Part shown: positions 1 through 64,000 of the stretch, piece after piece
Layout of the letters: every line of letters starts with the position of its first letter
Position numbering within the stretch: the stretch's first letter is position 1
Origin: Fluviicola sp.
GTDB taxonomy: Bacteria > Bacteroidota > Bacteroidia > Flavobacteriales_D > Crocinitomicaceae
NCBI GenBank assembly: GCA_002734085.1
Contig: NVXV01000011.1
Location: 1 to 64,000, forward strand
Length of the DNA stretch: 64,000 bases
Reading direction: 5' to 3'
Position numbers and translations under genes: made by a program
The notes under the pieces: generated by a model
Seen by the model: the letters and a program-made list of their open reading frames with translations, nothing else
The model's database searches: none
What the model was told of the DNA's origin: nothing

Positions 1-71
1 TGCTATAAACTAAATCGCAGGTACTTTGGTGAGAAGGTTTTCGATAGATTAACGTTAGCCGTTGCTAAATC

Positions 72-500
72 CTACTGGTAACATTTGGGGGAATCAATAA
101 AATAATAAGTACTTACAATTGCAGTTCTTCGTTCCATAGGATTTTTGGAATTTGCTAAAATGTATAAATCTTTTTTGTCCTTGTCGTGTAAATATCCTCC
201 AACTACATAAGGTGCTGCTCTATCTACCAAACCCCAATTATCAATCCATTTGTGATTGTCTATATAAGCTCGATATATTTCTTTTTTTTCTTCTTGTGTA
301 GATTTTTTATTTCGGGCTTTCCAATCTAATATTGAGATAGCTCCGAGTCGATGATTTTCATCTTTTAACAATTTTATAACTTCAAATACAGAAATTTGCT
401 GATATTCTTTTGCCAACGAAAATATCTCCCTTTTCGGAATTTCTCCAGAATAACCTTGTCCGATTATTTTTAAAGTTTCAATAAATTCTTTTGCGGTCAT
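72..500 (-). CDS. C-terminally truncated AlkD-like DNA alkylation repair protein
   Basis: The 142 residues match the N-terminal half of AlkD-type HEAT-repeat DNA glycosylases, which remove alkylated bases and are usually about 220-240 aa. The recognisable part is the family stretch around IDNWGLVDRAAPYVVGGYL (about residues 85-105) and the following helix ending YYFI. Homology stops there; the last seven residues (DSPKCYQ) look unrelated and a TAG follows. The second half of the solenoid is therefore missing, and the protein is probably inactive or altered. The break falls just before an AACGGCTAACGTT-like sequence (51-66) that may be a cassette boundary. The start is the only ATG near the expected N-terminus. 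Family assignment is from recall of the fold family, not from a search. Confidence 0.6.
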   Translation of the reverse strand: MTAKEFIETLKIIGQGYSGEIPKREIFSLAKEYQQISVFEVIKLLKDENHRLGAISILDWKARNKKSTQEEKKEIYRAYIDNHKWIDNWGLVDRAAPYVVGGYLHDKDKKDLYILANSKNPMERRTAIVSTYYFIDSPKCYQ

Positions 501-557
501 TATTTTTTCTGATTGAAAGTCTCATTTTTCAATTAAGTTCGATTTTTTGTTAAATGT

Positions 558-626
558 TGCGCAACGTTAAAGTATATGAAGCGTAGCATCTCGAAAGATG
601 CTATGATTTCATATACAGTGTTAGCA
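558..626. repeat. attC-like bulged inverted repeat between two small genes
   Basis: A 69-bp imperfect palindrome: outer arms TGCGCAAC (558-565) and GTTAGCA (620-626), middle arms GTATATGAA (572-580) and TTCATATAC (608-616), inner arms AGCATC (585-590) and GATGCT (597-602), with a 6-nt loop. Unpaired spacers sit between the arm pairs. Outer core-like arms, inner arms and asymmetric bulges are the layout of integron attC sites, although the outer arms only loosely fit RYYYAAC/GTTRRRY. A further GTTAGC copy, in inverse orientation, lies at 1106-1111, upstream of the next gene. It could instead be an ordinary terminator, but only a short T-run follows. Confidence 0.4.
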
Positions 627-633
627 TCTTTTT

Positions 634-1092
634 TTATTCTTTAATTAATACTTTCGAAATGTTTACCCTGTCATACCAATGTTGAAACACTGTAATTGTG
701 TCAATTGGTGACTCATTAACATAATAACCTAAAGTACTTGTAACATATATTTTATTAGCTGAGAGACTGTCGATTTTTGAATTTTGAAGACGAGTTGATA
801 GCAGATTGTTAGTATCCACTCGAATCAAGTATTGCTTATTGAACCAATTGTTAAATCCATCATCTTCTCTATGTTCGTAGAATTTCATTGTTTGACCTAT
901 CACATTAATTTCAAGTGTATCAATTACTCGACCTCGAGATGATAATTCTCCAAAGTCTATGTGGCAATACTTCCCAATGAGTGTGCTATCAAGATTATTC
1001 GACTCATAGTATCTAATATCTGAACCATCCTGTGCCATCAGGCTCGTCAGACACAATAGTCCAATTACAGTTAATAAAAAATTTCTTCTCAT
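634..1092 (-). CDS. small secreted protein of unknown function
   Basis: Not recognised. The 152-aa product starts with a clear signal peptide (MRRNFLLTVIGLLCLTSLMA, cleavage probably before QDGSD), so it is exported. The mature part is about 130 residues, mixed polar, without cysteines or an obvious motif, and ends IDTITVFQHWYDRVNISKVLIKE. It lies alone between the attC-like hairpin (558-626) and a GTTAGC-like boundary (1106-1111), on the same strand as the truncated AlkD gene, which fits a one-gene cassette. No operon partner or promoter could be assigned with confidence. Confidence 0.6.
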   Translation of the reverse strand: MRRNFLLTVIGLLCLTSLMAQDGSDIRYYESNNLDSTLIGKYCHIDFGELSSRGRVIDTLEINVIGQTMKFYEHREDDGFNNWFNKQYLIRVDTNNLLSTRLQNSKIDSLSANKIYVTSTLGYYVNESPIDTITVFQHWYDRVNISKVLIKE

Positions 1093-1129
1093 ACAATTCT
1101 GATTGATGCTAACTCATTTATAATAAGAC

Positions 1130-1176
1130 AAAAGGTGTATATATCCGAATACAGGTTGTGGATATATGCACCTTTT
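1130..1176. terminator. bidirectional terminator-like hairpin
   Basis: Arms AAAAGGTGTATATATCC (1130-1146) and GGATATATGCACCTTTT (1160-1176) pair with one mismatch around a 13-nt loop, with A- and T-runs at the two ends. It lies downstream of the mscS-like gene on the minus strand and probably terminates it. Confidence 0.6.
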
Positions 1177-1221
1177 TCTGCTTTTGGATAATCAAATATA
1201 ACCAATCTAAACGTATAAAAT

Positions 1222-2115
1222 CTATCCTTTAGATTTTTTCCAATCGACCACTTCATTTAACTTTTCACCACCTTTAATACCAAAGTCGAGTGTGCGAATT
1301 GGGAATGGGATAGTGATATCATTTTCGTCAAAGGCTTTTTTGATGGCAATAATCGCTTCGCTTTGCGAGTCTTTATAGGTAAATTGACTCTTGAATTCTA
1401 CCCAAATACGTACAGTGAAATTGATGGAGCTATCTCCAAATTCTTCATATACAAAAGTGATTTCATCCTCAGTTCTTCGAGGAACTGACTTTACAGCTTC
1501 CAACGTCAATTTTCGCACTTTTTCAAGATCATCTCCATAAGACACGCCTACACCAAGGTCTATTCGCTTTTTACCATTAAAAGAGTCGTTAATTAACGCA
1601 TTCTGAAACACTTCCTTATTTGGAATAATTATCTGCTGGCCTTGAAAAGATGTGAGTTCAGTTGTACGAATGTTGATTTTTTTAACAATTCCCTCATGAT
1701 TTAATGTCTCAATAACATCCCCCACTTTAAATGGTCTCCGCGCTGCCATGAGGATACCAGATATGAAATTCGCAGCAATATCCTGAAAAGCAAAACCAAG
1801 TGCTAAACCTATAATACCTGCACCAGCTAGGAGAGAAGTAACCGTTTTCTGGAGGTTTAATACACTTAATGCGACGAAAGTACCGATGATTATTATCGCA
1901 ATGTAAATCGTTTTGGAGATAATATTATTGAGCGCAGGGTTGTCGATCGTTTTATTTAATATTCTATTGAGTAGTCTGACGCTAAATTTTGCAATCACTA
2001 CAAACACAAAAAAAGCGAGCAAAGCCAATATAAAGTTCGGAAGCATGCTCACGAAATTCTCAGACCAAGAAATCACCTTGTTTACAACAATGTCATAATA
2101 TTTTGATATATCCAT
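1222..2115 (-). CDS. MscS-family small-conductance mechanosensitive channel
   Basis: This 297-aa inner-membrane channel releases solutes on osmotic downshock. Three hydrophobic segments lie at about residues 25-45, 66-86 and 90-118; the third contains the pore-lining glycine/alanine-rich helix (LLAGAGIIGLALGFAFQDI). The beta domain follows with RRPFKVGDVIE, then the alpha/beta vestibule region to about residue 280. The length is typical of the short MscS subfamily. It is monocistronic, ending near the hairpin at 1130-1176, and lies tail-to-head with oxyR upstream. Confidence 0.93.
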   Translation of the reverse strand: MDISKYYDIVVNKVISWSENFVSMLPNFILALLAFFVFVVIAKFSVRLLNRILNKTIDNPALNNIISKTIYIAIIIIGTFVALSVLNLQKTVTSLLAGAGIIGLALGFAFQDIAANFISGILMAARRPFKVGDVIETLNHEGIVKKINIRTTELTSFQGQQIIIPNKEVFQNALINDSFNGKKRIDLGVGVSYGDDLEKVRKLTLEAVKSVPRRTEDEITFVYEEFGDSSINFTVRIWVEFKSQFTYKDSQSEAIIAIKKAFDENDITIPFPIRTLDFGIKGGEKLNEVVDWKKSKG

Positions 2116-2167
2116 ATTCTAAAGTTATTGTATTACATATATTTAACCAATAAAATAAGAAAATTGT

Positions 2168-3088
2168 TTAATTCCAAGGCAATAATTCTGTATTTTTTAA
2201 ATGAAGCTGGCTCTTTCCTTTTGAATGTTGAATGGTTCTTATGATTTGATTTATGTATTCTTTTTTGGAGTTTCGGTCCATGTGTAAACCGACAATTTGG
2301 CGCACTGGAATGTGATTTGGAATTGACTTGAAGTCCTTTTTTGGCAATGAAAGATATTTTAAAAAGTTTTCGGGAACTAATGTATATCCACCTTCTTGTT
2401 CAACCATTTTTAGTAAAATATTTAAACTACCTCCTTCATAGCTCCATTCGTCTTTGGGTACTTCACTTAAATTGCAGAAGTTAATCATTTGGGTTCTCAG
2501 GCAATTCCCTTGACTTAATAACCATGGTTTTTCATGTTCTAATTGTTCGACTGAAATTGAACTGTCCTTAATTTTTGGAGCGTAGATTAATATTTCTTCA
2601 TTGAATAAAACTTGATGCTTAAACTTCAGATCTGTAACTGGTCCTGCCATAATTCCAAGGTCGACAGATTTTGATTCTAATGCCTCTATAATTTGTTCAG
2701 ATTTAAGCTCTTTTATTTCGAGTCGAACATTCCCAATTTCTTTTTGCCACTCTGCGTATAATTCAGGAACCAGATAGCCGGCGATAGTCGGGATGATTCC
2801 AATTCTTATTTCTGCTTTATAAGTACCCTCAATTTTTTGAAGCGTTGTTGATAACGCTTCATAGTTATCATTGATTTGTTGAAGATATGGATATATCTGT
2901 TCTCCAAATGGAGTGAGCGAAATAGGATTTGTATCGCGATCTATGATTTTGTGACCCAGAGTTTCTTCCGCTTTCTTCACTTGCATAGATAGAGTAGGTT
3001 GGGTGACGTAACAAGCATTCGACGCTTTTTGAAAGTTTTTATATTCTAGCAACGCCAAAATGTATTGAATTTGAGCATTTGATAACAT
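2168..3088 (-). CDS. oxyR: OxyR-type LysR-family hydrogen peroxide sensor
   Basis: A LysR-type activator of about 306 aa. The N-terminal winged HTH (NAQIQYILALLEYKNFQKAS...TQPTLSMQVKKAE) is followed by a substrate-binding-like regulatory domain. The redox pair is visible in GNCLRTQMINFC, matching Cys199 and Cys208 of E. coli OxyR with the same 8-residue spacing, so disulfide switching by peroxide is expected. The start is placed at the ATG of MLSNAQIQ; an upstream in-frame ATG (3137-3139) would add 17 non-homologous residues. The gene is divergent from the peroxiredoxin operon, its likely target. An ATAG-N7-CTAT dyad lies 3 nt before the start, suggesting autoregulation. Confidence 0.93.
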   Translation of the reverse strand: MLSNAQIQYILALLEYKNFQKASNACYVTQPTLSMQVKKAEETLGHKIIDRDTNPISLTPFGEQIYPYLQQINDNYEALSTTLQKIEGTYKAEIRIGIIPTIAGYLVPELYAEWQKEIGNVRLEIKELKSEQIIEALESKSVDLGIMAGPVTDLKFKHQVLFNEEILIYAPKIKDSSISVEQLEHEKPWLLSQGNCLRTQMINFCNLSEVPKDEWSYEGGSLNILLKMVEQEGGYTLVPENFLKYLSLPKKDFKSIPNHIPVRQIVGLHMDRNSKKEYINQIIRTIQHSKGKSQLHLKNTELLPWN

Positions 3089-3090
3089 AT

Positions 3091-3105
3091 ATAGATTTTT
3101 TCTAT
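3091..3105. promoter_or_regulatory. OxyR half-operator-like dyad ATAG-N7-CTAT
   Basis: ATAG (3091-3094), seven bases, then CTAT (3102-3105): an exact half of the E. coli OxyR tetrad consensus (ATAG-N7-CTAT twice, N7 apart). The second half is not recognisable. It lies immediately before the oxyR start inside the 197-bp divergent region shared with the peroxiredoxin operon. Confidence 0.4.
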
Positions 3106-3241
3106 AAAAATATAAAATATATTGATTAAAACTATACAAGTGAAGTCAGTACATTTGTAATGACTTTAAAACAATTTGAATTTGTAGTTATGGTTAAACA
3201 AAAATTAACATGATTTTAGCCACCTATAAAGGACAAAATAG

Positions 3242-3249
3242 TATATTTA
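3242..3249 (+). promoter_or_regulatory. possible -7 box for the peroxiredoxin operon
   Basis: TATATTTA lies 36 bp before the peroxiredoxin ATG and resembles the Bacteroidota -7 consensus TAnnTTTG except for the last base. An exact TAnnTTTG (TACATTTG) lies further upstream at 3150-3157 and is an alternative. No convincing -33 box was seen for either. Confidence 0.3.
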
Positions 3250-3285
3250 AGGATCAAAATTAATAACCAATAAAAACAAACAAAA

Positions 3286-3927
3286 ATGGCAATTACAGTA
3301 GGAAAAAAGTTCCCAAGTATTGAAGTAGATGCAATGAACGAAATGGGTGATACATTTAAGCTGAATGTATTGGAAGAAGCAATCAATAAAAAGAAAAAAG
3401 TTATTCTTTTCTGGTATCCAAAAGATTTCACATTCGTGTGTCCAACAGAGCTACATGCATTTCAATCAGCGTTGAAAGAATTCGAAGATAGAAACACAAT
3501 TGTAATCGGAGCTTCTTGTGATACTCCAGAAGTACATTTTGCATGGTTGAACACACCAAAAGATGAAGGAGGAATACAAGGTGTTACTTACCCAATTTTG
3601 GCTGATTCTAACAGAAACTTAGCAAACATGCTTCGTATTTTGGATATTCAATCTGAATCTTATAATGAAGAAACAGACTCTTTCATTTATGAAGGAGACA
3701 ATGTAACGTATAGAGCAACATACTTAATTGACGAGGATGGCAAAGTATTTCACGAAGGTGTAAATCACATGCCAGTTGGTAGAAATGTAAATGAATTTTT
3801 ACGTTTAATCGATGCTTATACACATGTTCAGGAAAAAGGTGAAGTTTGTCCAGCGAACTGGGAAGAAGGCAAAACGGCAATGAATGCAGATCGCGAAGGT
3901 GTCGCTGATTATTTAAAATCGAATTAA
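3286..3927 (+). CDS. typical 2-Cys peroxiredoxin (AhpC/Prx1 type)
   Basis: The 213-aa cytoplasmic thiol peroxidase reduces H2O2 and organic peroxides. The peroxidatic cysteine is Cys52 in FTFVCPTE; the resolving cysteine is Cys188 in GEVCPANW near the C-terminus, making it a typical 2-Cys enzyme active as a dimer or decamer. No ahpF lies nearby. The next gene, a thioredoxin starting 1 nt after the stop, is the plausible reductant. The operon is divergent from oxyR, so peroxide induction is expected. The start follows an A-rich Bacteroidota-type leader (aacaaacaaaa). Confidence 0.95.
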   Translation: MAITVGKKFPSIEVDAMNEMGDTFKLNVLEEAINKKKKVILFWYPKDFTFVCPTELHAFQSALKEFEDRNTIVIGASCDTPEVHFAWLNTPKDEGGIQGVTYPILADSNRNLANMLRILDIQSESYNEETDSFIYEGDNVTYRATYLIDEDGKVFHEGVNHMPVGRNVNEFLRLIDAYTHVQEKGEVCPANWEEGKTAMNADREGVADYLKSN

Positions 3928-3928
3928 T

Positions 3929-4246
3929 ATGGCATTTGAAGAGTTAAATTCAGATACTTTGCAAGATGCAGTGGAGAATAATGAAACTGTTCTCGTACAA
4001 TTTTCAGCGGGATGGTGTGGTAACTGCAGAATCATGAAGCCAAAGTTTAAGAAGTTCTCTGAAGAACATGAAAATGTAAAGTTCATTGTGATTGATGCAG
4101 AAAAAAATCCAGAATCAAGAAAGCTTGCTAAAGTTGATAATTTACCAACATTTGCAGCTTTTAAAAATGGAGAACTTCTAAACCAAACACAAACAAATAA
4201 AACAGAAGTACTAAAATCTTTTATCGATGAGACTACCAGTAATTAA
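3929..4246 (+). CDS. thioredoxin-family protein
   Basis: A single thioredoxin fold of 105 aa with active site WCGNC (Cys30 and Cys33); Asn replaces the usual Pro of CGPC, which should alter redox potential. The cis-proline region is DNLPTFAAF. There is no signal peptide, so it acts in the cytoplasm. It lies directly behind the peroxiredoxin and overlaps the next gene by 20 nt, indicating translational coupling. It is probably a dedicated electron donor for that peroxiredoxin; this role is inferred from context. Confidence 0.9.
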   Translation: MAFEELNSDTLQDAVENNETVLVQFSAGWCGNCRIMKPKFKKFSEEHENVKFIVIDAEKNPESRKLAKVDNLPTFAAFKNGELLNQTQTNKTEVLKSFIDETTSN

Positions 4247-4487
4247 GCATCTATCAAATTTCATTGAAGAAAACGACGAAGACTTCGTAGTTGAAACCAT
4301 TGAAACGCTTGAAAACCTATCTGAATTATCTTCATTAAAAGATGAGGAGCTTGATGTGATTGGAGAGTTGATCTCCAACATGTACGGAGCGGTAGAGGTG
4401 AATAAGATGGTTCGTGATGAAGGAATGTCTCAAAAAGACGCCTTAAAGAAATTCATGGATAGGGTACTTGGTTCTATAGATAAATAG
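4227..4487 (+). CDS. DUF6952-type small acidic protein
   Basis: An 86-aa acidic, helix-rich cytoplasmic protein (MRLPVIKHLSNFIEENDEDFVVETIETLENL...) that I recall as DUF6952, a family found beside thioredoxin/peroxiredoxin genes in Flavobacteriia. Its function is unknown. It has no cysteine, so it is not itself a thiol redox enzyme. The start overlaps the thioredoxin gene by 20 nt and is supported by the conserved-looking MRLPVIKHL. A strong hairpin terminator follows at 4511-4543, so this is the last gene of the operon. Confidence 0.8.
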   Translation: MRLPVIKHLSNFIEENDEDFVVETIETLENLSELSSLKDEELDVIGELISNMYGAVEVNKMVRDEGMSQKDALKKFMDRVLGSIDK

Positions 4488-4510
4488 AATAGTGTTCAAT
4501 TAAATATGTG

Positions 4511-4543
4511 ATGGCTATCTCTTTTGAGGTAGCCATTTTTTTA
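4511..4543 (+). terminator. Rho-independent terminator of the peroxiredoxin operon
   Basis: Stem ATGGCTATCTC / GAGGTAGCCAT (one mismatch) with a TTTT loop, followed by a run of seven T. Confidence 0.85.
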
Positions 4544-4646
4544 TGCATTATCCTGAGATTTAAGAAATTAAATTTTAAGATTTCTTTCTTTTTTCAAAAA
4601 ATAGTTCGAAATTGCATGACATAACTATAAAATTAACACAAAAACT

Positions 4647-7600
4647 ATGAAGAAACTTATACTTACTGTAGCCTCATTTGTTGTGGGTGCATACATGTAC
4701 GGACAACAAGTGAATCCAGATTATTTAGATGGAGCAATTTGGATAAAAGTCAAAAACAATGTACCACAATATGGAGAAGCTAATTTAAATGGTGAAACTC
4801 AAACAAGTGGTTACGACTTGTCAAAGTTTTCCTTTGCGGATGTCATATCAAGATATGGAGTAAAGGTATTTTACCAACCTTTTAAGAATATTAAGGATCA
4901 ACGTTTGAATGGTGTTTTAAGATTAGAAATCAATGATATTTATAAAGTTGATGAGCTGATTAAAACGCTTAATAAAAACGAACAAGTTGAATACGCCGAA
5001 CGCATTCCATTATTAAAGAGTACATTAACTCCTAATGATCCTAATTACAATAGTTCAACACAGTGGAGTTTGTTTCAAATAAATGCTGCTCAGGCATGGG
5101 ATTTTTCTACGGGAAGTTCAAATATTAAAGTAGCTATTGTAGATGATGCTGTCGAAATAACGCATGATGATTTATCTGGAGTTACTTGGACAAACCCCGG
5201 TGAAATAGCAAATAATGGAATAGATGACGATAACAATGGGTATATCGATGATGTAAACGGTTATGATGTTGCAAACGACGATAACGATCCAAATCCAGAT
5301 TCACCTATTTCCAGCTTTGATCACGGAACACACGTAGCTGGAATTGCTGGTGCTTCTTCAAATAACAATACAGGTGTCGCTTCAATTGGGCACAATGTAT
5401 CTATAATTCCTGTGAAGTCAACGTATTCGGCTTCTGCGGTAACTCATGGTTATGAAGGGATCATTTATGCAGTTTCTGTAGGTGCAGATGTAATTAATAT
5501 GTCTTGGGGTGGAAGTGGATCTTCAACAACTGCTCAGAATATTATTACTTATGCGAACGATGAAGGTTCATTATTAATTGCGGCTGCAGGAAACGATAAT
5601 GTTTCGAGTATTTTTTATCCTGCAGGTTATTCAGAAGTAATGGCAGTAGCTTCAACTACTTTTGGTGATAGTAAGTCTTCTTTTTCGAATTACGGAACTT
5701 GGATTGATATTTCAGCACCTGGAAGTGCGATTTATTCAACAATTCCTGGAAATAGTTATGGAACAAAACAGGGTACATCAATGGCAAGTCCTTTGGTTGC
5801 TGGAATGGCAGGTTTAATGCTTTCATTAAATCCAAGTTTGTCACCTGATGATATTAAGGCTTGTATCTTGTCAAGTGCGGATGATATTGATGGAGCAAAT
5901 CCTGGATTTATAGGTGAACTTGGTGCTGGAAGAATAAATGCACAGGAAGCAATGAACTGTATCAGTACAACGTTAAACTGGGCTCCAGAAGCTAATTTCA
6001 CTGCTAACTTAGTAACGATACTTGAAGGACAAACAATAGATTTTACAGATCTCTCTATTTACAATCCTACAACATGGGATTGGACGTTTAATGGAGGAAC
6101 ACCAAACTCGTTTAGTGGACAGTCACCGCCGTCAATTACCTATAATACAGCAGGAACATATCCAGTTTCACTAACTGTTACAAATGCAAACGGTACAGAC
6201 ACTGAGACAAAAACGGCTTATATAACAGTTAACGACCTCACGGGGTGTGATACCATTACAAATACAGTTCCTGCCGACCAGAATTTTATTTGGACTTGGG
6301 GAGCACCTAATGGTTATATTTTAGGTCATAATTATCTTGAACAACAATATGTTGCCGAGAAGTTTACGAGTGTTGGACCAACGAGTGTAATGGGGGCAGA
6401 TTTTAATTTTGTAGTAGGTAAAACAACTGATCCAAATAGAACAATTTCTATTAAAGTATGGGAAAGTGCAGGAGCACAACCTGGAACAGAGGTGTACTCT
6501 CAAGATGTTTTATTTCAAGATATTGCTGATAATATAACTCAGTCTGGGTTTTTTCAAACAAGAGTTACGTTCGATTTACCTGTGACAGTTAGCACAAATG
6601 ATTTTTATATCGGCTATGAGACAATAAACTTGCCAGGAGATACCGTTGCGTGTGCTGCTACAGATGATTTAACACCAGACGGAACGCGACCCAATTCAGT
6701 TTGGTATTATGTAAATCCTTCTACAAACCCACAAGGGTTACCGACAGGTTGGCAAGAAGTATCGAATATTGGGGCACTAGAATTATCGATGCATGTTTAC
6801 CCATGGATCACAGACCTTCCTCCAACTGCAATTATTAACCCTAGCCCAACAACTGTATGTGAAGGAGAGTTCATCACTTTCGACGCTTCTTCCTCGCCAA
6901 ATATATCAAGTTGGGAATGGGCCATTAATGGAACAAATACACCTTATCCAACGGCAGTTGATCCTCAAGTAACAATGAATTCAAGTGGTACACATACTGC
7001 ATATTTACTTGTGGAAAATAGTTGTGGATTCTATCATATAGATAGCGTAGATGTTACAGTAAATCCTTCACCCAATGTAACCGTAGTTGGTACGACAGAT
7101 ACAATCTGTCCAGGTGGTTCTATGGATTTTACCGCTTCAGGAGCAGCTAGTTATGTATGGACTCCAGCGGGAAGCTTGTCATGTGGAAACTGTGCTACTC
7201 CAACAGCAACACCAGCGACAACTACAACTTATACTGTGACAGGTACATCAGGCGCATGTTCTAGTGAGGCTTATTACTCAGTCGTTGTAGATGATCAAAC
7301 TCCGATGGCAGATTTCATTTTGAGTTCAGATACTATTTGTGAAGGAGAAACTCTTTCAGTAAATGGCGCTGTTTCTAATGGGGGAAGTACATTTGACTGG
7401 ACCTTTTTAGGAGGCACACCAGCAACTGGTGTTGGATCAATATCAAATACGGTTTATAGTACTGCTGGAATATATACAATTGATTTAGATATTGAGAACA
7501 CTTGTGGACTTACAGATGCAACTTCTAAAGATGTTGTTGTGGTTCCTGCATCAGTTTGTGCAAGTGGGTTAAATCCTGAAAGTGCAGAAAACTGGAAAGT

Positions 7601-7817
7601 CTTTTACGGAGATCTCGATCAGAATGTAAATGTTTTCAAAGCAACTCAAGGTAAGGCGAAAGCATACATTACAAATGTTTCCGGTCAAATTGTAGTTGAT
7701 GTTAGTACAATTGATTCAGGAAATAATGTGATAGGAGTACAGCACTTGAATAGAGGGGTTTACTTTGTAGTAATCGAAGAACAAGGTGTGACAAACCTAT
7801 ATAAGTTTGTAAAATAA
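4647..7817 (+). CDS. secreted subtilisin-like (S8) protease with PKD domains and C-terminal sorting domain
   Basis: A 1056-aa secreted serine protease. The signal peptide covers about residues 1-19. An inhibitor-like propeptide region follows to about 125. The S8 catalytic domain (about 130-440) has Asp166 (VAIVDDAVE), His226 (DHGTHVAGIAG), the oxyanion Asn316 (AAAGNDN) and Ser378 (GTSMASPLVAG). At least three PKD/Ig-like modules follow (for example DWTFNGGTP and YPVSLTVTNANG), with a jelly-roll-like stretch near 530-715. The last 70 residues (KAYITNVSGQIVVDV...GVYFVVIEEQGVTNLYKFVK) resemble a type A type IX sorting domain, so surface attachment or release through T9SS is likely. It is monocistronic, with a terminator at 7838. 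Confidence 0.93.
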   Translation: MKKLILTVASFVVGAYMYGQQVNPDYLDGAIWIKVKNNVPQYGEANLNGETQTSGYDLSKFSFADVISRYGVKVFYQPFKNIKDQRLNGVLRLEINDIYKVDELIKTLNKNEQVEYAERIPLLKSTLTPNDPNYNSSTQWSLFQINAAQAWDFSTGSSNIKVAIVDDAVEITHDDLSGVTWTNPGEIANNGIDDDNNGYIDDVNGYDVANDDNDPNPDSPISSFDHGTHVAGIAGASSNNNTGVASIGHNVSIIPVKSTYSASAVTHGYEGIIYAVSVGADVINMSWGGSGSSTTAQNIITYANDEGSLLIAAAGNDNVSSIFYPAGYSEVMAVASTTFGDSKSSFSNYGTWIDISAPGSAIYSTIPGNSYGTKQGTSMASPLVAGMAGLMLSLNPSLSPDDIKACILSSADDIDGANPGFIGELGAGRINAQEAMNCISTTLNWAPEANFTANLVTILEGQTIDFTDLSIYNPTTWDWTFNGGTPNSFSGQSPPSITYNTAGTYPVSLTVTNANGTDTETKTAYITVNDLTGCDTITNTVPADQNFIWTWGAPNGYILGHNYLEQQYVAEKFTSVGPTSVMGADFNFVVGKTTDPNRTISIKVWESAGAQPGTEVYSQDVLFQDIADNITQSGFFQTRVTFDLPVTVSTNDFYIGYETINLPGDTVACAATDDLTPDGTRPNSVWYYVNPSTNPQGLPTGWQEVSNIGALELSMHVYPWITDLPPTAIINPSPTTVCEGEFITFDASSSPNISSWEWAINGTNTPYPTAVDPQVTMNSSGTHTAYLLVENSCGFYHIDSVDVTVNPSPNVTVVGTTDTICPGGSMDFTASGAASYVWTPAGSLSCGNCATPTATPATTTTYTVTGTSGACSSEAYYSVVVDDQTPMADFILSSDTICEGETLSVNGAVSNGGSTFDWTFLGGTPATGVGSISNTVYSTAGIYTIDLDIENTCGLTDATSKDVVVVPASVCASGLNPESAENWKVFYGDLDQNVNVFKATQGKAKAYITNVSGQIVVDVSTIDSGNNVIGVQHLNRGVYFVVIEEQGVTNLYKFVK

Positions 7818-7837
7818 TAGTATTCTAAATAATAAAT

Positions 7838-7873
7838 GAGCGGAATTGTTTTTAAGGCAATTCCGCTTTTTTA
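7838..7873 (+). terminator. Rho-independent terminator after the S8 protease
   Basis: Stem GAGCGGAATTG / CAATTCCGCT around a 9-nt loop, followed by six T. Confidence 0.85.
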
Positions 7874-7955
7874 TTTTAATCGATTTAATATTGGTGCTCG
7901 AAATTTTATAATGAAACTATGACTTAATAAAGACTTATTAAAGATTTAACTTTAT

Positions 7956-7963
7956 TATATTTG
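7956..7963 (+). promoter_or_regulatory. Bacteroidota -7 promoter box
   Basis: TATATTTG fits TAnnTTTG exactly and lies about 50 bp before the region encoding the small protein at 8016-8216. No clear -33 box was seen. Confidence 0.5.
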
Positions 7964-8072
7964 TATTCTAGATTTATTCTTGCTATATTGCATATGAACC
8001 ATAAATTTACGAGTTATCAAATTAATAGGAACAGTAAGAAAAAGTAGGTTTGAGAACAGATATCATCCAAAT

Positions 8073-8216
8073 ATGGGTAGATTATGTACTCAAGTTACGC
8101 GTATTCAAAGACATTTCTTGGGTATTCCTTATAAGACTTTGCATAAGTACCGTGAAACGTACAGTGGTGAAGTTAAAGATTGTGAGGATTGCAAGATATC
8201 TAGAGTTGAGAAATAA
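8073..8216 (+). CDS. small conserved-looking protein, start uncertain
   Basis: Read in the frame ending at TAA 8214-8216, this encodes MGRLCTQVTRIQRHFLGIPY and continues to a Cys pair (KDCEDCKIS). The first ATG in frame is at 8073, giving 47 aa, but protein-like sequence continues upstream without a stop (IKLIGTVRKSRFENRYHPN from 8016). No ATG, GTG or TTG occurs upstream in frame, so the true start may be a rare codon (ATC 8016, ATA 8025) or an ATG at 7994 in another frame joined by frameshift. It has its own promoter box and a strong terminator, which supports a real transcript. Function unknown. An overlapping frame starting at 8050 looks less protein-like. Confidence 0.5.
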   Translation: MGRLCTQVTRIQRHFLGIPYKTLHKYRETYSGEVKDCEDCKISRVEK

Positions 8217-8236
8217 TCTCAACCAATCGAATCAAT

Positions 8237-8280
8237 AAAAGGTCAAGCGCATTTGAAATCATTTCGCTTGACCTTTTTTT
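8237..8280 (+). terminator. Rho-independent terminator after the small gene
   Basis: A 13-bp perfect stem AAAAGGTCAAGCG / CGCTTGACCTTTT with a 15-nt loop and a run of T. Confidence 0.85.
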
Positions 8281-8367
8281 ATGCATAATTTTTATACAAA
8301 CATCATATTGTTGATTAAACGGTTTAAAAAATGTATTCAACGGAGTGCAGTCATTTCAAAAAAATTG

Positions 8368-8375
8368 TAGATTTG
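8368..8375 (+). promoter_or_regulatory. -7 box for the 8409-12552 gene group
   Basis: TAGATTTG fits TAnnTTTG and lies 33 bp before the ATG at 8409. Confidence 0.45.
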
Positions 8376-8408
8376 TAGAGATAAGAAAAATTAATCAAAG
8401 TTTGAAAA

Positions 8409-9302
8409 ATGAATAACCAAATTTCTGTTATTATAAAACGGTATTTGATTGCCTCTGTTATTGCCTTAGCAGGTTTAATAATGATTATTTTAGGCTTACA
8501 ATCAAATCAAGATACACTATTTGTTGTTGCTGCAATTAACTTGTTTGTAGGAGGAGTTCTTGCAGTATTGTTTAGTGCAGGTATATTAAATCGTGTTTTT
8601 GTCTTTGTTATTGGGGCAGTATGTATCATTGTAACTGCTTTCGTAGGATATCAATCTTATGAAGCTGTTCAATCGACCATTGCACATAATAAGGCGAGAA
8701 AGGTTTCAGAGCAACTCGTTCAATATAATCTTACTCAAGTGAGAGATATACAGAGAGCTTATAAATCGAAACATGGTGTTTATGCAAGTACTTGGAATGA
8801 ATTGTTTGATTTCTTTAATAATGGAAAAATTGAAATTATTGAATCGTCTGGTTCTGTTCCACAAGACAAAATTAACCGAAAAGAGTTAAAGGCGCTTTAT
8901 GATGATAACCGTGCTATCGATAAAAATATGACAGAAAGAGAAGCTGCTTTGCTGGCTGAGATGGGGAATCCTGGAGAGAGACCGGAGCTTGAAGGTTTTA
9001 AGCGTGATACTGTTATGGTTTCCTATAAAGATGAGTACTTGAATTCAATATCTCGAATCAAATTAAGAAATTCACTAGGACTAGGTGCTTTTAATGTTGA
9101 AGACTTAAAATATATTCCTATGACAGACCCAAAGGAAGAGTGGACGCTTGAGACGTTGGATAGTTTTGTTTACTTAAATGATACGATTCCAACAATCCAT
9201 GTATATGGAAAAGAACCAATTCCTAGATTTGAGGGTGGTGAAAGAGAAATTGTTGGTTTTGGAAATTTAAATACTAACTCCGAGAAAGGAACTTGGGAAT
9301 AG
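8409..9302 (+). CDS. membrane protein of unknown function
   Basis: A 297-aa protein not assigned to a named family. Three hydrophobic segments lie at about residues 12-30, 36-60 and 64-84. A soluble domain follows, containing RDIQRAYKSKHGVYASTWNELFDFF, which resembles the region after the N-terminal helix of pseudopilin-like proteins; this is only a loose likeness. The C-terminal half is charged and has no cysteines. It is the first gene of a same-strand group with DUF3822, rsmD and coaD; the next gene starts 7 nt after its stop. The ATG follows an A-rich leader. Function is not inferred. Confidence 0.8.
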   Translation: MNNQISVIIKRYLIASVIALAGLIMIILGLQSNQDTLFVVAAINLFVGGVLAVLFSAGILNRVFVFVIGAVCIIVTAFVGYQSYEAVQSTIAHNKARKVSEQLVQYNLTQVRDIQRAYKSKHGVYASTWNELFDFFNNGKIEIIESSGSVPQDKINRKELKALYDDNRAIDKNMTEREAALLAEMGNPGERPELEGFKRDTVMVSYKDEYLNSISRIKLRNSLGLGAFNVEDLKYIPMTDPKEEWTLETLDSFVYLNDTIPTIHVYGKEPIPRFEGGEREIVGFGNLNTNSEKGTWE

Positions 9303-9309
9303 AATCATT

Positions 9310-10074
9310 GTGAATAACACACAACTTACTATAAATATTTCAAGAACCTCAGTACAAGTTGCTGAGGTTCTTCGTTCTTCACAAGAAGTTGTGTCTAATC
9401 ATTTTATTCGATTTAAAGGCGGAAGCCCAAAAAGCTATAAAGAAGAGTTGAAGTCTTTCTTTGAGAGCCTATCTTTAAAAGACGAGTACCAAGAGTACAC
9501 CATGGCTTGGTGTTCGATTAAATATGCACTAGTACCAATTCGTGTATTTAATGATTCAACACCACCAAAAATAATGGAACTACTGTTTGGTGATTCCATT
9601 GAAAAAGAGGACTCTGATTTTAATCGACTTGCTGAGTTAAATATTGTTGATGTTTATGAAATTCCTGATTGGGTAAAGTCTTTTTTTATTGTAAAATTTC
9701 CTCAATTGATTTTTAAACATGAACACGCAATGACTTTAAGAGCGTTGTTTCAAGGGAGTACCTATAAATTGAAAACGATTGTCAGTGTCTTTGATGATTA
9801 CATGAACGTTTCAATTATTCAAAAGAACGAGCTCAAGTTTTCTAATGCTTTTGAATATCATAATGCAGAGGATATAGTATATCACTTGATGTTTGTTGTT
9901 GAACAAAAAGGATTTAAAGAAGAAAAAGGTGAGATTCAATTCTATTTTCAGAATAAAGAGAGTCAAGAATTTGCAAATAAAGCCATAGAATTACTTAAGG
10001 AGATTCAAATGATTAATTCTCATACGATTCTTGATAGTGAAAATAGTGCTAAACTTCAGTTACTGTGCGTATAA
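9310..10074 (+). CDS. DUF3822 family protein
   Basis: A 254-aa Bacteroidota-restricted protein that I recognise as DUF3822 mainly from its position directly before rsmD and coaD, a conserved order. It starts with GTG (9310), 7 nt after the preceding stop, and overlaps rsmD by 10 nt. No signal peptide or membrane segment is seen. The body alternates beta and helical stretches (YTMAWCSIKYALVPIRVF, then KLKTIVSVFDDYMNVSIIQK), which hints at an actin-like or RNase H-like fold, but that is speculation. Biochemical role unknown. Confidence 0.8.
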   Translation: MNNTQLTINISRTSVQVAEVLRSSQEVVSNHFIRFKGGSPKSYKEELKSFFESLSLKDEYQEYTMAWCSIKYALVPIRVFNDSTPPKIMELLFGDSIEKEDSDFNRLAELNIVDVYEIPDWVKSFFIVKFPQLIFKHEHAMTLRALFQGSTYKLKTIVSVFDDYMNVSIIQKNELKFSNAFEYHNAEDIVYHLMFVVEQKGFKEEKGEIQFYFQNKESQEFANKAIELLKEIQMINSHTILDSENSAKLQLLCV

Positions 10075-10607
10075 TTAGTGGTAAGTTAAAAAGCTTTAGA
10101 TTCAACCCTCCCAAAGGATTTCCTTCTAGACCAACAACGGATTTTGCAAAAGAAGGTCTTTTCAATATGTTGGAAAATCAATTTTCGCTAATTGATTTAG
10201 AAATTTTAGATTTATACACAGGTACAGGTAATATTTCTTTTGAATTTGCGTCGCGAGAAGCTGGAAACATTACAAGTGTTGATAAAAATTTTAAGTGTAT
10301 TAGATTTATCAAGGAGTTTTCAAAGAAACACGGGATTGATGATCACTTGAAGGCCTTTAAAGAAGATACTTTTCGATTTCTCGTCTCAAATTCAAAACAG
10401 TTCGATCTAATTTTTGCAGACCCGCCATTTGACGATGATATTCACGATAAACTTATCTCAGCTGTATTTGATAATAACACCTTGACTGAAAATGGTGTTT
10501 TTATTCTTGAACACAACAAGCATACAGATTTATCAAGCTCGGAGTATTTTGAGTCTTCTCGAAAATATGGTCATGTTGTTTTTAGTTTTTTCTCAAAAAA
10601 TGCGTAA
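10065..10607 (+). CDS. rsmD: RsmD, 16S rRNA (guanine966-N2)-methyltransferase
   Basis: A 180-aa SAM-dependent methyltransferase acting on G966 of 16S rRNA. N-terminal MRIISGKLKS and SRPTTDFAKEGLFNML are typical of RsmD. The SAM-binding motif I is LDLYTGTGNISFE (about 49-61), and the catalytic motif IV is ADPPFD (about 119-124), with Phe in place of the more common Tyr. It starts with GTG inside the end of the DUF3822 gene, so the two are probably translationally coupled. The coaD gene follows after 21 nt, the usual partner. Confidence 0.92.
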   Translation: MRIISGKLKSFRFNPPKGFPSRPTTDFAKEGLFNMLENQFSLIDLEILDLYTGTGNISFEFASREAGNITSVDKNFKCIRFIKEFSKKHGIDDHLKAFKEDTFRFLVSNSKQFDLIFADPPFDDDIHDKLISAVFDNNTLTENGVFILEHNKHTDLSSSEYFESSRKYGHVVFSFFSKNA

Positions 10608-10628
10608 TATAGCATAAACTGTTTCACT

Positions 10629-11090
10629 ATGAGTAGAATTGCTGTTTTTCCAGGTTCTTTTGATCCTTTTACGAAAGGACACGAATGTATAATTGAAAAA
10701 GCACTCGGTTTATTTGACGAAGTTGTGATTGCTATTGGTCAAAATACATCTAAAAAATATTTGTTCCCTCTAGAAAATAGAAAGGCGCATATCAAGTCTA
10801 TTTTTGAGAATAATAAAAGAGTGAGAGTAGAAGTTTTTACAGGTTTAACAGTTACATTCTGTAAAGAAATAAATGCGGATTACATCGTTCGTGGTCTCCG
10901 TGATTCTAAAGATTTTGGTTATGAAAGAAGTATTGCTCAGATGAATCATGAAATTTCTGGCATAGAAAGTGTATTCTTTATGACCGTACCGGAGTATACA
11001 GCTATTAATTCTACCATAGTCAGAGAGATCCATAAAAGTAGAGGCTCAATAGACTTATTTGTAACGAATGCTGATATACTCGTTAAATAG
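10629..11090 (+). CDS. coaD: phosphopantetheine adenylyltransferase
   Basis: A 153-aa enzyme transferring AMP from ATP to 4'-phosphopantetheine, the penultimate step of coenzyme A synthesis. The nucleotidyltransferase motif is GSFDPFTKGH near the N-terminus (T/HxGH). The substrate-binding stretch YIVRGLRDSKDFGYE and the second nucleotide motif ISSTIV-like region (INSTIVREI) are present. Length matches the family. It lies 21 nt after rsmD. Confidence 0.95.
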   Translation: MSRIAVFPGSFDPFTKGHECIIEKALGLFDEVVIAIGQNTSKKYLFPLENRKAHIKSIFENNKRVRVEVFTGLTVTFCKEINADYIVRGLRDSKDFGYERSIAQMNHEISGIESVFFMTVPEYTAINSTIVREIHKSRGSIDLFVTNADILVK

Positions 11091-11124
11091 ACAAGTAGTT
11101 TTTTCTAATATTAAATTTATTCTC

Positions 11125-12552
11125 ATGCTCAAAATCATTTTGACAATTTTGTTATTTGGTTGCACTTCAACGCTATTTGCGAAGTCACTGAACACGATAG
11201 AAGGGTTTGCTCCATCTTACGTAGGAAAAAAAGTTGCGATATTTGAAATTGATGACTACATGTCGATGTTGACGACTAAGATAGCTACAGCAGAGGTAAA
11301 GGCTGATTCTACTTTCGAATTGAATTTTTTTAATGACAGAACGCGTAAATATAAAATTGAAATAGGTCAAAATCACTTTCATGTCTACACTCAACCAGAT
11401 GGTAAGTATAAATTATATGTAAAAGAAAGTTCTCCTTATTTAGATAAAAACGCAAAGGGTATAGAAGTAGAGTTTTTCTTTATTGATCTAGATAGCGTTG
11501 ACATTAATTATAAAATATTGATGTTCGAAGATGCTTCGCTCAATTTTTTAAAACGCAATTATAACCATGAAGCAAAGAACAGTACTGAATTTGTTGAACA
11601 ACTTGATACATTTAAAATTGAGGTGCACAACTTTTACAAAGAGGATACAAGTACATTTTTTAAAAAATATGTTCGTTTTGCAATTGCCTCGCTAGATAAC
11701 CTCGCTTTTTCAGGTGGAAGAAATAAATTTGAAAAGTATGATTTCTATATAAAACCAGAAACTGTTTGGTATCAGAATGACCGATACATGGAGTACGTTC
11801 TGAAATATTATGAGAATTATGCATCTGAAATATCGAGTGAGCTCAATGAATCTTTTTACCAAGGAGTAATTAAGAGTAGTCCAACGATGGTTATAAATGC
11901 ATTAGGGGCTGATTATGCTTTAGATAATATTCGTTTGCGTGAAATGGTTATGATAAAGATGTTAAGCGATGTATTCTATACAGGTGATTATCCTCAAACA
12001 AATATCCTGACAATGCTGGACAGTATTAGTAATAATGGATTATTTGAAGAAAACCAGAAGATCGCTGCAAACATTAAATATAGACTTTTGGACTTAGTAC
12101 CAGGTGCAAAAATGCCTAACTTTCGATTAGAAGTGAAAGGTGAATCTAAATCGAAGAACGATTACAAAGGTCAGCACTTGTACATTCAATTTATTAAAGA
12201 AGGCTCCAGTAAATCCGAAAATGACATAGAATTAATCCGTCCGCTTTACGATAAGTATATGAGATATACTGAAATGCTGACTATAGTAGTTACAGATGAT
12301 GAAGATATTCTAAACGATCCTTCAGCGTATATAAAAAAGTATAAAATAGGCTGGGAGACAAGCTTTATTCGTTCAGATGATGAGATTTTAGGAAAACTTA
12401 ATGTTAAAACCTATCCACATTATATCTTGATGGATGCTGCAGGTTATGTTGTTGCTGCACCCGCTTTATCTCCTCGGCCAAATAACGAATACGAAACCAT
12501 TGAAAAAGCACTTCACGGGATTCATAAGCAACGTGAACGTATGGAAAAGTAA
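11125..12552 (+). CDS. secreted thioredoxin-fold protein lacking CxxC
   Basis: The start is placed at ATG 11125 (MLKIILTILLFGCTSTLFA), a good signal peptide; earlier in-frame starts overlap coaD and add non-hydrophobic sequence. The 475-aa product looks like the periplasmic or outer-membrane-linked TlpA-type proteins of Bacteroidota: an N-terminal beta region (about 20-120), a long helical middle, and a C-terminal thioredoxin fold (PGAKMPNFRLEVKGE...GQHLYIQF...LNVKTYPHYILMDAAGYVV). The usual WCxxC is absent: after LYIQF comes KEGSSKSEN. A cis-proline position (TYPHYIL) is retained, so it may bind rather than oxidise or reduce thiols. Substrate unknown. Confidence 0.8.
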   Translation: MLKIILTILLFGCTSTLFAKSLNTIEGFAPSYVGKKVAIFEIDDYMSMLTTKIATAEVKADSTFELNFFNDRTRKYKIEIGQNHFHVYTQPDGKYKLYVKESSPYLDKNAKGIEVEFFFIDLDSVDINYKILMFEDASLNFLKRNYNHEAKNSTEFVEQLDTFKIEVHNFYKEDTSTFFKKYVRFAIASLDNLAFSGGRNKFEKYDFYIKPETVWYQNDRYMEYVLKYYENYASEISSELNESFYQGVIKSSPTMVINALGADYALDNIRLREMVMIKMLSDVFYTGDYPQTNILTMLDSISNNGLFEENQKIAANIKYRLLDLVPGAKMPNFRLEVKGESKSKNDYKGQHLYIQFIKEGSSKSENDIELIRPLYDKYMRYTEMLTIVVTDDEDILNDPSAYIKKYKIGWETSFIRSDDEILGKLNVKTYPHYILMDAAGYVVAAPALSPRPNNEYETIEKALHGIHKQRERMEK

Positions 12553-12596
12553 AAGTTTAATAAAGAAAGCGGAAAGTGGACGTACAGAGTTGAACA

Positions 12597-12628
12597 AATC
12601 TGAGCAGCATATTTCATCTGCTCAGATT
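12597..12628. terminator. terminator hairpin between convergent genes
   Basis: 11-bp stem AATCTGAGCAG / CTGCTCAGATT with a 10-nt loop, between the thioredoxin-fold gene (+) and yidC (-). T-tracts are weak on both sides. Confidence 0.6.
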
Positions 12629-12636
12629 CAATCCTT

Positions 12637-14643
12637 TTACTTTTTCTTATTCTTCATTTTCTCCTGTTGCGCTTTTTGCATTTGCTCTAATCGCTCCTGG
12701 AATTTTGATTTCTTCCCTTCTTTACCGCCCTTAGCTTGTTTGTTTGCTTTTCGAGTAGCCATCTTTGCCTTTAACTTTTCTTCATCCACGAAGAAGTTCT
12801 TAATCATCACCATTGTCAGAATAGAGATCAATGTGGAAATGAAGTAATAATAACTTAAGCCAGAAGCAAAGTTATTAAAGAAGAAAATCATCATAATAGG
12901 GAAGATGTACATGATTATTTTCATGTTCGGCATTCCTGGTTGAGAAGGCTGCTGCATATTACTACTGTTTAAGACAGTATAGATCATTGTTGTACCTGCC
13001 ATTAATAAGGTAAACAAACTAATATGATCACCATAGAAAGGAATGTTGAACCCTAGATCAACAATAGAATCATAACTTGACAAATCTTCTGCCCATAGAA
13101 AGCTTTCTTGTCGTAATGTAAAACTACTTGGGAAAAAGCGGAATACCGCAAACAATACGGGCATTTGAATAAGCATTGGGACGCAACCTGAAAGCGGACT
13201 AGCACCAGATTCTCGGTACATGGTCATCATTTCCATTTGCTTTTTCATAGCATCATCCTTATTCGGATATTTTTTGTTCAATTCCTCAATTTCAGGCTTA
13301 AGAATTCTCATCTTCGCTGAAGATGTGTACATTTTCCATTGAATAGGAGTAAGAACTAGCTTTACGATTAGTGTCAGTAAAAATATGGCTAAACCGGTAT
13401 TCAGACCATAGCTTGATAACCAATTAAAAATAGGTTGAATTGCGTAAACGTTAACCCATCTAAAAATTCCCCAACCAAGATTTATAATGTCTTCAGAATC
13501 ATTTTCATAAGAAGCAAGTAAGTCATAATCATTTGGACCAAAGAACCATTTCATTTTGGCATAACCAGAACCTGTGTTTCCAATGTTTAAGTTCATTAAA
13601 GCTTCATATTGCTTGATGTGTGTAGAATCCTTTTCAGAACCCTCTTCGTAACCACTAATTTTAAAAGAAGAGCCTTCCTTTTTAAACTCATTTTCAGGCA
13701 TAATAATGCTTGAGAAGTAACTCTGCTTGAAAGCAACCCACTCTACATCTAATTCAGGTGCATACTCGTCATCTGAGTATTCAGATAGATAGTCATAAGA
13801 GTCACCAACACCTTTAAAGAAAACCGTAGAGATTCTTCTTTGTTCCGAGAGAAGGCGTTCTGTTTTCAATAGTTCTGTACTCCAATCAAACTGAACGTTT
13901 TCAGGCATGACTTCACCTTCAAAGCCATTCATTTTAATTTCATAGTCTACATGATAATTTCCGTTAATGATAGAGTAGTAGTAGCTTATTTTCTGGTTGT
14001 TACCTAAATCTGTTTCAAGTAATACTTCCTGCTCATTTTGTCTCTTAATAGTAAACTTTAATTCCCCGGTTTTAATCGATTTTCCATTTTTAGGAAAAAC
14101 CAATTGATTTGTAGAGCCATCAGCTTCAAATAATTGAAGGGGATCAATTTTCTGTGTACCATCATTCTTTTGAAAGTCCTCATAAGTTTGGTAATCTTTC
14201 AGATAAACACTTGAAACACCACCACCTTTTGTATTGATGAGTACTCTAAGTTTATCGTTTGCTATCTCAATTGTTTCGCCTTCAAAACTATCGTCTATTT
14301 GTGTAGGAGTATTCTCGACTGTTGGTACTTCAGCTAATACGGTATCCCTGTTTGTCAAAGTATCAATATAAACAGGTCTTCCCAATGAATCCAAAACAAC
14401 TTTCCCTTGGTCATCTAATTTAGAAATAAGCGAACTTTTAGGTTCATTTTGCTCATTGTTATCAATATTCTCTTCTTTACTTTGCTCAGCTTCTAGTTTT
14501 CGCTTTTCCTCAGCACGTTTTTCAGCTAACTCAATCTTTTCCTTTTGTGCTTGAATTTCTTCTTCCGAAGGTTGGTTCATGTATGTAAAGACTGCTAAAA
14601 TAACGCCGATTATACCTAAACCTACTAATGTATTTCTATCCAT
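12637..14643 (-). CDS. yidC: membrane protein insertase YidC
   Basis: The 668-aa inner-membrane insertase/chaperone for Sec-dependent and Sec-independent membrane proteins. One N-terminal membrane segment (MDRNTLVGLGIIGVILAVFT) is followed by a charged linker and the large periplasmic beta-sandwich domain (about 110-390). The conserved YidC/Oxa1 core carries several membrane helices (GLAIFLLTLIVKLVLTPIQW, SGCVPMLIQMPVLFAVFRFF, the IIMYIFPIMMIFFFNNFASG helix). The C-terminal tail is Lys/Gln-rich and basic, as expected for ribosome contact. It lies 23 nt after pyrG on the same strand, an order common in Bacteroidota. Confidence 0.97.
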   Translation of the reverse strand: MDRNTLVGLGIIGVILAVFTYMNQPSEEEIQAQKEKIELAEKRAEEKRKLEAEQSKEENIDNNEQNEPKSSLISKLDDQGKVVLDSLGRPVYIDTLTNRDTVLAEVPTVENTPTQIDDSFEGETIEIANDKLRVLINTKGGGVSSVYLKDYQTYEDFQKNDGTQKIDPLQLFEADGSTNQLVFPKNGKSIKTGELKFTIKRQNEQEVLLETDLGNNQKISYYYSIINGNYHVDYEIKMNGFEGEVMPENVQFDWSTELLKTERLLSEQRRISTVFFKGVGDSYDYLSEYSDDEYAPELDVEWVAFKQSYFSSIIMPENEFKKEGSSFKISGYEEGSEKDSTHIKQYEALMNLNIGNTGSGYAKMKWFFGPNDYDLLASYENDSEDIINLGWGIFRWVNVYAIQPIFNWLSSYGLNTGLAIFLLTLIVKLVLTPIQWKMYTSSAKMRILKPEIEELNKKYPNKDDAMKKQMEMMTMYRESGASPLSGCVPMLIQMPVLFAVFRFFPSSFTLRQESFLWAEDLSSYDSIVDLGFNIPFYGDHISLFTLLMAGTTMIYTVLNSSNMQQPSQPGMPNMKIIMYIFPIMMIFFFNNFASGLSYYYFISTLISILTMVMIKNFFVDEEKLKAKMATRKANKQAKGGKEGKKSKFQERLEQMQKAQQEKMKNKKK

Positions 14644-14666
14644 TTCTATTGTTTACTTTCTTATTC

Positions 14667-16355
<1,689 letters not shown>

Positions 16356-16528
16356 TTAAGATTGTTGACTAACCCATGTAACCAGTTTGCATTTTGGATA
16401 TTATTACGTATGTCACTATTAAAAAAACTATAAAATTTTTAATTCTAATGTGAGTTTTTTATGCAATTCTATTCGTATTACCCTAACACCTATGATATTT
16501 ACAATTAAATAGAAATGTTGTAGAATGA

Positions 16529-16669
16529 ATAGAAGACACTGATAATCGAATAGCTGGAGGCTCTTGGCGTGACTACGGGTATGAGGTTCGACTACAAAGT
16601 GTAAAAACTTACGAAACGGCGTCACCAATGGTAGGATTCCGACTTGTAATTACGACTGTTAAAGAATAA
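16529..16669 (+). pseudogene. remnant of a formylglycine-generating-enzyme/GldJ-K-like gene, C-terminal end only
   Basis: In the frame opening after TGA 16526-16528, the plus strand encodes DNRIAGGSWRDYGYEVRLQS and continues to ETASPMVGFRLVITTVKE before TAA at 16667. RIAGGSW and the GFRL near the C-terminus are hallmark motifs of the SUMF1/FGE fold used by sulfatase-modifying enzymes and by gliding proteins GldJ/GldK. No start codon or upstream part of the domain is visible in 16320-16528, so this is a decayed 3' fragment of about 46 codons. It abuts the stop of the convergent gene at 16670. Confidence 0.65.
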
Positions 16670-17332
16670 TTATTTTTCAATAACTGTTTCCAATAATTCG
16701 CTATCAAAAATAGTTGATGGTGCAACCATAGGTTCATCCCAAGGGATGTCTTCTCCGTATCTTTGCTCCATTGTTTTTTTAACAAGTTTGCTATTAAGAC
16801 TGTACTCTTTTAGAGGTTTTGGTTCTCCTAATCGTATACCTGTTGTACGTTCGTAGATTTTCCAAACTAATTCTGAGCAATAAATTTTGGAATCTGACCA
16901 TTCAAATTTAATGTCATAGTCTCTTCCTTCCAGTGAGTAAAACAATTCTTCCATTTTAGTAGTGACTTCATTAGTTAGAATTGACTCTCTATTAATTAGG
17001 CGTTTTATTACGTAGTGGTGGTCGTCTCCGCGTTTAATGAATTCTTTTATTGGAGTGATTCGTACGGGTTGAACAGCTTCCGCTACCATTAATTTCCCTT
17101 CACGATTCTTTAAAAGAATTCCACAGTGACTGTATTTTGAATTTGTGGCTAACTGAATAGCACTGCTTTGTCTTGAACTTGAAGTTTGAAAAACAATGTC
17201 CCCTTCCAAAAAGGAGGTCTTACTTTTGTCCTTCCCGTCTTTTGTGATTAAAGGTTGGTTGCTAAATCCAAAAAATATCGCTATTGATAAAATAGATAAA
17301 GTTGCTAAAAGTGTGAAACGAATTTTTTTCAT
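16670..17332 (-). CDS. YiiX/YebB-like permuted papain-fold hydrolase
   Basis: A 220-aa protein with an N-terminal hydrophobic signal or anchor (about 5-24). The NlpC/P60-like circularly permuted papain fold follows: His69 in SKYSHCGILL and Cys152 in KIYCSELVWKIYE are the likely catalytic pair, with GDIVFQT near residue 44 beginning the domain. Relatives include E. coli YiiX, thought to act on lipid, amide or peptidoglycan-type substrates; the substrate here is unknown. It stands alone, with its stop touching the FGE remnant on the other strand. Confidence 0.85.
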   Translation of the reverse strand: MKKIRFTLLATLSILSIAIFFGFSNQPLITKDGKDKSKTSFLEGDIVFQTSSSRQSSAIQLATNSKYSHCGILLKNREGKLMVAEAVQPVRITPIKEFIKRGDDHHYVIKRLINRESILTNEVTTKMEELFYSLEGRDYDIKFEWSDSKIYCSELVWKIYERTTGIRLGEPKPLKEYSLNSKLVKKTMEQRYGEDIPWDEPMVAPSTIFDSELLETVIEK

Positions 17333-17458
17333 AATGGTGATTTTTACTAAAAGTATTAAATAGACCTAACTATTCGTAATTCTTTAAGATAATTTATGAT
17401 TTAAGTTGTTGATCACAAGAGGAGTTAAAGAGGAAGAAAAAGTGAAGCTTAACTTTTG

Positions 17459-17466
17459 TATTTTTG
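17459..17466 (+). promoter_or_regulatory. -7 promoter box for the lipase gene
   Basis: TATTTTTG fits TAnnTTTG and lies 45 bp before the ATG at 17512. Confidence 0.45.
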
Positions 17467-17511
17467 TAACTTAATAATTAATCAGCGTTACAAGAGTATT
17501 ACTATAATTAT

Positions 17512-18693
17512 ATGACTTTAAGAACAAAACATTTTCTAACTGCTCTCATATCGATCATTATATCATCGTTTTACTCTCAAGTAAAGCCGGGTTTTGAGTC
17601 AAATGAAGCAGTCGATTTGATTCGTATTTGTAATAGCCAGACTTTTAAGGATCTGTATGGATCAGATGACCAGATCATTCCTGATAAGACTGATTTGATT
17701 TATGCATCTACGCCCAACGTAATGGATAATATGTTTCAGGTATATAAAAATGGGAAGACTGGCATTATTCATTTTCGAGGTTCGACTTCCCATCCAAACA
17801 GTTGGATTGAAAACGTCTATTCAGCAATGATTCCAGCGAAAGGGAAGATGACAATTTACAATGAAGAAAGGGAGTATGTTTTCGCTGAAGAAGATAGTGC
17901 AGGAGTACATAGTGGATTTGTTTTGGGTGTGACAATGATGATTGAAGATGTCATTTCTCAAATTGATCGACTCAATTCGAAAGGAGTTTATGATATTCTT
18001 ATTACAGGTCATAGTCAAGGTGGCGCTTTAGCAATTATGACTCATGCTTATCTTGAAAATCAAAAAGGTAAAAAGATTGAAGACAGAAATACTTTTAAGA
18101 TGTATGCATTTGCCAATCCCATGGTTGGGAATACTGAGTTTGTTAATGAGTATAACAAACGTTTTGTGGAGAATGATATGGCTTTTCGGATTATTAATCC
18201 AAAAGACATAGTACCTTCCATGCCGATCACTTATCACGAAGGAAGCCTCCTTTCTGCAAATGATTTGATGTCATGGGTTACAGGTAAAAAAGAGTTCAAT
18301 TATAAGGAATTAGGAATTGAATTTATTATGAGAAGTTTTAAAGGTGGGATAACATCTTATATCAATAAGTCTAATCAATTAATTGATAAAGTAATATCTA
18401 AGCAAGCGGGTGAAATAATATTTCCAGAATACTTAAATGACATACAATATGTATCGATTGGTAACCTACATGAATTAGAACCATTTGAATATCCAGAGAT
18501 AGTAAAAGACTCAGTGGATATCAATCCTGACGTATTTGGTAATTATGAAAAACTGGAGAATGGTAAGTATAAACGCCAAGAACCTTCATTTTATCAGCAT
18601 AAGCCATATAACTACTATGTGGCAGTCCTTAAGCGCTATTCAGAAAAGAATTACAACCGTTTGAGAAGGAAGTTTCTAGATGAAAACTTATAA
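17512..18693 (+). CDS. secreted class 3 lipase-like alpha/beta hydrolase
   Basis: A 393-aa secreted hydrolase. The signal peptide covers about residues 1-23 (SSFYSQ end). The lipase_3 core includes GIIHFRGSTSHPNSW (about 84-98), the nucleophile elbow with Ser168 in ITGHSQGGALA, and Asp232 in INPKDIVPSMP as the acid residue. A C-terminal His candidate lies in IGNLHELEP. The long C-terminal extension (about 245-393) is not recognised. Substrate is inferred to be an acyl ester, extracellular or periplasmic. It is monocistronic, with a promoter box upstream and a hairpin at 18728. Confidence 0.87.
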   Translation: MTLRTKHFLTALISIIISSFYSQVKPGFESNEAVDLIRICNSQTFKDLYGSDDQIIPDKTDLIYASTPNVMDNMFQVYKNGKTGIIHFRGSTSHPNSWIENVYSAMIPAKGKMTIYNEEREYVFAEEDSAGVHSGFVLGVTMMIEDVISQIDRLNSKGVYDILITGHSQGGALAIMTHAYLENQKGKKIEDRNTFKMYAFANPMVGNTEFVNEYNKRFVENDMAFRIINPKDIVPSMPITYHEGSLLSANDLMSWVTGKKEFNYKELGIEFIMRSFKGGITSYINKSNQLIDKVISKQAGEIIFPEYLNDIQYVSIGNLHELEPFEYPEIVKDSVDINPDVFGNYEKLENGKYKRQEPSFYQHKPYNYYVAVLKRYSEKNYNRLRRKFLDENL

Positions 18694-18727
18694 GTAAGTA
18701 CTTTACGCTGTCTTAAATAAAATGAAA

Positions 18728-18764
18728 AACCGTCTGACAATAAATGAATTATTATCAAACGGTT
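18728..18764. terminator. terminator hairpin between convergent genes
   Basis: Outer stem AACCGT / ACGGTT and inner TGACAATAA / TTATTATCA with small bulges; AT-rich flanks. It lies between the lipase (+) and the adhesin (-). Confidence 0.6.
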
Positions 18765-18813
18765 CTATATTTATTTAAAGTTCTATCCGTATTATCAGAA
18801 ACAATGTTTCGAA

Positions 18814-21800
18814 TTACTTTAATACGTTGACATGACCTAGATGTGTTTGTCTTTCATCCGTATTAACTGTTTTAAATTCAATTTTCCAAACATACGTTCC
18901 ATCTCTTACGATTCTGTCATTTTCAACACTGTAAGTTCCATCCCAACCAATAGAGGCATCATAAGATTCAAAAACTACTTCTCCCCAACGATTAAAAATC
19001 ATTAAATGAAAATCAAATGGATCAAACCCTGATGTGAAAATCGGTTGAAATACTTCATTGAAATCGTCATTGTCTGGAGTGAATGTATTTGGAACATAAA
19101 ATATGATGTCCTCAATTACAGTTACAACAGCTCGAGCGGTATCTGTACAACCTGCTGGGCTATATGCTATTAATTGAATTTCATACTCACCAGCTTGATC
19201 TGCAGGGTAGGTATGATTCGGATTCGTTACTGTAGATGTAGTTCCATCTCCAAAACTCCAGTGATAATCATTTGCTCCTAATGAACCATTTGAAAAGAAA
19301 ACATTAGGGTCAATTGAAGATATTTCAAATGGGTTTGGAGTAAACATTGCCACAGGGTCATTGTCGATGCATATATAGTCATTGTAGGTTGTTGAGGCGA
19401 TACATCCGTTGGCAGTTTCAACTTCAAGAGTAACATCATAGCATCCTGGATTGTTAAACGTATAGCTAACATTATTACAACCTTGTAAAACAGTTCCATT
19501 ACTTAAATACCAAGTACAATTTGTACCATTGAAATTAGAAGTGTTCGTAAATGTAGTAGTTAATGGAGCACAGCCTTCTTTATTATCGGCATCAAAGCTA
19601 ACATCACCTGTTGTTTCTACATTTACAGTCACATCATCTTGTCCTGTACAACCGTGAATAGTTGTTCCAACAACAGTATAGGTCGTTGTTTGGTTAATAA
19701 TAAAACTTATACCATCTGTAACACCATTATCCCATACATAATTATCAGCACCTGAACCAGTTAGAATAACAGATTCATTTTCACAAACTGTAATGTCATT
19801 TCCGGCAATAACGGTAGGATTTGGGTGAACAGTTACATTCACCTGATCCGTTGATAAACATCCAGCATTATCTGCTGTTACTGTGTAAACTTGAGAACCA
19901 ACACCTGGAATAAACGAAACACCATCAGTTACATTGTTGTCCCAGGAGATAATAGCACCATCGGGATTATCAGCAGTTAAAACAACATCAGTGCCCTCAC
20001 AAACCTCTTGATCTGGACCTGCATCAACGATAGGTGCGTCAACATCATTTAATTGAATAACATCAGGAACTGTTCCGATACACCCATCTAACTCAATTTC
20101 GAAATCAGTAAATGTTCCAGTACTCAAGTTTCCAATTATAAACTCACCATTCGCGTCAGTTAGAATATTTTGAGGACCAATTTGATTTCCATTTTCAGTG
20201 TATGTCAAGTTGTAATTAATATTTGGGTCTAAACCACTAATAGTAATCGTTCCGTCTGATAAACCACATTCTGAAGGTTCAACTCCCACTACATTAAAAA
20301 TAGGTAATGGTAATATCGTAATATCATATGTTGAAGAAGCAAAACAAACAGGGTCTGGAGTAGTATAAGTAACCGTATACGTACCAGGAGTTGATGCATC
20401 TAAATCAATTGTTCCATTCGCAGCGTTTATACTCAACCCTCCAGGAGCTGCAGTAAATATACCTCCAGGTGTTCCTGTGATATTTGCTACTGGATCTGTT
20501 TCATCTTGACAATACGTATCGTTTGGATAATCAAATGCAGGATCTTCAACTCCTTGAAAGACTCCAGTAATAGTCACCGGGCAACCATTGTCATCTGTAA
20601 TATCGAATGAATAATTATCACCATCAACCAGTCCTTCAATAATTATTGTTCCACCATTTCCTGTATTTTGCACATTGAAAGAAGCAGAAGCGGGTAGGAG
20701 GTTTGACCCAGTAAATTGTGATCCGTCTATTTCTGGAAGACCACCTTCAATTTCGACACTAACACTACCTGCTTGGCAATCACTTGATTCAACAGTAATA
20801 ATTTCTGGTAAATATTGAACGGGAAAAACAGGTCCTAATTGATAACAAGGGTCAGTAGTATTTACATAAGAGTATGTTAATTCAGTGATACTGTACATCG
20901 TAATAGGAACAAAGTAAACGATATTGTCTGTAAATGTACCTGGGAATCCAGTTATCCAACTTAAATCATTTATATCATTCAAGTCGAAATCACTGACAAC
21001 TCCAATCAAACAAGGATCATCTGTAATTGCATTATTTGGATCAGGTGTAATCGCAACAGAAGGCGGACACGAGTATATAAGCCACGAAACTCCAGGATCA
21101 TAAACGGGACCAGGAGGGTTGTTCGCTTCCTCTGGAGCCACCCAGTCATTGTTCGTTTCAATTGAAATTTCATCCCCATAACAAAGCACATAATTGTTGT
21201 TACTTGATCCCGTAATCGTTGGTGTAAATGTTCCAACTTCAGCAGTACAGTCACAGTTTGCTGGATTGTTATAAGTAGGACTAGTAATTGTGCAAGCTGC
21301 ATCATCCGTGAATTCAGCGGTAATACTACAATTTGCAGTTCCATCAGCAGGAATATCGGGAATTGTAAATGCTAAAGGGCTGTTAAAAGGAGCATTAAAA
21401 CTTACAGAATTACCATTACAATCTTCTATGACTAACTGTCCTGTTGCAGGTGGATCAGTAAATTCAACCTCACCAGTTACTTCAAAATTACCATTTGCGT
21501 CACAAGCACTAATGTTTATACTTATTGAAGTCATGAAGCAATTGGCACAAGTAGGAGCGTTGTAATTTAAAGGACCATTCTGACAAGCGATATCATCCGA
21601 AAAGTACGTTGTTAAATCACAAGCGGCACCGTTTGCTGGGAGGTTTGAAACCGTGTAGTTCACAGTACCTCCCACTGGGAAAGGTGCAGAGGCTACAACA
21701 TGTTGTGTACCAAAACAATCTTCAACTATTAAATCACCTGTAATCGGTGCGTCTTCAAATTCAATAACACCGGTAATTTCATATTCACCTGTAGCATTAT

Positions 21801-22392
21801 CACAAACTCCGATATTTGCTTCGAAAAAGCTGATATTACAAGTGGGATTTATAATTGTACAATCTGTAGCACCATTACCTCCTGTTTGAACCAAATCAAT
21901 TTGCTGTGTATTATTTGCATAGTTTGTTACCAACATAACGTAAACTTCACCGACTTGTGCATTGGGTATTCCAGGAGTTTCTACGTTAGTAATATCAAAG
22001 CTGCATCCGTATGAGTCGCATCCAGTAAAAAAACCACAATTAACATCGGGAACTATATTATTGTGATTACCACAATTTGCTTGAGCCGCAGCAAGATCAG
22101 AATAGGGTCCCCAAATAATAAAATCTATATCTGATGGAGCCGAAAGTTCCATGATGATATCACCTGGATCTGAAATTTCTAAATAGAACCATGATGGATT
22201 AGGACTTGTAATCAAACAGCCGTAATCGTTACCAGGATCTATAGCCGACGCATCTGGACCTCCTTCATTTGCAGTGAAACTCACACCTGCATCTGTACAG
22301 ATAGGCTCCATATCAGCACAGTTGAGCCCACCTGATTGTCCAAAAGCAAATTGAACAAAAAATGAACTTAAAACAAAAATTAAATATTTCAT
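18814..22392 (-). CDS. giant secreted adhesin-like protein with type B T9SS sorting domain
   Basis: A 1192-aa secreted, Cys-rich, surface-type protein. A signal peptide (about 1-18) is followed by an N-terminal domain common in such proteins (LNCADMEPICTDAG...FYLEISDPGDIIMELSAPSD). Repeated Ig/SprB-like modules follow, including two close copies of the VTVHPNPTVIAGNDITVCE type, each preceded by a YVWDNGVTDGISF-like segment. A PKD domain is at about 1020-1095 (DYHWSFGDGTTST). The last 90 residues (FYVPNTFTPDNDDFNEVF...MIFNRWGEVVFES...DGTYVWKIEFK) are the type B (CHU_C) sorting domain recognised by the type IX secretion machinery. The coiled-coil gene just upstream probably shares its transcript. 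Confidence 0.92.
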   Translation of the reverse strand: MKYLIFVLSSFFVQFAFGQSGGLNCADMEPICTDAGVSFTANEGGPDASAIDPGNDYGCLITSPNPSWFYLEISDPGDIIMELSAPSDIDFIIWGPYSDLAAAQANCGNHNNIVPDVNCGFFTGCDSYGCSFDITNVETPGIPNAQVGEVYVMLVTNYANNTQQIDLVQTGGNGATDCTIINPTCNISFFEANIGVCDNATGEYEITGVIEFEDAPITGDLIVEDCFGTQHVVASAPFPVGGTVNYTVSNLPANGAACDLTTYFSDDIACQNGPLNYNAPTCANCFMTSISINISACDANGNFEVTGEVEFTDPPATGQLVIEDCNGNSVSFNAPFNSPLAFTIPDIPADGTANCSITAEFTDDAACTITSPTYNNPANCDCTAEVGTFTPTITGSSNNNYVLCYGDEISIETNNDWVAPEEANNPPGPVYDPGVSWLIYSCPPSVAITPDPNNAITDDPCLIGVVSDFDLNDINDLSWITGFPGTFTDNIVYFVPITMYSITELTYSYVNTTDPCYQLGPVFPVQYLPEIITVESSDCQAGSVSVEIEGGLPEIDGSQFTGSNLLPASASFNVQNTGNGGTIIIEGLVDGDNYSFDITDDNGCPVTITGVFQGVEDPAFDYPNDTYCQDETDPVANITGTPGGIFTAAPGGLSINAANGTIDLDASTPGTYTVTYTTPDPVCFASSTYDITILPLPIFNVVGVEPSECGLSDGTITISGLDPNINYNLTYTENGNQIGPQNILTDANGEFIIGNLSTGTFTDFEIELDGCIGTVPDVIQLNDVDAPIVDAGPDQEVCEGTDVVLTADNPDGAIISWDNNVTDGVSFIPGVGSQVYTVTADNAGCLSTDQVNVTVHPNPTVIAGNDITVCENESVILTGSGADNYVWDNGVTDGISFIINQTTTYTVVGTTIHGCTGQDDVTVNVETTGDVSFDADNKEGCAPLTTTFTNTSNFNGTNCTWYLSNGTVLQGCNNVSYTFNNPGCYDVTLEVETANGCIASTTYNDYICIDNDPVAMFTPNPFEISSIDPNVFFSNGSLGANDYHWSFGDGTTSTVTNPNHTYPADQAGEYEIQLIAYSPAGCTDTARAVVTVIEDIIFYVPNTFTPDNDDFNEVFQPIFTSGFDPFDFHLMIFNRWGEVVFESYDASIGWDGTYSVENDRIVRDGTYVWKIEFKTVNTDERQTHLGHVNVLK

Positions 22393-22413
22393 AGCTTTAG
22401 ATATTAAAGAAGG

Positions 22414-22803
22414 TTATAGCTTTTTAAGCTCATTTAATTCAGCAACCAGTTCTTCTCGAATCGTTTGCATTTTATCAAACCAATTGTCTTGAATAGCTTT
22501 TTCTTTTAAATCATCATCAGCATTGACATAAGCTATTTTTGTATCTATAGCTTCAATGTGACTCTCTATAGCTTCAATTTTCTCTTGAGTGGTCAAAACT
22601 TTTCTTCGCTCACCAATACTAACAGTTTGAGGTTCATTTTTCTTAACCGTCTTTAATTCTGTTGGATTCGATTCACTTTTAGCTTGTTTAATGGTCTTAA
22701 CATTGTTAGACGTGCTTTTTGGGTCATTATTTTGACCAAAAGAGCAGAAAGAAAACAATAGAAATCCTAGTAGTATAAAGGTATTAGCAGCAATATTTTT
22801 CAT
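22414..22803 (-). CDS. small secreted coiled-coil protein
   Basis: About 129 aa starting at MKNIAANTFILLGFLLFSFC, a signal peptide ending near FGQ; an ATG 21 nt upstream would only add residues before it. A Ser/Thr/Lys-rich linker leads to a C-terminal helical coiled coil (about 75-129, TTQEKIEAIESHIEAIDTKI...ELVAELNELKKL). No family is recognised. It lies 21 nt upstream of the large adhesin on the same strand and is probably co-transcribed, so a periplasmic accessory role is possible but unproven. Confidence 0.75.
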   Translation of the reverse strand: MKNIAANTFILLGFLLFSFCSFGQNNDPKSTSNNVKTIKQAKSESNPTELKTVKKNEPQTVSIGERRKVLTTQEKIEAIESHIEAIDTKIAYVNADDDLKEKAIQDNWFDKMQTIREELVAELNELKKL

Positions 22804-22973
22804 AGTCGTATATTTATAACTCAAACTGAGTCAGAAACATAACGAAATGTTTTTTTATTGGTTGCCTAAAAGTGATGAATGGTTGTTTAATTTAAAAATA
22901 GCGTTAATTTACAAACAAAATAAGAGAGAGTTAAAAATAATTAAACAACGTTAATATTATTGATTTAGAGGGC

Positions 22974-23768
22974 TTAGCTCATATTTCTTTCTTTTTTAAT
23001 GTTATCGTAGGCTTCTTGGATCCGTTGGAATTTTTCTTTGGCTCCTTTTTGATATTCATCGCCAGCTTGCGCAACTTTATCTGGATGATAGCGAACAGCC
23101 ATTTTTCGGTATGCCTTTTTAACCTCTTGATCAGTAGCTGTTTTTTCGATACCTAAAATTTTATAATCACTCTCGGTATCTCTATGAAACATGTTTTTTA
23201 CGCTTGTAAAATCCATATCTGGAACACCAAGCATTCGAGCAATTCTTTTAAGTACAAGAATTTCACTTTCTGAAACATTTCCGTCAGCTTTAGCTATACC
23301 AAATAAATAATGAATAAGTTGAACGCGCACTTCCTGTCGTGTGCGCATTTTAATATCATTACAAATTTCGCCTAATGGAAGCGGTTGATCTTGGTCAATA
23401 AAAGCTTTTAGTGTTTTTAAATGTTTAGTCGTGAATTGAGGTCCGAATTGTTGTTTAAGAAATGTTTTCACATATTCTAACTCAGATTTCACAACGCGAT
23501 TGTCTGCAGTCATTACAGCTGCTGAAAGCGCTAGAAGCATCGTTGGAAAATCATAACGTTGTGACTGTCTTTGATAGAATCCGTAAATATCTTGTGCTGA
23601 ATTAAAGCGTTGACCACCTTGTTCACCACGTTCATTCATAAATTTAGCGGCTCTGGAGAAATTATCGATAAATGTACCGATCAGAAAACCAAAGAAGGCT
23701 CCAAAAAAACTAAAACGCGTTAGGTAAAGACCAAGTCCTGCACCAATCCATTTAAAATATCCAGTCAT
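22974..23768 (-). CDS. DjlA-like co-chaperone with TerB and J domains
   Basis: A 264-aa protein with a short N-terminal hydrophobic, glycine-rich segment ([23 protein letters not shown]), a TerB-like helical domain at about 75-185 ([35 protein letters not shown]) and a C-terminal J domain (about 200-262). The invariant HPD lies in [10 protein letters not shown], so it should stimulate the ATPase of an Hsp70/DnaK. This order (membrane anchor, TerB, J) is that of DjlA. A terminator separates it from htpG upstream; the two chaperone-related genes are adjacent but separately transcribed. Confidence 0.9.
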
Positions 23769-23773
23769 GCTTA

Positions 23774-23803
23774 AAAAAAGAGGAGCGGCTCTTTGACCGC
23801 TCC
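23774..23803 (-). terminator. Rho-independent terminator after htpG
   Basis: Stem GGAGCGG / CCGCTCC with an 8-nt loop; on the minus strand it is followed by CTCTTTTTTT. Confidence 0.85.
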
Positions 23804-23810
23804 ATTTAAA

Positions 23811-25700
23811 TTATACTAATTCTATACTTCGATTAACAAATTCAGTCAATGCTTCGCCCTTCAACATTCCTTGAGAAAGTAAAGCGAGGTCTGTTAATTG
23901 CTTGGCTTTCTTGGCTTGATCACCTTTTTTCTTTGTATTTAACAAATCTGAAATCTTCGGATGATTACTGTTAACAACCATATTGTACGTCTCAGGAAAT
24001 GCTCCCATAAATCCTGCACCGCCTAATTGCTGTTGCTCTTTCATACGACGAATGAACTCTGGTTGAGTTAAAACGATTGGAGCCTCTGTTTCAGACATAC
24101 TTTCGAACTGTATTTTGAATTTGTCTTTATCAAGAATTTCTTCAAATACAGGTTGAATTTTCTTCTGCTCTTCCTCCGATAATTTAGAAGGAATATCTTC
24201 ATCTTTATTGATTAGTTTATCTAATGTATCAGCATCTACACGCGCAAATGATACGTTGTCTAAACTCGTTTCCATTTTTTGTATCCAGTGTGATGCTAAA
24301 GGACCTTGAATTTCTAGTACTTCATATCCTCTGTCTTTTGCTGCTTTTACAAAGCTAAATTGCTCCTCAGCGCTACTTGTATACAAGAAAACGGTTTTAC
24401 CATCTTTATCTGTTTGTGTTGGTTTTACTTTCTCAGTAAATTCGTCTAATGTGTAGAATTTACCTTCAGTATTTTTAACCAAAGTAAAGTCTTTCGATTT
24501 ATCCGCGAATTTGTCATCTGACAATGTGCCATATTCAACGAAAACGCGCAAGTCTTCCCATTTGTTTTCGAAATCTTTACGATCTTGATTAAACATCTGT
24601 TTTAACTTATCTGCAACTTTCTTTGTGATGTGTGAGCTAATCTTTTTAACACTCGAATCACTTTGTAAGTAAGAACGTGATACATTTAAAGGGATATCTG
24701 GAGAATCAATTACACCGTGCAATAATGTTAAAAATTCAGGTACTATTTCTTCAACATTGTCAGTAATAAAAACCTGGTTGGAATAGAGCTGGATTTTATT
24801 CTTTTGTACTTCTACATTCTCTTTAATTTTTGGGAAATAAAGTATCCCAGTTAAATTGAATGGATAATCCACATTTAAGTGGATATGAAATAGCGGTTCG
24901 TCGAATGACATGGGGTACAGTTCTCTATAGAAATTGCTGTAGTCCTCATTCTTTAACTCAGCAGGAGTAACTGTCCAAGCTGGTTTTGTATTGTTTATTT
25001 GATTCGGTATCTCATTTGAAACTTTCTTTACATTTCCTTCTTCGTCTTTTTCACCAGAAGGATCATCTTTTTGTTCCGTTGTAGTACCAAATATTACAGG
25101 GATAGGTAGGAATTTACAATATTTGTTTAAGATTCCACTAATTCTGTTTTCATCTAGAAACTCTTTAGACTCTTCAGTGATGTGTAGAACTATGTCGGTT
25201 CCCCTTTTTTCTTTTTCGATTTCTTCAATCTTGTACTCTGTTGTACCGTCACTTGACCACTGAACAGCTTGAGCATCGTCGTAACGAGCTAAAGTTCTTA
25301 TTTCAACATTGTCAGCTACCATAAATGCAGAGTAGAAGCCTAGTCCGAAATGTCCAATGATTGATTCTTTGTTATCAGAGTCCTTATATTTTTGAACGAA
25401 TTCTTCGGCTCCGGAAAAAGCGATTTGATTGATATACTTGTCAATTTCCTCTGCCGTCATACCAATACCATAATCTCTAATGGTTAAGGTTTTTTCTTCT
25501 TTATTAAGGATAACCTCAACTTTTAAATCTCCAATTTCTTTGTCGTATTCAGCACTTTTTGCGAGCACTTTAAGTTTCTGAGAAGCATCTACAGCGTTAG
25601 AAACTAACTCTCGCAGAAATATTTCGTGATCAGAATACAAGAACTTTTTAATGATTGGAAAAATGTTTTCCGTTTGTACATTAATATGACCTGTTTTCAT
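23811..25700 (-). CDS. htpG: molecular chaperone HtpG (Hsp90)
   Basis: The 629-aa cytosolic ATP-dependent dimeric chaperone. The start is placed at MKTGHINVQTENIFPIIKK; a further ATG 54 nt upstream gives non-homologous sequence. The GHKL ATP-binding domain shows LRELVSNAVDAS, DYGIGMT and GHFGLGFYSAFMVAD. The middle domain (about 240-500) includes NVSRSYLQSD, and the C-terminal dimerisation domain follows (MVVNSNHPKI). Length is normal. No regulatory element could be identified confidently in the 140 bp upstream. Confidence 0.96.
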   Translation of the reverse strand: MKTGHINVQTENIFPIIKKFLYSDHEIFLRELVSNAVDASQKLKVLAKSAEYDKEIGDLKVEVILNKEEKTLTIRDYGIGMTAEEIDKYINQIAFSGAEEFVQKYKDSDNKESIIGHFGLGFYSAFMVADNVEIRTLARYDDAQAVQWSSDGTTEYKIEEIEKEKRGTDIVLHITEESKEFLDENRISGILNKYCKFLPIPVIFGTTTEQKDDPSGEKDEEGNVKKVSNEIPNQINNTKPAWTVTPAELKNEDYSNFYRELYPMSFDEPLFHIHLNVDYPFNLTGILYFPKIKENVEVQKNKIQLYSNQVFITDNVEEIVPEFLTLLHGVIDSPDIPLNVSRSYLQSDSSVKKISSHITKKVADKLKQMFNQDRKDFENKWEDLRVFVEYGTLSDDKFADKSKDFTLVKNTEGKFYTLDEFTEKVKPTQTDKDGKTVFLYTSSAEEQFSFVKAAKDRGYEVLEIQGPLASHWIQKMETSLDNVSFARVDADTLDKLINKDEDIPSKLSEEEQKKIQPVFEEILDKDKFKIQFESMSETEAPIVLTQPEFIRRMKEQQQLGGAGFMGAFPETYNMVVNSNHPKISDLLNTKKKGDQAKKAKQLTDLALLSQGMLKGEALTEFVNRSIELV

Positions 25701-25843
25701 GTGTAAATTTTTTATGTTAATGATGTGACTTAGCTTAGTCAATCTTTGTGCCATTCAAAAGTGACTGACAAATTGACGCTCACAATGAAAAAGAGAAAAT
25801 TTTATTGTTAAAGTGGTTGGTGTGGAATTGTTATGAGTGCGGA

Positions 25844-26392
25844 TTATTCTTTAAAACCACCAAAGGACATTACGGTTAAATACTCATAATTCTTATGATT
25901 ATTAATAGCAACTCCAATGATTGAAAAGAGGGGGTCAAGGATGTTCTTTCGGTGACCCAAATTCGGAATGTCAATATCTATTAATAAATCCATTACTATG
26001 TCCAAAGGTTTATCATACCCATACTGTAAATTTTCTGCTGTTATTTCAACCTCGCTTGCATATTCTTCAAATCGCTTTTCTGTACGTCTATGACCCACCC
26101 ATCCTTTTTTTCCTGCTTCCTCGGCAAAATCTACTGACATTTTTTGAAGAGAACTGTCAAAAGCTAATGGCTTCATGGAACCCAGTCTCTCTAGCTCACG
26201 AATTAATGACTTCGCATAGCGATTTCGTGATAGATCGTTCTCTTTGATGTAGGGTAGGGCGACCTCGTTAAGAAATAGCTGTGGATTTGTTCGGACTTGA
26301 TTAATGAGTTCTACAACTTTCTTTTCAGATTCAGTCTGTCCAAAACAAATTAGATTAAGGGATAGAAACAAGAAAAAAGATAGACTCTTCAT
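25844..26392 (-). CDS. secreted CAP-domain (SCP/PR-1) protein
   Basis: About 182 aa beginning MKSLSFFLFLSLNLICFGQ, a signal peptide; an ATG 15 nt earlier is an alternative start. The CAP domain occupies most of the mature protein (VVELINQVRTNPQLFLNEVALPY, GWVGHRRTEKRFEEYA, GHRKNILDPLFSIIGVA). The two His of GHRR and GHRK are the usual metal-site ligands. Bacterial CAP proteins are extracellular and of mostly unknown role. It lies 42 nt downstream of the glycosylphosphotransferase gene on the same strand, possibly the last gene of that operon. Confidence 0.88.
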   Translation of the reverse strand: MKSLSFFLFLSLNLICFGQTESEKKVVELINQVRTNPQLFLNEVALPYIKENDLSRNRYAKSLIRELERLGSMKPLAFDSSLQKMSVDFAEEAGKKGWVGHRRTEKRFEEYASEVEITAENLQYGYDKPLDIVMDLLIDIDIPNLGHRKNILDPLFSIIGVAINNHKNYEYLTVMSFGGFKE

Positions 26393-26434
26393 AGTATTCT
26401 GATTCAATACATTTCAAGCAAATAATGTACCTAA

Positions 26435-27829
26435 CTATTTGCCTGATCCTTTTAGAACGATAATTACGGTGTAAAGCATTATTTTTAAATCAATAGCAAT
26501 TGACATATTCTTTAGATAAAGAAGGTCATATTTCATGCGCATAATCATTTCCTCCACATTTTCGGCATACCCAAATTTAACCTGTCCCCAAGATGTGATA
26601 CCAGGTTTAACTTTTGTTAGTTGTAAAAATTGCGGTTCTTTTTCAGCAATTTTGTCAATAAAAAACCGTCTTTCTGGACGGGGACCAACAAGGGACATTT
26701 CTCCTCGAATAACATTCCAAAATTGAGGGATTTCGTCGAGCCGAACTTTACGCATAAAACGACCTATATTCGTAATTCGTAAATCATTTGAGGAAGAAAG
26801 CTGAGGCCCCGACTTTTCAGCATCCTGATACATTGTTCTAAATTTAATTATTTTGAATGGTTTACCGTACTTTCCAATTCGTTCCTGAAGAAAGAATACA
26901 GGACCTTTTGATGAAGTTTTGACAAGAATAGCAAGTGTTATATAAACAGGAATGAGTGTAAGAATGGCTAATGTTGATAAAGCTAAATCCATAAGACGTT
27001 TAACAACAAATTGCCAGAAAGGCATAATTTCATCATTGACTTCAATTAGGATAGCTCCAAAAATATTTGTCATTTTAACGCTACCGCTCAATAGGTCAAA
27101 CATATCAGGGATTATCTTTATTTTAATATCACGCCCTTGGATTCGAGAAATAAGTTGTCTTAACCTTTCATGTTCTGTACTATCTAATGCGATGATTACT
27201 TCTTCAACATTGTGTTCATCTAAAACACTTTCTAAATCATTTACATGACCCAAATAGGGTAGTTCAGACTCCAAATCTTTATCTATACCGTTTAAATTAA
27301 CGAATCCAATAAAGTCATTCCCTGTTCCCTTTGGAAGAGATGTGATTTCCTTTAAAACATCTACTGCATTTGAACTACCTCCAATAAGAAGGGTTCTAAA
27401 TCCTGTTTTTCCACGGTGGATTTGTTTAACAAGATAATTGGTTAGTATTAGCCTTGGAATTAAAGTGATGCTAAGGTGAATAAAAAAGGAGGCACCTAAA
27501 AGCGTATAATAAGAATTGTAGTTTACAATTTCATCATCAAGAATAACGAGGAAAAAAATGACCAGAGTTCCCAGTAGAAAAGATCGAATAGAAAGTGAAA
27601 TGATTTTCATGAAATACATTCTTCGTATATCATTGTAGGTTCCAAGTACAAAATAGAGAATGAACCAGAATAAGGGGATGATAATTATTCCTAAATAAAA
27701 TTGATCTGAAGTTTCAAAGGGTGCTTTTTCTACATATACTTTTCTGAAATAAAAGAATAATGCCCACGAAAATAGAGCAGCAATTATATCTGATACTATG
27801 AATAAAGATTTTATTAACCTTTGGGACAT
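26435..27829 (-). CDS. polyprenyl glycosylphosphotransferase (WcaJ/EpsL-like)
   Basis: A 464-aa initiating enzyme that transfers a sugar-1-phosphate from a UDP-sugar to undecaprenyl phosphate at the inner membrane. Four N-terminal hydrophobic segments lie within residues 10-130. A CoA-binding-like Rossmann domain follows (TLLIGGSSNAVDVLKEI, about 145-250). After a further membrane segment (about 280-305) comes the bacterial sugar transferase domain with FKIIKFRTMY, RLDEIPQFWNVIRGEMSLVGPRPE and GITSWGQV. It follows an oxidoreductase and a lipoprotein on the same strand (11-nt gap), suggesting an exopolysaccharide or O-antigen start module. Confidence 0.93.
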   Translation of the reverse strand: MSQRLIKSLFIVSDIIAALFSWALFFYFRKVYVEKAPFETSDQFYLGIIIIPLFWFILYFVLGTYNDIRRMYFMKIISLSIRSFLLGTLVIFFLVILDDEIVNYNSYYTLLGASFFIHLSITLIPRLILTNYLVKQIHRGKTGFRTLLIGGSSNAVDVLKEITSLPKGTGNDFIGFVNLNGIDKDLESELPYLGHVNDLESVLDEHNVEEVIIALDSTEHERLRQLISRIQGRDIKIKIIPDMFDLLSGSVKMTNIFGAILIEVNDEIMPFWQFVVKRLMDLALSTLAILTLIPVYITLAILVKTSSKGPVFFLQERIGKYGKPFKIIKFRTMYQDAEKSGPQLSSSNDLRITNIGRFMRKVRLDEIPQFWNVIRGEMSLVGPRPERRFFIDKIAEKEPQFLQLTKVKPGITSWGQVKFGYAENVEEMIMRMKYDLLYLKNMSIAIDLKIMLYTVIIVLKGSGK

Positions 27830-27839
27830 TTATACCAAA

Positions 27840-28697
27840 TTATAAATGAATAACTTTAATATTGTCTAGTAAGACAAACTTATTTGTTCCTTCCTCATCT
27901 AAGGTCATATTAAAACTAACCTCATTGAAAGGAGAAGTTGATCTAGTAGAAACGATTTCCTTCAAATCAATATAGATATGCTTCCAAACTGGATTGTCTT
28001 GTGGATTTAATTGTATATATGGGTCATCGTGATAAGTTCCATTTCCGTAAGATATAACACTGGTTAAAACCGAGTTAGTGTTTAAGAAATCCAACTCCAA
28101 ATAAACTTCAGCACCTTGTTTTGGCATCGAGCCAACGAACTCTGAAACAATCGAAAGAAGTGAGTTAGAGTCATTTAATTGAATTTCGCCGTAAGAATTC
28201 CCCCATTGTAAGTATTGTGCATCATCACCTTTTACGAGTGAAGCTGTAGATCCGGAGCCTTCCTCAAAATCCATGGTGGCATCCTCAAAGTCTTCAATTT
28301 TGAAAGTGAGTTCCTTATAATACATCGTGGTTGGAGCCATCACTACGGTATCGTCCTTAAAAAGTTCAATAGAAGCTGAATACTGTTGTAAAAAAGGATA
28401 GCGTCGCTTTGTCGCAGAAATTCCATTATTTTTCACTCCTGGTATTAGAATAAAGCTATGGCTTCCTTCACCTATAACTGGAATTTTTGCAGGGAGAGAA
28501 AAAGCGCCTAACAACTGTCCGTCCATACTAATAAAGGCCTCGGTTACATTATGTGTAAGCGCTCCATGATCATTTGGCCCAACATCAGGGTTAGCAATGA
28601 GTTCCCATGGTTCAACTATTAACCATGAAGCTTCTGGTTGTTTTTTAGCACAAGTAAAAAGAAAAGGAATAATAAATAGTATATAAAATCGTTTCAT
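27840..28697 (-). CDS. putative lipoprotein, jelly-roll-like
   Basis: About 285 aa, start placed at MKRFYILFIIPFLFTC, a lipoprotein signal with lipobox FLFTC; an ATG 12 nt upstream is the alternative. The N-terminal half resembles carbohydrate-binding or dockerin-like beta sheets, and the C-terminal 150 residues form a beta-sandwich pattern (VYLELDFLNTNSVLTSVISY, WKHIYIDLKEIV, NKFVLLDNIKVIHL). No family name is assigned. It lies between the Gfo/Idh/MocA oxidoreductase (34-nt gap) and the glycosylphosphotransferase (10-nt gap), so it is probably cotranscribed with them. Confidence 0.75.
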   Translation of the reverse strand: MKRFYILFIIPFLFTCAKKQPEASWLIVEPWELIANPDVGPNDHGALTHNVTEAFISMDGQLLGAFSLPAKIPVIGEGSHSFILIPGVKNNGISATKRRYPFLQQYSASIELFKDDTVVMAPTTMYYKELTFKIEDFEDATMDFEEGSGSTASLVKGDDAQYLQWGNSYGEIQLNDSNSLLSIVSEFVGSMPKQGAEVYLELDFLNTNSVLTSVISYGNGTYHDDPYIQLNPQDNPVWKHIYIDLKEIVSTRSTSPFNEVSFNMTLDEEGTNKFVLLDNIKVIHL

Positions 28698-28731
28698 GTA
28701 TAGCTTCATTTAAGTAAGTAAACGAAAATAT

Positions 28732-29733
28732 TTATTGAATATTACTTTCAATAATACTTCCATTTAATTTTAATTTCTCCAAAACTTGTTCAGCTACACT
28801 TAAGGCGTTGAGACCATCTTCTAAAGGTACTATAGGAGTGGTGTTGTTTTTGATTGCTTCAGCAAAAGATCTTAATTCTTCCTTAATTGCATTGGAAGGT
28901 TGGATTTCTGGTTTGTCAAAAATAATTTTCTTAGAAGGCTTACCTTCTCCCATTTCCATTACCATGTCATAAGGGCCTGGCTCACCTTTTACATTTTCCA
29001 TCTGTACGACTTCCATTTCCTTACTCAAAAAGTCAACACTAATATAAGCGTCCTTCTGGAAAAATCGAGATTTTCGCATGTTCTTGAGTGAAATTCTAGA
29101 TGCTGTTAAGTTTGCCACACATCCATTGTCAAATTCAATGCGGGCATTTGCAATGTCAGGCGTGTCAGAAACTACGGCTACACCAGAAGCAGAAATTCTT
29201 CTTACGTCTGATTTAACAACACTTAAAATAGCATCAATATCGTGAATCATTAGGTCTAAAATAACAGGAACATCTGTACCGCGAGGGTTAAACTGAGCTA
29301 ATCGATGTGTTTCTATGAACATTGGTTCATTTAGGTACTTCTCTGCAGCTTGAAAAGCAGGGTTGAAACGCTCTACGTGACCTACTTGAACTTTTACATC
29401 CGCTTCTTGCGACAATGCTAACAAAATTTTCGCCTCTTCAGTAGTTTGTGTAACTGGTTTTTCAATAAATACGTGCTTTGATTTTTTAATCGCCCTTGAA
29501 GCGCAATCGAAATGAGAAATAGTAGGAGTGACAATATCAAGACAATCAACATGATCGATAAGATCTTCAATTGAGTCATACGCTTTGATATCTAACTCAC
29601 TAGCCACTTTAGCCGCATTTTCACCAAGTGGGTCGTAAAATCCAACTAATTCAAATTGATCTGAAAGTTCTTTGATTAATTTGATATGGATTTTACCAAG
29701 GTGTCCAGCTCCTAAAACTCCTATTTTAAGCAT
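28732..29733 (-). CDS. Gfo/Idh/MocA-family oxidoreductase
   Basis: A 333-aa NAD(P)-dependent sugar or inositol dehydrogenase-type enzyme. The Rossmann motif is GVLGAGHLGKIHIKLI near the N-terminus, the conserved EKPVTQT lies at about residue 92, and the C-terminal alpha/beta dimerisation domain follows (PRGTDVPVILDLMIHDIDAI). The family's catalytic His is probably within LMIHDID. Its place at the head of an operon with a glycosylphosphotransferase suggests modification of a nucleotide sugar, but the substrate cannot be read from the sequence. A -7 box lies 14 bp upstream on its strand. Confidence 0.9.
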   Translation of the reverse strand: MLKIGVLGAGHLGKIHIKLIKELSDQFELVGFYDPLGENAAKVASELDIKAYDSIEDLIDHVDCLDIVTPTISHFDCASRAIKKSKHVFIEKPVTQTTEEAKILLALSQEADVKVQVGHVERFNPAFQAAEKYLNEPMFIETHRLAQFNPRGTDVPVILDLMIHDIDAILSVVKSDVRRISASGVAVVSDTPDIANARIEFDNGCVANLTASRISLKNMRKSRFFQKDAYISVDFLSKEMEVVQMENVKGEPGPYDMVMEMGEGKPSKKIIFDKPEIQPSNAIKEELRSFAEAIKNNTTPIVPLEDGLNALSVAEQVLEKLKLNGSIIESNIQ

Positions 29734-29746
29734 AGTATTTTTTTTA

Positions 29747-29754
29747 CAAAGATA
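29747..29754 (-). promoter_or_regulatory. -7 promoter box for the oxidoreductase operon
   Basis: Minus-strand TATCTTTG, an exact TAnnTTTG match, 14 bp before the oxidoreductase start. The 5' leader would be only about 8 nt. Confidence 0.5.
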
Positions 29755-29934
29755 AGATATGGTTTTCTTTTCTATTGTGATTTCTTGATAGGTTATTAAC
29801 AGTGCTTATTTAAATAGCAATTTAATTATCAAAAAAGTCACTTATAAATCTTTCAAGATTAGTTGTCTGACTTATTTTTTTATAATTATTCTAAAAAATA
29901 TCAATACAAGGAATTTTCGTTTTTAGAATTTACT

Positions 29935-29942
29935 TATATTTG
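29935..29942 (+). promoter_or_regulatory. -7 promoter box upstream of tRNA-His
   Basis: TATATTTG, an exact TAnnTTTG match, about 150 bp before the tRNA. The rest of the 360-bp gap 29734-30093 holds no recognisable gene. Confidence 0.5.
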
Positions 29943-29999
29943 CCGTCCTGTTAGATAAACACGATGTTGGAGTTTAATAATTAGGAGTTAGATAGTGGT

Positions 30000-30053
30000 T
30001 GTCCCGAAAAAATCTCAAAACGAGCAATAGCTCTATTCGACTAACTCGGGACA
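30000..30053. repeat. structured inverted repeat in the tRNA-His leader
   Basis: Outer arms TGTCCCGA (30000-30007) and TCGGGACA (30046-30053), perfect 8 bp, enclosing a small hairpin GAGC-AATA-GCTC (30022-30033). It lies between the promoter box and the tRNA, so it would be part of the precursor transcript. No known RNA family is recognised. Confidence 0.4.
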
Positions 30054-30093
30054 GGCAGCTTCGCTACATTAACGGTGTAGTAAAATAATAAAT

Positions 30094-30168
30094 GGTGGTT
30101 GTAGCTCAGCTGGTTAGAGCGCCTGATTGTGGTTCAGGAGGTCGTCGGTTCGAAACCGATCTTCCACC
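30094..30168 (+). tRNA. tRNA-His (GTG)
   Basis: Cloverleaf: D arm GCTC/GAGC, anticodon arm with loop TTGTGGT giving anticodon GTG, T arm GTCGG-TTCGAAA-CCGAT. The G at 30094 is the His-specific extra G(-1), facing discriminator C 30168. The acceptor stem has two U-U mismatches (pairs 5-68 and 6-67). The CCA end is not fully encoded. Confidence 0.95.
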
Positions 30169-30175
30169 CAGAAGT

Positions 30176-30207
30176 AAAAGGTCTTACGTGAGTAAGGCCT
30201 TTTTTTT
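30176..30207 (+). terminator. terminator after tRNA-His
   Basis: Stem AAAAGGTCTTAC / GTAAGGCCTTTT with a 4-nt loop and a run of eight T. Confidence 0.85.
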
Positions 30208-30213
30208 ATATCT

Positions 30214-30245
30214 AAAAAAGTGTACTCTTTCGAATACACTTTTTC
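30214..30245 (-). terminator. terminator after the SprB-like gene
   Basis: Stem AAAAAAGTGTA / TACACTTTTT with a 10-nt loop, downstream of the minus-strand gene ending at 30284; it could serve both strands. Confidence 0.7.
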
Positions 30246-30283
30246 ATTTAATTTAAAACAACAACAACAACAAGTTTATAGAA

Positions 30284-33200
30284 TTATTGCCTCACAATTT
30301 TTGTATGAAATGTCCCATTAGCTATCTGCACACGAACAACATAAACACCTTTACTCCAAAGGGTCGTGTTGATATTGATAGCGTTGTCATTCGATTTATT
30401 AGAATAAACTATTCTACCGTTAAGATCTATAATTTGGATGTTATCGATAGGCTGTTCTCCTTCAATCGTTACTTGATCAGTTGCAGGGTTAGGATATACA
30501 GAAAAATTATTTGAGAACTCCTCTAGGGAGGCATCGTTGTCTTCTTTTAATACCACACAAAATACTTGTGAACAACTGTTTGCATCTTTCACGTCAAAGC
30601 TATAGAAACCATCCCCCAAGTTGTTAAATTCGTTTGAAGTCTGCCATGTCGACTGTTGATCAATACTGTACTCATAAGAACCGGTTCCTCCAGTAACATT
30701 GACAGTTACTGAACCGTCATTGTTTCCGATGGTTGGATTTACCTGACTAGTCGATATATTGAAATATGGTGGTTCTGTAACCTGGATCGTATTAAATGAC
30801 TCACACCCATTTTCATCTTGAACGGATACGATATAAATACCTGAACATACATTTGTAAAAGTACCTGAACCTGAATTCCCCGAATTAAATATTTGAGTAA
30901 CCACATTTCCTGGTTGATTCGCATTCGTTAAAAATACAGTATAAGGAGGATTCATGTTTACGTCATTAAAAAAGAAACTAATAACTCCATTACATGCCCC
31001 TGGACAAGAAACCATTTGATCAGAAGATGAAGTAAGCGTAATATTACATTGAGTATTCTCACTTATTAAGAACGTATAAATCTCTGAACAGCCGTTGGCA
31101 TCTTGCACATAGGCAATATAAGTTCCAGCAGAAAGAGAATCGAAATAATTAGATGTTTGAAAATTAACTCCATCTAAACTGTAGCTATATTGACCTGTAC
31201 CTCCAGATACAATTACTGTTGCTGTTCCGTTACTGTTTCCAGTCGATGCATCTGTTACATTTACGCTAACGTTCAACATATCTGGTTGAGTAAGCGTATA
31301 ATTTGATGCGAAAGAAGCACATCCATTGGCATTGGAAACAGTAACACTGTAATTGCCTGCGCAGAGATTTCCGAACGTACCGCTAGAACTACTTAAAGAG
31401 GAAGTTGTTGTGCTCACAGTATTTCCATTTTCGGACAATGTTATTGTATATGGAGCATTATTGTCATTATCTGAATAAGAATAAGTTAATATTCCGTCAC
31501 ATGCTGCGTAACAAGATATTTGTTGTGTTTCGAGTAGAGTAGTAGTAATCGTACAACCTGGGTCTTCATTAACTGTAAAACATAATACAGCTGTACATCC
31601 ATTAGCATCTTCAACAATTACGTTATAGTGACCAGGAGCAAGACCTGTAAATTCATTAGAAGCTTGCCAATTACTGCCTACGTCAATGCTATACTGATAA
31701 GGAGCTGTACCACCCGTAACGTTCACTTCTGCTGAACCGTCGTTGTTTCCAGCTGTAGCATCAATTACATCTACTGAGTCAATTTGTAAAGGATCTGGTG
31801 AGTCCACGTATGAAGAAATTGTGTCACTACAACCATTTACATCGGTGATAATAATAGAATATGTACCTTCGCATAGATTGTCAAACTGTCCAGATCCGCC
31901 ATTAGTACCAGAAACAATTGTGTTATCCAATACCGTATTTCCTTGCCATAATTCAATTAAGTAATCAGGATTATTTCCGGGATCATTAAAAGAGTAAATA
32001 ATGGAACCGTCACAATCTTCGTAACAAGATGTTGGTAAAGAATTTTGGGTCAAGAAGAATTCACAACCTTCAGATTCATAAACATAAACGGTAATAAATG
32101 CAATACAACCATTTGCGTCTTGCACATAAACGATATAAGGTCCAGTTGCAAGACCGGTGAAAGTTGGGGAACTTTGCCATGAATTTTGGTTGTCAATACT
32201 ATATTGGTATGGTGCTGTTCCTCCAGAAACGTTAACACCTATTTCACCGTCGTTACTTCCAGGAGTTGCATCAATCGTTGAAGGTATCACTGTTATAGGG
32301 TCAGGGTTTTCTATAGTCACAGTTACTACTTCACTACATCCGCTTGAATTCATTACGGTTATCGTATATTGTCCTGCACAAAGGCCACTAAATGTACCCG
32401 TTACAGTTTGATTAGGGTTCGTAGTACTTTGGATTAGATTTCCGTTACTTTCCAAGACTATTGAAAAAGGCGGATCGTTTGCATCTCCAACAAATATATA
32501 GTCGATTGAGGCATCACAATCATAATAACATGAGATTGGATTGGATATATTTGCACTCAAGTTGAAAAAACAACCTGGTGTTTCTTGGATAATAAAAGTG
32601 TAATTTGAAGGACAACCATTTGCATCTATAACTAAAACAACATAAGCACCAGCTTCCAAACCATTAAATGTATTTGATGATTGAAAACTTCCTCCATTCA
32701 AGCTATACATATATGAAGGTGTTCCACCCGTGACATTAATAGTTGCAGATCCATCGCTATTACCTGCTGTCGCATCTGTAGTAGACACATTAGTAACCAT
32801 AAGTAAAGGAGGTTCGGTAATAGAAATTGTATTTGGATAGGTGCACCCTTGGGCATCGGTAACAATAACTTCATATATTCCTGCACATAAATCTGTAAAC
32901 ACACCTTGACCAAAAGGATCGTTTGAAGTGATTGTTTGTTGTACAGTTCCATTTTCAATTAATTCAACCTGGTAGGGAGGATTTGGGTTTCCAGTCTGAT
33001 AAAAATAATCAATTTGCCCATCACAGTAGCCGTAACAAGAGACAGCAGAGGGAGCACTTGTTAGAACAAGGCTACATTGTGTGTTATCTACTAAGTTAAA
33101 TGTTACGGTTTGTTGACAACCGTTATCATCTTCAATGATGACAGAATAGTTTCCTGAAGGGAGTCCTGTAAAAATATTTGAAGACTGAAAATTACTACCG

Positions 33201-33649
33201 TTATCAATGCTGTAAGTGTAAGGAGGTGTTCCTCCATTTGTAATAATTTCTACTTCACCATCATTATTTCCGAAAGTTGGATCTGTTGTATTGGCATTTG
33301 CTAACAAAGGATCAGGTTCTGTTATGTTTACTGTCGTAAGATCAGAACATGGGTTTCCCTGTACAAAAATTGTATATAAATCGGCACATAAATCTGAAAA
33401 CAAAATGGTTTCATTCTCATTAGTATAAGTATTTGAACTAATCGTATTACCTTGACTATCTTGTAAAGTAACAATATACGGACTTCCTGGACTTCCAGGG
33501 TTCAAATTTTCATACATATAAGCTATTGACCCATCACAGTCTCCGTTACAAGTTACCATCTCAGGTGTTCCTGACGAAGTTAGTTGGCATTGGCTGTTGG
33601 CGTTTAAGGTAAGTAGTATCGTAACAAATAGTAGTAGTGCAGTTTTCAT
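30284..33649 (-). CDS. SprB-repeat surface protein with type A T9SS sorting domain
   Basis: A 1121-aa secreted protein. A signal peptide (about 1-19) is followed by six consecutive units of about 165 aa. Each unit has a half beginning with a C-x-SCYxxCDG-like segment (variants VTCNGDCDGSI, VSCYGYCDGQI, TSCYEDCDGSI) and ending LCAGxYxVxVxDxxGC, then an SprB-type half (DATAGNNDGSAEVNVTGGTA-like, PYQYSID, VxDANGC). The last 80 residues (FSVYPNPATDQVTIEGEQ...LNGRIVYSN...GVYVVRVQIANGTFHTKIVRQ) are a type A T9SS sorting domain. SprB repeats occur in gliding adhesins, so a cell-surface adhesive role is likely. It is monocistronic. Confidence 0.93.
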   Translation of the reverse strand: MKTALLLFVTILLTLNANSQCQLTSSGTPEMVTCNGDCDGSIAYMYENLNPGSPGSPYIVTLQDSQGNTISSNTYTNENETILFSDLCADLYTIFVQGNPCSDLTTVNITEPDPLLANANTTDPTFGNNDGEVEIITNGGTPPYTYSIDNGSNFQSSNIFTGLPSGNYSVIIEDDNGCQQTVTFNLVDNTQCSLVLTSAPSAVSCYGYCDGQIDYFYQTGNPNPPYQVELIENGTVQQTITSNDPFGQGVFTDLCAGIYEVIVTDAQGCTYPNTISITEPPLLMVTNVSTTDATAGNSDGSATINVTGGTPSYMYSLNGGSFQSSNTFNGLEAGAYVVLVIDANGCPSNYTFIIQETPGCFFNLSANISNPISCYYDCDASIDYIFVGDANDPPFSIVLESNGNLIQSTTNPNQTVTGTFSGLCAGQYTITVMNSSGCSEVVTVTIENPDPITVIPSTIDATPGSNDGEIGVNVSGGTAPYQYSIDNQNSWQSSPTFTGLATGPYIVYVQDANGCIAFITVYVYESEGCEFFLTQNSLPTSCYEDCDGSIIYSFNDPGNNPDYLIELWQGNTVLDNTIVSGTNGGSGQFDNLCEGTYSIIITDVNGCSDTISSYVDSPDPLQIDSVDVIDATAGNNDGSAEVNVTGGTAPYQYSIDVGSNWQASNEFTGLAPGHYNVIVEDANGCTAVLCFTVNEDPGCTITTTLLETQQISCYAACDGILTYSYSDNDNNAPYTITLSENGNTVSTTTSSLSSSSGTFGNLCAGNYSVTVSNANGCASFASNYTLTQPDMLNVSVNVTDASTGNSNGTATVIVSGGTGQYSYSLDGVNFQTSNYFDSLSAGTYIAYVQDANGCSEIYTFLISENTQCNITLTSSSDQMVSCPGACNGVISFFFNDVNMNPPYTVFLTNANQPGNVVTQIFNSGNSGSGTFTNVCSGIYIVSVQDENGCESFNTIQVTEPPYFNISTSQVNPTIGNNDGSVTVNVTGGTGSYEYSIDQQSTWQTSNEFNNLGDGFYSFDVKDANSCSQVFCVVLKEDNDASLEEFSNNFSVYPNPATDQVTIEGEQPIDNIQIIDLNGRIVYSNKSNDNAININTTLWSKGVYVVRVQIANGTFHTKIVRQ

Positions 33650-33794
33650 TTTTATTATTTTAATTAGTTGTGTTCCAAACGAAAACCAATTTACAAGAGT
33701 TGCTTAAATTTCTTTTTAATTATTTAAGATGTTTGAATAATTTAGTACAAATCTAGATTTTAGAAAGTGAAAGTAACTTTTGAGGGAGCTTTAG

Positions 33795-34583
33795 TTAATT
33801 TAACTCTGATTTGAATTTAGTTTCATCAAAAGTTGTAAAAGAAATATGATCCTCGTATTTAATTAACCATTCATTTTCAATGGTAAATGAAGGAACGTTT
33901 TTAGCTGTAATTATTTCTTTACTATAATCATCAATAATAACGGTTGGATTTTCAGCAAACATTGCTATCATGCTACCTTCTATTATTTGACCATCAGGAG
34001 TTGAAATTGCAACTTTTTCTTTGAATCCACGCCACTCCATCGTAAAGTAAGTAGTATATCCATTTGGATAATCAAAATAATCCTTGTGCTTACATACCTT
34101 TATAGGAAATTGTATTCTATCCGTTTCACCTTCAATATCACCAGATAGCCCCCCTTTTGAATATACCAATCCTAATTCATCATCATAAATCTCTAGGCGA
34201 TATGTCTGAGAACCAACAGGACTAAAGTCAGGACTTATATTTATAGATGAACTACTATTTCGATCTATTGTTAAACTACCAACTTGTGTAGTGTTTCCAT
34301 TAATATCACCATATAATGAAGAAACGATTTGGGAACCTACGGGATATTGCTGTGCTTTAATATCTGTATGATATTCTCCCGATTTGAAATCAATTTTCAC
34401 GCCGTCATTACCAGAATTACCAATTTCTGAAACAACAACCTCATTACCAACTTTATTAATTTTCGCTTTTCCTTGTTTAAGATGAAACGAACCATAAGAA
34501 GTAAGATTATTCTGATCTTTACCTTGTGCAGTTGCAAATACTCCTGAAATGCAGACTACAATTAATAATGTGAACTTTTTCAT
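33795..34583 (-). CDS. secreted protein of unknown function
   Basis: A 262-aa protein with a signal peptide (MKKFTLLIVVCISGVFATAQG). The mature part is beta-rich: SGEYHTDIKAQQYPVGSQIV, SFDFSPVGSQTYRLEIYDDE-like strands, and a C-terminal ENEWLIKYEDHISFTTFDE. No domain is recognised and there is no lipobox or sorting domain. It lies alone between the SprB-like gene (145 bp apart) and the accessory region; nothing is known of its role. Confidence 0.75.
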   Translation of the reverse strand: MKKFTLLIVVCISGVFATAQGKDQNNLTSYGSFHLKQGKAKINKVGNEVVVSEIGNSGNDGVKIDFKSGEYHTDIKAQQYPVGSQIVSSLYGDINGNTTQVGSLTIDRNSSSSINISPDFSPVGSQTYRLEIYDDELGLVYSKGGLSGDIEGETDRIQFPIKVCKHKDYFDYPNGYTTYFTMEWRGFKEKVAISTPDGQIIEGSMIAMFAENPTVIIDDYSKEIITAKNVPSFTIENEWLIKYEDHISFTTFDETKFKSELN

Positions 34584-35148
34584 AATACTTAAAATTTAAT
34601 TTGCGCCCTACTTTTTTTTGAGGAGTGTTCGAGTCATTTTTTTCTCCCATTATAGCAATTATTTTTTAGTCAAAACGGTTTCTATTTTGCATCTACTACA
34701 CACACCATAAGCTGGCTAACTTTAAACCTTTTGGATATTTTTAGAATTGCACATAATATTTAGTGATTTTATTTGATAGTTAGTGTTTTAATAAGTTTCT
34801 TTTTATTATTTAGTGTATTGAAAGAAAGGTTACCTTCTATTGAAGTTTCATAATTATTTTGATGGATATTTGTTAAAAATATCTGCTTAAAAAATAATTT
34901 ACATTTATGTAGAAATATAGAAAGATAAGTTTTTAAACGAAAGGAGGCATCCTTTTCGAGCGTCCAGATCATATACCCAAGAGCCATAGAATTAAACGTA
35001 TAATCAACCTATTTGAATCTCTTGACACCTGATAACATGTTGTTTCATATATAATTATATTGTCTAAGAAAATAATTATCTTTGACATGGAATATAGTGC
35101 ATATAAAACACGTGCATTTTATTCGCTCATTGTGGTTAATTAAAAAAT
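34584..35148. other. 565-bp gap at the left edge of the GNAT cluster
   Basis: No convincing gene. A minus-strand open frame of 72 codons (34769-34987) has an unusual Phe/Lys/Asn-rich composition and no clear motif. No copy of the tRNA-Lys 3' end was found here, though a direct repeat would be expected if this were the far end of a tRNA-inserted island. A -7 box lies at 35077-35084. Confidence 0.6.
35077..35084 (+). promoter_or_regulatory. -7 promoter box for the GNAT cluster
   Basis: TATCTTTG, an exact TAnnTTTG match, 65 bp before the first acetyltransferase ATG. It is the only good box in front of the cluster. Confidence 0.5.
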
Positions 35149-35604
35149 ATGAAATTTAGAAAAACTACAAAGAATGATCTCCAAGCAATTGTACATATGA
35201 TTGCTGATGATGAATTTGGAAAGAAAAGAGAAAATTATAAAGTCCCATTACCATCTAAATATATAAAGGCTTTTGAAAATATTATCTCCGATTCCAACCA
35301 AGAATTAATAGTTGTGGAAAATGTTGATGCTGAGATTATTGGTACTTTTCAATTAATATTTATTCAATACTTAACCTATCAAGGAGGAATTAGAGCACAA
35401 TTAGAAGGTGTAAGAATTAGAAAGGATCAAAGAGGCTTGGGCATTGGAAACCATATGATTCATTGGGCAATAAAAAGAGCAAAAGAAAGAAACGCACATG
35501 TGCTACAGTTGACAACGGACAAGCAACGACCAAAAGCAATAAAATTCTACGAAGACTGCGGGTTTGTCGCCTCGCATCAAGGCATGAAAATACACCTGGA
35601 TTAA
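35149..35604 (+). CDS. GNAT-family N-acetyltransferase (cluster gene 1)
   Basis: A 151-aa single-domain cytoplasmic acetyltransferase. The acetyl-CoA pyrophosphate-binding motif A is GVRIRKDQRGLGIGNHMI (RGLGIG fits Q/RxxGxG/A), and motif B is KAIKFYEDCGFVASHQGMKI. Substrate unknown. It opens the nine-gene cluster; the next gene starts 11 nt after its stop. A second frame overlapping its 3' end is open but lacks homology, so the next gene is started at 35616. Confidence 0.9.
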   Translation: MKFRKTTKNDLQAIVHMIADDEFGKKRENYKVPLPSKYIKAFENIISDSNQELIVVENVDAEIIGTFQLIFIQYLTYQGGIRAQLEGVRIRKDQRGLGIGNHMIHWAIKRAKERNAHVLQLTTDKQRPKAIKFYEDCGFVASHQGMKIHLD

Positions 35605-35615
35605 ATAATTTTGAA

Positions 35616-36167
35616 ATGATAGTTAAAACAAATCAAATAAAAATTGTAAAATTAATCTCTGAAGATTCAAGAGATTATTTGAAACTAATTCGGGACAATA
35701 AAGATCGTTTGGTGAGGTATTTTCCTTTAACAACAAAGTCTGCTGATTCGTTTGACACAATAAAAGAAAGTGTTAAGTTGATAATCCAAAAGGCTGTAGA
35801 AAAAGAAGTTTTCTGTTTTTGTATTCGACATAATGAACTGCTGATAGGTTTATTTTTCATTAAGAGTATTGATTGGAAGCAACTTAAATGTGAATTTGCC
35901 TATTTCATAGATACCAATTACGAGAGTAAAGGGGTTACTTCATTTGTTTTCTCCAAAATGATAAATTTTTGTTTTGACAATCTTAAAATGAAGAAAATAT
36001 TTTTAAGAATTGACCCTTTAAACTATGCTAGTATCAGGATAGCAGAAAAAAAAGGGTTTAAAAAAATTAAGGTCGTACCCAATGACTTTAAAATAGAAAC
36101 GGGTGAATTAATTGATCTTATTCACTTTGAATTAATGTATACTAACTTTGCTTCTAATGAATTTTGA
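35616..36167 (+). CDS. RimJ/RimL-type GNAT acetyltransferase (cluster gene 2)
   Basis: A 183-aa acetyltransferase of the RimJ/RimL type (often acting on protein N-termini or small amines). The start at MIVKTNQIKIVKLI is preferred; the open frame continues upstream inside gene 1 but in basic, non-homologous sequence. Visible features are FAYFIDTNYESKGVTSFVFS (a degraded motif A, with Glu-Ser-Lys-Gly where QGxGxG is usual) and the RIDPLNYASIRIAEKKGFKK motif B. The weak motif A makes activity less certain. It overlaps the next gene by 11 nt. Confidence 0.85.
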   Translation: MIVKTNQIKIVKLISEDSRDYLKLIRDNKDRLVRYFPLTTKSADSFDTIKESVKLIIQKAVEKEVFCFCIRHNELLIGLFFIKSIDWKQLKCEFAYFIDTNYESKGVTSFVFSKMINFCFDNLKMKKIFLRIDPLNYASIRIAEKKGFKKIKVVPNDFKIETGELIDLIHFELMYTNFASNEF

Positions 36168-36735
36168 CAATCAGATAATTTTAGAAAACGACCTTATTAG
36201 TTTATCTCCGCTATCTCATTCACATCTTGACAAATTATTGCCATTTGTGCTTTCTAATCCGGATTTGTTAAAATATTCCCCCTCACCTTTTGGAACCACT
36301 AAAGCCTTTGAGGCTTATATAAAAAAGGCTATTTCAGCTCGAAATAAAAAGGAACGTTATCCATTTGTTATTTTTGATAAGAAATCTAATCAATATATTG
36401 GGAGCAGTAGTTATGGAAAATTTTCATTTGAAAATCAACGATTAGAAATAGGCTGGACTTGGATTTTTAAAGAATTTCAAGGTGCGGGAATAAATAGTCA
36501 AGCGAAGTTTCTTTTGCTAGACTATGCTTTCCACCAATTAAAAATGGTAAGAGTTGTGTTCAAAACTGATGTTCGCAATGTCGCCTCTAGAAAAGCTCTA
36601 GAAAAAATTGGAGCCACCCTTGAATGTATTTTAAGAAGTCACACAGTATTGCAAGATGGCTATAGAAGAGACACAGCTGTTTATAGTATTCTAAAGGAAG
36701 AATGGATCGAAATTTATAAAAGTCGCAAACTATGA
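36157..36735 (+). CDS. RimJ/RimL-type GNAT acetyltransferase (cluster gene 3)
   Basis: A 192-aa GNAT enzyme, start placed at MNFDNQIILEND (an ATG 9 nt earlier is possible). Motif A is WTWIFKEFQGAGINSQAKFL (QGAGIN) and motif B is DVRNVASRKALEKIGATLE, both well kept, followed by RSHTVLQDGYRRDTAVYSIL, typical of RimJ-like proteins. It overlaps gene 2 at its start by 11 nt and gene 4 by 4 nt (ATGA at 36732-36735), indicating coupled translation. Substrate unknown. Confidence 0.9.
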   Translation: MNFDNQIILENDLISLSPLSHSHLDKLLPFVLSNPDLLKYSPSPFGTTKAFEAYIKKAISARNKKERYPFVIFDKKSNQYIGSSSYGKFSFENQRLEIGWTWIFKEFQGAGINSQAKFLLLDYAFHQLKMVRVVFKTDVRNVASRKALEKIGATLECILRSHTVLQDGYRRDTAVYSILKEEWIEIYKSRKL

Positions 36736-37298
36736 ATTTTAAGGAAAGTATAGAGCTAAAATCAGCACGGACGGTTCTGAGAATTGTAATCGAAAATGAT
36801 TTAGAATTCATTCATAGTCTACATTCACTGAAGGAAACGGACAGATATAATACCTTGGGAATTCCTGCGGATGTGAGTGAAACAAAGAAAGTGCTTGATA
36901 AATGGTTAAGTGATTACAATGCATCTCCAATAGCGAGTTATACTTTTATCATTCAAGATGTAGTATCAGAAAAACCCATAGGAGTAATTGGCTTGAAAAT
37001 GGGGCATCCAAAATATAAACGAGCAGAAGTTTGGTTTAAATTACATAAAGATTTTTGGAGTCAAGGGTACGCCACCGAAGCCTTGAATATACTGTTGAAT
37101 TTTAGTTTCAACACCTTAGTTTTACACCGACTAGAGGCAGGATGTGCAGTTGATAATATCGGCTCCATAAAAGTATTGGAAAAAACGGGCTTTGTAAGGG
37201 AAGGAAGGTGTAGAAAAGTATTACCGCTAGAATCAGGTTGGTCTGACAATTATGAATATGCTATATTGGAAACTGATTACGCTGTGATTCAAGCATAA
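36732..37298 (+). CDS. RimJ/RimL-type GNAT acetyltransferase (cluster gene 4)
   Basis: A 188-aa GNAT enzyme. Motif A is WFKLHKDFWSQGYATEALNI (SQGYATEA is a perfect RimJ/RimL signature) and motif B is VDNIGSIKVLEKTGFVREG. It differs strongly from the two preceding acetyltransferases, so this is not a recent duplication. It begins within the ATGA overlap with gene 3; the methyltransferase gene follows after 11 nt. Confidence 0.9.
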   Translation: MNFKESIELKSARTVLRIVIENDLEFIHSLHSLKETDRYNTLGIPADVSETKKVLDKWLSDYNASPIASYTFIIQDVVSEKPIGVIGLKMGHPKYKRAEVWFKLHKDFWSQGYATEALNILLNFSFNTLVLHRLEAGCAVDNIGSIKVLEKTGFVREGRCRKVLPLESGWSDNYEYAILETDYAVIQA

Positions 37299-37309
37299 AA
37301 AATATTAGG

Positions 37310-37960
37310 ATGAAAATAATTTTAGATCAATCTGAATACTGGGATAGCGTGGCAAATGAAAAAACTTTTAATCATTTAATTGATTGGGATTTTCTACAAA
37401 AACATATAGAATCCACATCTAAGATATTGGATTTTGGATGTGGATACGGTAGGCTCTCAAACGAATTTTACCATAATGGTTTTCATAATATCATAGGGGT
37501 TGACAACTCAAAAAGAATGATTGATAGAGCTAAACAGTTAAATTCTCAAGTAAATTTTATGCATCTCTCACTTCCAAGTCTACCTTTTGAAAACAATACT
37601 TTTGATTTGATATGCCTTTTTGCAGTACTTACTTGTGTTCCAATAGAACAAGATCAACAAACGCTCATAAGCGAGTTAAAAAGGGTCTTAAGACCCAATG
37701 GCATCCTATATGTAAGTGACTTGCTTTTGAATGAGGATGAAAGAAACCTTAAACGTTACAATGCTTATGGTAGTGGTCCTTATGGAGTGTTTGAACTTCC
37801 CGAAGGGGGAGTGTTTAGACACCATTCTGAGGAATATTTAGAAAATCAACTAATGTCCTTTTTCAATATTCTTTATAGAAGATCATTTACAATTGAAACT
37901 ATGAATAAAAATCAATCTAAGGCTATTCAATTAGTTGGTGAACAAATTTCTAATAAATGA
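37310..37960 (+). CDS. class I SAM-dependent methyltransferase (cluster gene 5)
   Basis: A 216-aa methyltransferase. Motif I is ILDFGCGYGRLSNEFY (about 40-55), the acidic end of beta2 is IIGVDNSKRM, and motif post-I/II continues with FDLICLFAVLTCVP. The domain is of the methyltransferase_11/25 type acting on small molecules; substrate unknown. It ends in a 4-nt ATGA overlap with the next acetyltransferase, tying it to the cluster. Confidence 0.9.
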   Translation: MKIILDQSEYWDSVANEKTFNHLIDWDFLQKHIESTSKILDFGCGYGRLSNEFYHNGFHNIIGVDNSKRMIDRAKQLNSQVNFMHLSLPSLPFENNTFDLICLFAVLTCVPIEQDQQTLISELKRVLRPNGILYVSDLLLNEDERNLKRYNAYGSGPYGVFELPEGGVFRHHSEEYLENQLMSFFNILYRRSFTIETMNKNQSKAIQLVGEQISNK

Positions 37961-38499
37961 ACTTGAGTGTCAGAGAAGCTGGTTTTAATGATTTTAACTT
38001 GATTGTTCAGTATTTTCATTCAGCTAACAATGAATTTCTGTCTGAAATGGGCATTGATCATCTAAAAATACCAAATATTGATGTTTGGCAACAGGAACTA
38101 TCTTGTGAACTAAGCAAGCCTATAGCACGTAAAAATTACTATTATCTCATTTGGGAAGAATCATCAAAGCCAATTGGTCACTCAAACCTTAGTGGCATAG
38201 TATATGGTGAAAAAGCAAAAATTCATTTACACATTTGGACGAAAGGTCAAAGATTGAAAGGCGCTGGAAAAGAGCTGCTAAAAAAATCAATTAAGATATA
38301 TTTTGACCTTTTCGAACTTTCTGAAATAATTTGCGAGCCCATCTATTCAAATAAAGCACCTAATAAAACTTTGATTAAAATTGGTTTTGTACTTGAAAAA
38401 ACTTACGAAACAATTCCTGGTAGTATCAACTATTTTCAAAAAGTGAATAGATATGTACTAAACAAAAATGACTATGAAAAAAACATTATTTGTTTTTGA
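37957..38499 (+). CDS. GNAT-family N-acetyltransferase (cluster gene 6)
   Basis: A 180-aa GNAT-like protein. The acetyl-CoA site is less canonical: HIWTKGQRLKGAGKELLKKS (RLKGAG) serves as motif A, and YSNKAPNKTLIKIGFVLEKT as motif B. It is a fifth, divergent acetyltransferase in the same unit. It starts in the ATGA overlap with the methyltransferase and overlaps the HAD gene by 26 nt if that gene starts at 38474. Confidence 0.87.
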   Translation: MNLSVREAGFNDFNLIVQYFHSANNEFLSEMGIDHLKIPNIDVWQQELSCELSKPIARKNYYYLIWEESSKPIGHSNLSGIVYGEKAKIHLHIWTKGQRLKGAGKELLKKSIKIYFDLFELSEIICEPIYSNKAPNKTLIKIGFVLEKTYETIPGSINYFQKVNRYVLNKNDYEKNIICF

Positions 38500-39127
38500 T
38501 ATTGATGGAACCATAACTGATAGTGTGACACAACATCAATCGGCTTTCTACGAATCTTTAGAAGCATTCGGAATTAAAACGATAGATTCAAATTGGGGTG
38601 CTTACGCCCACCATACTGACAGTTATATTTTTAAAAGCAATTATGAAGATTATTTTGGTAAGCAAATGCGAGATGTTGATCTATTTCAGTTTGAAAGTTT
38701 AATACTCCACCATCTTTCATTAAAGTCAAGTATAAATGAAATCAGAGGAGCTTCAAGATTTTTAGAATTATTATCTGAAACAGGACAGGCCTATTGTTTT
38801 GCAACTGGCTCCTTGAAAAAACCTGCAATCAACAAATTGCAGCAAGCCAAAATTTCTATTAATGAAGGTCTATTAGCAACTGCCAACGATAATTTCAGCA
38901 GGGAAGATATAGTTTTAAACGTTATTGAAAAAGCTAAAAAATTATATCAACTGGATTCCTTTCAAAAAATTGTTTCATTTGGAGATGGAATTTGGGATTT
39001 AAAAACTGCAAAGAACTTAAACTTATCTTTCGTTTCAATAGGAAACAAAAGTGCACATCTTTTAAAGGAAGGTGCAGATAATCATTTCAATGATTTTAAT
39101 ACGATTCAAATAGACAATTTCATATGA
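38474..39127 (+). CDS. HAD-superfamily hydrolase (cluster gene 7)
   Basis: About 217 aa, started at MKKTLFVFDIDGTITDS; an ATG 6 nt earlier is possible. Motif I DIDGTITDS carries the nucleophile Asp, motif II is CFATGSLKKPAI, and motif III/IV is VSFGDGIWDLKTAKN, so it is a complete phosphoglycolate-phosphatase-like HAD enzyme (phosphomonoesterase). A cap region lies between motifs I and II. Substrate unknown. It overlaps both neighbours (26 nt upstream, 4 nt downstream). Confidence 0.88.
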   Translation: MKKTLFVFDIDGTITDSVTQHQSAFYESLEAFGIKTIDSNWGAYAHHTDSYIFKSNYEDYFGKQMRDVDLFQFESLILHHLSLKSSINEIRGASRFLELLSETGQAYCFATGSLKKPAINKLQQAKISINEGLLATANDNFSREDIVLNVIEKAKKLYQLDSFQKIVSFGDGIWDLKTAKNLNLSFVSIGNKSAHLLKEGADNHFNDFNTIQIDNFI

Positions 39128-39681
39128 AAAAAAAGAAACTTACAAATTTAACACCACTTTCCTCCTTGGCAATATCTTCAGGAATTAATACCTGGGAAGA
39201 CCTTATTGAATATGTTAAAAATTTACCATACGCCAGAAATAGTAAAAGAGATGATTTTTCTCTTGTTTTGACTGAGAAAAAAGGTAGCTGCAGTTCTAAG
39301 CATGCCCTTTTAAAAATAATTGCAGACGAGAATGAAATACAAGATGTAAAACTTATCCTTGCAATTTATAAAATGAACAGTCAAAATACTCCAGGAATCG
39401 GAATGGTTCTTATTGAACAAGGATTAGATTATGTTCCAGAAGCACATTGCTTACTTAAAATAAATGGCGAGTATTTTGACTATACATCATCTCAATCTGC
39501 TTTTAAACAGATTGAAGGAGATATTTTATCATTAAAAAAAATTCAGCCAAACTTTGTAATATGTGAAAAAATAAACTTTCATCAAGACTTCATAAAAGAA
39601 TGGTTGAAGCAAGCAAATCTAAATTTAGATTTTAAAAAAATATGGTTGATTCGAGAAAATTGTATTAATAATTTAGCATGA
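39124..39681 (+). CDS. transglutaminase-like fold protein (cluster gene 8)
   Basis: A 185-aa protein with no named family that I recognise, but with a papain/transglutaminase-type triad order: Cys56 in KKGSCSSKHALLK, His108 in VPEAHCLLKING and Asp119 in EYFDYTSS. This spacing (about 52 then 11) is that of transglutaminase-core proteins. It could be a peptidase, amidase or acyltransferase; the calling is structural inference. It starts in an ATGA overlap with the HAD gene; the next gene follows after 3 nt. Confidence 0.75.
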   Translation: MKKKKLTNLTPLSSLAISSGINTWEDLIEYVKNLPYARNSKRDDFSLVLTEKKGSCSSKHALLKIIADENEIQDVKLILAIYKMNSQNTPGIGMVLIEQGLDYVPEAHCLLKINGEYFDYTSSQSAFKQIEGDILSLKKIQPNFVICEKINFHQDFIKEWLKQANLNLDFKKIWLIRENCINNLA

Positions 39682-39684
39682 CGT

Positions 39685-39990
39685 ATGTTTGTAATTATAT
39701 ATAAGTTTAAAGTAAAGAATGGGTCGGAAGCTGAATTTGTTAAATACTGGAAGCTCTCAACAGAAATTTTCGTCAAGCATCAAGGAAGTTTAGGATCTCG
39801 ACTTCATAAAGAAAGTGACAACACTTATATTGCTTATGCCCAATGGTCAAATGAAGAAAATTTTAATAACTCAGGTGCTCAATTATCCAAAAGATCAATA
39901 AAAGTAATTGAAAGAATGCGTAACTCATGTAATAATATCGAGATTTTACATAGAATGCATTGTGTAAAAGACATGTTAATAAATAACTAA
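39685..39990 (+). CDS. ABM-domain (antibiotic biosynthesis monooxygenase-like) protein (cluster gene 9)
   Basis: A 101-aa ferredoxin-like ABM protein (MFVIIYKFKVKNGSEAEFVKYW, HQGSLGSRLHKESDNTYIAYAQW). Small ABM proteins are cofactor-free monooxygenases or heme or quinol-type enzymes; which one is not clear here. It is the last gene of the cluster. About 120 bp without a gene separates it from the DUF2975 gene, which has its own promoter box. Confidence 0.85.
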   Translation: MFVIIYKFKVKNGSEAEFVKYWKLSTEIFVKHQGSLGSRLHKESDNTYIAYAQWSNEENFNNSGAQLSKRSIKVIERMRNSCNNIEILHRMHCVKDMLINN

Positions 39991-40109
39991 CCTTTGAGAT
40001 CAAATACATAAAGAGTGAAACCAGAGTGGCTAATTCGTGTTTGAAAAATCCTCGAACTTGAAATTTCTTTACTAAGAAATAATAATTTTATGTTTAACAT
40101 AAAATATAT

Positions 40110-40117
40110 TATCTTTG
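40110..40117 (+). promoter_or_regulatory. -7 promoter box for the DUF2975/XRE pair
   Basis: TATCTTTG, an exact TAnnTTTG match, 20 bp before the ATG at 40138. It rules out the in-frame ATG at 40090 as start, because transcription would begin after it. Confidence 0.55.
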
Positions 40118-40137
40118 GGATAAAAATAAAGAAAAAC

Positions 40138-40695
40138 ATGTTCCTGAAAACTTCTCTCATCCTTACTAAAGTAGTATTGATTATTACTATAGCTATCGCT
40201 TTAGTGTTAATCACTGGAATAATTTATTGGCATATATCACCAAATAGCTACGACCTAGTAGAACTAACCCATCAGTTTAAAGCAGAGTATGGTATTGGAG
40301 ATATACAAGTTCATCTAAATGCACCTAGTACAAGAGTGGATAAAGTATTCATTAGTGAGTTAAATGCAGGTACGATGTACTGGTTGTTTTTTCGAGCCAT
40401 GTTCTTTATCGGAATAAACCTACTAATCCTTCTGAAAATTGTCGGGATACTTCGATCGATTCGAACTATAAGGACTTTTTATGACACCAATATCAGAAAT
40501 CTGAAATCGATTGGGTTTTATGCTGCGATTGCCGCTGTGATGAGTAGTTTCAATTTTGGTCTTTGGCGCAGTGAATGGCAGGTTAATTTTACTATTCCCT
40601 GGGCAGTTATTATGGTTTCTGTTATTGCATTTGTACTTGCAGAGGTGTTTACGGAAGGTAAACAATTGCTGGAAGATAAAAACATGATTATATGA
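40138..40695 (+). CDS. DUF2975-type membrane protein
   Basis: About 185 aa with four hydrophobic segments: residues 5-30, 80-105, 120-140 and 145-170 approximately (IITIAIALVLITGIIYW, AMFFIGINLLILLKIVGIL, AAIAAVMSSFNFG, IPWAVIMVSVIAFVLAEVF). The C-terminal EVFTEGKQLLEDKNMII is typical of DUF2975 proteins (relatives of Bacillus YoaS). Function unknown. The 4-nt overlap with the following XRE regulator gene is the standard arrangement of this pair, which suggests a membrane-regulated transcription factor system. Confidence 0.88.
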   Translation: MFLKTSLILTKVVLIITIAIALVLITGIIYWHISPNSYDLVELTHQFKAEYGIGDIQVHLNAPSTRVDKVFISELNAGTMYWLFFRAMFFIGINLLILLKIVGILRSIRTIRTFYDTNIRNLKSIGFYAAIAAVMSSFNFGLWRSEWQVNFTIPWAVIMVSVIAFVLAEVFTEGKQLLEDKNMII

Positions 40696-40895
40696 AGATC
40701 ATTGTAAACCTCGATGTAGTTATGGCTAAACGAAAAATGAAACTCAAAGATCTATCTGAAGCTGTGGGCATATCCATGACGAATTTATCACTACTTAAAA
40801 CGGGAAAGGCAAAGGGTATAAGGTTTAGTACCCTACAAGCTATATGTGAAGCTTTGGATTGTCAGCCAGGCGATATTCTTGAATATAAAAAATGA
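40692..40895 (+). CDS. XRE-family HTH regulator (YozG-like)
   Basis: A 67-aa single-domain DNA-binding protein (MKIIVNLDVVMAKRKMKLKDLSEAVGISMTNLSLLKTGKAKGI...LQAICEALDCQPGDILEYKK), typical of the small XRE repressors paired with DUF2975 proteins. The helix-turn-helix spans about residues 17-45. It starts in an ATGA overlap with the DUF2975 gene. Its target may be its own promoter or the neighbouring genes; this is inferred only. Confidence 0.9.
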   Translation: MKIIVNLDVVMAKRKMKLKDLSEAVGISMTNLSLLKTGKAKGIRFSTLQAICEALDCQPGDILEYKK

Positions 40896-40992
40896 TATAA
40901 AGCTGGAATGAATCGACCGGGTGCTGAAAATAATCACAAACTATTACTCAATATCATTCATTGGTTAGATCCTAAATTTAAAAATAACAATC

Positions 40993-41610
40993 ATGATTAA
41001 CGAAATAATCTCCACAACGCTGCAAATTTTAGTAATTGCACTCATTCCTTTTGTTGTATTCTTGATTAAAAAGAAAAAAGCAAGAGGCTTCTTTAGTTAT
41101 ATAGGCTTTAAACGGTCAAATACCAAGGCGAATTTAACTGCTGTTGGTTTATCTCTGGTACTGTTTCTACCACCCTTAATCATGGTTTTGTTAAATGAGG
41201 AATTCAGGGAAATAATGCTTGATCCACAAACTACGACAGGTAAATTCAGGGAAATGAGTTTTTCAATATCAAGTCTAATTTTGATCTTAATCAAAGCAGT
41301 ATTCGAAACAGCTCTCGCTGAGGAAATCCTCTTTCGAGGATTTACAGCTAAAAGGCTGATAGCTGTCACCAATTATCAAATAGGTAATCTTTTACAAGCA
41401 GCTATTTTTGGTATCATACATTGCTTACTGTTTATGACCATTTCTTCTAACCCAATTTTTCTAGTATTTATTGGACTTTTCACAACAGTAGGTGCCTATT
41501 TGATGGTTTTTATAAATGAAAAAATGGCAAACGGTAGCATTCTCCCTGGCTGGATTATGCATGCTACTGCTAATCTAATGTCCTATTGTTTTATAGGTTT
41601 TTTAGTGTAA
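40993..41610 (+). CDS. CPBP-family intramembrane glutamic endopeptidase
   Basis: A 205-aa membrane protease of the CAAX/CPBP (Abi) family. The catalytic motif EEILFRGFTAKRL (about residues 100-112) and the later His in GIIHCLLF (about 140) are present, and WIMHATANLMSY supplies the C-terminal conserved His/Asn region. Five or six hydrophobic segments are visible. Roles of bacterial CPBP proteins include peptide maturation, immunity to bacteriocins and prenyl-protein processing. It lies 97 bp after the XRE gene and faces the integrase remnant. Confidence 0.9.
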   Translation: MINEIISTTLQILVIALIPFVVFLIKKKKARGFFSYIGFKRSNTKANLTAVGLSLVLFLPPLIMVLLNEEFREIMLDPQTTTGKFREMSFSISSLILILIKAVFETALAEEILFRGFTAKRLIAVTNYQIGNLLQAAIFGIIHCLLFMTISSNPIFLVFIGLFTTVGAYLMVFINEKMANGSILPGWIMHATANLMSYCFIGFLV

Positions 41611-41794
41611 AATTGTATATAGTTACCTAAAATAATTTGATTGTGTTGTAACTTTTTCGTTTAATTCATCCATTAAATTTTGAAAAGTAAGTGTTCATAA
41701 TTAGTGTTTTAAAGTTCTGAAGAACCTTCATGAATAGGTGAGTTGAAAGTTATCCGGAAGCTTAGTTATTATGGATGGTAGTACGGATAAAATG

Positions 41795-42276
41795 TTAATG
41801 GGTTATTTTGGGGTAGGCGAATGGGTTGGATGGAATCCAATCTAAACCAACGGACATGTTCATGATCTTCTTTAGGTTTTTGATGTACTTATGTGCTGTA
41901 TTGATTTGTAGGTTGGGGCTTACTTGAAGTCTTTGCCGGAGATAATATCCTTTATTCGACGAGCTGTGACTTCTTCGCCAGAGGCGATGAGTGTATTGAA
42001 AGTTTCTTGAACTTTGCCGCGTATCATGTCTAAGAAGCTATTTATTTGAATAGCGTTAGTGGCTCGGTTTTTTACTCGCTGTGATTTTGCATCCCAACTT
42101 TTTTCATCCACAAATCTATGTGTGGAAAGTTCTGCACGTTTACCATCTACTGTAATACGTAAGTAGATTGGGAATTCGTTGCGTTTGTTTTTTCTTGTTT
42201 TCTGCCCCCAAAACAGGACAGAAAAAGATTCAGTTCTTGTCTTTTTCATCTGTGACGATTTTAAGTTGTTAAACAT
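41795..42276 (-). pseudogene. broken tyrosine recombinase (integrase) remnant
   Basis: The first 118 codons (42276 down to 41920) encode the N-terminal arm-binding domain of a Bacteroidota tyrosine recombinase (FSVLFWGQKTRKNKRNEFPI, YLRITVDGKRAELSTHRFV, KSWDAKSQRVKN). A stop then follows, but in another frame homology continues: NTAHKYIKNLKKIMNMSVGL and DWIPSNPFAYPKITH, the core-binding domain, to a second stop at 41795. The catalytic domain with its R-H-R-Y residues is not found in 41611-41794. It is therefore frameshifted, internally deleted and truncated. It lies 230 bp from tRNA-Lys, a typical integration site. Confidence 0.8.
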
Positions 42277-42344
42277 CTAATTTTTGTAATTGAATCTTAA
42301 AATTTTAGATGCCTACAGATGAATAGGAGCAGGGGGGCTGACCT

Positions 42345-42387
42345 AATTCGGTTAACAAAACTACAACAAAAGGTTGTTAACCGAATT
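42345..42387. repeat. 14-bp perfect inverted repeat near the integrase start
   Basis: AATTCGGTTAACAA (42345-42358) and TTGTTAACCGAATT (42374-42387) with a 15-nt spacer, 70 bp upstream of the broken integrase start. No T-run follows, so it looks less like a terminator than a protein-binding or recombination site. Confidence 0.6.
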
Positions 42388-42478
42388 GTTGTAATATTCT
42401 TTGTTATTTGATACTATTTATTGATGTGAGGATAATTAGTTGAAAAACCTAAACCATTAAATTTGAGGGGTATTAATG

Positions 42479-42506
42479 AAAAAAGCCTCTCGAATGAGAG
42501 GCTTTT
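42479..42506 (-). terminator. terminator after tRNA-Lys
   Basis: Stem AAAAGCCTCTC / GAGAGGCTTTT with a 4-nt loop, and a further T-run on the minus strand. Confidence 0.8.
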
Positions 42507-42508
42507 AG

Positions 42509-42581
42509 TGATCCCGCTGAGGCTCGAACTCAGGACCCACGCCTTAAAAGGGCGTTGCTCTACCAACTGAGCTACGGAATC
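42509..42581 (-). tRNA. tRNA-Lys (TTT)
   Basis: Complete cloverleaf on the minus strand: acceptor GATTCCG / CGGGATC (one G-U pair), D arm GCTC/GAGC, anticodon arm ACGCC-CTTTTAA-GGCGT giving anticodon TTT, and a T arm with loop TTCGAGC. Discriminator A; CCA is not encoded. The 3' end faces the integrase remnant. Confidence 0.95.
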
Positions 42582-42653
42582 ATTTATTATTTCGCTTTTT
42601 CGATAGACTGAATAACCGTTGTTTTTCGTTTTTGTTTATCGCGTTTGCGGGTG

Positions 42654-42683
42654 CAAATATAGTGGCTTCTTTTTTATTGGCAA
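42654..42683 (-). promoter_or_regulatory. promoter for tRNA-Lys
   Basis: On the minus strand, TTG (-33, 42681-42683) is 19 nt from TATATTTG (-7, 42654-42661), the consensus spacing for Bacteroidota promoters. It lies about 70 bp upstream of the tRNA. The rest of 42582-42980 holds no supported gene. Confidence 0.65.
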
Positions 42684-42952
42684 GTGGTTTTGAATGTTTT
42701 TTTATCTTTTTTTCTAAATTTTATCAAATGATATTGATTTTCAGAACTTCAGTCGTGATAATTTCTATCACCTTGTTCTTATTAAGAATTAAAAATAAAT
42801 TTTTTAAATTTAAGTAGGTTTAGCAATATTAAGTGGATATTTCAGGGGAATTATTGAATATCTCAAATTTTTTGCTACATTATATGGAGTATAAAAAAGA
42901 ATTTATTCGAAAGTCTAGCCTTGAAATTTATAAGGTTTATTATTCTTCGAGT

Positions 42953-42960
42953 TATTTTTG
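42953..42960 (+). promoter_or_regulatory. -7 promoter box for proline dehydrogenase
   Basis: TATTTTTG fits TAnnTTTG and lies 20 bp before the ATG at 42981. Confidence 0.45.
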
Positions 42961-42980
42961 ATTAAATACAAAAAAAATCT

Positions 42981-44255
42981 ATGCTGAATTTAAATAATAC
43001 TAAAGTAGCTTTCGATTATAAAAGTACCAACCAGTTGCAGAGAGCACGATTCATGTTTAAGATGGTGTCTAGACCTTGGTTAGTTCGTATAGGAAAATAT
43101 TTAACGAGGTTTGCGCTTTTTATTCGATTTCCAATTAGACCGTTTGTTAAACCAACAATCTTCAGTCAATTTTGTGGAGGTGAGACCATTGATGATTGCG
43201 ATGATACGATTAGTAAAATAGGTGGATATAATGTAGGCTCTATTCTTGATTATTCTGTGGAAGGAACAGAAGAACCTGAAGCACATGATAAAACAGCCCA
43301 AAATGTTTTGGAGACGATCAATAAAGCAGCTAATACACCTAATATTCCTTATGCAGTTTTTAAAATATCAGGAGTTTCCAGAGATACTTTTTTGGAAAAA
43401 ATAAATGATAAACTTGACGATTTATCAGAAGATGAAGAGAAAGAGTATGAGGAAGTATTAATGCGTATTGATAATCTCTGTAAGCGAGCGTTTGAAGTTG
43501 GAGTGCCAATATATATTGATGCTGAAGACTATTCTATGCAGAACGCTATTGATAGCATCGCTTGGAAAATGATGCTTAAATATAATAAGGATAAAGCTTT
43601 AGTTTTCAATACAATTCAGGCTTATCGTGTAGATCGTTTTGAGTATTTAAAGGCTGAGCACTTAAAAGCGAAGCAAGTAGGTATAAGATATGGCGTTAAG
43701 CTTGTAAGAGGAGCTTACATGGAAAAAGAGCGGGAGCGAGCTGAGGAAAAAGGATACCCTTCACCAATTCATGAGAATAAAGAGGCAACAGACGCCTGTT
43801 TTAACAAGTGTATGAGATATATTGTGAATAACCTTAAAGATTTTTCTCTTTGTTTAGGAACTCATAATGAAGAGAGTACTTTGATTTTGACTGAATTAAT
43901 GAAAGAAAAGGGGATTTCCAAGAATGATGACAGAATTGTATTTGCACAACTCCTCGGGATGAGTGACCATATAACATTTAACCTTTCAGCTAACGGCTAC
44001 CCTGTTGCCAAATATGTGCCGTTTGGACCTGTCAGAGACGTTATGCCTTATCTGATTAGAAGAGCAGAGGAAAATTCTTCAGTTTCAGGACAAACTTATC
44101 GTGAATTAGAATTGATAAAACATGAACTAAGACGCAGAAAGAATAAAACGAATTCTCATGATGCTGAACCTAAGCAAAATAAACATAAAAAAGATGAGGA
44201 TAAAATAATTAAGGAAGTTAAAATTGTAGATCCTGACGGAGCTGAAGCTGTCTAA
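42981..44255 (+). CDS. proline dehydrogenase
   Basis: A 424-aa FAD-dependent enzyme oxidising L-proline to pyrroline-5-carboxylate. The beta/alpha-barrel signatures are IYIDAEDYSMQNAIDSI, GVKLVRGAYMEKERERAEEK, LCLGTHNEES and YLIRRAEENSSV, the last carrying the paired Arg that binds the proline carboxylate. It is a stand-alone PRODH; no P5C dehydrogenase lies nearby. The last 45 residues (from HELRRRKNK) are a Lys/Glu/Asp-rich charged tail beyond the usual end of the domain, of unknown role. The shikimate kinase gene follows with its own promoter box. Confidence 0.93.
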   Translation: MLNLNNTKVAFDYKSTNQLQRARFMFKMVSRPWLVRIGKYLTRFALFIRFPIRPFVKPTIFSQFCGGETIDDCDDTISKIGGYNVGSILDYSVEGTEEPEAHDKTAQNVLETINKAANTPNIPYAVFKISGVSRDTFLEKINDKLDDLSEDEEKEYEEVLMRIDNLCKRAFEVGVPIYIDAEDYSMQNAIDSIAWKMMLKYNKDKALVFNTIQAYRVDRFEYLKAEHLKAKQVGIRYGVKLVRGAYMEKERERAEEKGYPSPIHENKEATDACFNKCMRYIVNNLKDFSLCLGTHNEESTLILTELMKEKGISKNDDRIVFAQLLGMSDHITFNLSANGYPVAKYVPFGPVRDVMPYLIRRAEENSSVSGQTYRELELIKHELRRRKNKTNSHDAEPKQNKHKKDEDKIIKEVKIVDPDGAEAV

Positions 44256-44290
44256 AGTTATTTTCATGCCAGACTTAATACTTGTAATTG

Positions 44291-44298
44291 TATCTTTG
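44291..44298 (+). promoter_or_regulatory. -7 promoter box immediately before aroK
   Basis: TATCTTTG, an exact TAnnTTTG match, ends 4 nt before the ATG at 44303. A transcript from here would begin at or near the start codon. Confidence 0.55.
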
Positions 44299-44302
44299 CT
44301 CA

Positions 44303-44812
44303 ATGACTAAGACTATTTTTCTAATTGGCTTCATGGGTGTTGGGAAAAGCTCTCTGGGCAAGAAGTTAGCAAATAAGCTTAAAGTTCCTTTTCTCGATAC
44401 TGATGACCTTCTTGAGCAAAAATTTGACGTTTCAATTGCTGAATACTTTTCAAAATATGGCGAAAGTGCGTTTCGAAATGCCGAAAAGCAACTGCTTCAA
44501 GAGTATGATTTTGGAAAAGCAGTAGTAGCAACAGGTGGTGGTCTTCCATGTTTTTATGAAAATATGAAAATCATGAATGATAAAGGAATTACAATCTTTT
44601 TGAATCGGCCTGCAAAAGAGTTAAAACAGCGACTTATACATGCCAAAAAGCAGAGGCCACTTATAAAAGAGTTGAGTGATTCAGAATTATTGTTATTCAT
44701 TGAAGAAAAATTAAACGAGCGACTTCCTTTTTATCTGAAATCTCAAATAACGTTGAATCGAGACAGTCAGACAATAGATCAAATTATTAGCTGTCTGTCA
44801 GAAATAGACTGA
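44303..44812 (+). CDS. aroK: shikimate kinase
   Basis: About 169 aa, started at MTKTIFLIGFMGVGKSSLGK. It phosphorylates shikimate with ATP in aromatic amino acid synthesis. The Walker A motif is GFMGVGKSS, shikimate binding is LDTDDLLEQKF and FRNAEKQLL, and the glycine-rich ATGGGLPCF and lid region RPLIKEL are present. An upstream in-frame TTG would add MYLCS and lies inside the promoter box, so it is rejected. It converges on tsaD with only 4 nt between the stops. Confidence 0.94.
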   Translation: MTKTIFLIGFMGVGKSSLGKKLANKLKVPFLDTDDLLEQKFDVSIAEYFSKYGESAFRNAEKQLLQEYDFGKAVVATGGGLPCFYENMKIMNDKGITIFLNRPAKELKQRLIHAKKQRPLIKELSDSELLLFIEEKLNERLPFYLKSQITLNRDSQTIDQIISCLSEID

Positions 44813-44816
44813 GAAA

Positions 44817-45839
44817 TTACATTTTTAGACGTGCACTTGGGCTTATAGATTGGTCAGAATAGTTTCCTACTAAATATTGATATCTTCCAGCAATAGCAAT
44901 CATCGCAGCGTTGTCGGTACAATATTCAAATTTAGGAATGTGTATCTTCCAATTTCTTTTCACTCCTTCAGATGTTAACCTTGTTCTTAATGAAGAGTTA
45001 GCAGAAACACCTCCAGCAATAGCTACTTCATCAATATTATATTGTTTTGTTGCCTGAATTAAATTGTCGAATAGAATTTCAATGATTGTTTCTTGAAGAC
45101 TTGCGCAGATATCATTCAAATTATTCTTTACAAAGTTTGGATTGTGCTTTGTTTCTCTTTGTAAAAATTGAAGAACATTCGTTTTTAATCCGCTAAAGCT
45201 AAAATCTAATCCGGGAACTTTTGGTTTACTAAATTTGAATTTATTAGGATCTCCTTCTTTTGCATATTTATCAATAAACGGACCACCGGGATAAGGGATT
45301 CCAAGTAATTTTGCGGTCTTATCAAATGCTTCCCCTGCTGCGTCATCTATTGTCGTTCCAATTACTTCCATATCAAGAAAATCATTTACAACAACAAGTT
45401 GTGTATGTCCCCCTGAGACGGTTAGACAAAGAAATGGGAACTGAGGTTTATCACGCGTTTCATCATCGATAAAATGAGCAAGAACATGACCATGCATGTG
45501 ATTTACTTCGACAAGGGGTTTATTTAATCCAAGAGAAAGTCCTTTAGCAAATGAAGTGCCCACAATCAAGCTACCAAGTAAACCAGGGCCTCTGGTGAAA
45601 GCGATTGCATCTATTTCCTCTTTTTTTATTTTAGCTTTTTTTAACGCCGATTCAATTACGGGTACAATGTTCTGCTGATGTGCTCTGGAAGCTAACTCTG
45701 GAACCACGCCACCGTACTCTTCGTGAACATTTTGGCCTGCAATTTCGTTAGAAAGTATGGTTTCATTTTTGAGTATAGCAGCAGAAGTATCATCACAAGA
45801 TGATTCAATCCCTAAAATGATAATATCTTTATTACCCAA
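44817..45839 (-). CDS. tsaD: tRNA threonylcarbamoyladenosine synthase subunit TsaD
   Basis: The TsaD (YgjD/Gcp) subunit transfers the threonylcarbamoyl group to A37 of ANN-decoding tRNAs. Motifs: ILGIESSCDDTSAAI, the metal-binding HMHGHVLAHF, GGHTQLV, GEAFDKTAKLLG, FSFSGLKT, and AIAGGVSANSSLR with CTDNAAM near the C-terminus. The open frame extends to 45929, but the extension is non-homologous and runs across the start of the divergent gene. A TTG at 45837-45839 gives MGNKDIIILGIESSCDDT and 340 aa, the family's normal length, and a minus-strand -7 box at 45869 makes the longer form untranslatable. TTG is therefore preferred. Confidence 0.93.
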   Translation of the reverse strand: MGNKDIIILGIESSCDDTSAAILKNETILSNEIAGQNVHEEYGGVVPELASRAHQQNIVPVIESALKKAKIKKEEIDAIAFTRGPGLLGSLIVGTSFAKGLSLGLNKPLVEVNHMHGHVLAHFIDDETRDKPQFPFLCLTVSGGHTQLVVVNDFLDMEVIGTTIDDAAGEAFDKTAKLLGIPYPGGPFIDKYAKEGDPNKFKFSKPKVPGLDFSFSGLKTNVLQFLQRETKHNPNFVKNNLNDICASLQETIIEILFDNLIQATKQYNIDEVAIAGGVSANSSLRTRLTSEGVKRNWKIHIPKFEYCTDNAAMIAIAGRYQYLVGNYSDQSISPSARLKM

Positions 45840-45846
45840 CTTTAAA

Positions 45847-45876
45847 TATCTTTGTATATAATTAATGACAAAGTTA
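45847..45876. promoter_or_regulatory. divergent promoter boxes for tsaD and the TamB-like gene
   Basis: Plus strand: TATCTTTG at 45847-45854, 10 bp before the TamB-like ATG (45865). Minus strand: TAACTTTG (plus CAAAGTTA, 45869-45876), 29 bp before the tsaD TTG. Both fit TAnnTTTG, and the minus box lies inside the first codons of the plus gene. Confidence 0.5.
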
Positions 45877-48800
45877 CTGAAAATACTAGGGAAAATCATC
45901 CTAACTTTATTTGAGTTTATTATACTCATCTTAATTGTTCTTGCTTTCTCAATCCGTACATCAACCTTTCAGACTTATCTGGCAAAACAAGGTTCAAGCT
46001 ACTTATCAAAAAAAATTGGATCAGATGTTCAGATAAACAAAGTTTCTATTGTCTTTTTTGATCGTGTATACCTTGAAAAGCTTTATGTGGAAGATCAGCA
46101 TAGTGATACTCTTGCTTATCTCGATGAATTATTTGTCAATGTTGCTGATTTTGATTTATCAAAACTTGAATTTGATGTAGATGAACTTGGGATGTCAAAA
46201 GGAACAGTAAAACTTAAAAAATATGAGCAAGAGGACGATCTGAATTTTCAATTTATTATTGATGCTTTTAAAACAAATGACACGATAAGTGAAGCTCCTG
46301 ATTTTATAGTAAATGTAGATGAAGTAAATCTATCAGACATGATGTTTAGCTTTGAGGACCAAAATAAAAAGGTAAAAGATTTTGGGGTAGATTTCTCACA
46401 TTTGGACTTAAAATCCATTAATCTGGCTGCGTCAGAGGTGAAAATCCTACCAAAAGATTATACTGGAAAAATTGAACGATTGAATTTTCAAGAAAAAAGT
46501 GGGTTTGATATAGTGTCGTTGTCTTCATATGGAGGGTTTGGTGATGACGGTTTAAACTTGAGTGAAACTAAAATTAAAACAAACAATTCTGATATTGATC
46601 TACCTCAATTTGCTCTTAAAATAAATCAGATGTCTGACTTTCAATATTTTGTAGACTCTGTATTATTAGTGGCAGATCTTTCTTCTTCAGATGTTTCTAT
46701 GTACGATGTTTCTCTTTTTGCCCCACAACTTGAAGGGATGAATGAAATAGTCAAAGTAAAAGCAAAAACAAACAATACTGTGAGTGCTTTAAACATTCAG
46801 GATTTAGTTTTAAATATAGGATCGAGTACAGAGATTTCTGGAGATTTTTATTTACCTGACTTCACTAACTTAGACTCAATACAATTTAATCAATTAATAG
46901 CTTCGTACAATATTGCGGTAGAAGACATCGAATCAGTCCGATTACCATATAGTGCATCAAAAGACTACATTGAAATAAATAATTCTGTAAAAGGTTTAAA
47001 CTATGTGAAAGGGAAAAATTTATTGGTAAAAGGAAAACTCCACGATTTAATTATAGAGCCCCACCATTTTTTTACTGGAATTGGAAATGTAAACTTTACA
47101 GAGCCTTTATTGATGACGAGCGACTCAACTTTTTCAACAATAACCATAATACCCCAAGGAAAAGGTGTTAGACCAATTTACATTGATGATTTTGATATTT
47201 CAAAATTGACTTCTTCTAATGAAGTCGGTCATGTGAATGGAAGTGTAGGTTTAAAAAAGTTTTCCCTTAAAGACAATGTCATAAAAACGGAAACAGTAAA
47301 TGGAATATTCAGAAAAACAGAAATTTTTGGATATCCTTATGAATACATATTTGTAGATAAAGTTGATTATAGCTTGGATCAAAATGTAAAAACTGGAATC
47401 AACAGTATCGATGGGATGGTATATGTACGTGATGACAATTTGGATATGACTTTTAACGGAGCGGCATCTATAGGCAAAGAAACTCAAGTAAATGCTATTA
47501 TTGACTTGGAGTGTGCACATTTGTCAATGATTCATCCTTCTTTAAAGGATAGAGGTGAGATGTATGCTAGAATGAAAGTATATGGAAATGGTGCGTCTTT
47601 TAAAGAATTATATGGACAATTAGATATTGATACATTATATTATGCAGAAAATGATGAAAACTTTTCTTTAGAGAACTTTTCTGCAGAAGTTACTAGGACT
47701 TTAGAAGAGGATATTCTTGATATTAAGTCCAGTATCGTAGATGCTCATTTACAAGGGAAAATAGATATTGAATTATTTAAAGATAATGTCATGTATCAAA
47801 TCGCCAATATTTTCCCAGCCTTTTTTCCTGTAAGACGAGAGGTGGCTGATCTAAAAAGTGAATTTGAATATAAAGTTGACGTTAAAAGTGTAAACCCCAT
47901 ATTAGAAGTTTTCTACCCGAAATTACAAATTGCTGATAGTACTGTAATAGACGGTTCTTATAACGGAGAGAATAACAGTTTTAATCTGAATGCTACTTCA
48001 AATTTTGTTGTTTATGAAAACGTTCGTATGAATAACATTTACGCATATCAGGATGTTTCAAGTGAGGAGTTATATGCATTATTGCAAGTCGAACAGTTTC
48101 TATTGAATGATTCACTGACTTTTCAAGAAATACAATTTACTGGTATTGCAGATGACGGTTTATTGGATTCGGATTTAGTCTTTCACAATACAAAAGATTC
48201 GATGTCACAGGTACAGTGGGACACGTATCTACAAAATAATTATGGGTTTGATATAGTAATGCATCCTTCTGAATTTATAATTAATCAACACGAGTGGAGC
48301 TTAAATCAAAATGCATTTTTGAGTTATTCAGACCAATGCTTTACTATTAACCAACTTAAGCTAGAAAGAGAAGAACAATATATATCCCTTAATGGTATGT
48401 TGTCGGATTATTCTGAAGACCATCTGAATATTGATATAATGAATTTGGATCTAGAAGACCTTAGTTTGTTCTTAGGGGAAGAGACAAATATTTCTGGTGA
48501 GGCGAATATAGTCGGCTATATTTCAAACCCATTCAAAGGCTTTAAATTTTCAGGAGAATCTATTATTGAGGGACTTTATATAAATGAAACAGAAGTTGGA
48601 GATGTTAGTTTTTCGGCTGATTATCTGGCAGAATCTGACAAAATAAATATGTTTGGTGATATCTTTTATAAGAGGGAGCGAACATTTCAATTTGAAGGAG
48701 ACTACATAGTTAAAGATAAGGAAGAGGACAGGCTTGATTTCGAAATGAATTTTAAAAACACTGATATTAGTGTGGTAAATGAGTTTTTGGATCCAGAAGT

Positions 48801-50502
48801 AGTTTCAGATCTTCAAGGAAAACTAAACGGTACTTTCGATTTAAACGGTACGATAAAGAAGCCAGAACTTACAGGAACAATTGACTTCAACGATGGGAAA
48901 GCTAACCTAGCACTTCTTGGCGCTGACTTTTTCTTTGATGGTGAAGTTGAATCTGTAGTAGATGGAATATATATAAACAGGATGCCAATTTCAGATAAAG
49001 AAGGTAATACAGGTTTTATAAATGGTACATTGTTTCATGAAAACTTCTCCAACTTCTTATTTGAATTAGTATTTAATTTAACTGACCATCCAACTGAAAG
49101 AGACCCTAAAGACAGGTCTAGACCTAAGAAAATAGATCGATTCTTAGTAATCGAAACAGAATACTCAGAAGATAGCCCTTATTATGGTACAGCTTACGTT
49201 ACAGGTAACGCTAACATTAGTGGGTACGCGGATAATCTATCTATTTCTGTGGATGCGAAAACAAAACGGAGTACAAAGATAAATTTTCCTATGTATGGGC
49301 CTACACAAGTGGAACAAGCTGGTTTCGTAACTTTTAAAAGGCCAGAGGGTGAACAAATTGTTATAGAAGATAAAATTGATTTTACAGGTATTGATCTATC
49401 GTTGAAGTTTGACATCACTCCAGAGGCAGAAGTGAAATTAATTTTCGATGAAAATATTGGAGATGAAATTACTGCGCGTGGAGAAGGAGATATAGTTATG
49501 AATGTAGATAAATATGGAGATCTTGCCATAAACGGAACGTATACGGTTACGGATGGATATTATGATTTCAATCTGGCAAGTGGTGCTTATAAGCAAAAAT
49601 TTATTATTAAACCTGGTGGTACGGTGCGTTGGTTAGGAGATCCTTATGAAGCTTATTTAGACATTGAAACCTATTATAAAACGAATGCTAATTTATCTGT
49701 AGTGATGCCAGATGTACTTGAAAATAAGTCTTCAGAGAATGAAGAGATTCATTCTTATCTTTATCTACGGGGAAATATGATGAATCCTGAAATTACGTTT
49801 GATTTAGAAGCACCAAAAGCTTCTGAGTCTGGGAAAGCCGTAATCGCTAGGATTAGGTCTGATCGAGATGAACTAAATAAGCAGTTCTTCTCACTCTTAG
49901 TTACCAAAGGCTTTTTACCGTTGAGTGGTCAGCAAGGACAAGATGGTGGAAGCGGGAGTGCTTTGCTTGATTTGGCAGCAACACAAATAAATTCCGTATT
50001 GGGAAAGGTTTCTGAAAACTATAAACTTAATGTAAATTTAGAAAACGATAACTTATCTGGACAGTTTGCGGGAGAATTTGGGGTGTCAAAAGAGTTTTTG
50101 GATGATCGATTAATTCTAACTGGATCGCTTGGAGTTGGTGGTGTTAGAGAGGATGGCACTGAAAATCAGAGTGGAGTTGGGGGACAGAATAATACACTTG
50201 TAGATCTTGAGGTTGAGTATTTATTGAATGAGAAAGGAACGTTCCGTGTGAGTGTATTTAATGAGTCCAATAATAATACAGTCATACAAGATAATAATCG
50301 TGGGCAATACACTCAAGGTGTAGGGATTAGTTATAAAGAAGATTTTCATAGCTTAGAAGACTTCAAGTTAGCACAATTTTTTGCAAATTTGTTTCGGAAA
50401 AAGGAAAACAGGGTAGATCTTCGGGAAGATGATGATAATAGAGTTCCAATTCCTGAGAAAAAAATTGAAGAACACAAAAACGCAATAAAAGAAGAAGAAT
50501 GA
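45865..50502 (+). CDS. TamB-like translocation/assembly module protein
   Basis: A 1545-aa envelope protein. One N-terminal membrane anchor (about 8-33, ILGKIILTLFEFIILILIVLAFS) is followed by a very long beta-rich region of repeated short strands, as in AsmA/TamB bridge proteins, and by the TamB (DUF490) domain in the last 400 residues (LAINGTYTVTDGYYDFNLAS, EAYLDIETYYKTNANLSVVMPD, YLYLRGNMMNPEITFDL, FFSLLVTKGFLPLSG). It probably spans the periplasm and moves lipid or helps insert outer-membrane proteins. Its usual position divergent from tsaD is kept, and it overlaps accC by 4 nt. No TamA partner is in the window. Confidence 0.9.
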   Translation: MTKLLKILGKIILTLFEFIILILIVLAFSIRTSTFQTYLAKQGSSYLSKKIGSDVQINKVSIVFFDRVYLEKLYVEDQHSDTLAYLDELFVNVADFDLSKLEFDVDELGMSKGTVKLKKYEQEDDLNFQFIIDAFKTNDTISEAPDFIVNVDEVNLSDMMFSFEDQNKKVKDFGVDFSHLDLKSINLAASEVKILPKDYTGKIERLNFQEKSGFDIVSLSSYGGFGDDGLNLSETKIKTNNSDIDLPQFALKINQMSDFQYFVDSVLLVADLSSSDVSMYDVSLFAPQLEGMNEIVKVKAKTNNTVSALNIQDLVLNIGSSTEISGDFYLPDFTNLDSIQFNQLIASYNIAVEDIESVRLPYSASKDYIEINNSVKGLNYVKGKNLLVKGKLHDLIIEPHHFFTGIGNVNFTEPLLMTSDSTFSTITIIPQGKGVRPIYIDDFDISKLTSSNEVGHVNGSVGLKKFSLKDNVIKTETVNGIFRKTEIFGYPYEYIFVDKVDYSLDQNVKTGINSIDGMVYVRDDNLDMTFNGAASIGKETQVNAIIDLECAHLSMIHPSLKDRGEMYARMKVYGNGASFKELYGQLDIDTLYYAENDENFSLENFSAEVTRTLEEDILDIKSSIVDAHLQGKIDIELFKDNVMYQIANIFPAFFPVRREVADLKSEFEYKVDVKSVNPILEVFYPKLQIADSTVIDGSYNGENNSFNLNATSNFVVYENVRMNNIYAYQDVSSEELYALLQVEQFLLNDSLTFQEIQFTGIADDGLLDSDLVFHNTKDSMSQVQWDTYLQNNYGFDIVMHPSEFIINQHEWSLNQNAFLSYSDQCFTINQLKLEREEQYISLNGMLSDYSEDHLNIDIMNLDLEDLSLFLGEETNISGEANIVGYISNPFKGFKFSGESIIEGLYINETEVGDVSFSADYLAESDKINMFGDIFYKRERTFQFEGDYIVKDKEEDRLDFEMNFKNTDISVVNEFLDPEVVSDLQGKLNGTFDLNGTIKKPELTGTIDFNDGKANLALLGADFFFDGEVESVVDGIYINRMPISDKEGNTGFINGTLFHENFSNFLFELVFNLTDHPTERDPKDRSRPKKIDRFLVIETEYSEDSPYYGTAYVTGNANISGYADNLSISVDAKTKRSTKINFPMYGPTQVEQAGFVTFKRPEGEQIVIEDKIDFTGIDLSLKFDITPEAEVKLIFDENIGDEITARGEGDIVMNVDKYGDLAINGTYTVTDGYYDFNLASGAYKQKFIIKPGGTVRWLGDPYEAYLDIETYYKTNANLSVVMPDVLENKSSENEEIHSYLYLRGNMMNPEITFDLEAPKASESGKAVIARIRSDRDELNKQFFSLLVTKGFLPLSGQQGQDGGSGSALLDLAATQINSVLGKVSENYKLNVNLENDNLSGQFAGEFGVSKEFLDDRLILTGSLGVGGVREDGTENQSGVGGQNNTLVDLEVEYLLNEKGTFRVSVFNESNNNTVIQDNNRGQYTQGVGISYKEDFHSLEDFKLAQFFANLFRKKENRVDLREDDDNRVPIPEKKIEEHKNAIKEEE

Positions 50503-51959
50503 AAAAAGTATTAGTAGCAAATAGAGGAGAAATTGCAAGAAGAGTAATTCGTACATTAAAGAAAATGAATATCAAATCTGTTGCAGTATATTCTGCAGCA
50601 GATGAGAACGCTCCATTCGTATTAGAAGCAGACGAGTCAGTTTGTATTGGTCCAGCACCTTCTTCAGAGAGCTATTTAGTACAAGAAAATATATTAAAGG
50701 TTTGTAAAGATCTTAATGTGGACGGGATTCACCCAGGTTATGGATTTTTATCGGAGAATGCTGATTTTGCTGAAAATGTAAGGAAAGCTGGAATTACTTT
50801 GATCGGTCCTTCTGCGAAGGCGATGAAGTTGATGGGAGACAAATTGAGCGCTAAACAGGCTGTTAAAGCTTATGATGTTCCCTTAGTTCCAGGTATAGAC
50901 GAAGCAGTTTCTGATTTCAAAGAAGCCGAAAAAATTGCAAAACAAATTGGCTTTCCTGTGTTAATCAAAGCTTCTGCCGGTGGTGGAGGAAAAGGGATGC
51001 GTTTAGTTGAAAAAGAAGAAGATATGCAGGAGCAAATGCAATTAGCGCAATCTGAAGCGCGCTCTTCTTTTGGAGATGATGCTGTTTTTGTAGAGAAATT
51101 TGTCACTAAACCACGTCATATTGAAATCCAAATATTTGCTGATAATCACGGTAATATGGTGCATTTGTTTGAACGTGAGTGTAGTATTCAACGTCGTCAT
51201 CAAAAAGTGATAGAAGAGGCGCCAAGTGCTGTCTTAACGCCAGAATTAAGAGAGAAAATGGGACAGTCTGCGTGCGACGTTGCTAAAGCTTGTGATTATT
51301 CAGGAGCAGGTACAGTAGAGTTCTTACTTGATGCTAACCACGATTTCTTTTTCTTGGAGATGAATACTCGTCTGCAAGTTGAGCATCCAGTTACTGAAGA
51401 AATTACAGGTTTAGACCTTGTGGAATGGCAAATCCGAGTTGCTCGTGATGAGAAATTGCCCAAATCACAAAATGAACTATCTATTAAAGGTCATGCAATG
51501 GAGGTGAGGGTTTATGCTGAAGATGCATTAAATAATTTCACACCTGATATTGGTACCTTAAGAAGATATCAAAAGCCAGAGGCGGATTATATTCGAATTG
51601 ATGATGCTTTTGAGGAGGGAATGGATATTCCAATTTATTATGATCCAATGATTGCTAAGCTTGTAACCTGGGGAGAGAATAGGGAAGAGGCAATCGATAG
51701 AATGATTGAAGCTATTGATCACTACGAAATTTCAGGACTCAGAACTACTTTAGATTTTGGAAAATATGTTATGAAACATCCTGCATTTAGAAGTGGAGAC
51801 TTTGATACAAATTTCATTAAGCACTATTTTGAAGACCCAAAAATTATGCTTGAAGCACAAGAGGAAGAAAAAAGAGCGCTTGTTGCTTCAGTGGATGAAA
51901 TTTGGAACCATTTGAAAGAGGTGAAGAAGAAAGAGTTTGCCTCTAAATTGATTGATTAG
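50499..51959 (+). CDS. accC: biotin carboxylase subunit (AccC-like)
   Basis: A 486-aa ATP-grasp enzyme that carboxylates biotin on a carrier protein. The N-terminal domain begins KKVLVANRGEIARRVIRTLK; ATP-binding shows KASAGGGGKGMRLVEK, catalytic and metal sites FLEMNTRLQVEHPVTEEITG, and the C-terminal domain HAMEVRVYAEDALNNFTPDIG. There is no fused biotinyl domain, and no accB or carboxyltransferase gene lies nearby, so it may serve acetyl-CoA, propionyl-CoA or another carboxylase. It starts inside an ATGA overlap with the TamB-like gene. The C-terminal tail of about 40 residues is charged. Confidence 0.93.
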   Translation: MKKVLVANRGEIARRVIRTLKKMNIKSVAVYSAADENAPFVLEADESVCIGPAPSSESYLVQENILKVCKDLNVDGIHPGYGFLSENADFAENVRKAGITLIGPSAKAMKLMGDKLSAKQAVKAYDVPLVPGIDEAVSDFKEAEKIAKQIGFPVLIKASAGGGGKGMRLVEKEEDMQEQMQLAQSEARSSFGDDAVFVEKFVTKPRHIEIQIFADNHGNMVHLFERECSIQRRHQKVIEEAPSAVLTPELREKMGQSACDVAKACDYSGAGTVEFLLDANHDFFFLEMNTRLQVEHPVTEEITGLDLVEWQIRVARDEKLPKSQNELSIKGHAMEVRVYAEDALNNFTPDIGTLRRYQKPEADYIRIDDAFEEGMDIPIYYDPMIAKLVTWGENREEAIDRMIEAIDHYEISGLRTTLDFGKYVMKHPAFRSGDFDTNFIKHYFEDPKIMLEAQEEEKRALVASVDEIWNHLKEVKKKEFASKLID

Positions 51960-51996
51960 TTACATAATTATTAAACGATTAGATTGATGAACTGAT

Positions 51997-52024
51997 GTAG
52001 AGACGCACGGCCGTGCGTCTCTAC
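51997..52024. repeat. 28-bp perfect palindrome (repeat copy 1)
   Basis: Arms GTAGAGACGCACGG and its exact complement, centred on GGCC. Related to the palindromes at 52201-52228 and 61207-61234. It can form a stem but has only a short T-run. Confidence 0.9.
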
Positions 52025-52049
52025 TTTCTTAAACAAACAGTATAACGTG

Positions 52050-52154
52050 TTTGGAATACATGATGTCTTCTTTGAGATGCGCAATACCTTGTTTCAGATG
52101 CACGAAACCCTGTTTCACGTGTATTATGCCTACTTGAAGATGTGAAATACCATG
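52050..52154. repeat. five imperfect 21-bp tandem repeats
   Basis: Units start at 52050, 52071, 52092, 52113 and 52134. Units 2, 3 and 5 share 16 of 21 positions pairwise (2-3, 2-5), for example TTTGAGATGCGCAATACCTT and TTTCAGATGCACGAAACCCT. The array lies between the two related palindromes. No frame is open across all units: the frame giving LRCAIPC/FRCTKPC is stopped in the last unit. Confidence 0.75.
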
Positions 52155-52188
52155 TTGGCAGACAACTGACAGCTGATTGAGAAGTAGA

Positions 52189-52240
52189 GATAAAAAAAAT
52201 GTAGAGACAAACGGTCGTTTGTCTCTACATTTTTTTTATC
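52189..52240. terminator. 52-bp palindrome (repeat copy 2), bidirectional terminator
   Basis: The inner arms GTAGAGACAAACG / CGTTTGTCTCTAC (13 bp, GT centre, 52201-52228) are extended by GATAAAAAAAAT / ATTTTTTTTATC, giving 25-bp perfect arms. The A/T runs flank the GC-richer stem on both sides, so it should terminate accC on the plus strand and the M1 peptidase on the minus strand. Confidence 0.8.
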
Positions 52241-52258
52241 TAATATTTATATTATATA

Positions 52259-54571
52259 CTATTCACCTTCTTCCAATCTGCGCTGTCTCTGTATAGGATT
52301 CTCTTGTGGTCTATTTTCACGGAACAAGTTGAATTTACTAGGGTCAACCTTTTTTGGCCAGCTATTGTTGCTTAAATTTGTATCACCTGTTTCGAGGAAA
52401 GGATCAACTTGAAAAGAGGTTACCTCTTTGTCAAAGATAAATACTTTCGAAACGTGGTAATTATCCATTTTCCAAATTTCAGCTGGAATTCTAATTACTT
52501 CTGTAGACTCGTCTTTAAATGTAACTTCAATAATCAAAGGCATTACTAATCCACCAATATTATCAAACTGAAGTTCATAAAAATGTTTTCCACTATTCAA
52601 TAGCTCAATATCCTTATCACTCAATTGAGATTTTAACTCTTCGTATTCCTTATAGTCAAGCGCATCAACTTTATAGATATCTCTTTTGTTGTAAAAATCT
52701 TTAAGTTCAGGCTTTTTCTCCGTCATCGTTTCTTTGACTTCCTTTTCATTTCGAGTTTCACCTATGTGGACATCACTGTTTTCGTCTTGTTCTTTTTGGA
52801 AAGCTTTCTCAATATCTGGATTTCCAGTATTTAATTGAAACCATTTTACACTGGAAAGTGAGATGTCTACGTGATCTGTTGTGTAGAACCAACCTCTCCA
52901 AAACCAGTCCAAATCCACTGCTGATGCGTCTTCCATAGTTCTAAAGAAATCAGCTGGCGTGGGATGTTTAAATGCCCATCTTTCACAATAAATTTTGAAA
53001 GCATAATCAAATAACTCTCTACCCATAACCGTTTCTCTTAAAATATTGAGAGCGGTTGCTGGTTTCCCATAAGCATTATTTCCAAATTGCCAGATAGACT
53101 CTGAGTTAGTCATAATAGGGGAGATGTACGTTTTATCTCCTCCCATATAGTTAGCGATAAGGTGTGCAGGCCCTCTCCTAGAAGGATAATCACGCTCCCA
53201 TTCCTGTTCAGTAAGATACTGTACGAAAGTATTTAAACCTTCATCCATCCAAGTCCATTGTCTTTCGTCAGAGTTTATGATCATAGGGAAGAAGTTATGC
53301 CCAACCTCGTGGATGATAACTCCTAACATCCCATATTTCGTTCTTTCACTATAAGTTCCATCGGGCTCTGGTCGACCACCGTTAAAACAGATCATAGGAT
53401 ACTCCATACCAATAGACTTTGCATGAATCGAAATGGCAACTGGGTATGGGTAGTCTATTGTATACTTTGAATAAACTTTTAAAGTATGCGCAACAACCTC
53501 TGTGGAGTATTGCTCCCAAAGTGGGTTTCCTTCTTTTGGATAGAAAGACATAGCCATAATTGATTTGCCACCAATTTTTACGGGCATCACGTCCCAAATA
53601 AACTTGCGAGAAGAAGCAAAAGCAAAATCACGGACGTTCTCAGCAGTGAAATTCCACGTTTTCTTACCTGATGCTTTTTCTTTCTCGTTCTCTTCAGCTT
53701 CCTCTTGAGTTACAATTAGAGTTGGTTTGTCGAAGTTAGATGCAGCTTCTTTTAATCTATTTCTTTGTTCAGAAGTCAGTACAGAGCTTTCATTTTGAAG
53801 TACGCCAGTAGCTGAAACTATGTGATCTTCTGGTACAGTAATTTTTACATCGTAGTCCCCGAAAGGTAATGTAAACTCACCACGACCTAGAAATTGCTTG
53901 TTTTGCCATCCTTCTACATCGTTGTAAACACACATTCTTGGAAACCATTGTGCAATTGTATATAAGTAATTGTCTTCATCTTCAAAGTATTCATAACCTG
54001 AGCGACCACCAATTTTCATTCGATCGTTGATGTTGTACCACCATTTTAAATCAAAACTAATTGATCCTCCAGGTTTTAGAGGTTTATCTAAGTCAATTCG
54101 AAGCATTGTTTTGTTAATGGCAAAATTCATATCTTCACCATTGGTAGCTTTCACATATTCAATTTTGTATCCTCCATCAAATTCAAACATTTTTCGATGA
54201 ACAGCACCGAGACTTCTAAAATCTTCCATACGTTCAACTTGAATAAGTTTACTATCAGAATTTATAGAACGCATATTTTGGTCGAGTTGTAACCACAAAT
54301 ACTCTAGTTGATCTGGAGAGTTGTTAACGTAGGTTATACGTTCTTTTCCTTTAATAACTTGTTCTTCATCAACTAACTCTACTTCAATATCATAGTTTGC
54401 AACTTGTTGATAATATTCATGACCTGGCGCACCTGAAGCCGTTCTGTAAGTATTAGGTGTTGGCAATTCTTGATATAACTGTCTAAATTTATTAGTGTTT
54501 ATATTTTCGTTGATCTGAGCGAATAAACTCGACGTAAATGCCAATGCTAGTATCAGTACAATTCTTTTCAT
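52259..54571 (-). CDS. secreted M1-family metallopeptidase
   Basis: A 770-aa exported zinc aminopeptidase-like enzyme. Signal peptide about 1-18. The N-terminal beta domain (about 50-300) leads to the catalytic domain; the zinc site is IIHEVGHNFFPMII (about residue 420) with the third ligand Glu in WTWMDEGLNTF 18 residues on, the HExxH-18-E pattern of gluzincins. YGKPATALNIL and a DADWFWRGWF-type segment (VDLDWFWRGWFY) match the M1 class with C-terminal helices. The C-terminal 150 residues are charged. A DUF6702 gene lies 9 nt upstream on the same strand, a usual partner in Flavobacteriia. Confidence 0.93.
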   Translation of the reverse strand: MKRIVLILALAFTSSLFAQINENINTNKFRQLYQELPTPNTYRTASGAPGHEYYQQVANYDIEVELVDEEQVIKGKERITYVNNSPDQLEYLWLQLDQNMRSINSDSKLIQVERMEDFRSLGAVHRKMFEFDGGYKIEYVKATNGEDMNFAINKTMLRIDLDKPLKPGGSISFDLKWWYNINDRMKIGGRSGYEYFEDEDNYLYTIAQWFPRMCVYNDVEGWQNKQFLGRGEFTLPFGDYDVKITVPEDHIVSATGVLQNESSVLTSEQRNRLKEAASNFDKPTLIVTQEEAEENEKEKASGKKTWNFTAENVRDFAFASSRKFIWDVMPVKIGGKSIMAMSFYPKEGNPLWEQYSTEVVAHTLKVYSKYTIDYPYPVAISIHAKSIGMEYPMICFNGGRPEPDGTYSERTKYGMLGVIIHEVGHNFFPMIINSDERQWTWMDEGLNTFVQYLTEQEWERDYPSRRGPAHLIANYMGGDKTYISPIMTNSESIWQFGNNAYGKPATALNILRETVMGRELFDYAFKIYCERWAFKHPTPADFFRTMEDASAVDLDWFWRGWFYTTDHVDISLSSVKWFQLNTGNPDIEKAFQKEQDENSDVHIGETRNEKEVKETMTEKKPELKDFYNKRDIYKVDALDYKEYEELKSQLSDKDIELLNSGKHFYELQFDNIGGLVMPLIIEVTFKDESTEVIRIPAEIWKMDNYHVSKVFIFDKEVTSFQVDPFLETGDTNLSNNSWPKKVDPSKFNLFRENRPQENPIQRQRRLEEGE

Positions 54572-54580
54572 TCTCTTATA

Positions 54581-55075
54581 TTAATATTCAAAATTTCTTT
54601 TTGTTCTACTTTTTAAAAAAGTAAGATATTCTTTCCCTTCTTGCTTAAAAATGGTCAATTTATTTTGTTGGATAGGGAAGTAGTCCATCATAAGATTATA
54701 TTCAACTTCAAAATTTTCAGGTTTCTCCAACTTTCTTGAAGTAAGATAAAAAACGGCTTGATCTTTCGTGTTAACCTCCATGCCGACTAATTCAAGTGAA
54801 ATAGATTTGCCATCTACAGATAATTTAAAACCATTTTGAATGACATTTTCAATTTTATTTAGGTGTACTGGACTGTCTATACAATCTTCAAATTTTGGGA
54901 TTTCAATTCCTTTATTTTTGATATACTCCTCTAAATCGTGACCAGTACAAGTTATTGATATTTCAAAACGTTTGTGTTCTGAACTATACTGTATTTCTCC
55001 AAAAGAAAAATAATATTCATGCATACTCATTGTAAACAACGCAAGTAGAGAAAGTATAGCAAACTTTTTTAGCAT
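54581..55075 (-). CDS. DUF6702 family secreted protein
   Basis: A 164-aa protein with a signal peptide (MLKKFAILSLLALFTMSMHE) and the features I associate with DUF6702: HEYYFSFGEIQYSSEHKRFEI at the start of the mature part, then ITCTGHDLEEYIKNK and a beta-rich C-terminus (YLTFLKSRTKRNFEY). Function unknown. It precedes the M1 metallopeptidase with a 9-nt gap, so the two are probably cotranscribed, and a role as periplasmic partner is possible. Confidence 0.83.
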   Translation of the reverse strand: MLKKFAILSLLALFTMSMHEYYFSFGEIQYSSEHKRFEISITCTGHDLEEYIKNKGIEIPKFEDCIDSPVHLNKIENVIQNGFKLSVDGKSISLELVGMEVNTKDQAVFYLTSRKLEKPENFEVEYNLMMDYFPIQQNKLTIFKQEGKEYLTFLKSRTKRNFEY

Positions 55076-55220
55076 AGCGCCGTGAAATTAATGAGATTTT
55101 TTTGATTTAAGTGGGGAGTTTATCGATTATTCGATGAAATAAGGAGATATTGTCATTAAAGGCATTAAATATCAGTTTAAAACAAGTGTCAAATATTGTA
55201 TTAAGCGATTCATTTCTTGG

Positions 55221-56030
55221 CTACAAGTTTTTCATTACTAAACCGATATTCACAATTGGGCCCTGTCCTATATTCCGTCCTCTTAGTACGAAAGCAGCAC
55301 CAGTGTAAATTCCAAACCGATTACCAATGGGTACGTAAAAAGTACCTCCAATTTTATGATAGCTAACTCCTAGTTCTCTAAATGATGGAGGAGTTGGAGT
55401 TCCTTGATAATCAAACCCTCCAAATGAATGTTGATTTTCGTACCAAAAATCGAAATAATACTTAGCGGTGGCTTTCCCCACTTTAATACTTCCGTTTGTT
55501 GCATTTGGAACAGGGTCAAACTTATAATTGTATGCGAACTGGAGAGTTGCGAACCATGCTCCGGTTTGGTAATGAACTAATGGTCGAACATCAATTACTT
55601 TTGCCAGTTGACCAATAGCGTTAATTCCACTTGTTTTGTATTCCGCAAGATTTGATGAATAACCACCTGCTAGGCTAAAGGATAGTTCGCCTTTCGAAGT
55701 TTTCTTTTTAGCAACTAAATATTTAAGAAAAATACTCCCATCTTGAACTGAATGAACTGTTCCAATAGAAACATAAGGTATATTTAAATATAGATCCAGT
55801 CGGTCAAAAAGCCCTGTGCCGATAGTTAAACTTGTATTTAAAATAATTCTTGATAAACCTATTCTGTTGTTACCAGCAAAATAATGCGTTGCAAACTCAG
55901 CGCCACCTCCAATTGCTAATTCTATATTTCCTTTTCCTTTATAAAATCCATCCACTCGACCTTGTGCGGAAACCATAGAGAATTCTAGAATAAAGAAAAT
56001 AGTCAAACTCACTAATAAAGATTTTTTCAT
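55221..56030 (-). CDS. outer-membrane beta-barrel-like protein
   Basis: About 269 aa; the start is placed at MKKSLLVSLTIFFILEFSMV, a signal peptide ending near SAQG, since upstream in-frame sequence is not hydrophobic. The mature part is full of alternating strands rich in Gly/Tyr/aromatics (NIELAIGGGAEFATHYFAG, DRLDLYLNIPYVSIGT, WFATLQFAYNYKF, GIYTGAAFVLRGRNIGQGP) and ends in aromatic-poor KNL. It resembles barrel transporters of unknown function. It is monocistronic. Confidence 0.75.
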   Translation of the reverse strand: MKKSLLVSLTIFFILEFSMVSAQGRVDGFYKGKGNIELAIGGGAEFATHYFAGNNRIGLSRIILNTSLTIGTGLFDRLDLYLNIPYVSIGTVHSVQDGSIFLKYLVAKKKTSKGELSFSLAGGYSSNLAEYKTSGINAIGQLAKVIDVRPLVHYQTGAWFATLQFAYNYKFDPVPNATNGSIKVGKATAKYYFDFWYENQHSFGGFDYQGTPTPPSFRELGVSYHKIGGTFYVPIGNRFGIYTGAAFVLRGRNIGQGPIVNIGLVMKNL

Positions 56031-56232
56031 AAGTTTCAATTTAGAAGTAAAAGTACCAATATTAGCTTGAAATACAATTGTTTTGATTAGCAACTCAATA
56101 TAAATCATTTATGTTTTAAAACTTAATATGTGTGAATGATGTAAGTAAGAAAAATAATTGTGTAATGCTTTCGGTGATTATAGTGACCACCTTTGTTGCG
56201 TAAAAATTTAGTTGCAAATTAATTTAATAAAA

Positions 56233-56874
56233 ATGAAAACAATCAAAGTTTTAGCCGTGTTAGCCTTTATGAGTGTTTCAAGTATCTTAATAGCTCAAGA
56301 TGGAGAAACTGATTACCGTGAAGATTTCCGATTTGGATTAAAAATTGGAACAAATTTCTCAAACGTTTATGATTCAAAGTCTGATGACTTCGACGCAGAT
56401 GGAAAGCTGGGACTTGCTGGGGGGGTGCAACTGAGTATTCCTTTAACTAAATTTATTGGTTTACAACCAGAGGTTCTTTTTTCTCAAAAAGGATTTAAAG
56501 GAAGTGGCGTTTTTTTAGGTACTGATTATAGTTTTAAAAGAACGACATCTTACATTGATATTCCACTGCAGATCGCTTTAAAACCTTCTGAATTCATTAC
56601 TATTCTTGCTGGACCTCAGTATTCTTACCTCATTAAGCAAAAAGATGAGTTCAATAGCACGTTTTTCAGTAACTCGCAAGAAGAAGAGTTTGATAATGAA
56701 AATATTCGTAAAAACATTTTTGGCTTTGTTGGTGGATTAGATATTAACATTATGCACGTTGCGTTAGGAGCAAGAGTTGGATGGGATATTACCGAGAACC
56801 ACGGTGACGGTTCTTCAAGTGCTCCCAGATATAAGAATGTTTGGTTTCAAGCTACTGTAGGGTACAATTTCTAA
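56233..56874 (+). CDS. porin-family outer membrane beta-barrel protein
   Basis: About 213 aa, started at MKTIKVLAVLAFMSVSS (signal peptide to about SILIAQ); a TTG 21 nt upstream is rejected because it adds residues before the signal. The rest fits the PorT/OMP_b-brl_2 barrel family: FGLKIGTNFSNVYDSKSDDF, GVQLSIPLTKFIGLQPEVLF, SYIDIPLQIALKP and the closing strand VWFQATVGYNF ending in Phe, a typical outer-membrane insertion signal. Function beyond a small barrel is unknown. The lmo0937-like gene follows after 11 nt. Confidence 0.88.
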   Translation: MKTIKVLAVLAFMSVSSILIAQDGETDYREDFRFGLKIGTNFSNVYDSKSDDFDADGKLGLAGGVQLSIPLTKFIGLQPEVLFSQKGFKGSGVFLGTDYSFKRTTSYIDIPLQIALKPSEFITILAGPQYSYLIKQKDEFNSTFFSNSQEEEFDNENIRKNIFGFVGGLDINIMHVALGARVGWDITENHGDGSSSAPRYKNVWFQATVGYNF

Positions 56875-56885
56875 ATTCAAGGACA

Positions 56886-57044
56886 ATGAACAATATTTTA
56901 TACATCGTAGCCATAGTTTTAATCATCTTGTGGGCGATAGGTTATTTTGGATTTAGTGCTGGATATTTAATTCATGTTCTGATTGTAATTGCAATAATTG
57001 CATTTTTAATAAGGATTATTCGAGGGGATAAACCTGTGATTTAA
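56886..57044 (+). CDS. lmo0937-family small membrane protein
   Basis: A 52-aa protein beginning MNNILYIVAIVLIILWAIGY, with two hydrophobic helices (about 3-20 and 25-44) joined by FGFSAG and ending RIIRGDKPVI, matching the lmo0937/DUF5670 family. Function unknown, often stress-linked. An in-frame ATG at 56841 lies inside the preceding gene and is rejected. A terminator follows at 57075. Confidence 0.85.
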   Translation: MNNILYIVAIVLIILWAIGYFGFSAGYLIHVLIVIAIIAFLIRIIRGDKPVI

Positions 57045-57074
57045 AGTTGAAACATAGTTTAGTAGTAATGTGGA

Positions 57075-57107
57075 AATGGAGGTTAGTGTAAACGGCCTCC
57101 ATTTTTT
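57075..57107 (+). terminator. terminator after the lmo0937-like gene
   Basis: Stem AAATGGAGG / CCTCCATTT with a 13-nt loop and a T-run. Confidence 0.75.
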
Positions 57108-57210
57108 ATTTATTTCAAAGGGTTTTATATTCATATCAAGGCGCTTTCAGATTTGTTTATTTTCTTATTTTTATCTCGCTAAATAGAACGTTTAATAGAA
57201 AAAAATAAAA

Positions 57211-58605
57211 ATGCGGGTATTATTAATATTGCTTATACTAACTTCAGTGTCTTTAAGCACACAAGCACAAGACATTACTGGAAAATGGAACGGTCTACTT
57301 AAAATACAAGGAGTTCAACTAAGGCTTGTATTTAATGTTACAAAAGGTGAAAATAGATATACTTCCACAATGGATAGTCCTGATCAAGGTGTGAAAGATA
57401 TACCAGTTACAACAACCACTTTCGAGGATCCAAAAGTAAAATTTGAAGTTGAAAGTGCTGGAATAGTATACACTGGTAAATTATTAGACGAGAAGATTAA
57501 AGGAACTTTTAAGCAAGGAGGACAAGAGTTTCCTATGGATTTATCAAGAGAAGAAGTCAAAAAAGAGGAAGTAAGGCGACCACAAGAACCAACAAAACCC
57601 TTCCCATATTATTCAGAAGATGTTGCTTTCGAAAATTCAAAAGCAGATGTTTCTCTGGCTGGTACGCTAACACTTCCAAAAAAGAAAGGAAAATATCCAG
57701 TTGTTATTTTAATATCAGGGAGCGGTCCTCAAAATAGAAATGAGGAATTGTTAGGACACAAACCTTTTTTGATACTTTCTGATTATTTAACTAGAAATGG
57801 AATTGGTGTTTTAAGATATGACGACCGAGGAGTTGGTGAGTCGACTGGTGATTTTAAAGCTGCAACTTCTAAAGATTTCGCGACGGATGTAGAAAGCGCT
57901 GTGGAGTATTTAAAGACTAGAAAAGATATAGACAAAAAGAACATCGGTCTAATAGGCCACAGTGAGGGTGGGTTAATTGCTCCAATGGTTGCTGCCGAAT
58001 CAGATGATGTTAGCTTTATCGTATTGTTGGCAGGCACCGGTATTCAAGGAGATAAATTATTATTAATGCAAGAAGAGCTAATCTGGAGAGAAAATGGAAT
58101 GCCTGAAGAGGAAATAGAAAAATCTCTTCGGATAAATACTGCACTTTTTGATATAGTTCTTAATTCAGAAGATTCAGTTAAAGTAAAGGAGGATTTAACC
58201 ATCTCCATGACTAAAATGATAGAAGAAGATTCGACTGAAATTCCCGAGGGATCAACGGTTGAAGATATTGTTGAAAAACAAGTAAATCAATTCGCTACGC
58301 CTTGGATGCTATATTTTATTCGATACAATCCTGCTCCAACACTTGAGAAAGTGAAGTGTCCGGTATTGGCCATAAATGGAGAAAAAGACTTACAGGTTCC
58401 ACCAAAAGAAAATTTACAAGCCATAGAGAAGGCGCTGAATAAAGGAGGTAATAATAAAGTGACTACAAAGGAGCTAGCAAAATTAAATCACTTGTTTCAA
58501 GAGAGCGAAACGGGTTCTCCTGATGAATACGCTTCTATTGAGCAGACTTTTTCACCAATAGCTTTAGAGGTTGTGTTAGAGTGGATTAATTTACAGGTGG
58601 ATTAA
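57211..58605 (+). CDS. secreted alpha/beta hydrolase with N-terminal beta domain
   Basis: A 464-aa protein. Signal peptide about 1-19. The N-terminal beta domain (about 22-110, ITGKWNGLLKIQGVQLRLVF) is the small lipocalin-like module often fused to such hydrolases in Bacteroidota. The alpha/beta hydrolase core follows: oxyanion ISGSGPQNRNEE, nucleophile in GLIGHSEGGLIAP, acid Asp in NGEKDLQVPP and His in KLNHLFQES. A helical cap lies between. Likely an esterase or acyl hydrolase acting outside the cytoplasm; substrate unknown. The 23-nt gap to the next gene suggests an operon. Confidence 0.88.
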   Translation: MRVLLILLILTSVSLSTQAQDITGKWNGLLKIQGVQLRLVFNVTKGENRYTSTMDSPDQGVKDIPVTTTTFEDPKVKFEVESAGIVYTGKLLDEKIKGTFKQGGQEFPMDLSREEVKKEEVRRPQEPTKPFPYYSEDVAFENSKADVSLAGTLTLPKKKGKYPVVILISGSGPQNRNEELLGHKPFLILSDYLTRNGIGVLRYDDRGVGESTGDFKAATSKDFATDVESAVEYLKTRKDIDKKNIGLIGHSEGGLIAPMVAAESDDVSFIVLLAGTGIQGDKLLLMQEELIWRENGMPEEEIEKSLRINTALFDIVLNSEDSVKVKEDLTISMTKMIEEDSTEIPEGSTVEDIVEKQVNQFATPWMLYFIRYNPAPTLEKVKCPVLAINGEKDLQVPPKENLQAIEKALNKGGNNKVTTKELAKLNHLFQESETGSPDEYASIEQTFSPIALEVVLEWINLQVD

Positions 58606-58627
58606 AACCAAGTAAAAACTCTGATAT

Positions 58628-59119
58628 ATGTTTAGACAATGCTTAATAGCTGTATTTCTTTTGATTTTATCTTGTTCAGTTTATGGTCAAAATGATAACC
58701 CCAATCTTAAAGAAATCAAATTAAAAAAGAGATGCGATGCTTCCATGGTTCATTTTAAAAATGGAGATTACATTCTATCTTTTAACCTACTTGATTTAAA
58801 CAAAGAATATGATGTATTAGGCATATCATCTTTCGATCTGAATATGAAAGACACCTTAGAGCTTAAGAAACATATAGCAGGTATTGATTCTACGGGTAAA
58901 GGTAACCAAACCAATAATTACAAGTTGAATTCAATTTTCCAAAAGTTATTAAACAAAGGTAAAACAAAGATTTACAGTGTTTATCATTCAAAGTATTTGG
59001 TTAGTGTTAATTATCAATTTGAGAACGTGCCTGGATCAGGTGAAATTCATACTTATCTTGATGAGAAAAATATGATTATTGAATTTTATGAAGCGTTTAT
59101 TGGGACACCTGGTTTTTAA
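58628..59119 (+). CDS. secreted protein of unknown function
   Basis: A 163-aa protein with a signal peptide (MFRQCLIAVFLLILSCSVYG); the Cys in LILSCS could be a lipobox, but the following SVYGQ also suits ordinary signal cleavage. The rest is mixed alpha/beta with no recognised motif (MVHFKNGDYILSFNLLDLNKEYD). It lies between two alpha/beta hydrolase genes (23-nt gaps each side), probably in one transcript. Function unknown. Confidence 0.75.
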   Translation: MFRQCLIAVFLLILSCSVYGQNDNPNLKEIKLKKRCDASMVHFKNGDYILSFNLLDLNKEYDVLGISSFDLNMKDTLELKKHIAGIDSTGKGNQTNNYKLNSIFQKLLNKGKTKIYSVYHSKYLVSVNYQFENVPGSGEIHTYLDEKNMIIEFYEAFIGTPGF

Positions 59120-59142
59120 TTTGGAAAACTAATTATATTAAT

Positions 59143-59940
59143 GTGAAGAAAAGACTTTTTGGAATATTGAAGATCGTTATAGGTCTCTACATAGTTGGGT
59201 GTGGATTACTATATTTTTTTCAAGAAAGGTTTATTTTCCTTCCTGAAAAACTAGAACAGGGTTATGAATTTAAGTTCAACCAAAAATTCGAAGAGTTAAA
59301 TATAAAAACGGATGATGGTAAGCCATTAAATGGTCTTCTGTTTAAAGCGGATAGTTCAAAAGGACTTATATTTTATTTGCATGGAAACGCTGGTAACTTG
59401 AGTTCTTGGGGAAATGTGGCTAAAACTTATACGGATTTGAATTATGATGTATTCATCATTGATTATCGAGGTTATGGGAAAAGTGAAGGGGAGATTAATG
59501 GTGAGGAGCAGTTGTTTAAAGACAATCAAATTGTATATAATAAATTAAAAAAAGATTATAGTGAGGATAATATCATTTTGTTAGGGTATTCAATTGGTAC
59601 AGGAATGGCTGCAAAATTAGCTTCAACCAATAATCCTAAGAAATTGATTCTCCAAGCGCCTTATTACAGCCTAACGGATATGATGACACAACGCTTTCCA
59701 ATTGTACCTACATTTCTTTTGAAGTATAAGTTTGCGACAAATGAGTATTTAGATAACTGTAACATGCCCGTGATTATATTTCATGGAAATCAAGATGAAG
59801 TAATAGATTACGGCGCATCATTAAGATTGAAGGAATACTTTAAGCCAGAGGACACATTGATAACTCTAGATGGACAAGGACATAATGGAATGACAAAGAA
59901 TTCAGATTATCTAAAAGCATTGAAAGAAGTACTTCAGTAG
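59143..59940 (+). CDS. membrane-anchored alpha/beta hydrolase
   Basis: A 265-aa Bem46/ABHD-like hydrolase beginning at GTG 59143 (MKKRLFGILKIVIGLYIVGC), with an N-terminal membrane anchor. The oxyanion motif is YLHGNAGNLSSWG (about 76-88), nucleophile Ser in LLGYSIGTGMAA, the acid in FHGNQDEVIDYGAS and His in GQGHNGMTKN, a complete triad. Substrate unknown. It is the third gene of a short same-strand run with the preceding hydrolase and secreted protein. Confidence 0.88.
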   Translation: MKKRLFGILKIVIGLYIVGCGLLYFFQERFIFLPEKLEQGYEFKFNQKFEELNIKTDDGKPLNGLLFKADSSKGLIFYLHGNAGNLSSWGNVAKTYTDLNYDVFIIDYRGYGKSEGEINGEEQLFKDNQIVYNKLKKDYSEDNIILLGYSIGTGMAAKLASTNNPKKLILQAPYYSLTDMMTQRFPIVPTFLLKYKFATNEYLDNCNMPVIIFHGNQDEVIDYGASLRLKEYFKPEDTLITLDGQGHNGMTKNSDYLKALKEVLQ

Positions 59941-60010
59941 TTAAAAGTCATATAAATTGAACCTTTTCGACATGTAAAGAAATTAATATCCTTGTAAAAA
60001 GAAGTATAAC

Positions 60011-61126
60011 TTAATCTTTCTTCCTACGTTTCTTCTTTTTATTTTTTTCTTTTTCAGGTAAATTTGAGTAACTCACCCCTCCAAAACCCTCTTTTTTAGG
60101 CTTCTTAACTTTGTTTTTTTTGGAATTTGAAGTCTTTCCATTTTTCTCGTCTTCAAGGTCTTCTGGTGTAACAGCTCGGTGTCCACCACCATCTAAAGGT
60201 GCATCTTTATCATCTGGATTGATCCATTTTCCTTTTGTTGGAATAGTAACCACTGTATCTAATTCTGAATCGTACGCCTTAAGATCTACTTGATCTGAGG
60301 CTTGGCTATTTACAGCAATTATGTCTTCTTGTAAACGCCATTTGTTCTTTTCAAAGCTATATGCATCATAAGACATATCAGGAACGTAATACTCTTTAAA
60401 TTCTTTTAAGTTTGGAGTTTCAGGGCTCAAGTGATCAAATACAATTTTTCCACGGTTGACATCGTACTTCAAAGACATTGTTGCTTTTGAGGAATGTTCA
60501 AAAATTACTCTGTTTTGATAACCGCTATCGGTTTCAAATAGGGGGTGACCAAATTTTGGGAATTTACCAGTAAAATACAATACATCTAATAGTTTAATAG
60601 TGGAGCGTTGATTATTAGCATCATAACCCATTAAAGTATAGTACGTTCTATTTCCTTTTTCAACATCTACAATTTCATAATACAACGCTCCATACCAGTT
60701 TTCATGATCTAAAGTCTCTCTAACAAGTGCTTGAAGCGGTTGTTTTTTTCGTTTTAACTCAACAACATGGACTCTGTCTCGACGATCATCTTTTTTCATA
60801 ATAAATGAAAAATAATCATTTGACTGGTCTTCATATTGGACATTCCAACTAAATATACGCACTAATTTATCTTGCGAATAAATTTTTCCGAGTGTTTTTA
60901 AAGAACTAAAAGGATAGTCAAAAGCATTTTCTTCTTCTAAAGCATCTGCTAGTAAAGTACGAAACTCTTCATTTAGTTTCTTGATTGAAGAGTCAGCCTT
61001 AACGCTTCGTAATTCGGTGAGTTTGTTATGTAAATCAGATTCTAAAGCATACAGCCTTTGGTTCTCTTGTCCGAATGTGAGGCAAGTGAAAAATAATGTA
61101 GCAAAAAGAAGAATGTATTTTACCAT
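60011..61126 (-). CDS. secreted protein of unknown function with Lys-rich tail
   Basis: About 371 aa, started at MVKYILLFATLFFTCLTFGQ, a good signal peptide; an upstream ATG gives a non-hydrophobic extension. The body is beta-rich and patterned (VRIFSWNVQYEDQSNDYFSF, LYYEIVDVEKGNRTYYTLMG, MSLKYDVNRGKIVFDHL). The last 65 residues are charged with a strongly basic end (KKEGFGGVSY...KEKNKKKKRRKKD), unusual for a periplasmic protein. No family is recognised. Confidence 0.75.
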   Translation of the reverse strand: MVKYILLFATLFFTCLTFGQENQRLYALESDLHNKLTELRSVKADSSIKKLNEEFRTLLADALEEENAFDYPFSSLKTLGKIYSQDKLVRIFSWNVQYEDQSNDYFSFIMKKDDRRDRVHVVELKRKKQPLQALVRETLDHENWYGALYYEIVDVEKGNRTYYTLMGYDANNQRSTIKLLDVLYFTGKFPKFGHPLFETDSGYQNRVIFEHSSKATMSLKYDVNRGKIVFDHLSPETPNLKEFKEYYVPDMSYDAYSFEKNKWRLQEDIIAVNSQASDQVDLKAYDSELDTVVTIPTKGKWINPDDKDAPLDGGGHRAVTPEDLEDEKNGKTSNSKKNKVKKPKKEGFGGVSYSNLPEKEKNKKKKRRKKD

Positions 61127-61197
61127 ATTATAGTAACGTTTATTAAGGTGAATTGTTACACTCAAAAATGATTCCAATTCTATGTTTGAGGAATTTG

Positions 61198-61241
61198 GGG
61201 AATATGTAGGTACGCACGGCCGTGAGTACCTACATATTCCC
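61198..61241. repeat. 44-bp imperfect palindrome (repeat copy 3)
   Basis: Arms beginning GGGAATATGTAGGTAC and ending GTACCTACATATTCCC around CACGGCCGTG, with one mismatch pair. The centre shares GCACGGCCGTG with the palindrome at 51997-52024, so the two are related. It sits after the stop of the hydroxyacyl-CoA dehydrogenase gene on the minus strand and may act as its terminator. Confidence 0.8.
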
Positions 61242-61257
61242 TTAGTTTTATCAAAAC

Positions 61258-62151
61258 CTATTTCTTAAAGTTCTCCGCTACAACGAGATCTTTTGTTCCG
61301 TGACTCCAATCGTAGAATCCTTCACCAGATTTAACACCCATTTTACCTGCAGTTACCATATTTACAAGTAGAGGGCAAGGGGCATATTTTTGGTTACCTA
61401 ATCCTTCTTGCAGCACTTCCAGAATAGCTAAACATACGTCTAAACCAATGAAGTCAGCTAATTGAAGAGGACCCATGGGGTGAGCCATTCCTAGTTTCAT
61501 TACCGTGTCAATTTCTTCAACTCCGGCAACTCCTTCGTGCAAGGAAATAATCGCTTCGTTGATCATCGGCATTAAGATACGATTGGCAACAAACCCGGGA
61601 TAATCATTTACTTCTACTGGCACTTTATTTAGCGACTTAGAAGTATCCATGATCATTTTTGTTACGTCATCCGATGTAGAATATCCTCTGATTATTTCAA
61701 CCAGTTTCATTACAGGAACAGGGTTCATGAAGTGCATTCCAATTACTTTGTCAGGTCTGTTTGTGACAGCTGCTATTTTAGTGATCGAAATGGAAGAAGT
61801 ATTTGTAGCTAAAATCACATTGTCAGGGGTGATTTCATCCAACTGCTTAAATATTTTTAGTTTTAAATCAACATTTTCTGTTGCTGCCTCAACTACCAGG
61901 TCAACACCATCAACACCTTTTGAGGTTTCGGTGTAGGTAGAAAGTCTTCCTAGTGTATCTTTTTTATCTTGCTCCGAGATTTTTTCTTTACTCACCATAC
62001 GATCAAGATTTTTCTCAATCGTTTTTAATCCTTTGTCCAAAGAATCTTGTGAAAGGTCAATAAGTGAAACGTTGTATCCAAATTGAGCAAAAACGTGAGC
62101 AATTCCATTACCCATAGTTCCTGCACCTATTACTGCTACATTCTTAATCAT
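61258..62151 (-). CDS. hbd: 3-hydroxyacyl-CoA (3-hydroxybutyryl-CoA) dehydrogenase
   Basis: A 297-aa NAD-dependent enzyme that oxidises 3-hydroxyacyl-CoA. The Rossmann motif is VIGAGTMGNGIAHVFAQFG (about 6-24), the catalytic His-Glu region is IGMHFMNPVPVMKLVEII, and the C-terminal domain has NRILMPMINEAIISLHEGVA and MGPLQLADFIGLDVCL. Length and single-domain form match stand-alone PaaH/Hbd proteins; short-chain specificity is inferred. It is monocistronic. A TATCTTTA box lies 22 bp upstream on its strand (plus 62174-62181). Confidence 0.93.
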   Translation of the reverse strand: MIKNVAVIGAGTMGNGIAHVFAQFGYNVSLIDLSQDSLDKGLKTIEKNLDRMVSKEKISEQDKKDTLGRLSTYTETSKGVDGVDLVVEAATENVDLKLKIFKQLDEITPDNVILATNTSSISITKIAAVTNRPDKVIGMHFMNPVPVMKLVEIIRGYSTSDDVTKMIMDTSKSLNKVPVEVNDYPGFVANRILMPMINEAIISLHEGVAGVEEIDTVMKLGMAHPMGPLQLADFIGLDVCLAILEVLQEGLGNQKYAPCPLLVNMVTAGKMGVKSGEGFYDWSHGTKDLVVAENFKK

Positions 62152-62223
62152 AATCTGTCTATTTTTTGAGGGCTAAAGATACAATTAAGTACAGATTAAT
62201 GGAACTGTATCCCCGTATTTCTT

Positions 62224-63291
62224 TTAATTTTTGTACATCAAGACATTTGGATGACCTATTTTATTTATCCAACCTCTATACATTCCAGCAGTGTTAAATG
62301 GTAGAATAAAATTTCCTTGCGCATCAAGACATATAACACCACCTGTACCATCGATTTCCCCAAGTGCTTCAATTGTGCTATTAGCGGCTTCCTCTAGTGT
62401 GGATCCCTTGTATTTCATTCGAGCGGAAATATCATAGGCTACCACATTTCGAATAAAATATTCACCATGTCCCGTTGAAGAAACAGCACAAGTTTGGTTA
62501 TCCGCATAAGTTCCCGCTCCAATAATTGGCGAATCCCCAATTCTTCCAAATCGTTTATTTGTCATTCCGCCTGTAGAAGTTCCTGCTGCTAGATTTCCGT
62601 TTTTGTCAAGTGCTACAGCACCAACTGTTCCAAATTTATAATCGTGTTCATAAGGTTCCATTTGAGCCGATTTACCTTCTTGATCATGTTCAGAACGTTC
62701 TTTTTCTTTTATACGAAGCAATTGCTGGTGACGTTTTTCAGTGTAGAAATAAGATGGGTCTACTATATCTAAGCCTTGTTGCTTCGCAAACATTTCGGCT
62801 CCTTTCCCAGACATCATAACATGAACAGAGCTATTCATCACCTCATAAGCAGCTTCTATAGGACTTTTAATTCTAGAGACGCCTGCAACGGCTCCTGCAT
62901 TTTTCGTGGCACCATCCATGAATGAAGCGTCGTGTTCAATGGTTTCATCGTGTGTATAAACGGCACCAATTCCAGCATTGAATAGGGGAGAGGACTCCAT
63001 GATTTGAATAGTAGCGATAACTGCTTCAGAGCTGCTGCCACCAGCATTAAGTATTTTGTATCCAGCATTTAAAGCTTCCTTCAATTTTTCATTATACTCT
63101 TTTTCCAATTCGGGTGACATGTTTTCTTTGTTTATTGTACCAGCTCCACCATGTATTACGAGAGTAGGAGCAATTTCTCTTTTTGAATCGTCACTCTTTG
63201 GTTCGCTCACCGTGGTTTCAATGTTTTCTTCATTAGTTGTACAGCTAAGTAGCAAAGTAGTAAAGACTGTTATGTATAAAAGCTTTTTCAT
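62224..63291 (-). CDS. isoaspartyl peptidase/L-asparaginase lipoprotein (Ntn hydrolase)
   Basis: A 355-aa Ntn-hydrolase. The lipobox LLLSC puts the lipidated Cys at 17, so the enzyme is envelope-located. The family signatures are APTLVIHGGAGTI, LNAGGSSSEAVIATIQIMES, FNAGIGAVYTHDE and the autoprocessing site FGTVGAVALD with Thr222 as the new N-terminal nucleophile; GTSTGGMTNKRFGRIGDSPI supplies the substrate loop. It hydrolyses asparagine or isoaspartyl dipeptides after self-cleavage. The ATG is supported by the signal sequence. Confidence 0.93.
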   Translation of the reverse strand: MKKLLYITVFTTLLLSCTTNEENIETTVSEPKSDDSKREIAPTLVIHGGAGTINKENMSPELEKEYNEKLKEALNAGYKILNAGGSSSEAVIATIQIMESSPLFNAGIGAVYTHDETIEHDASFMDGATKNAGAVAGVSRIKSPIEAAYEVMNSSVHVMMSGKGAEMFAKQQGLDIVDPSYFYTEKRHQQLLRIKEKERSEHDQEGKSAQMEPYEHDYKFGTVGAVALDKNGNLAAGTSTGGMTNKRFGRIGDSPIIGAGTYADNQTCAVSSTGHGEYFIRNVVAYDISARMKYKGSTLEEAANSTIEALGEIDGTGGVICLDAQGNFILPFNTAGMYRGWINKIGHPNVLMYKN

Positions 63292-63330
63292 AATAATAGA
63301 TTCATGTAATGTTTCAACCGAAAATTAGAC

Positions 63331-63364
63331 AAAAAAAATGAGGATGGAAAATCCACCCTCATTC
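63331..63364 (-). terminator. terminator after the FKBP gene
   Basis: Stem AATGAGGATGGA / TCCACCCTCATT with one mismatch and a short loop; the minus strand ends in a T-run. Confidence 0.8.
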
Positions 63365-63388
63365 TAAATAAATTTATGCTTTCGAGAA

Positions 63389-63817
63389 TTATTTAATCTC
63401 AACAACTTCTATATCAAAAGTTAACTCTTGACCTGCAAGTGGGTGATTTCCATCAACAACGATTGCATCATCTTTCACTTCTTTCACTACTAATTGAATT
63501 TCGTTACCATCTGGAGTCGTAGAAACTAATCCCATTCCAACTTCTGGCTTGATTTCTTCTGGAAGCTTGTCCTTAGGAACCTCTTGAATTAATTCTTTTC
63601 TTGGCTCACCGTAAGCTTCTGCTGAAGGTATTACTAATGTTTTCTTCTCGTTTACTTTCATGTCGATAATACCGTTCTCAAAACCTGGAATTAATTGACC
63701 TTTTCCAACTTGGAACTCCATAGGATCTCTTTCTAAAGAGCTATCAAATACTTCTCCGTTTGCTAATTTTCCAGTGTAATGTACTTTTACAGTATCATTT
63801 TGTTTTACTTGACTCAT
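63389..63817 (-). CDS. FKBP-type peptidyl-prolyl isomerase (SlyD-like)
   Basis: A 142-aa PPIase/chaperone, started at MSQVKQNDTVKVHYTGKLAN; an open frame 39 nt further upstream is hydrophobic but starts near a promoter box and lacks homology. FKBP signatures: VHYTGKLANGEVFDSS, EFQVGKGQLIPGFENGI, then the insert-in-flap domain (PSAEAYGEPRKELIQEVPKD) and NHPLAGQELTFDIEVVEI. There is no His-rich metal-binding tail like that of E. coli SlyD. Probably cytoplasmic. Confidence 0.93.
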   Translation of the reverse strand: MSQVKQNDTVKVHYTGKLANGEVFDSSLERDPMEFQVGKGQLIPGFENGIIDMKVNEKKTLVIPSAEAYGEPRKELIQEVPKDKLPEEIKPEVGMGLVSTTPDGNEIQLVVKEVKDDAIVVDGNHPLAGQELTFDIEVVEIK

Positions 63818-63877
63818 AAAAACTTTGTTTGTAATTAAAAATATGAAAATGAGCATGTTTTTAGCTCAAATTCTATG

Positions 63878-63885
63878 CAAAGGTA
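63878..63885 (-). promoter_or_regulatory. -7 promoter box for the FKBP gene
   Basis: Minus-strand TACCTTTG, an exact TAnnTTTG match, about 60 bp before the ATG. Confidence 0.45.
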
Positions 63886-64000
63886 TGTTTTAAGTAAGGA
63901 ATACCCAAATTATAAGCATATTATTAAATAATTCTATGCTTTTTTAACGAAAAATGATCATTTATTCGATCTTTTCTATAAACTGACGACTTAAAGAACA

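Follow-up and report, generated by a model that had tools for sequence, protein, structure and literature searches.

Nine genes lie head to tail on the forward strand between positions 35149 and 39990 of the 64,000-nucleotide stretch of Fluviicola sp. DNA analysed here (the window), as read from the open reading frame list and the sequence. We put a probability of roughly 0.7 on the reading that this array is a lineage-specific mosaic operon of independent modifying enzymes, integron-like but free of attC sites. The nine genes are not a conserved set. The initial annotation had described nine genes on one strand at this place, five GNATs, a methyltransferase, a HAD protein and an ABM protein among them; the reading frames were confirmed there, and Pfam backs all of these assignments, g6 being borderline. 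The features of the locus are:

35077-35084, + strand: possible -7 promoter box TATCTTTG; weak, with a -33 spacing that does not fit
35149-35604, + strand: g1, GNAT (PF00583, Pfam), 151 aa; nearest relative with a solved structure, 1z4e (3e-51)
35616-36167, + strand: g2, GNAT (PF13302; ORF list and Pfam), 183 aa
36157-36735, + strand: g3, GNAT (PF13302, Pfam), 192 aa
36732-37298, + strand: g4, GNAT (PF13302/PF13420, RimL/SpeG-like, Pfam), 188 aa
37310-37960, + strand: g5, class I SAM-dependent methyltransferase (PF08241, Pfam), 216 aa
37957-38499, + strand: g6, GNAT, borderline at the PF00583 and PF13302 cut-offs (Pfam), 180 aa
38468-39127, + strand: g7, HAD-superfamily phosphatase-like protein (Pfam; DIDGT and GDG motifs), 219 aa
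39124-39681, + strand: g8, transglutaminase-like protein (invariant Cys56-His108-Asp119; fold likeness), 185 aa
39685-39990, + strand: g9, ABM-domain protein (antibiotic biosynthesis monooxygenase-like, Pfam), 101 aa
40138-40695, + strand: membrane protein resembling DUF2975, under the Pfam cut-off; -7-like box at 40110
41920-42276, - strand: tyrosine recombinase remnant, Arm-DNA-bind_5 domain only, 118 aa
42508-42581, - strand: tRNA-Lys(ttt), an integration site in two same-genus genomes

The junctions within the array are tight. Counted from the sequence, there are three gaps (11, 11 and 3 nt), three 4-nt ATGA overlaps (g3/g4, g5/g6 and g7/g8) and two longer overlaps, of 11 nt at g2/g3 and of 26 or 32 nt at g6/g7 depending on the start codon; the gaps of at most 11 nt and the two longer overlaps described earlier thus stand, and the four ATGA overlaps become three. 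The start of g2 was taken as the ATG at 35616, where the open reading frame list begins g2 at a TTG within g1, and g7 carries the DIDGT and GDG motifs of HAD proteins. This spacing and these overlaps suggest that the nine genes are co-transcribed, and they probably form one operon. Downstream, the DUF2975-like gene overlaps an HTH_26 gene (40692-40895) through an ATGA; these two are probably a unit apart from the array and are outside the nine-gene count.

The single promoter box previously placed in front of the array survives in part. The match at 35077-35084 fits the flavobacterial -7 consensus, but the TTG preceding it stands at 14 nt, against the 17-23 nt required for -33 spacing, and -7 boxes are common: the window has 51 of them on its + strand. 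One of the six full flavobacterial-type promoter matches on that strand spans the g8/g9 junction (39660-39691). Between 34600 and 42700 no terminator-like site was found on the + strand; two lie on the - strand, a number at chance level.

Comparison with related genomes (up to 298) showed homologues of the array genes to be mostly dispersed. Seven families were searched across genomes (g1, g3 and g5 to g9), with g1, g3 and g5 at E 1e-15 only. At the cut-offs used, g3, g5, g6, g7, g8 and g9 have no match in any of nine same-genus genomes, and g1 has one 74% relative among them, alone at another site. The best g7 and g8 relatives among the searched genomes are both in one genome, on different contigs. 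Among the loci examined (29 of 43 further places for g3; 29 of 61 for g9, plus one in genome G143; all 17 for g1, all 8 for g6 and all 5 for g7; 13 for g8, 11 from the genome search and 2 from a contig search), close similarity unites at most two of the nine proteins in any other genome. Higher numbers are reached only by including GNATs and methyltransferases that are loosely related. Genes at these loci were called with a simple in-house ORF caller, which missed g1 in loci L178 and L181; at L071 and L074, the additional GNAT matches overlap with the g6 relative itself. Proline dehydrogenase performed poorly as a synteny anchor and was dropped.

Plasmid records matched by tblastn numbered 267 for g3, 124 for g5, 55 for g1, 8 each for g7 and g9, seven for g2, one for g8 (Aureibacter) and none for g6, and a search of viral contigs with g6 confirmed no relative. 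As DNA, the whole array matched one record only, with 6% coverage, at g8. None of the plasmid neighbourhoods inspected in Priestia, Vibrio THAF190c, Pantoea, Rhodovulum and Aureibacter (g8) holds several of the nine in one array. On the Rhodovulum plasmid, an ABM gene lies 3.7 kb away from a HAD gene.

Some combinations nevertheless recur, and the prediction that genes scattered and never adjacent would mean random accretion came out divided: the genes are mostly scattered, but they are sometimes adjacent and once fused. Relatives of g3 and then g1 adjoin in three congeneric species, with gaps of 4-12 nt, a pairing that is not genus-wide (g1 lacks an adjoining g3 in G061, and g3 occurs without g1 in G145), and relatives of g3 and g9 are fused in one reading frame in G186. 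By Pfam, G129 carries the run GNAT-HAD-methyltransferase-VOC-DUF-GNAT, the last being the g3 relative, which is a loose instance of the co-occurrence of at least four families elsewhere that had been proposed as a check. G065 carries the run GNAT-GNAT-VOC-ABM, and on the Aureibacter plasmid a methyltransferase gene overlaps a HAD gene by 1 nt. Relative to G169, G129 has four extra genes between a dioxygenase-like gene and the VOC gene, and DNA homology between the two restarts 13 nt ahead of the VOC start codon. Among immediate same-strand neighbours of relatives (five families), PF00583 was found in 8 of 73, against 0.44 expected from the GNAT rate of this genome with 3500 genes assumed; the eight matches are not independent, as at least six appear to derive from two genera, and locus L099 is absent from the count for want of an ORF-caller match.

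The concentration of acetyltransferases in the array is not due to chance. The union of two genome searches gave about 21 GNAT loci genome-wide, five of them in the array, and five within nine genes arose in 0 of 400,000 random placements (about 21 loci, 3500 genes assumed). The array GNATs belong to the same superfamily as known modifying enzymes (streptothricin, aminoglycoside and bleomycin acetyltransferases; RimL and SpeG) and give weak profile matches to them, but all NCBIfam scores listed are far under the cut-offs and do not assign substrates. Across the nine proteins, no listed NCBIfam match reaches its cut-off, those to known antibiotic-resistance acetyltransferases included; for g5 this covers 25 of 50 matches. 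Nine of ten proteins have no match in PADLOC anti-phage defence profiles; g5 matches mads_2 across part of the profile, plausibly as a generic methyltransferase. Readings as a resistance, defence or biosynthetic cluster found no profile support and were dropped.

At E 0.01, neither Pfam nor NCBIfam gives a match for the g8 protein, and its profile has no match among PDB sequences at E 0.1. Cys56, His108 and Asp119 are invariant in an alignment of g8 with 12 relatives, from which the G015 relative (L016) was left out because its start was mis-called. The structure model is confident (mean pLDDT 93) and bears a modest resemblance to transglutaminase-like and arylamine-NAT folds. The earlier description of a transglutaminase-like protein fits the invariant triad and the modest fold likeness. 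The contig search added two further relatives, in an uncultured Aquimarina and a Saprospiraceae MAG, neither of them near any other of the nine. The conserved Cys-His-Asp triad, together with the lack of a Pfam or NCBIfam match, makes the g8 family a concrete candidate enzyme.

Six of the nine genes (g2 and g5 to g9) have a GC content of 0.278-0.318, below that of all 27 reference genes in the window (0.319-0.392); array codon scores are ordinary (0.072-0.205, compared with a reference mean of 0.147, sd 0.040 and lowest value of 0.028). The tRNA-Lys lies about 2.5 kb from the array. In the two of nine same-genus genomes whose tRNA-Lys surroundings were inspected, long integrases stand at the same tRNA, of 441 aa in G002 (64% identity to the remnant) and 419 aa in G004 (31%). 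The array resembles tRNA-borne genomic islands of tyrosine-recombinase elements in its position beside a tRNA and an integrase remnant, but differs from them in that the integrase is truncated and an attachment repeat and left border were not found. Since the region 33600-42800 showed no recognisable bounding repeat and the tRNA-Lys flank has no convincing second copy in the window, delivery of the array by an element is unproven.

The tight run of small-molecule-type modifying enzymes seen by the initial annotation is supported, but joint action on one compound is not, as the combinations differ from genome to genome. A dedicated tailoring or detoxification pathway, in which the nine enzymes would process a single compound or peptide sequentially or jointly, is in our view unlikely. 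The tight overlaps suggest co-translation, and the g3-g9 fusion and the g3-g1 pairs point to a possible functional link within some pairs. On the other hand, no examined locus has more than two of the nine by close similarity, single-gene relatives are usually alone or with other partners, and Pfam detected no NRPS, PKS or RiPP core in the nine proteins, the DUF2975-like protein or the ten flanking proteins (28.7-50.5 kb), in agreement with the earlier statement that a core synthase is missing. At the opposite extreme, the genes could be mere neighbours, unrelated, with their own promoters and no common role. The promoter match across the g8/g9 junction and the poor leading promoter would fit this, but three 4-nt and two longer overlaps with gaps of at most 11 nt over nine genes make it very improbable.

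Two other histories could have produced such an array. Like the sedentary chromosomal integron arrays of Vibrio, for example, it consists of unrelated single-gene enzymes of cassette-type families in one orientation, and it might be a decayed integron, once an array of cassettes but now deprived of attC sites and integrase. In Vibrio campbellii, one array whose genes are separated by attC-like repeats, GNATs among them, contains a relative of g5 (34%), and attC-like repeats also flank a relative of g1 (47%), with the strict core pattern on one side only. For one Vibrio array, the table passage of PMC1382264 gives six rows of acetyltransferases (seven cassettes), one histone and one maltose acetyltransferase, and also an ABM protein and a beta-phosphoglucomutase. 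Unlike integron arrays, however, the nine genes have overlapping reading frames with no attC-like spacers; attC remnants would not fit into the short gaps and overlaps, no direct repeats of at least 40 nt occur in 33600-42800 and a simple pattern found no attC-like core pairs. The ten flanking proteins scanned include no integron integrase, the sole recombinase-like protein being the Arm-DNA-bind_5 remnant, and direct descent from the Vibrio cassettes would require higher identities than those seen. Integron membership was dropped on the absence of attC-like sites, and decay from an integron is highly unlikely. Alternatively, one GNAT could have been duplicated in tandem in place, with later divergence and insertion of the other genes, and three of the five (g2, g3 and g4) do share PF13302 as best domain. 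The acetyltransferases are mutually divergent, as first described: BLASTP clearly pairs only g2 with g4, at 22%, while best identities to proteins of other genomes reach 74% for g1, 51% for g3 and 47% for g6. We dropped in-place duplication, now barely credible, on these identities; with g1, g3 and g6 closest to proteins of different genomes, the GNATs appear to be of independent descent.

We therefore return to the lineage-specific mosaic operon. Its genes may have been captured singly or a few at once, without promoters, by a route and in an order that we can only infer, and stacked head to tail at a site near a tRNA-Lys used for integration in relatives, where they would be read and translated jointly. 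Each would be a single-gene enzyme, presumably with its own small-molecule or peptide substrate; the reactions proposed are acetyl transfer, methyl transfer, phosphate removal, Cys-His-Asp acyl transfer or hydrolysis and an ABM-type step. The array would then act like an integron cassette array, as one expression slot served by an interchangeable pool of modifying genes, and its role may be protective. Other horizontally accreted operons are likewise lineage-specific and tight, show no common descent within the cluster and have most families missing from close relatives; this array differs in being unusually GNAT-rich, in having parts that turn up again in further runs within the order, and in the one whole-gene block difference among those runs (G129/G169).

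A broader interpretation is distinctly doubtful, but may be worth stating. This order could possess an attC-independent equivalent of the integron, in which whole promoterless genes are inserted and removed at reading-frame boundaries in tight operons, giving species-specific arrays whose acetyltransferase, methyltransferase, HAD, VOC and ABM genes come from one shared pool; the array in the window would be a GNAT-rich product and G129/G169 one trace. No attC-free array of this kind is described among the literature matches listed (titles and abstract beginnings). If the main reading of a mosaic operon is right, the integron idea of one slot for swappable enzyme genes also works without attC sites, which would help to account for the way in which modifying enzymes accumulate in environmental bacteria. 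The array is also a warning against taking such clusters for pathways, as adjacency here may mirror a shared expression slot more than a shared substrate.

Gene calling bore out the same-strand array of nine ORFs described in the initial annotation:

35149-39990, + strand: nine ORFs, g1 to g9, where g1, g2, g3, g4 and g6 are GNATs, g5 a class I methyltransferase, g7 a HAD protein, g8 transglutaminase-like and g9 an ABM protein

Read from the sequence, the junctions from g1 to g9 are, in order, +11, -11, -4, +11, -4, -26 or -32, -4 and +3 nt, with three ATGA overlaps where four had been counted. In flavobacterial promoters, the consensus places 17-23 nt between the TTG and the box. The promoter-like box proposed in front of the array is present (TATCTTTG, at 35077), but the TTG lies 14 nt upstream of it and the promoter call is therefore weak. 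An identical box is found at 40110, ahead of the DUF2975-like gene, probably the first of a separate unit. At 40138-41610, the genes for this membrane protein and a Cro/C1-type HTH_26 regulator share an ATGA overlap, and a CPBP/Rce1-like protease adjoins.

The clustering of GNATs in the array is not due to chance. Profile searches of the source genome (4.03 Mb, 36 contigs) gave 20 matches to PF00583 and eight over the cut-off to PF13302, four of these inside the array. Combined, these make 21 GNAT loci by our count, five of them in the array, and 0 of 400000 random placements (gene number assumed to be 3500) put five within nine consecutive genes. Pairwise comparison upheld the mutual divergence of the five GNATs, none being a recent duplicate of another. 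In six of the nine array genes, GC falls below that of all 27 reference genes in the window; codon choice in these six is ordinary.

Judged by gene content across genomes, the nine-gene array is not a conserved system. Searches covered g1, g3 and g5 to g9, and counts exclude the source genome. Matches at 1e-15 occur in 42/298 genomes for g3, 17/298 for g1 and 0/298 for g5; at 1e-6, in 58/298 for g9 and 8/298 for g6; and in 5/118 for g7 and 11/58 for g8. At the cut-offs used, the nine same-genus genomes contain one relative of g1 (74%), isolated amid hypothetical genes, and none of g3, g5, g6, g7, g8 or g9. Among the genomes searched, one (G016) holds the best relatives of both g7 and g8, on different contigs.

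Parts of the array do recur elsewhere in other combinations. When the nine genes and three downstream genes were compared by tblastn with 58 loci that contain a g3 or g9 relative, g1 adjoined g3 at 3/29 g3 loci and g9 adjoined g3 at 1/29, and a g4-like GNAT lay near g9 at 2/29 g9 loci; the remaining loci had no other array member. Among 17 g1 loci, three include g3 and one (genome G078) has another GNAT overlapping the g1 relative; in larger stretches, three species of a single genus have g3 followed by g1. One of five g7 relatives directly adjoins a GNAT. No other array member adjoins the relatives at eight g6 loci or 13 g8 loci, and a weak g4 match lies ~4 kb from the g8 relative of L015. 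In genome G186, a single 311-aa ORF (L138, 3477-4412) joins an N-terminal g3-type GNAT to a g9-type ABM part, the latter detected by BLAST while Pfam calls the GNAT part only.

Longer runs called by Pfam include GNAT-GNAT-VOC-ABM in G065 and GNAT-HAD-methyltransferase-VOC-DUF-GNAT in G129. The G129 genes stand 2-6 nt apart or overlap, by 4 and 11 nt; the HAD resembles g7 (42%) and the final GNAT g3 (39%). The same set is present in G017, where the contig end truncates the first GNAT and a gene of 680 aa separates the DUF from the g3-type GNAT. An Aureibacter plasmid carries a methyltransferase and a g7-type HAD that overlap by 1 nt, and GNATs lie 1.4 and 4.3 kb beyond them. The methyltransferases differ: g5 has no match to that of G129 at 1e-3 and is close to proteins of Priestia (43%) and V. 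campbellii (34%). In G169, VOC-DUF-GNAT stands directly behind a gene that we read as dioxygenase-like, whereas in G129 a 662-aa gene, GNAT, HAD and methyltransferase intervene. DNA homology between the two restarts 13 nt ahead of the VOC start codon, and thus the difference keeps to gene boundaries.

Carbon-nitrogen hydrolases also recur beside array relatives in three genomes:

L042: next to a g7 relative
L072: next to a g6 relative
L142: fused to a GNAT, next to a g9 relative

The first two are 47% alike. PF00583 was found in 8/73 immediate same-strand neighbours of g3, g9, g6, g7 and g8 relatives against 0.44 expected, although these matches are not independent, at least six apparently coming from two genera.

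Integron cassette arrays carry genes of the same types. Among cassette products that can be recognised, acetyltransferases and methylases are frequent (PMC3856429), and a table in PMC1382264 includes a Vibrio array with several acetyltransferases, an ABM protein and beta-phosphoglucomutase. The V. campbellii relative of g5 lies in an array split by 136-nt repeats with TAACAA/GCGTTA-type ends, alongside genes for a NUDIX hydrolase, a glutathione transferase and GNATs. A g1 relative from a second V. campbellii record lies between similar repeats, the strict core pattern being found at just one flank. In contrast to such arrays with their attC sites, a direct-repeat search and a simple core pattern found no attC-like sites in the window array; it thus works like an integron array but is not one. 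Cassettes are described as turning sedentary once their site is lost (a passage in PMC1382264).

The array ends ~2.5 kb from a tRNA-Lys gene, with a 118-aa recombinase remnant between. A shikimate kinase gene lies near this tRNA-Lys and adjoins tRNA-Lys genes in the two same-genus genomes viewed, G002 and G004. On the other side of tRNA-Lys, G002 has a 441-aa integrase (64% to the remnant) and G004 one of 419 aa (31%):

L229, 6058-7383: long integrase at tRNA-Lys
L230, 10247-11506: long integrase at tRNA-Lys

The site therefore serves for integration in this genus. Because searches at the array and at tRNA-Lys recognised no bounding repeat, it is by inference that we have the array arriving there with an integrase-bearing element. 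In L230, genes next to the integrase look to us like an RND metal-efflux operon. Also in G002 (contig C30; L220, L221), two copies of a block that holds tRNA-Gln and an integrase of 431 aa lie close to the end of the contig at a distance of 26.3 kb, representing either a tandem element or assembly redundancy.

At L014 (7168-9747) a g8 relative is first in a tight five-gene run with genes that we read as SnoaL-like, WYL/HTH-like, GyrI-like and DUF1801-like. At L020, L021 and L023, a 462-463-aa peptidase-like gene (our reading) and a small lipoprotein-like gene precede the g8 relative; this order, kept in three genomes, suggests a role there with peptides or the envelope. Three of the neighbours scanned, presumably these lipoprotein-like genes, match LEA_2. 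Each enzyme type in the array modifies small molecules or peptides, and we favour the reading that the activities would be independent, together serving protection or metabolite repair.
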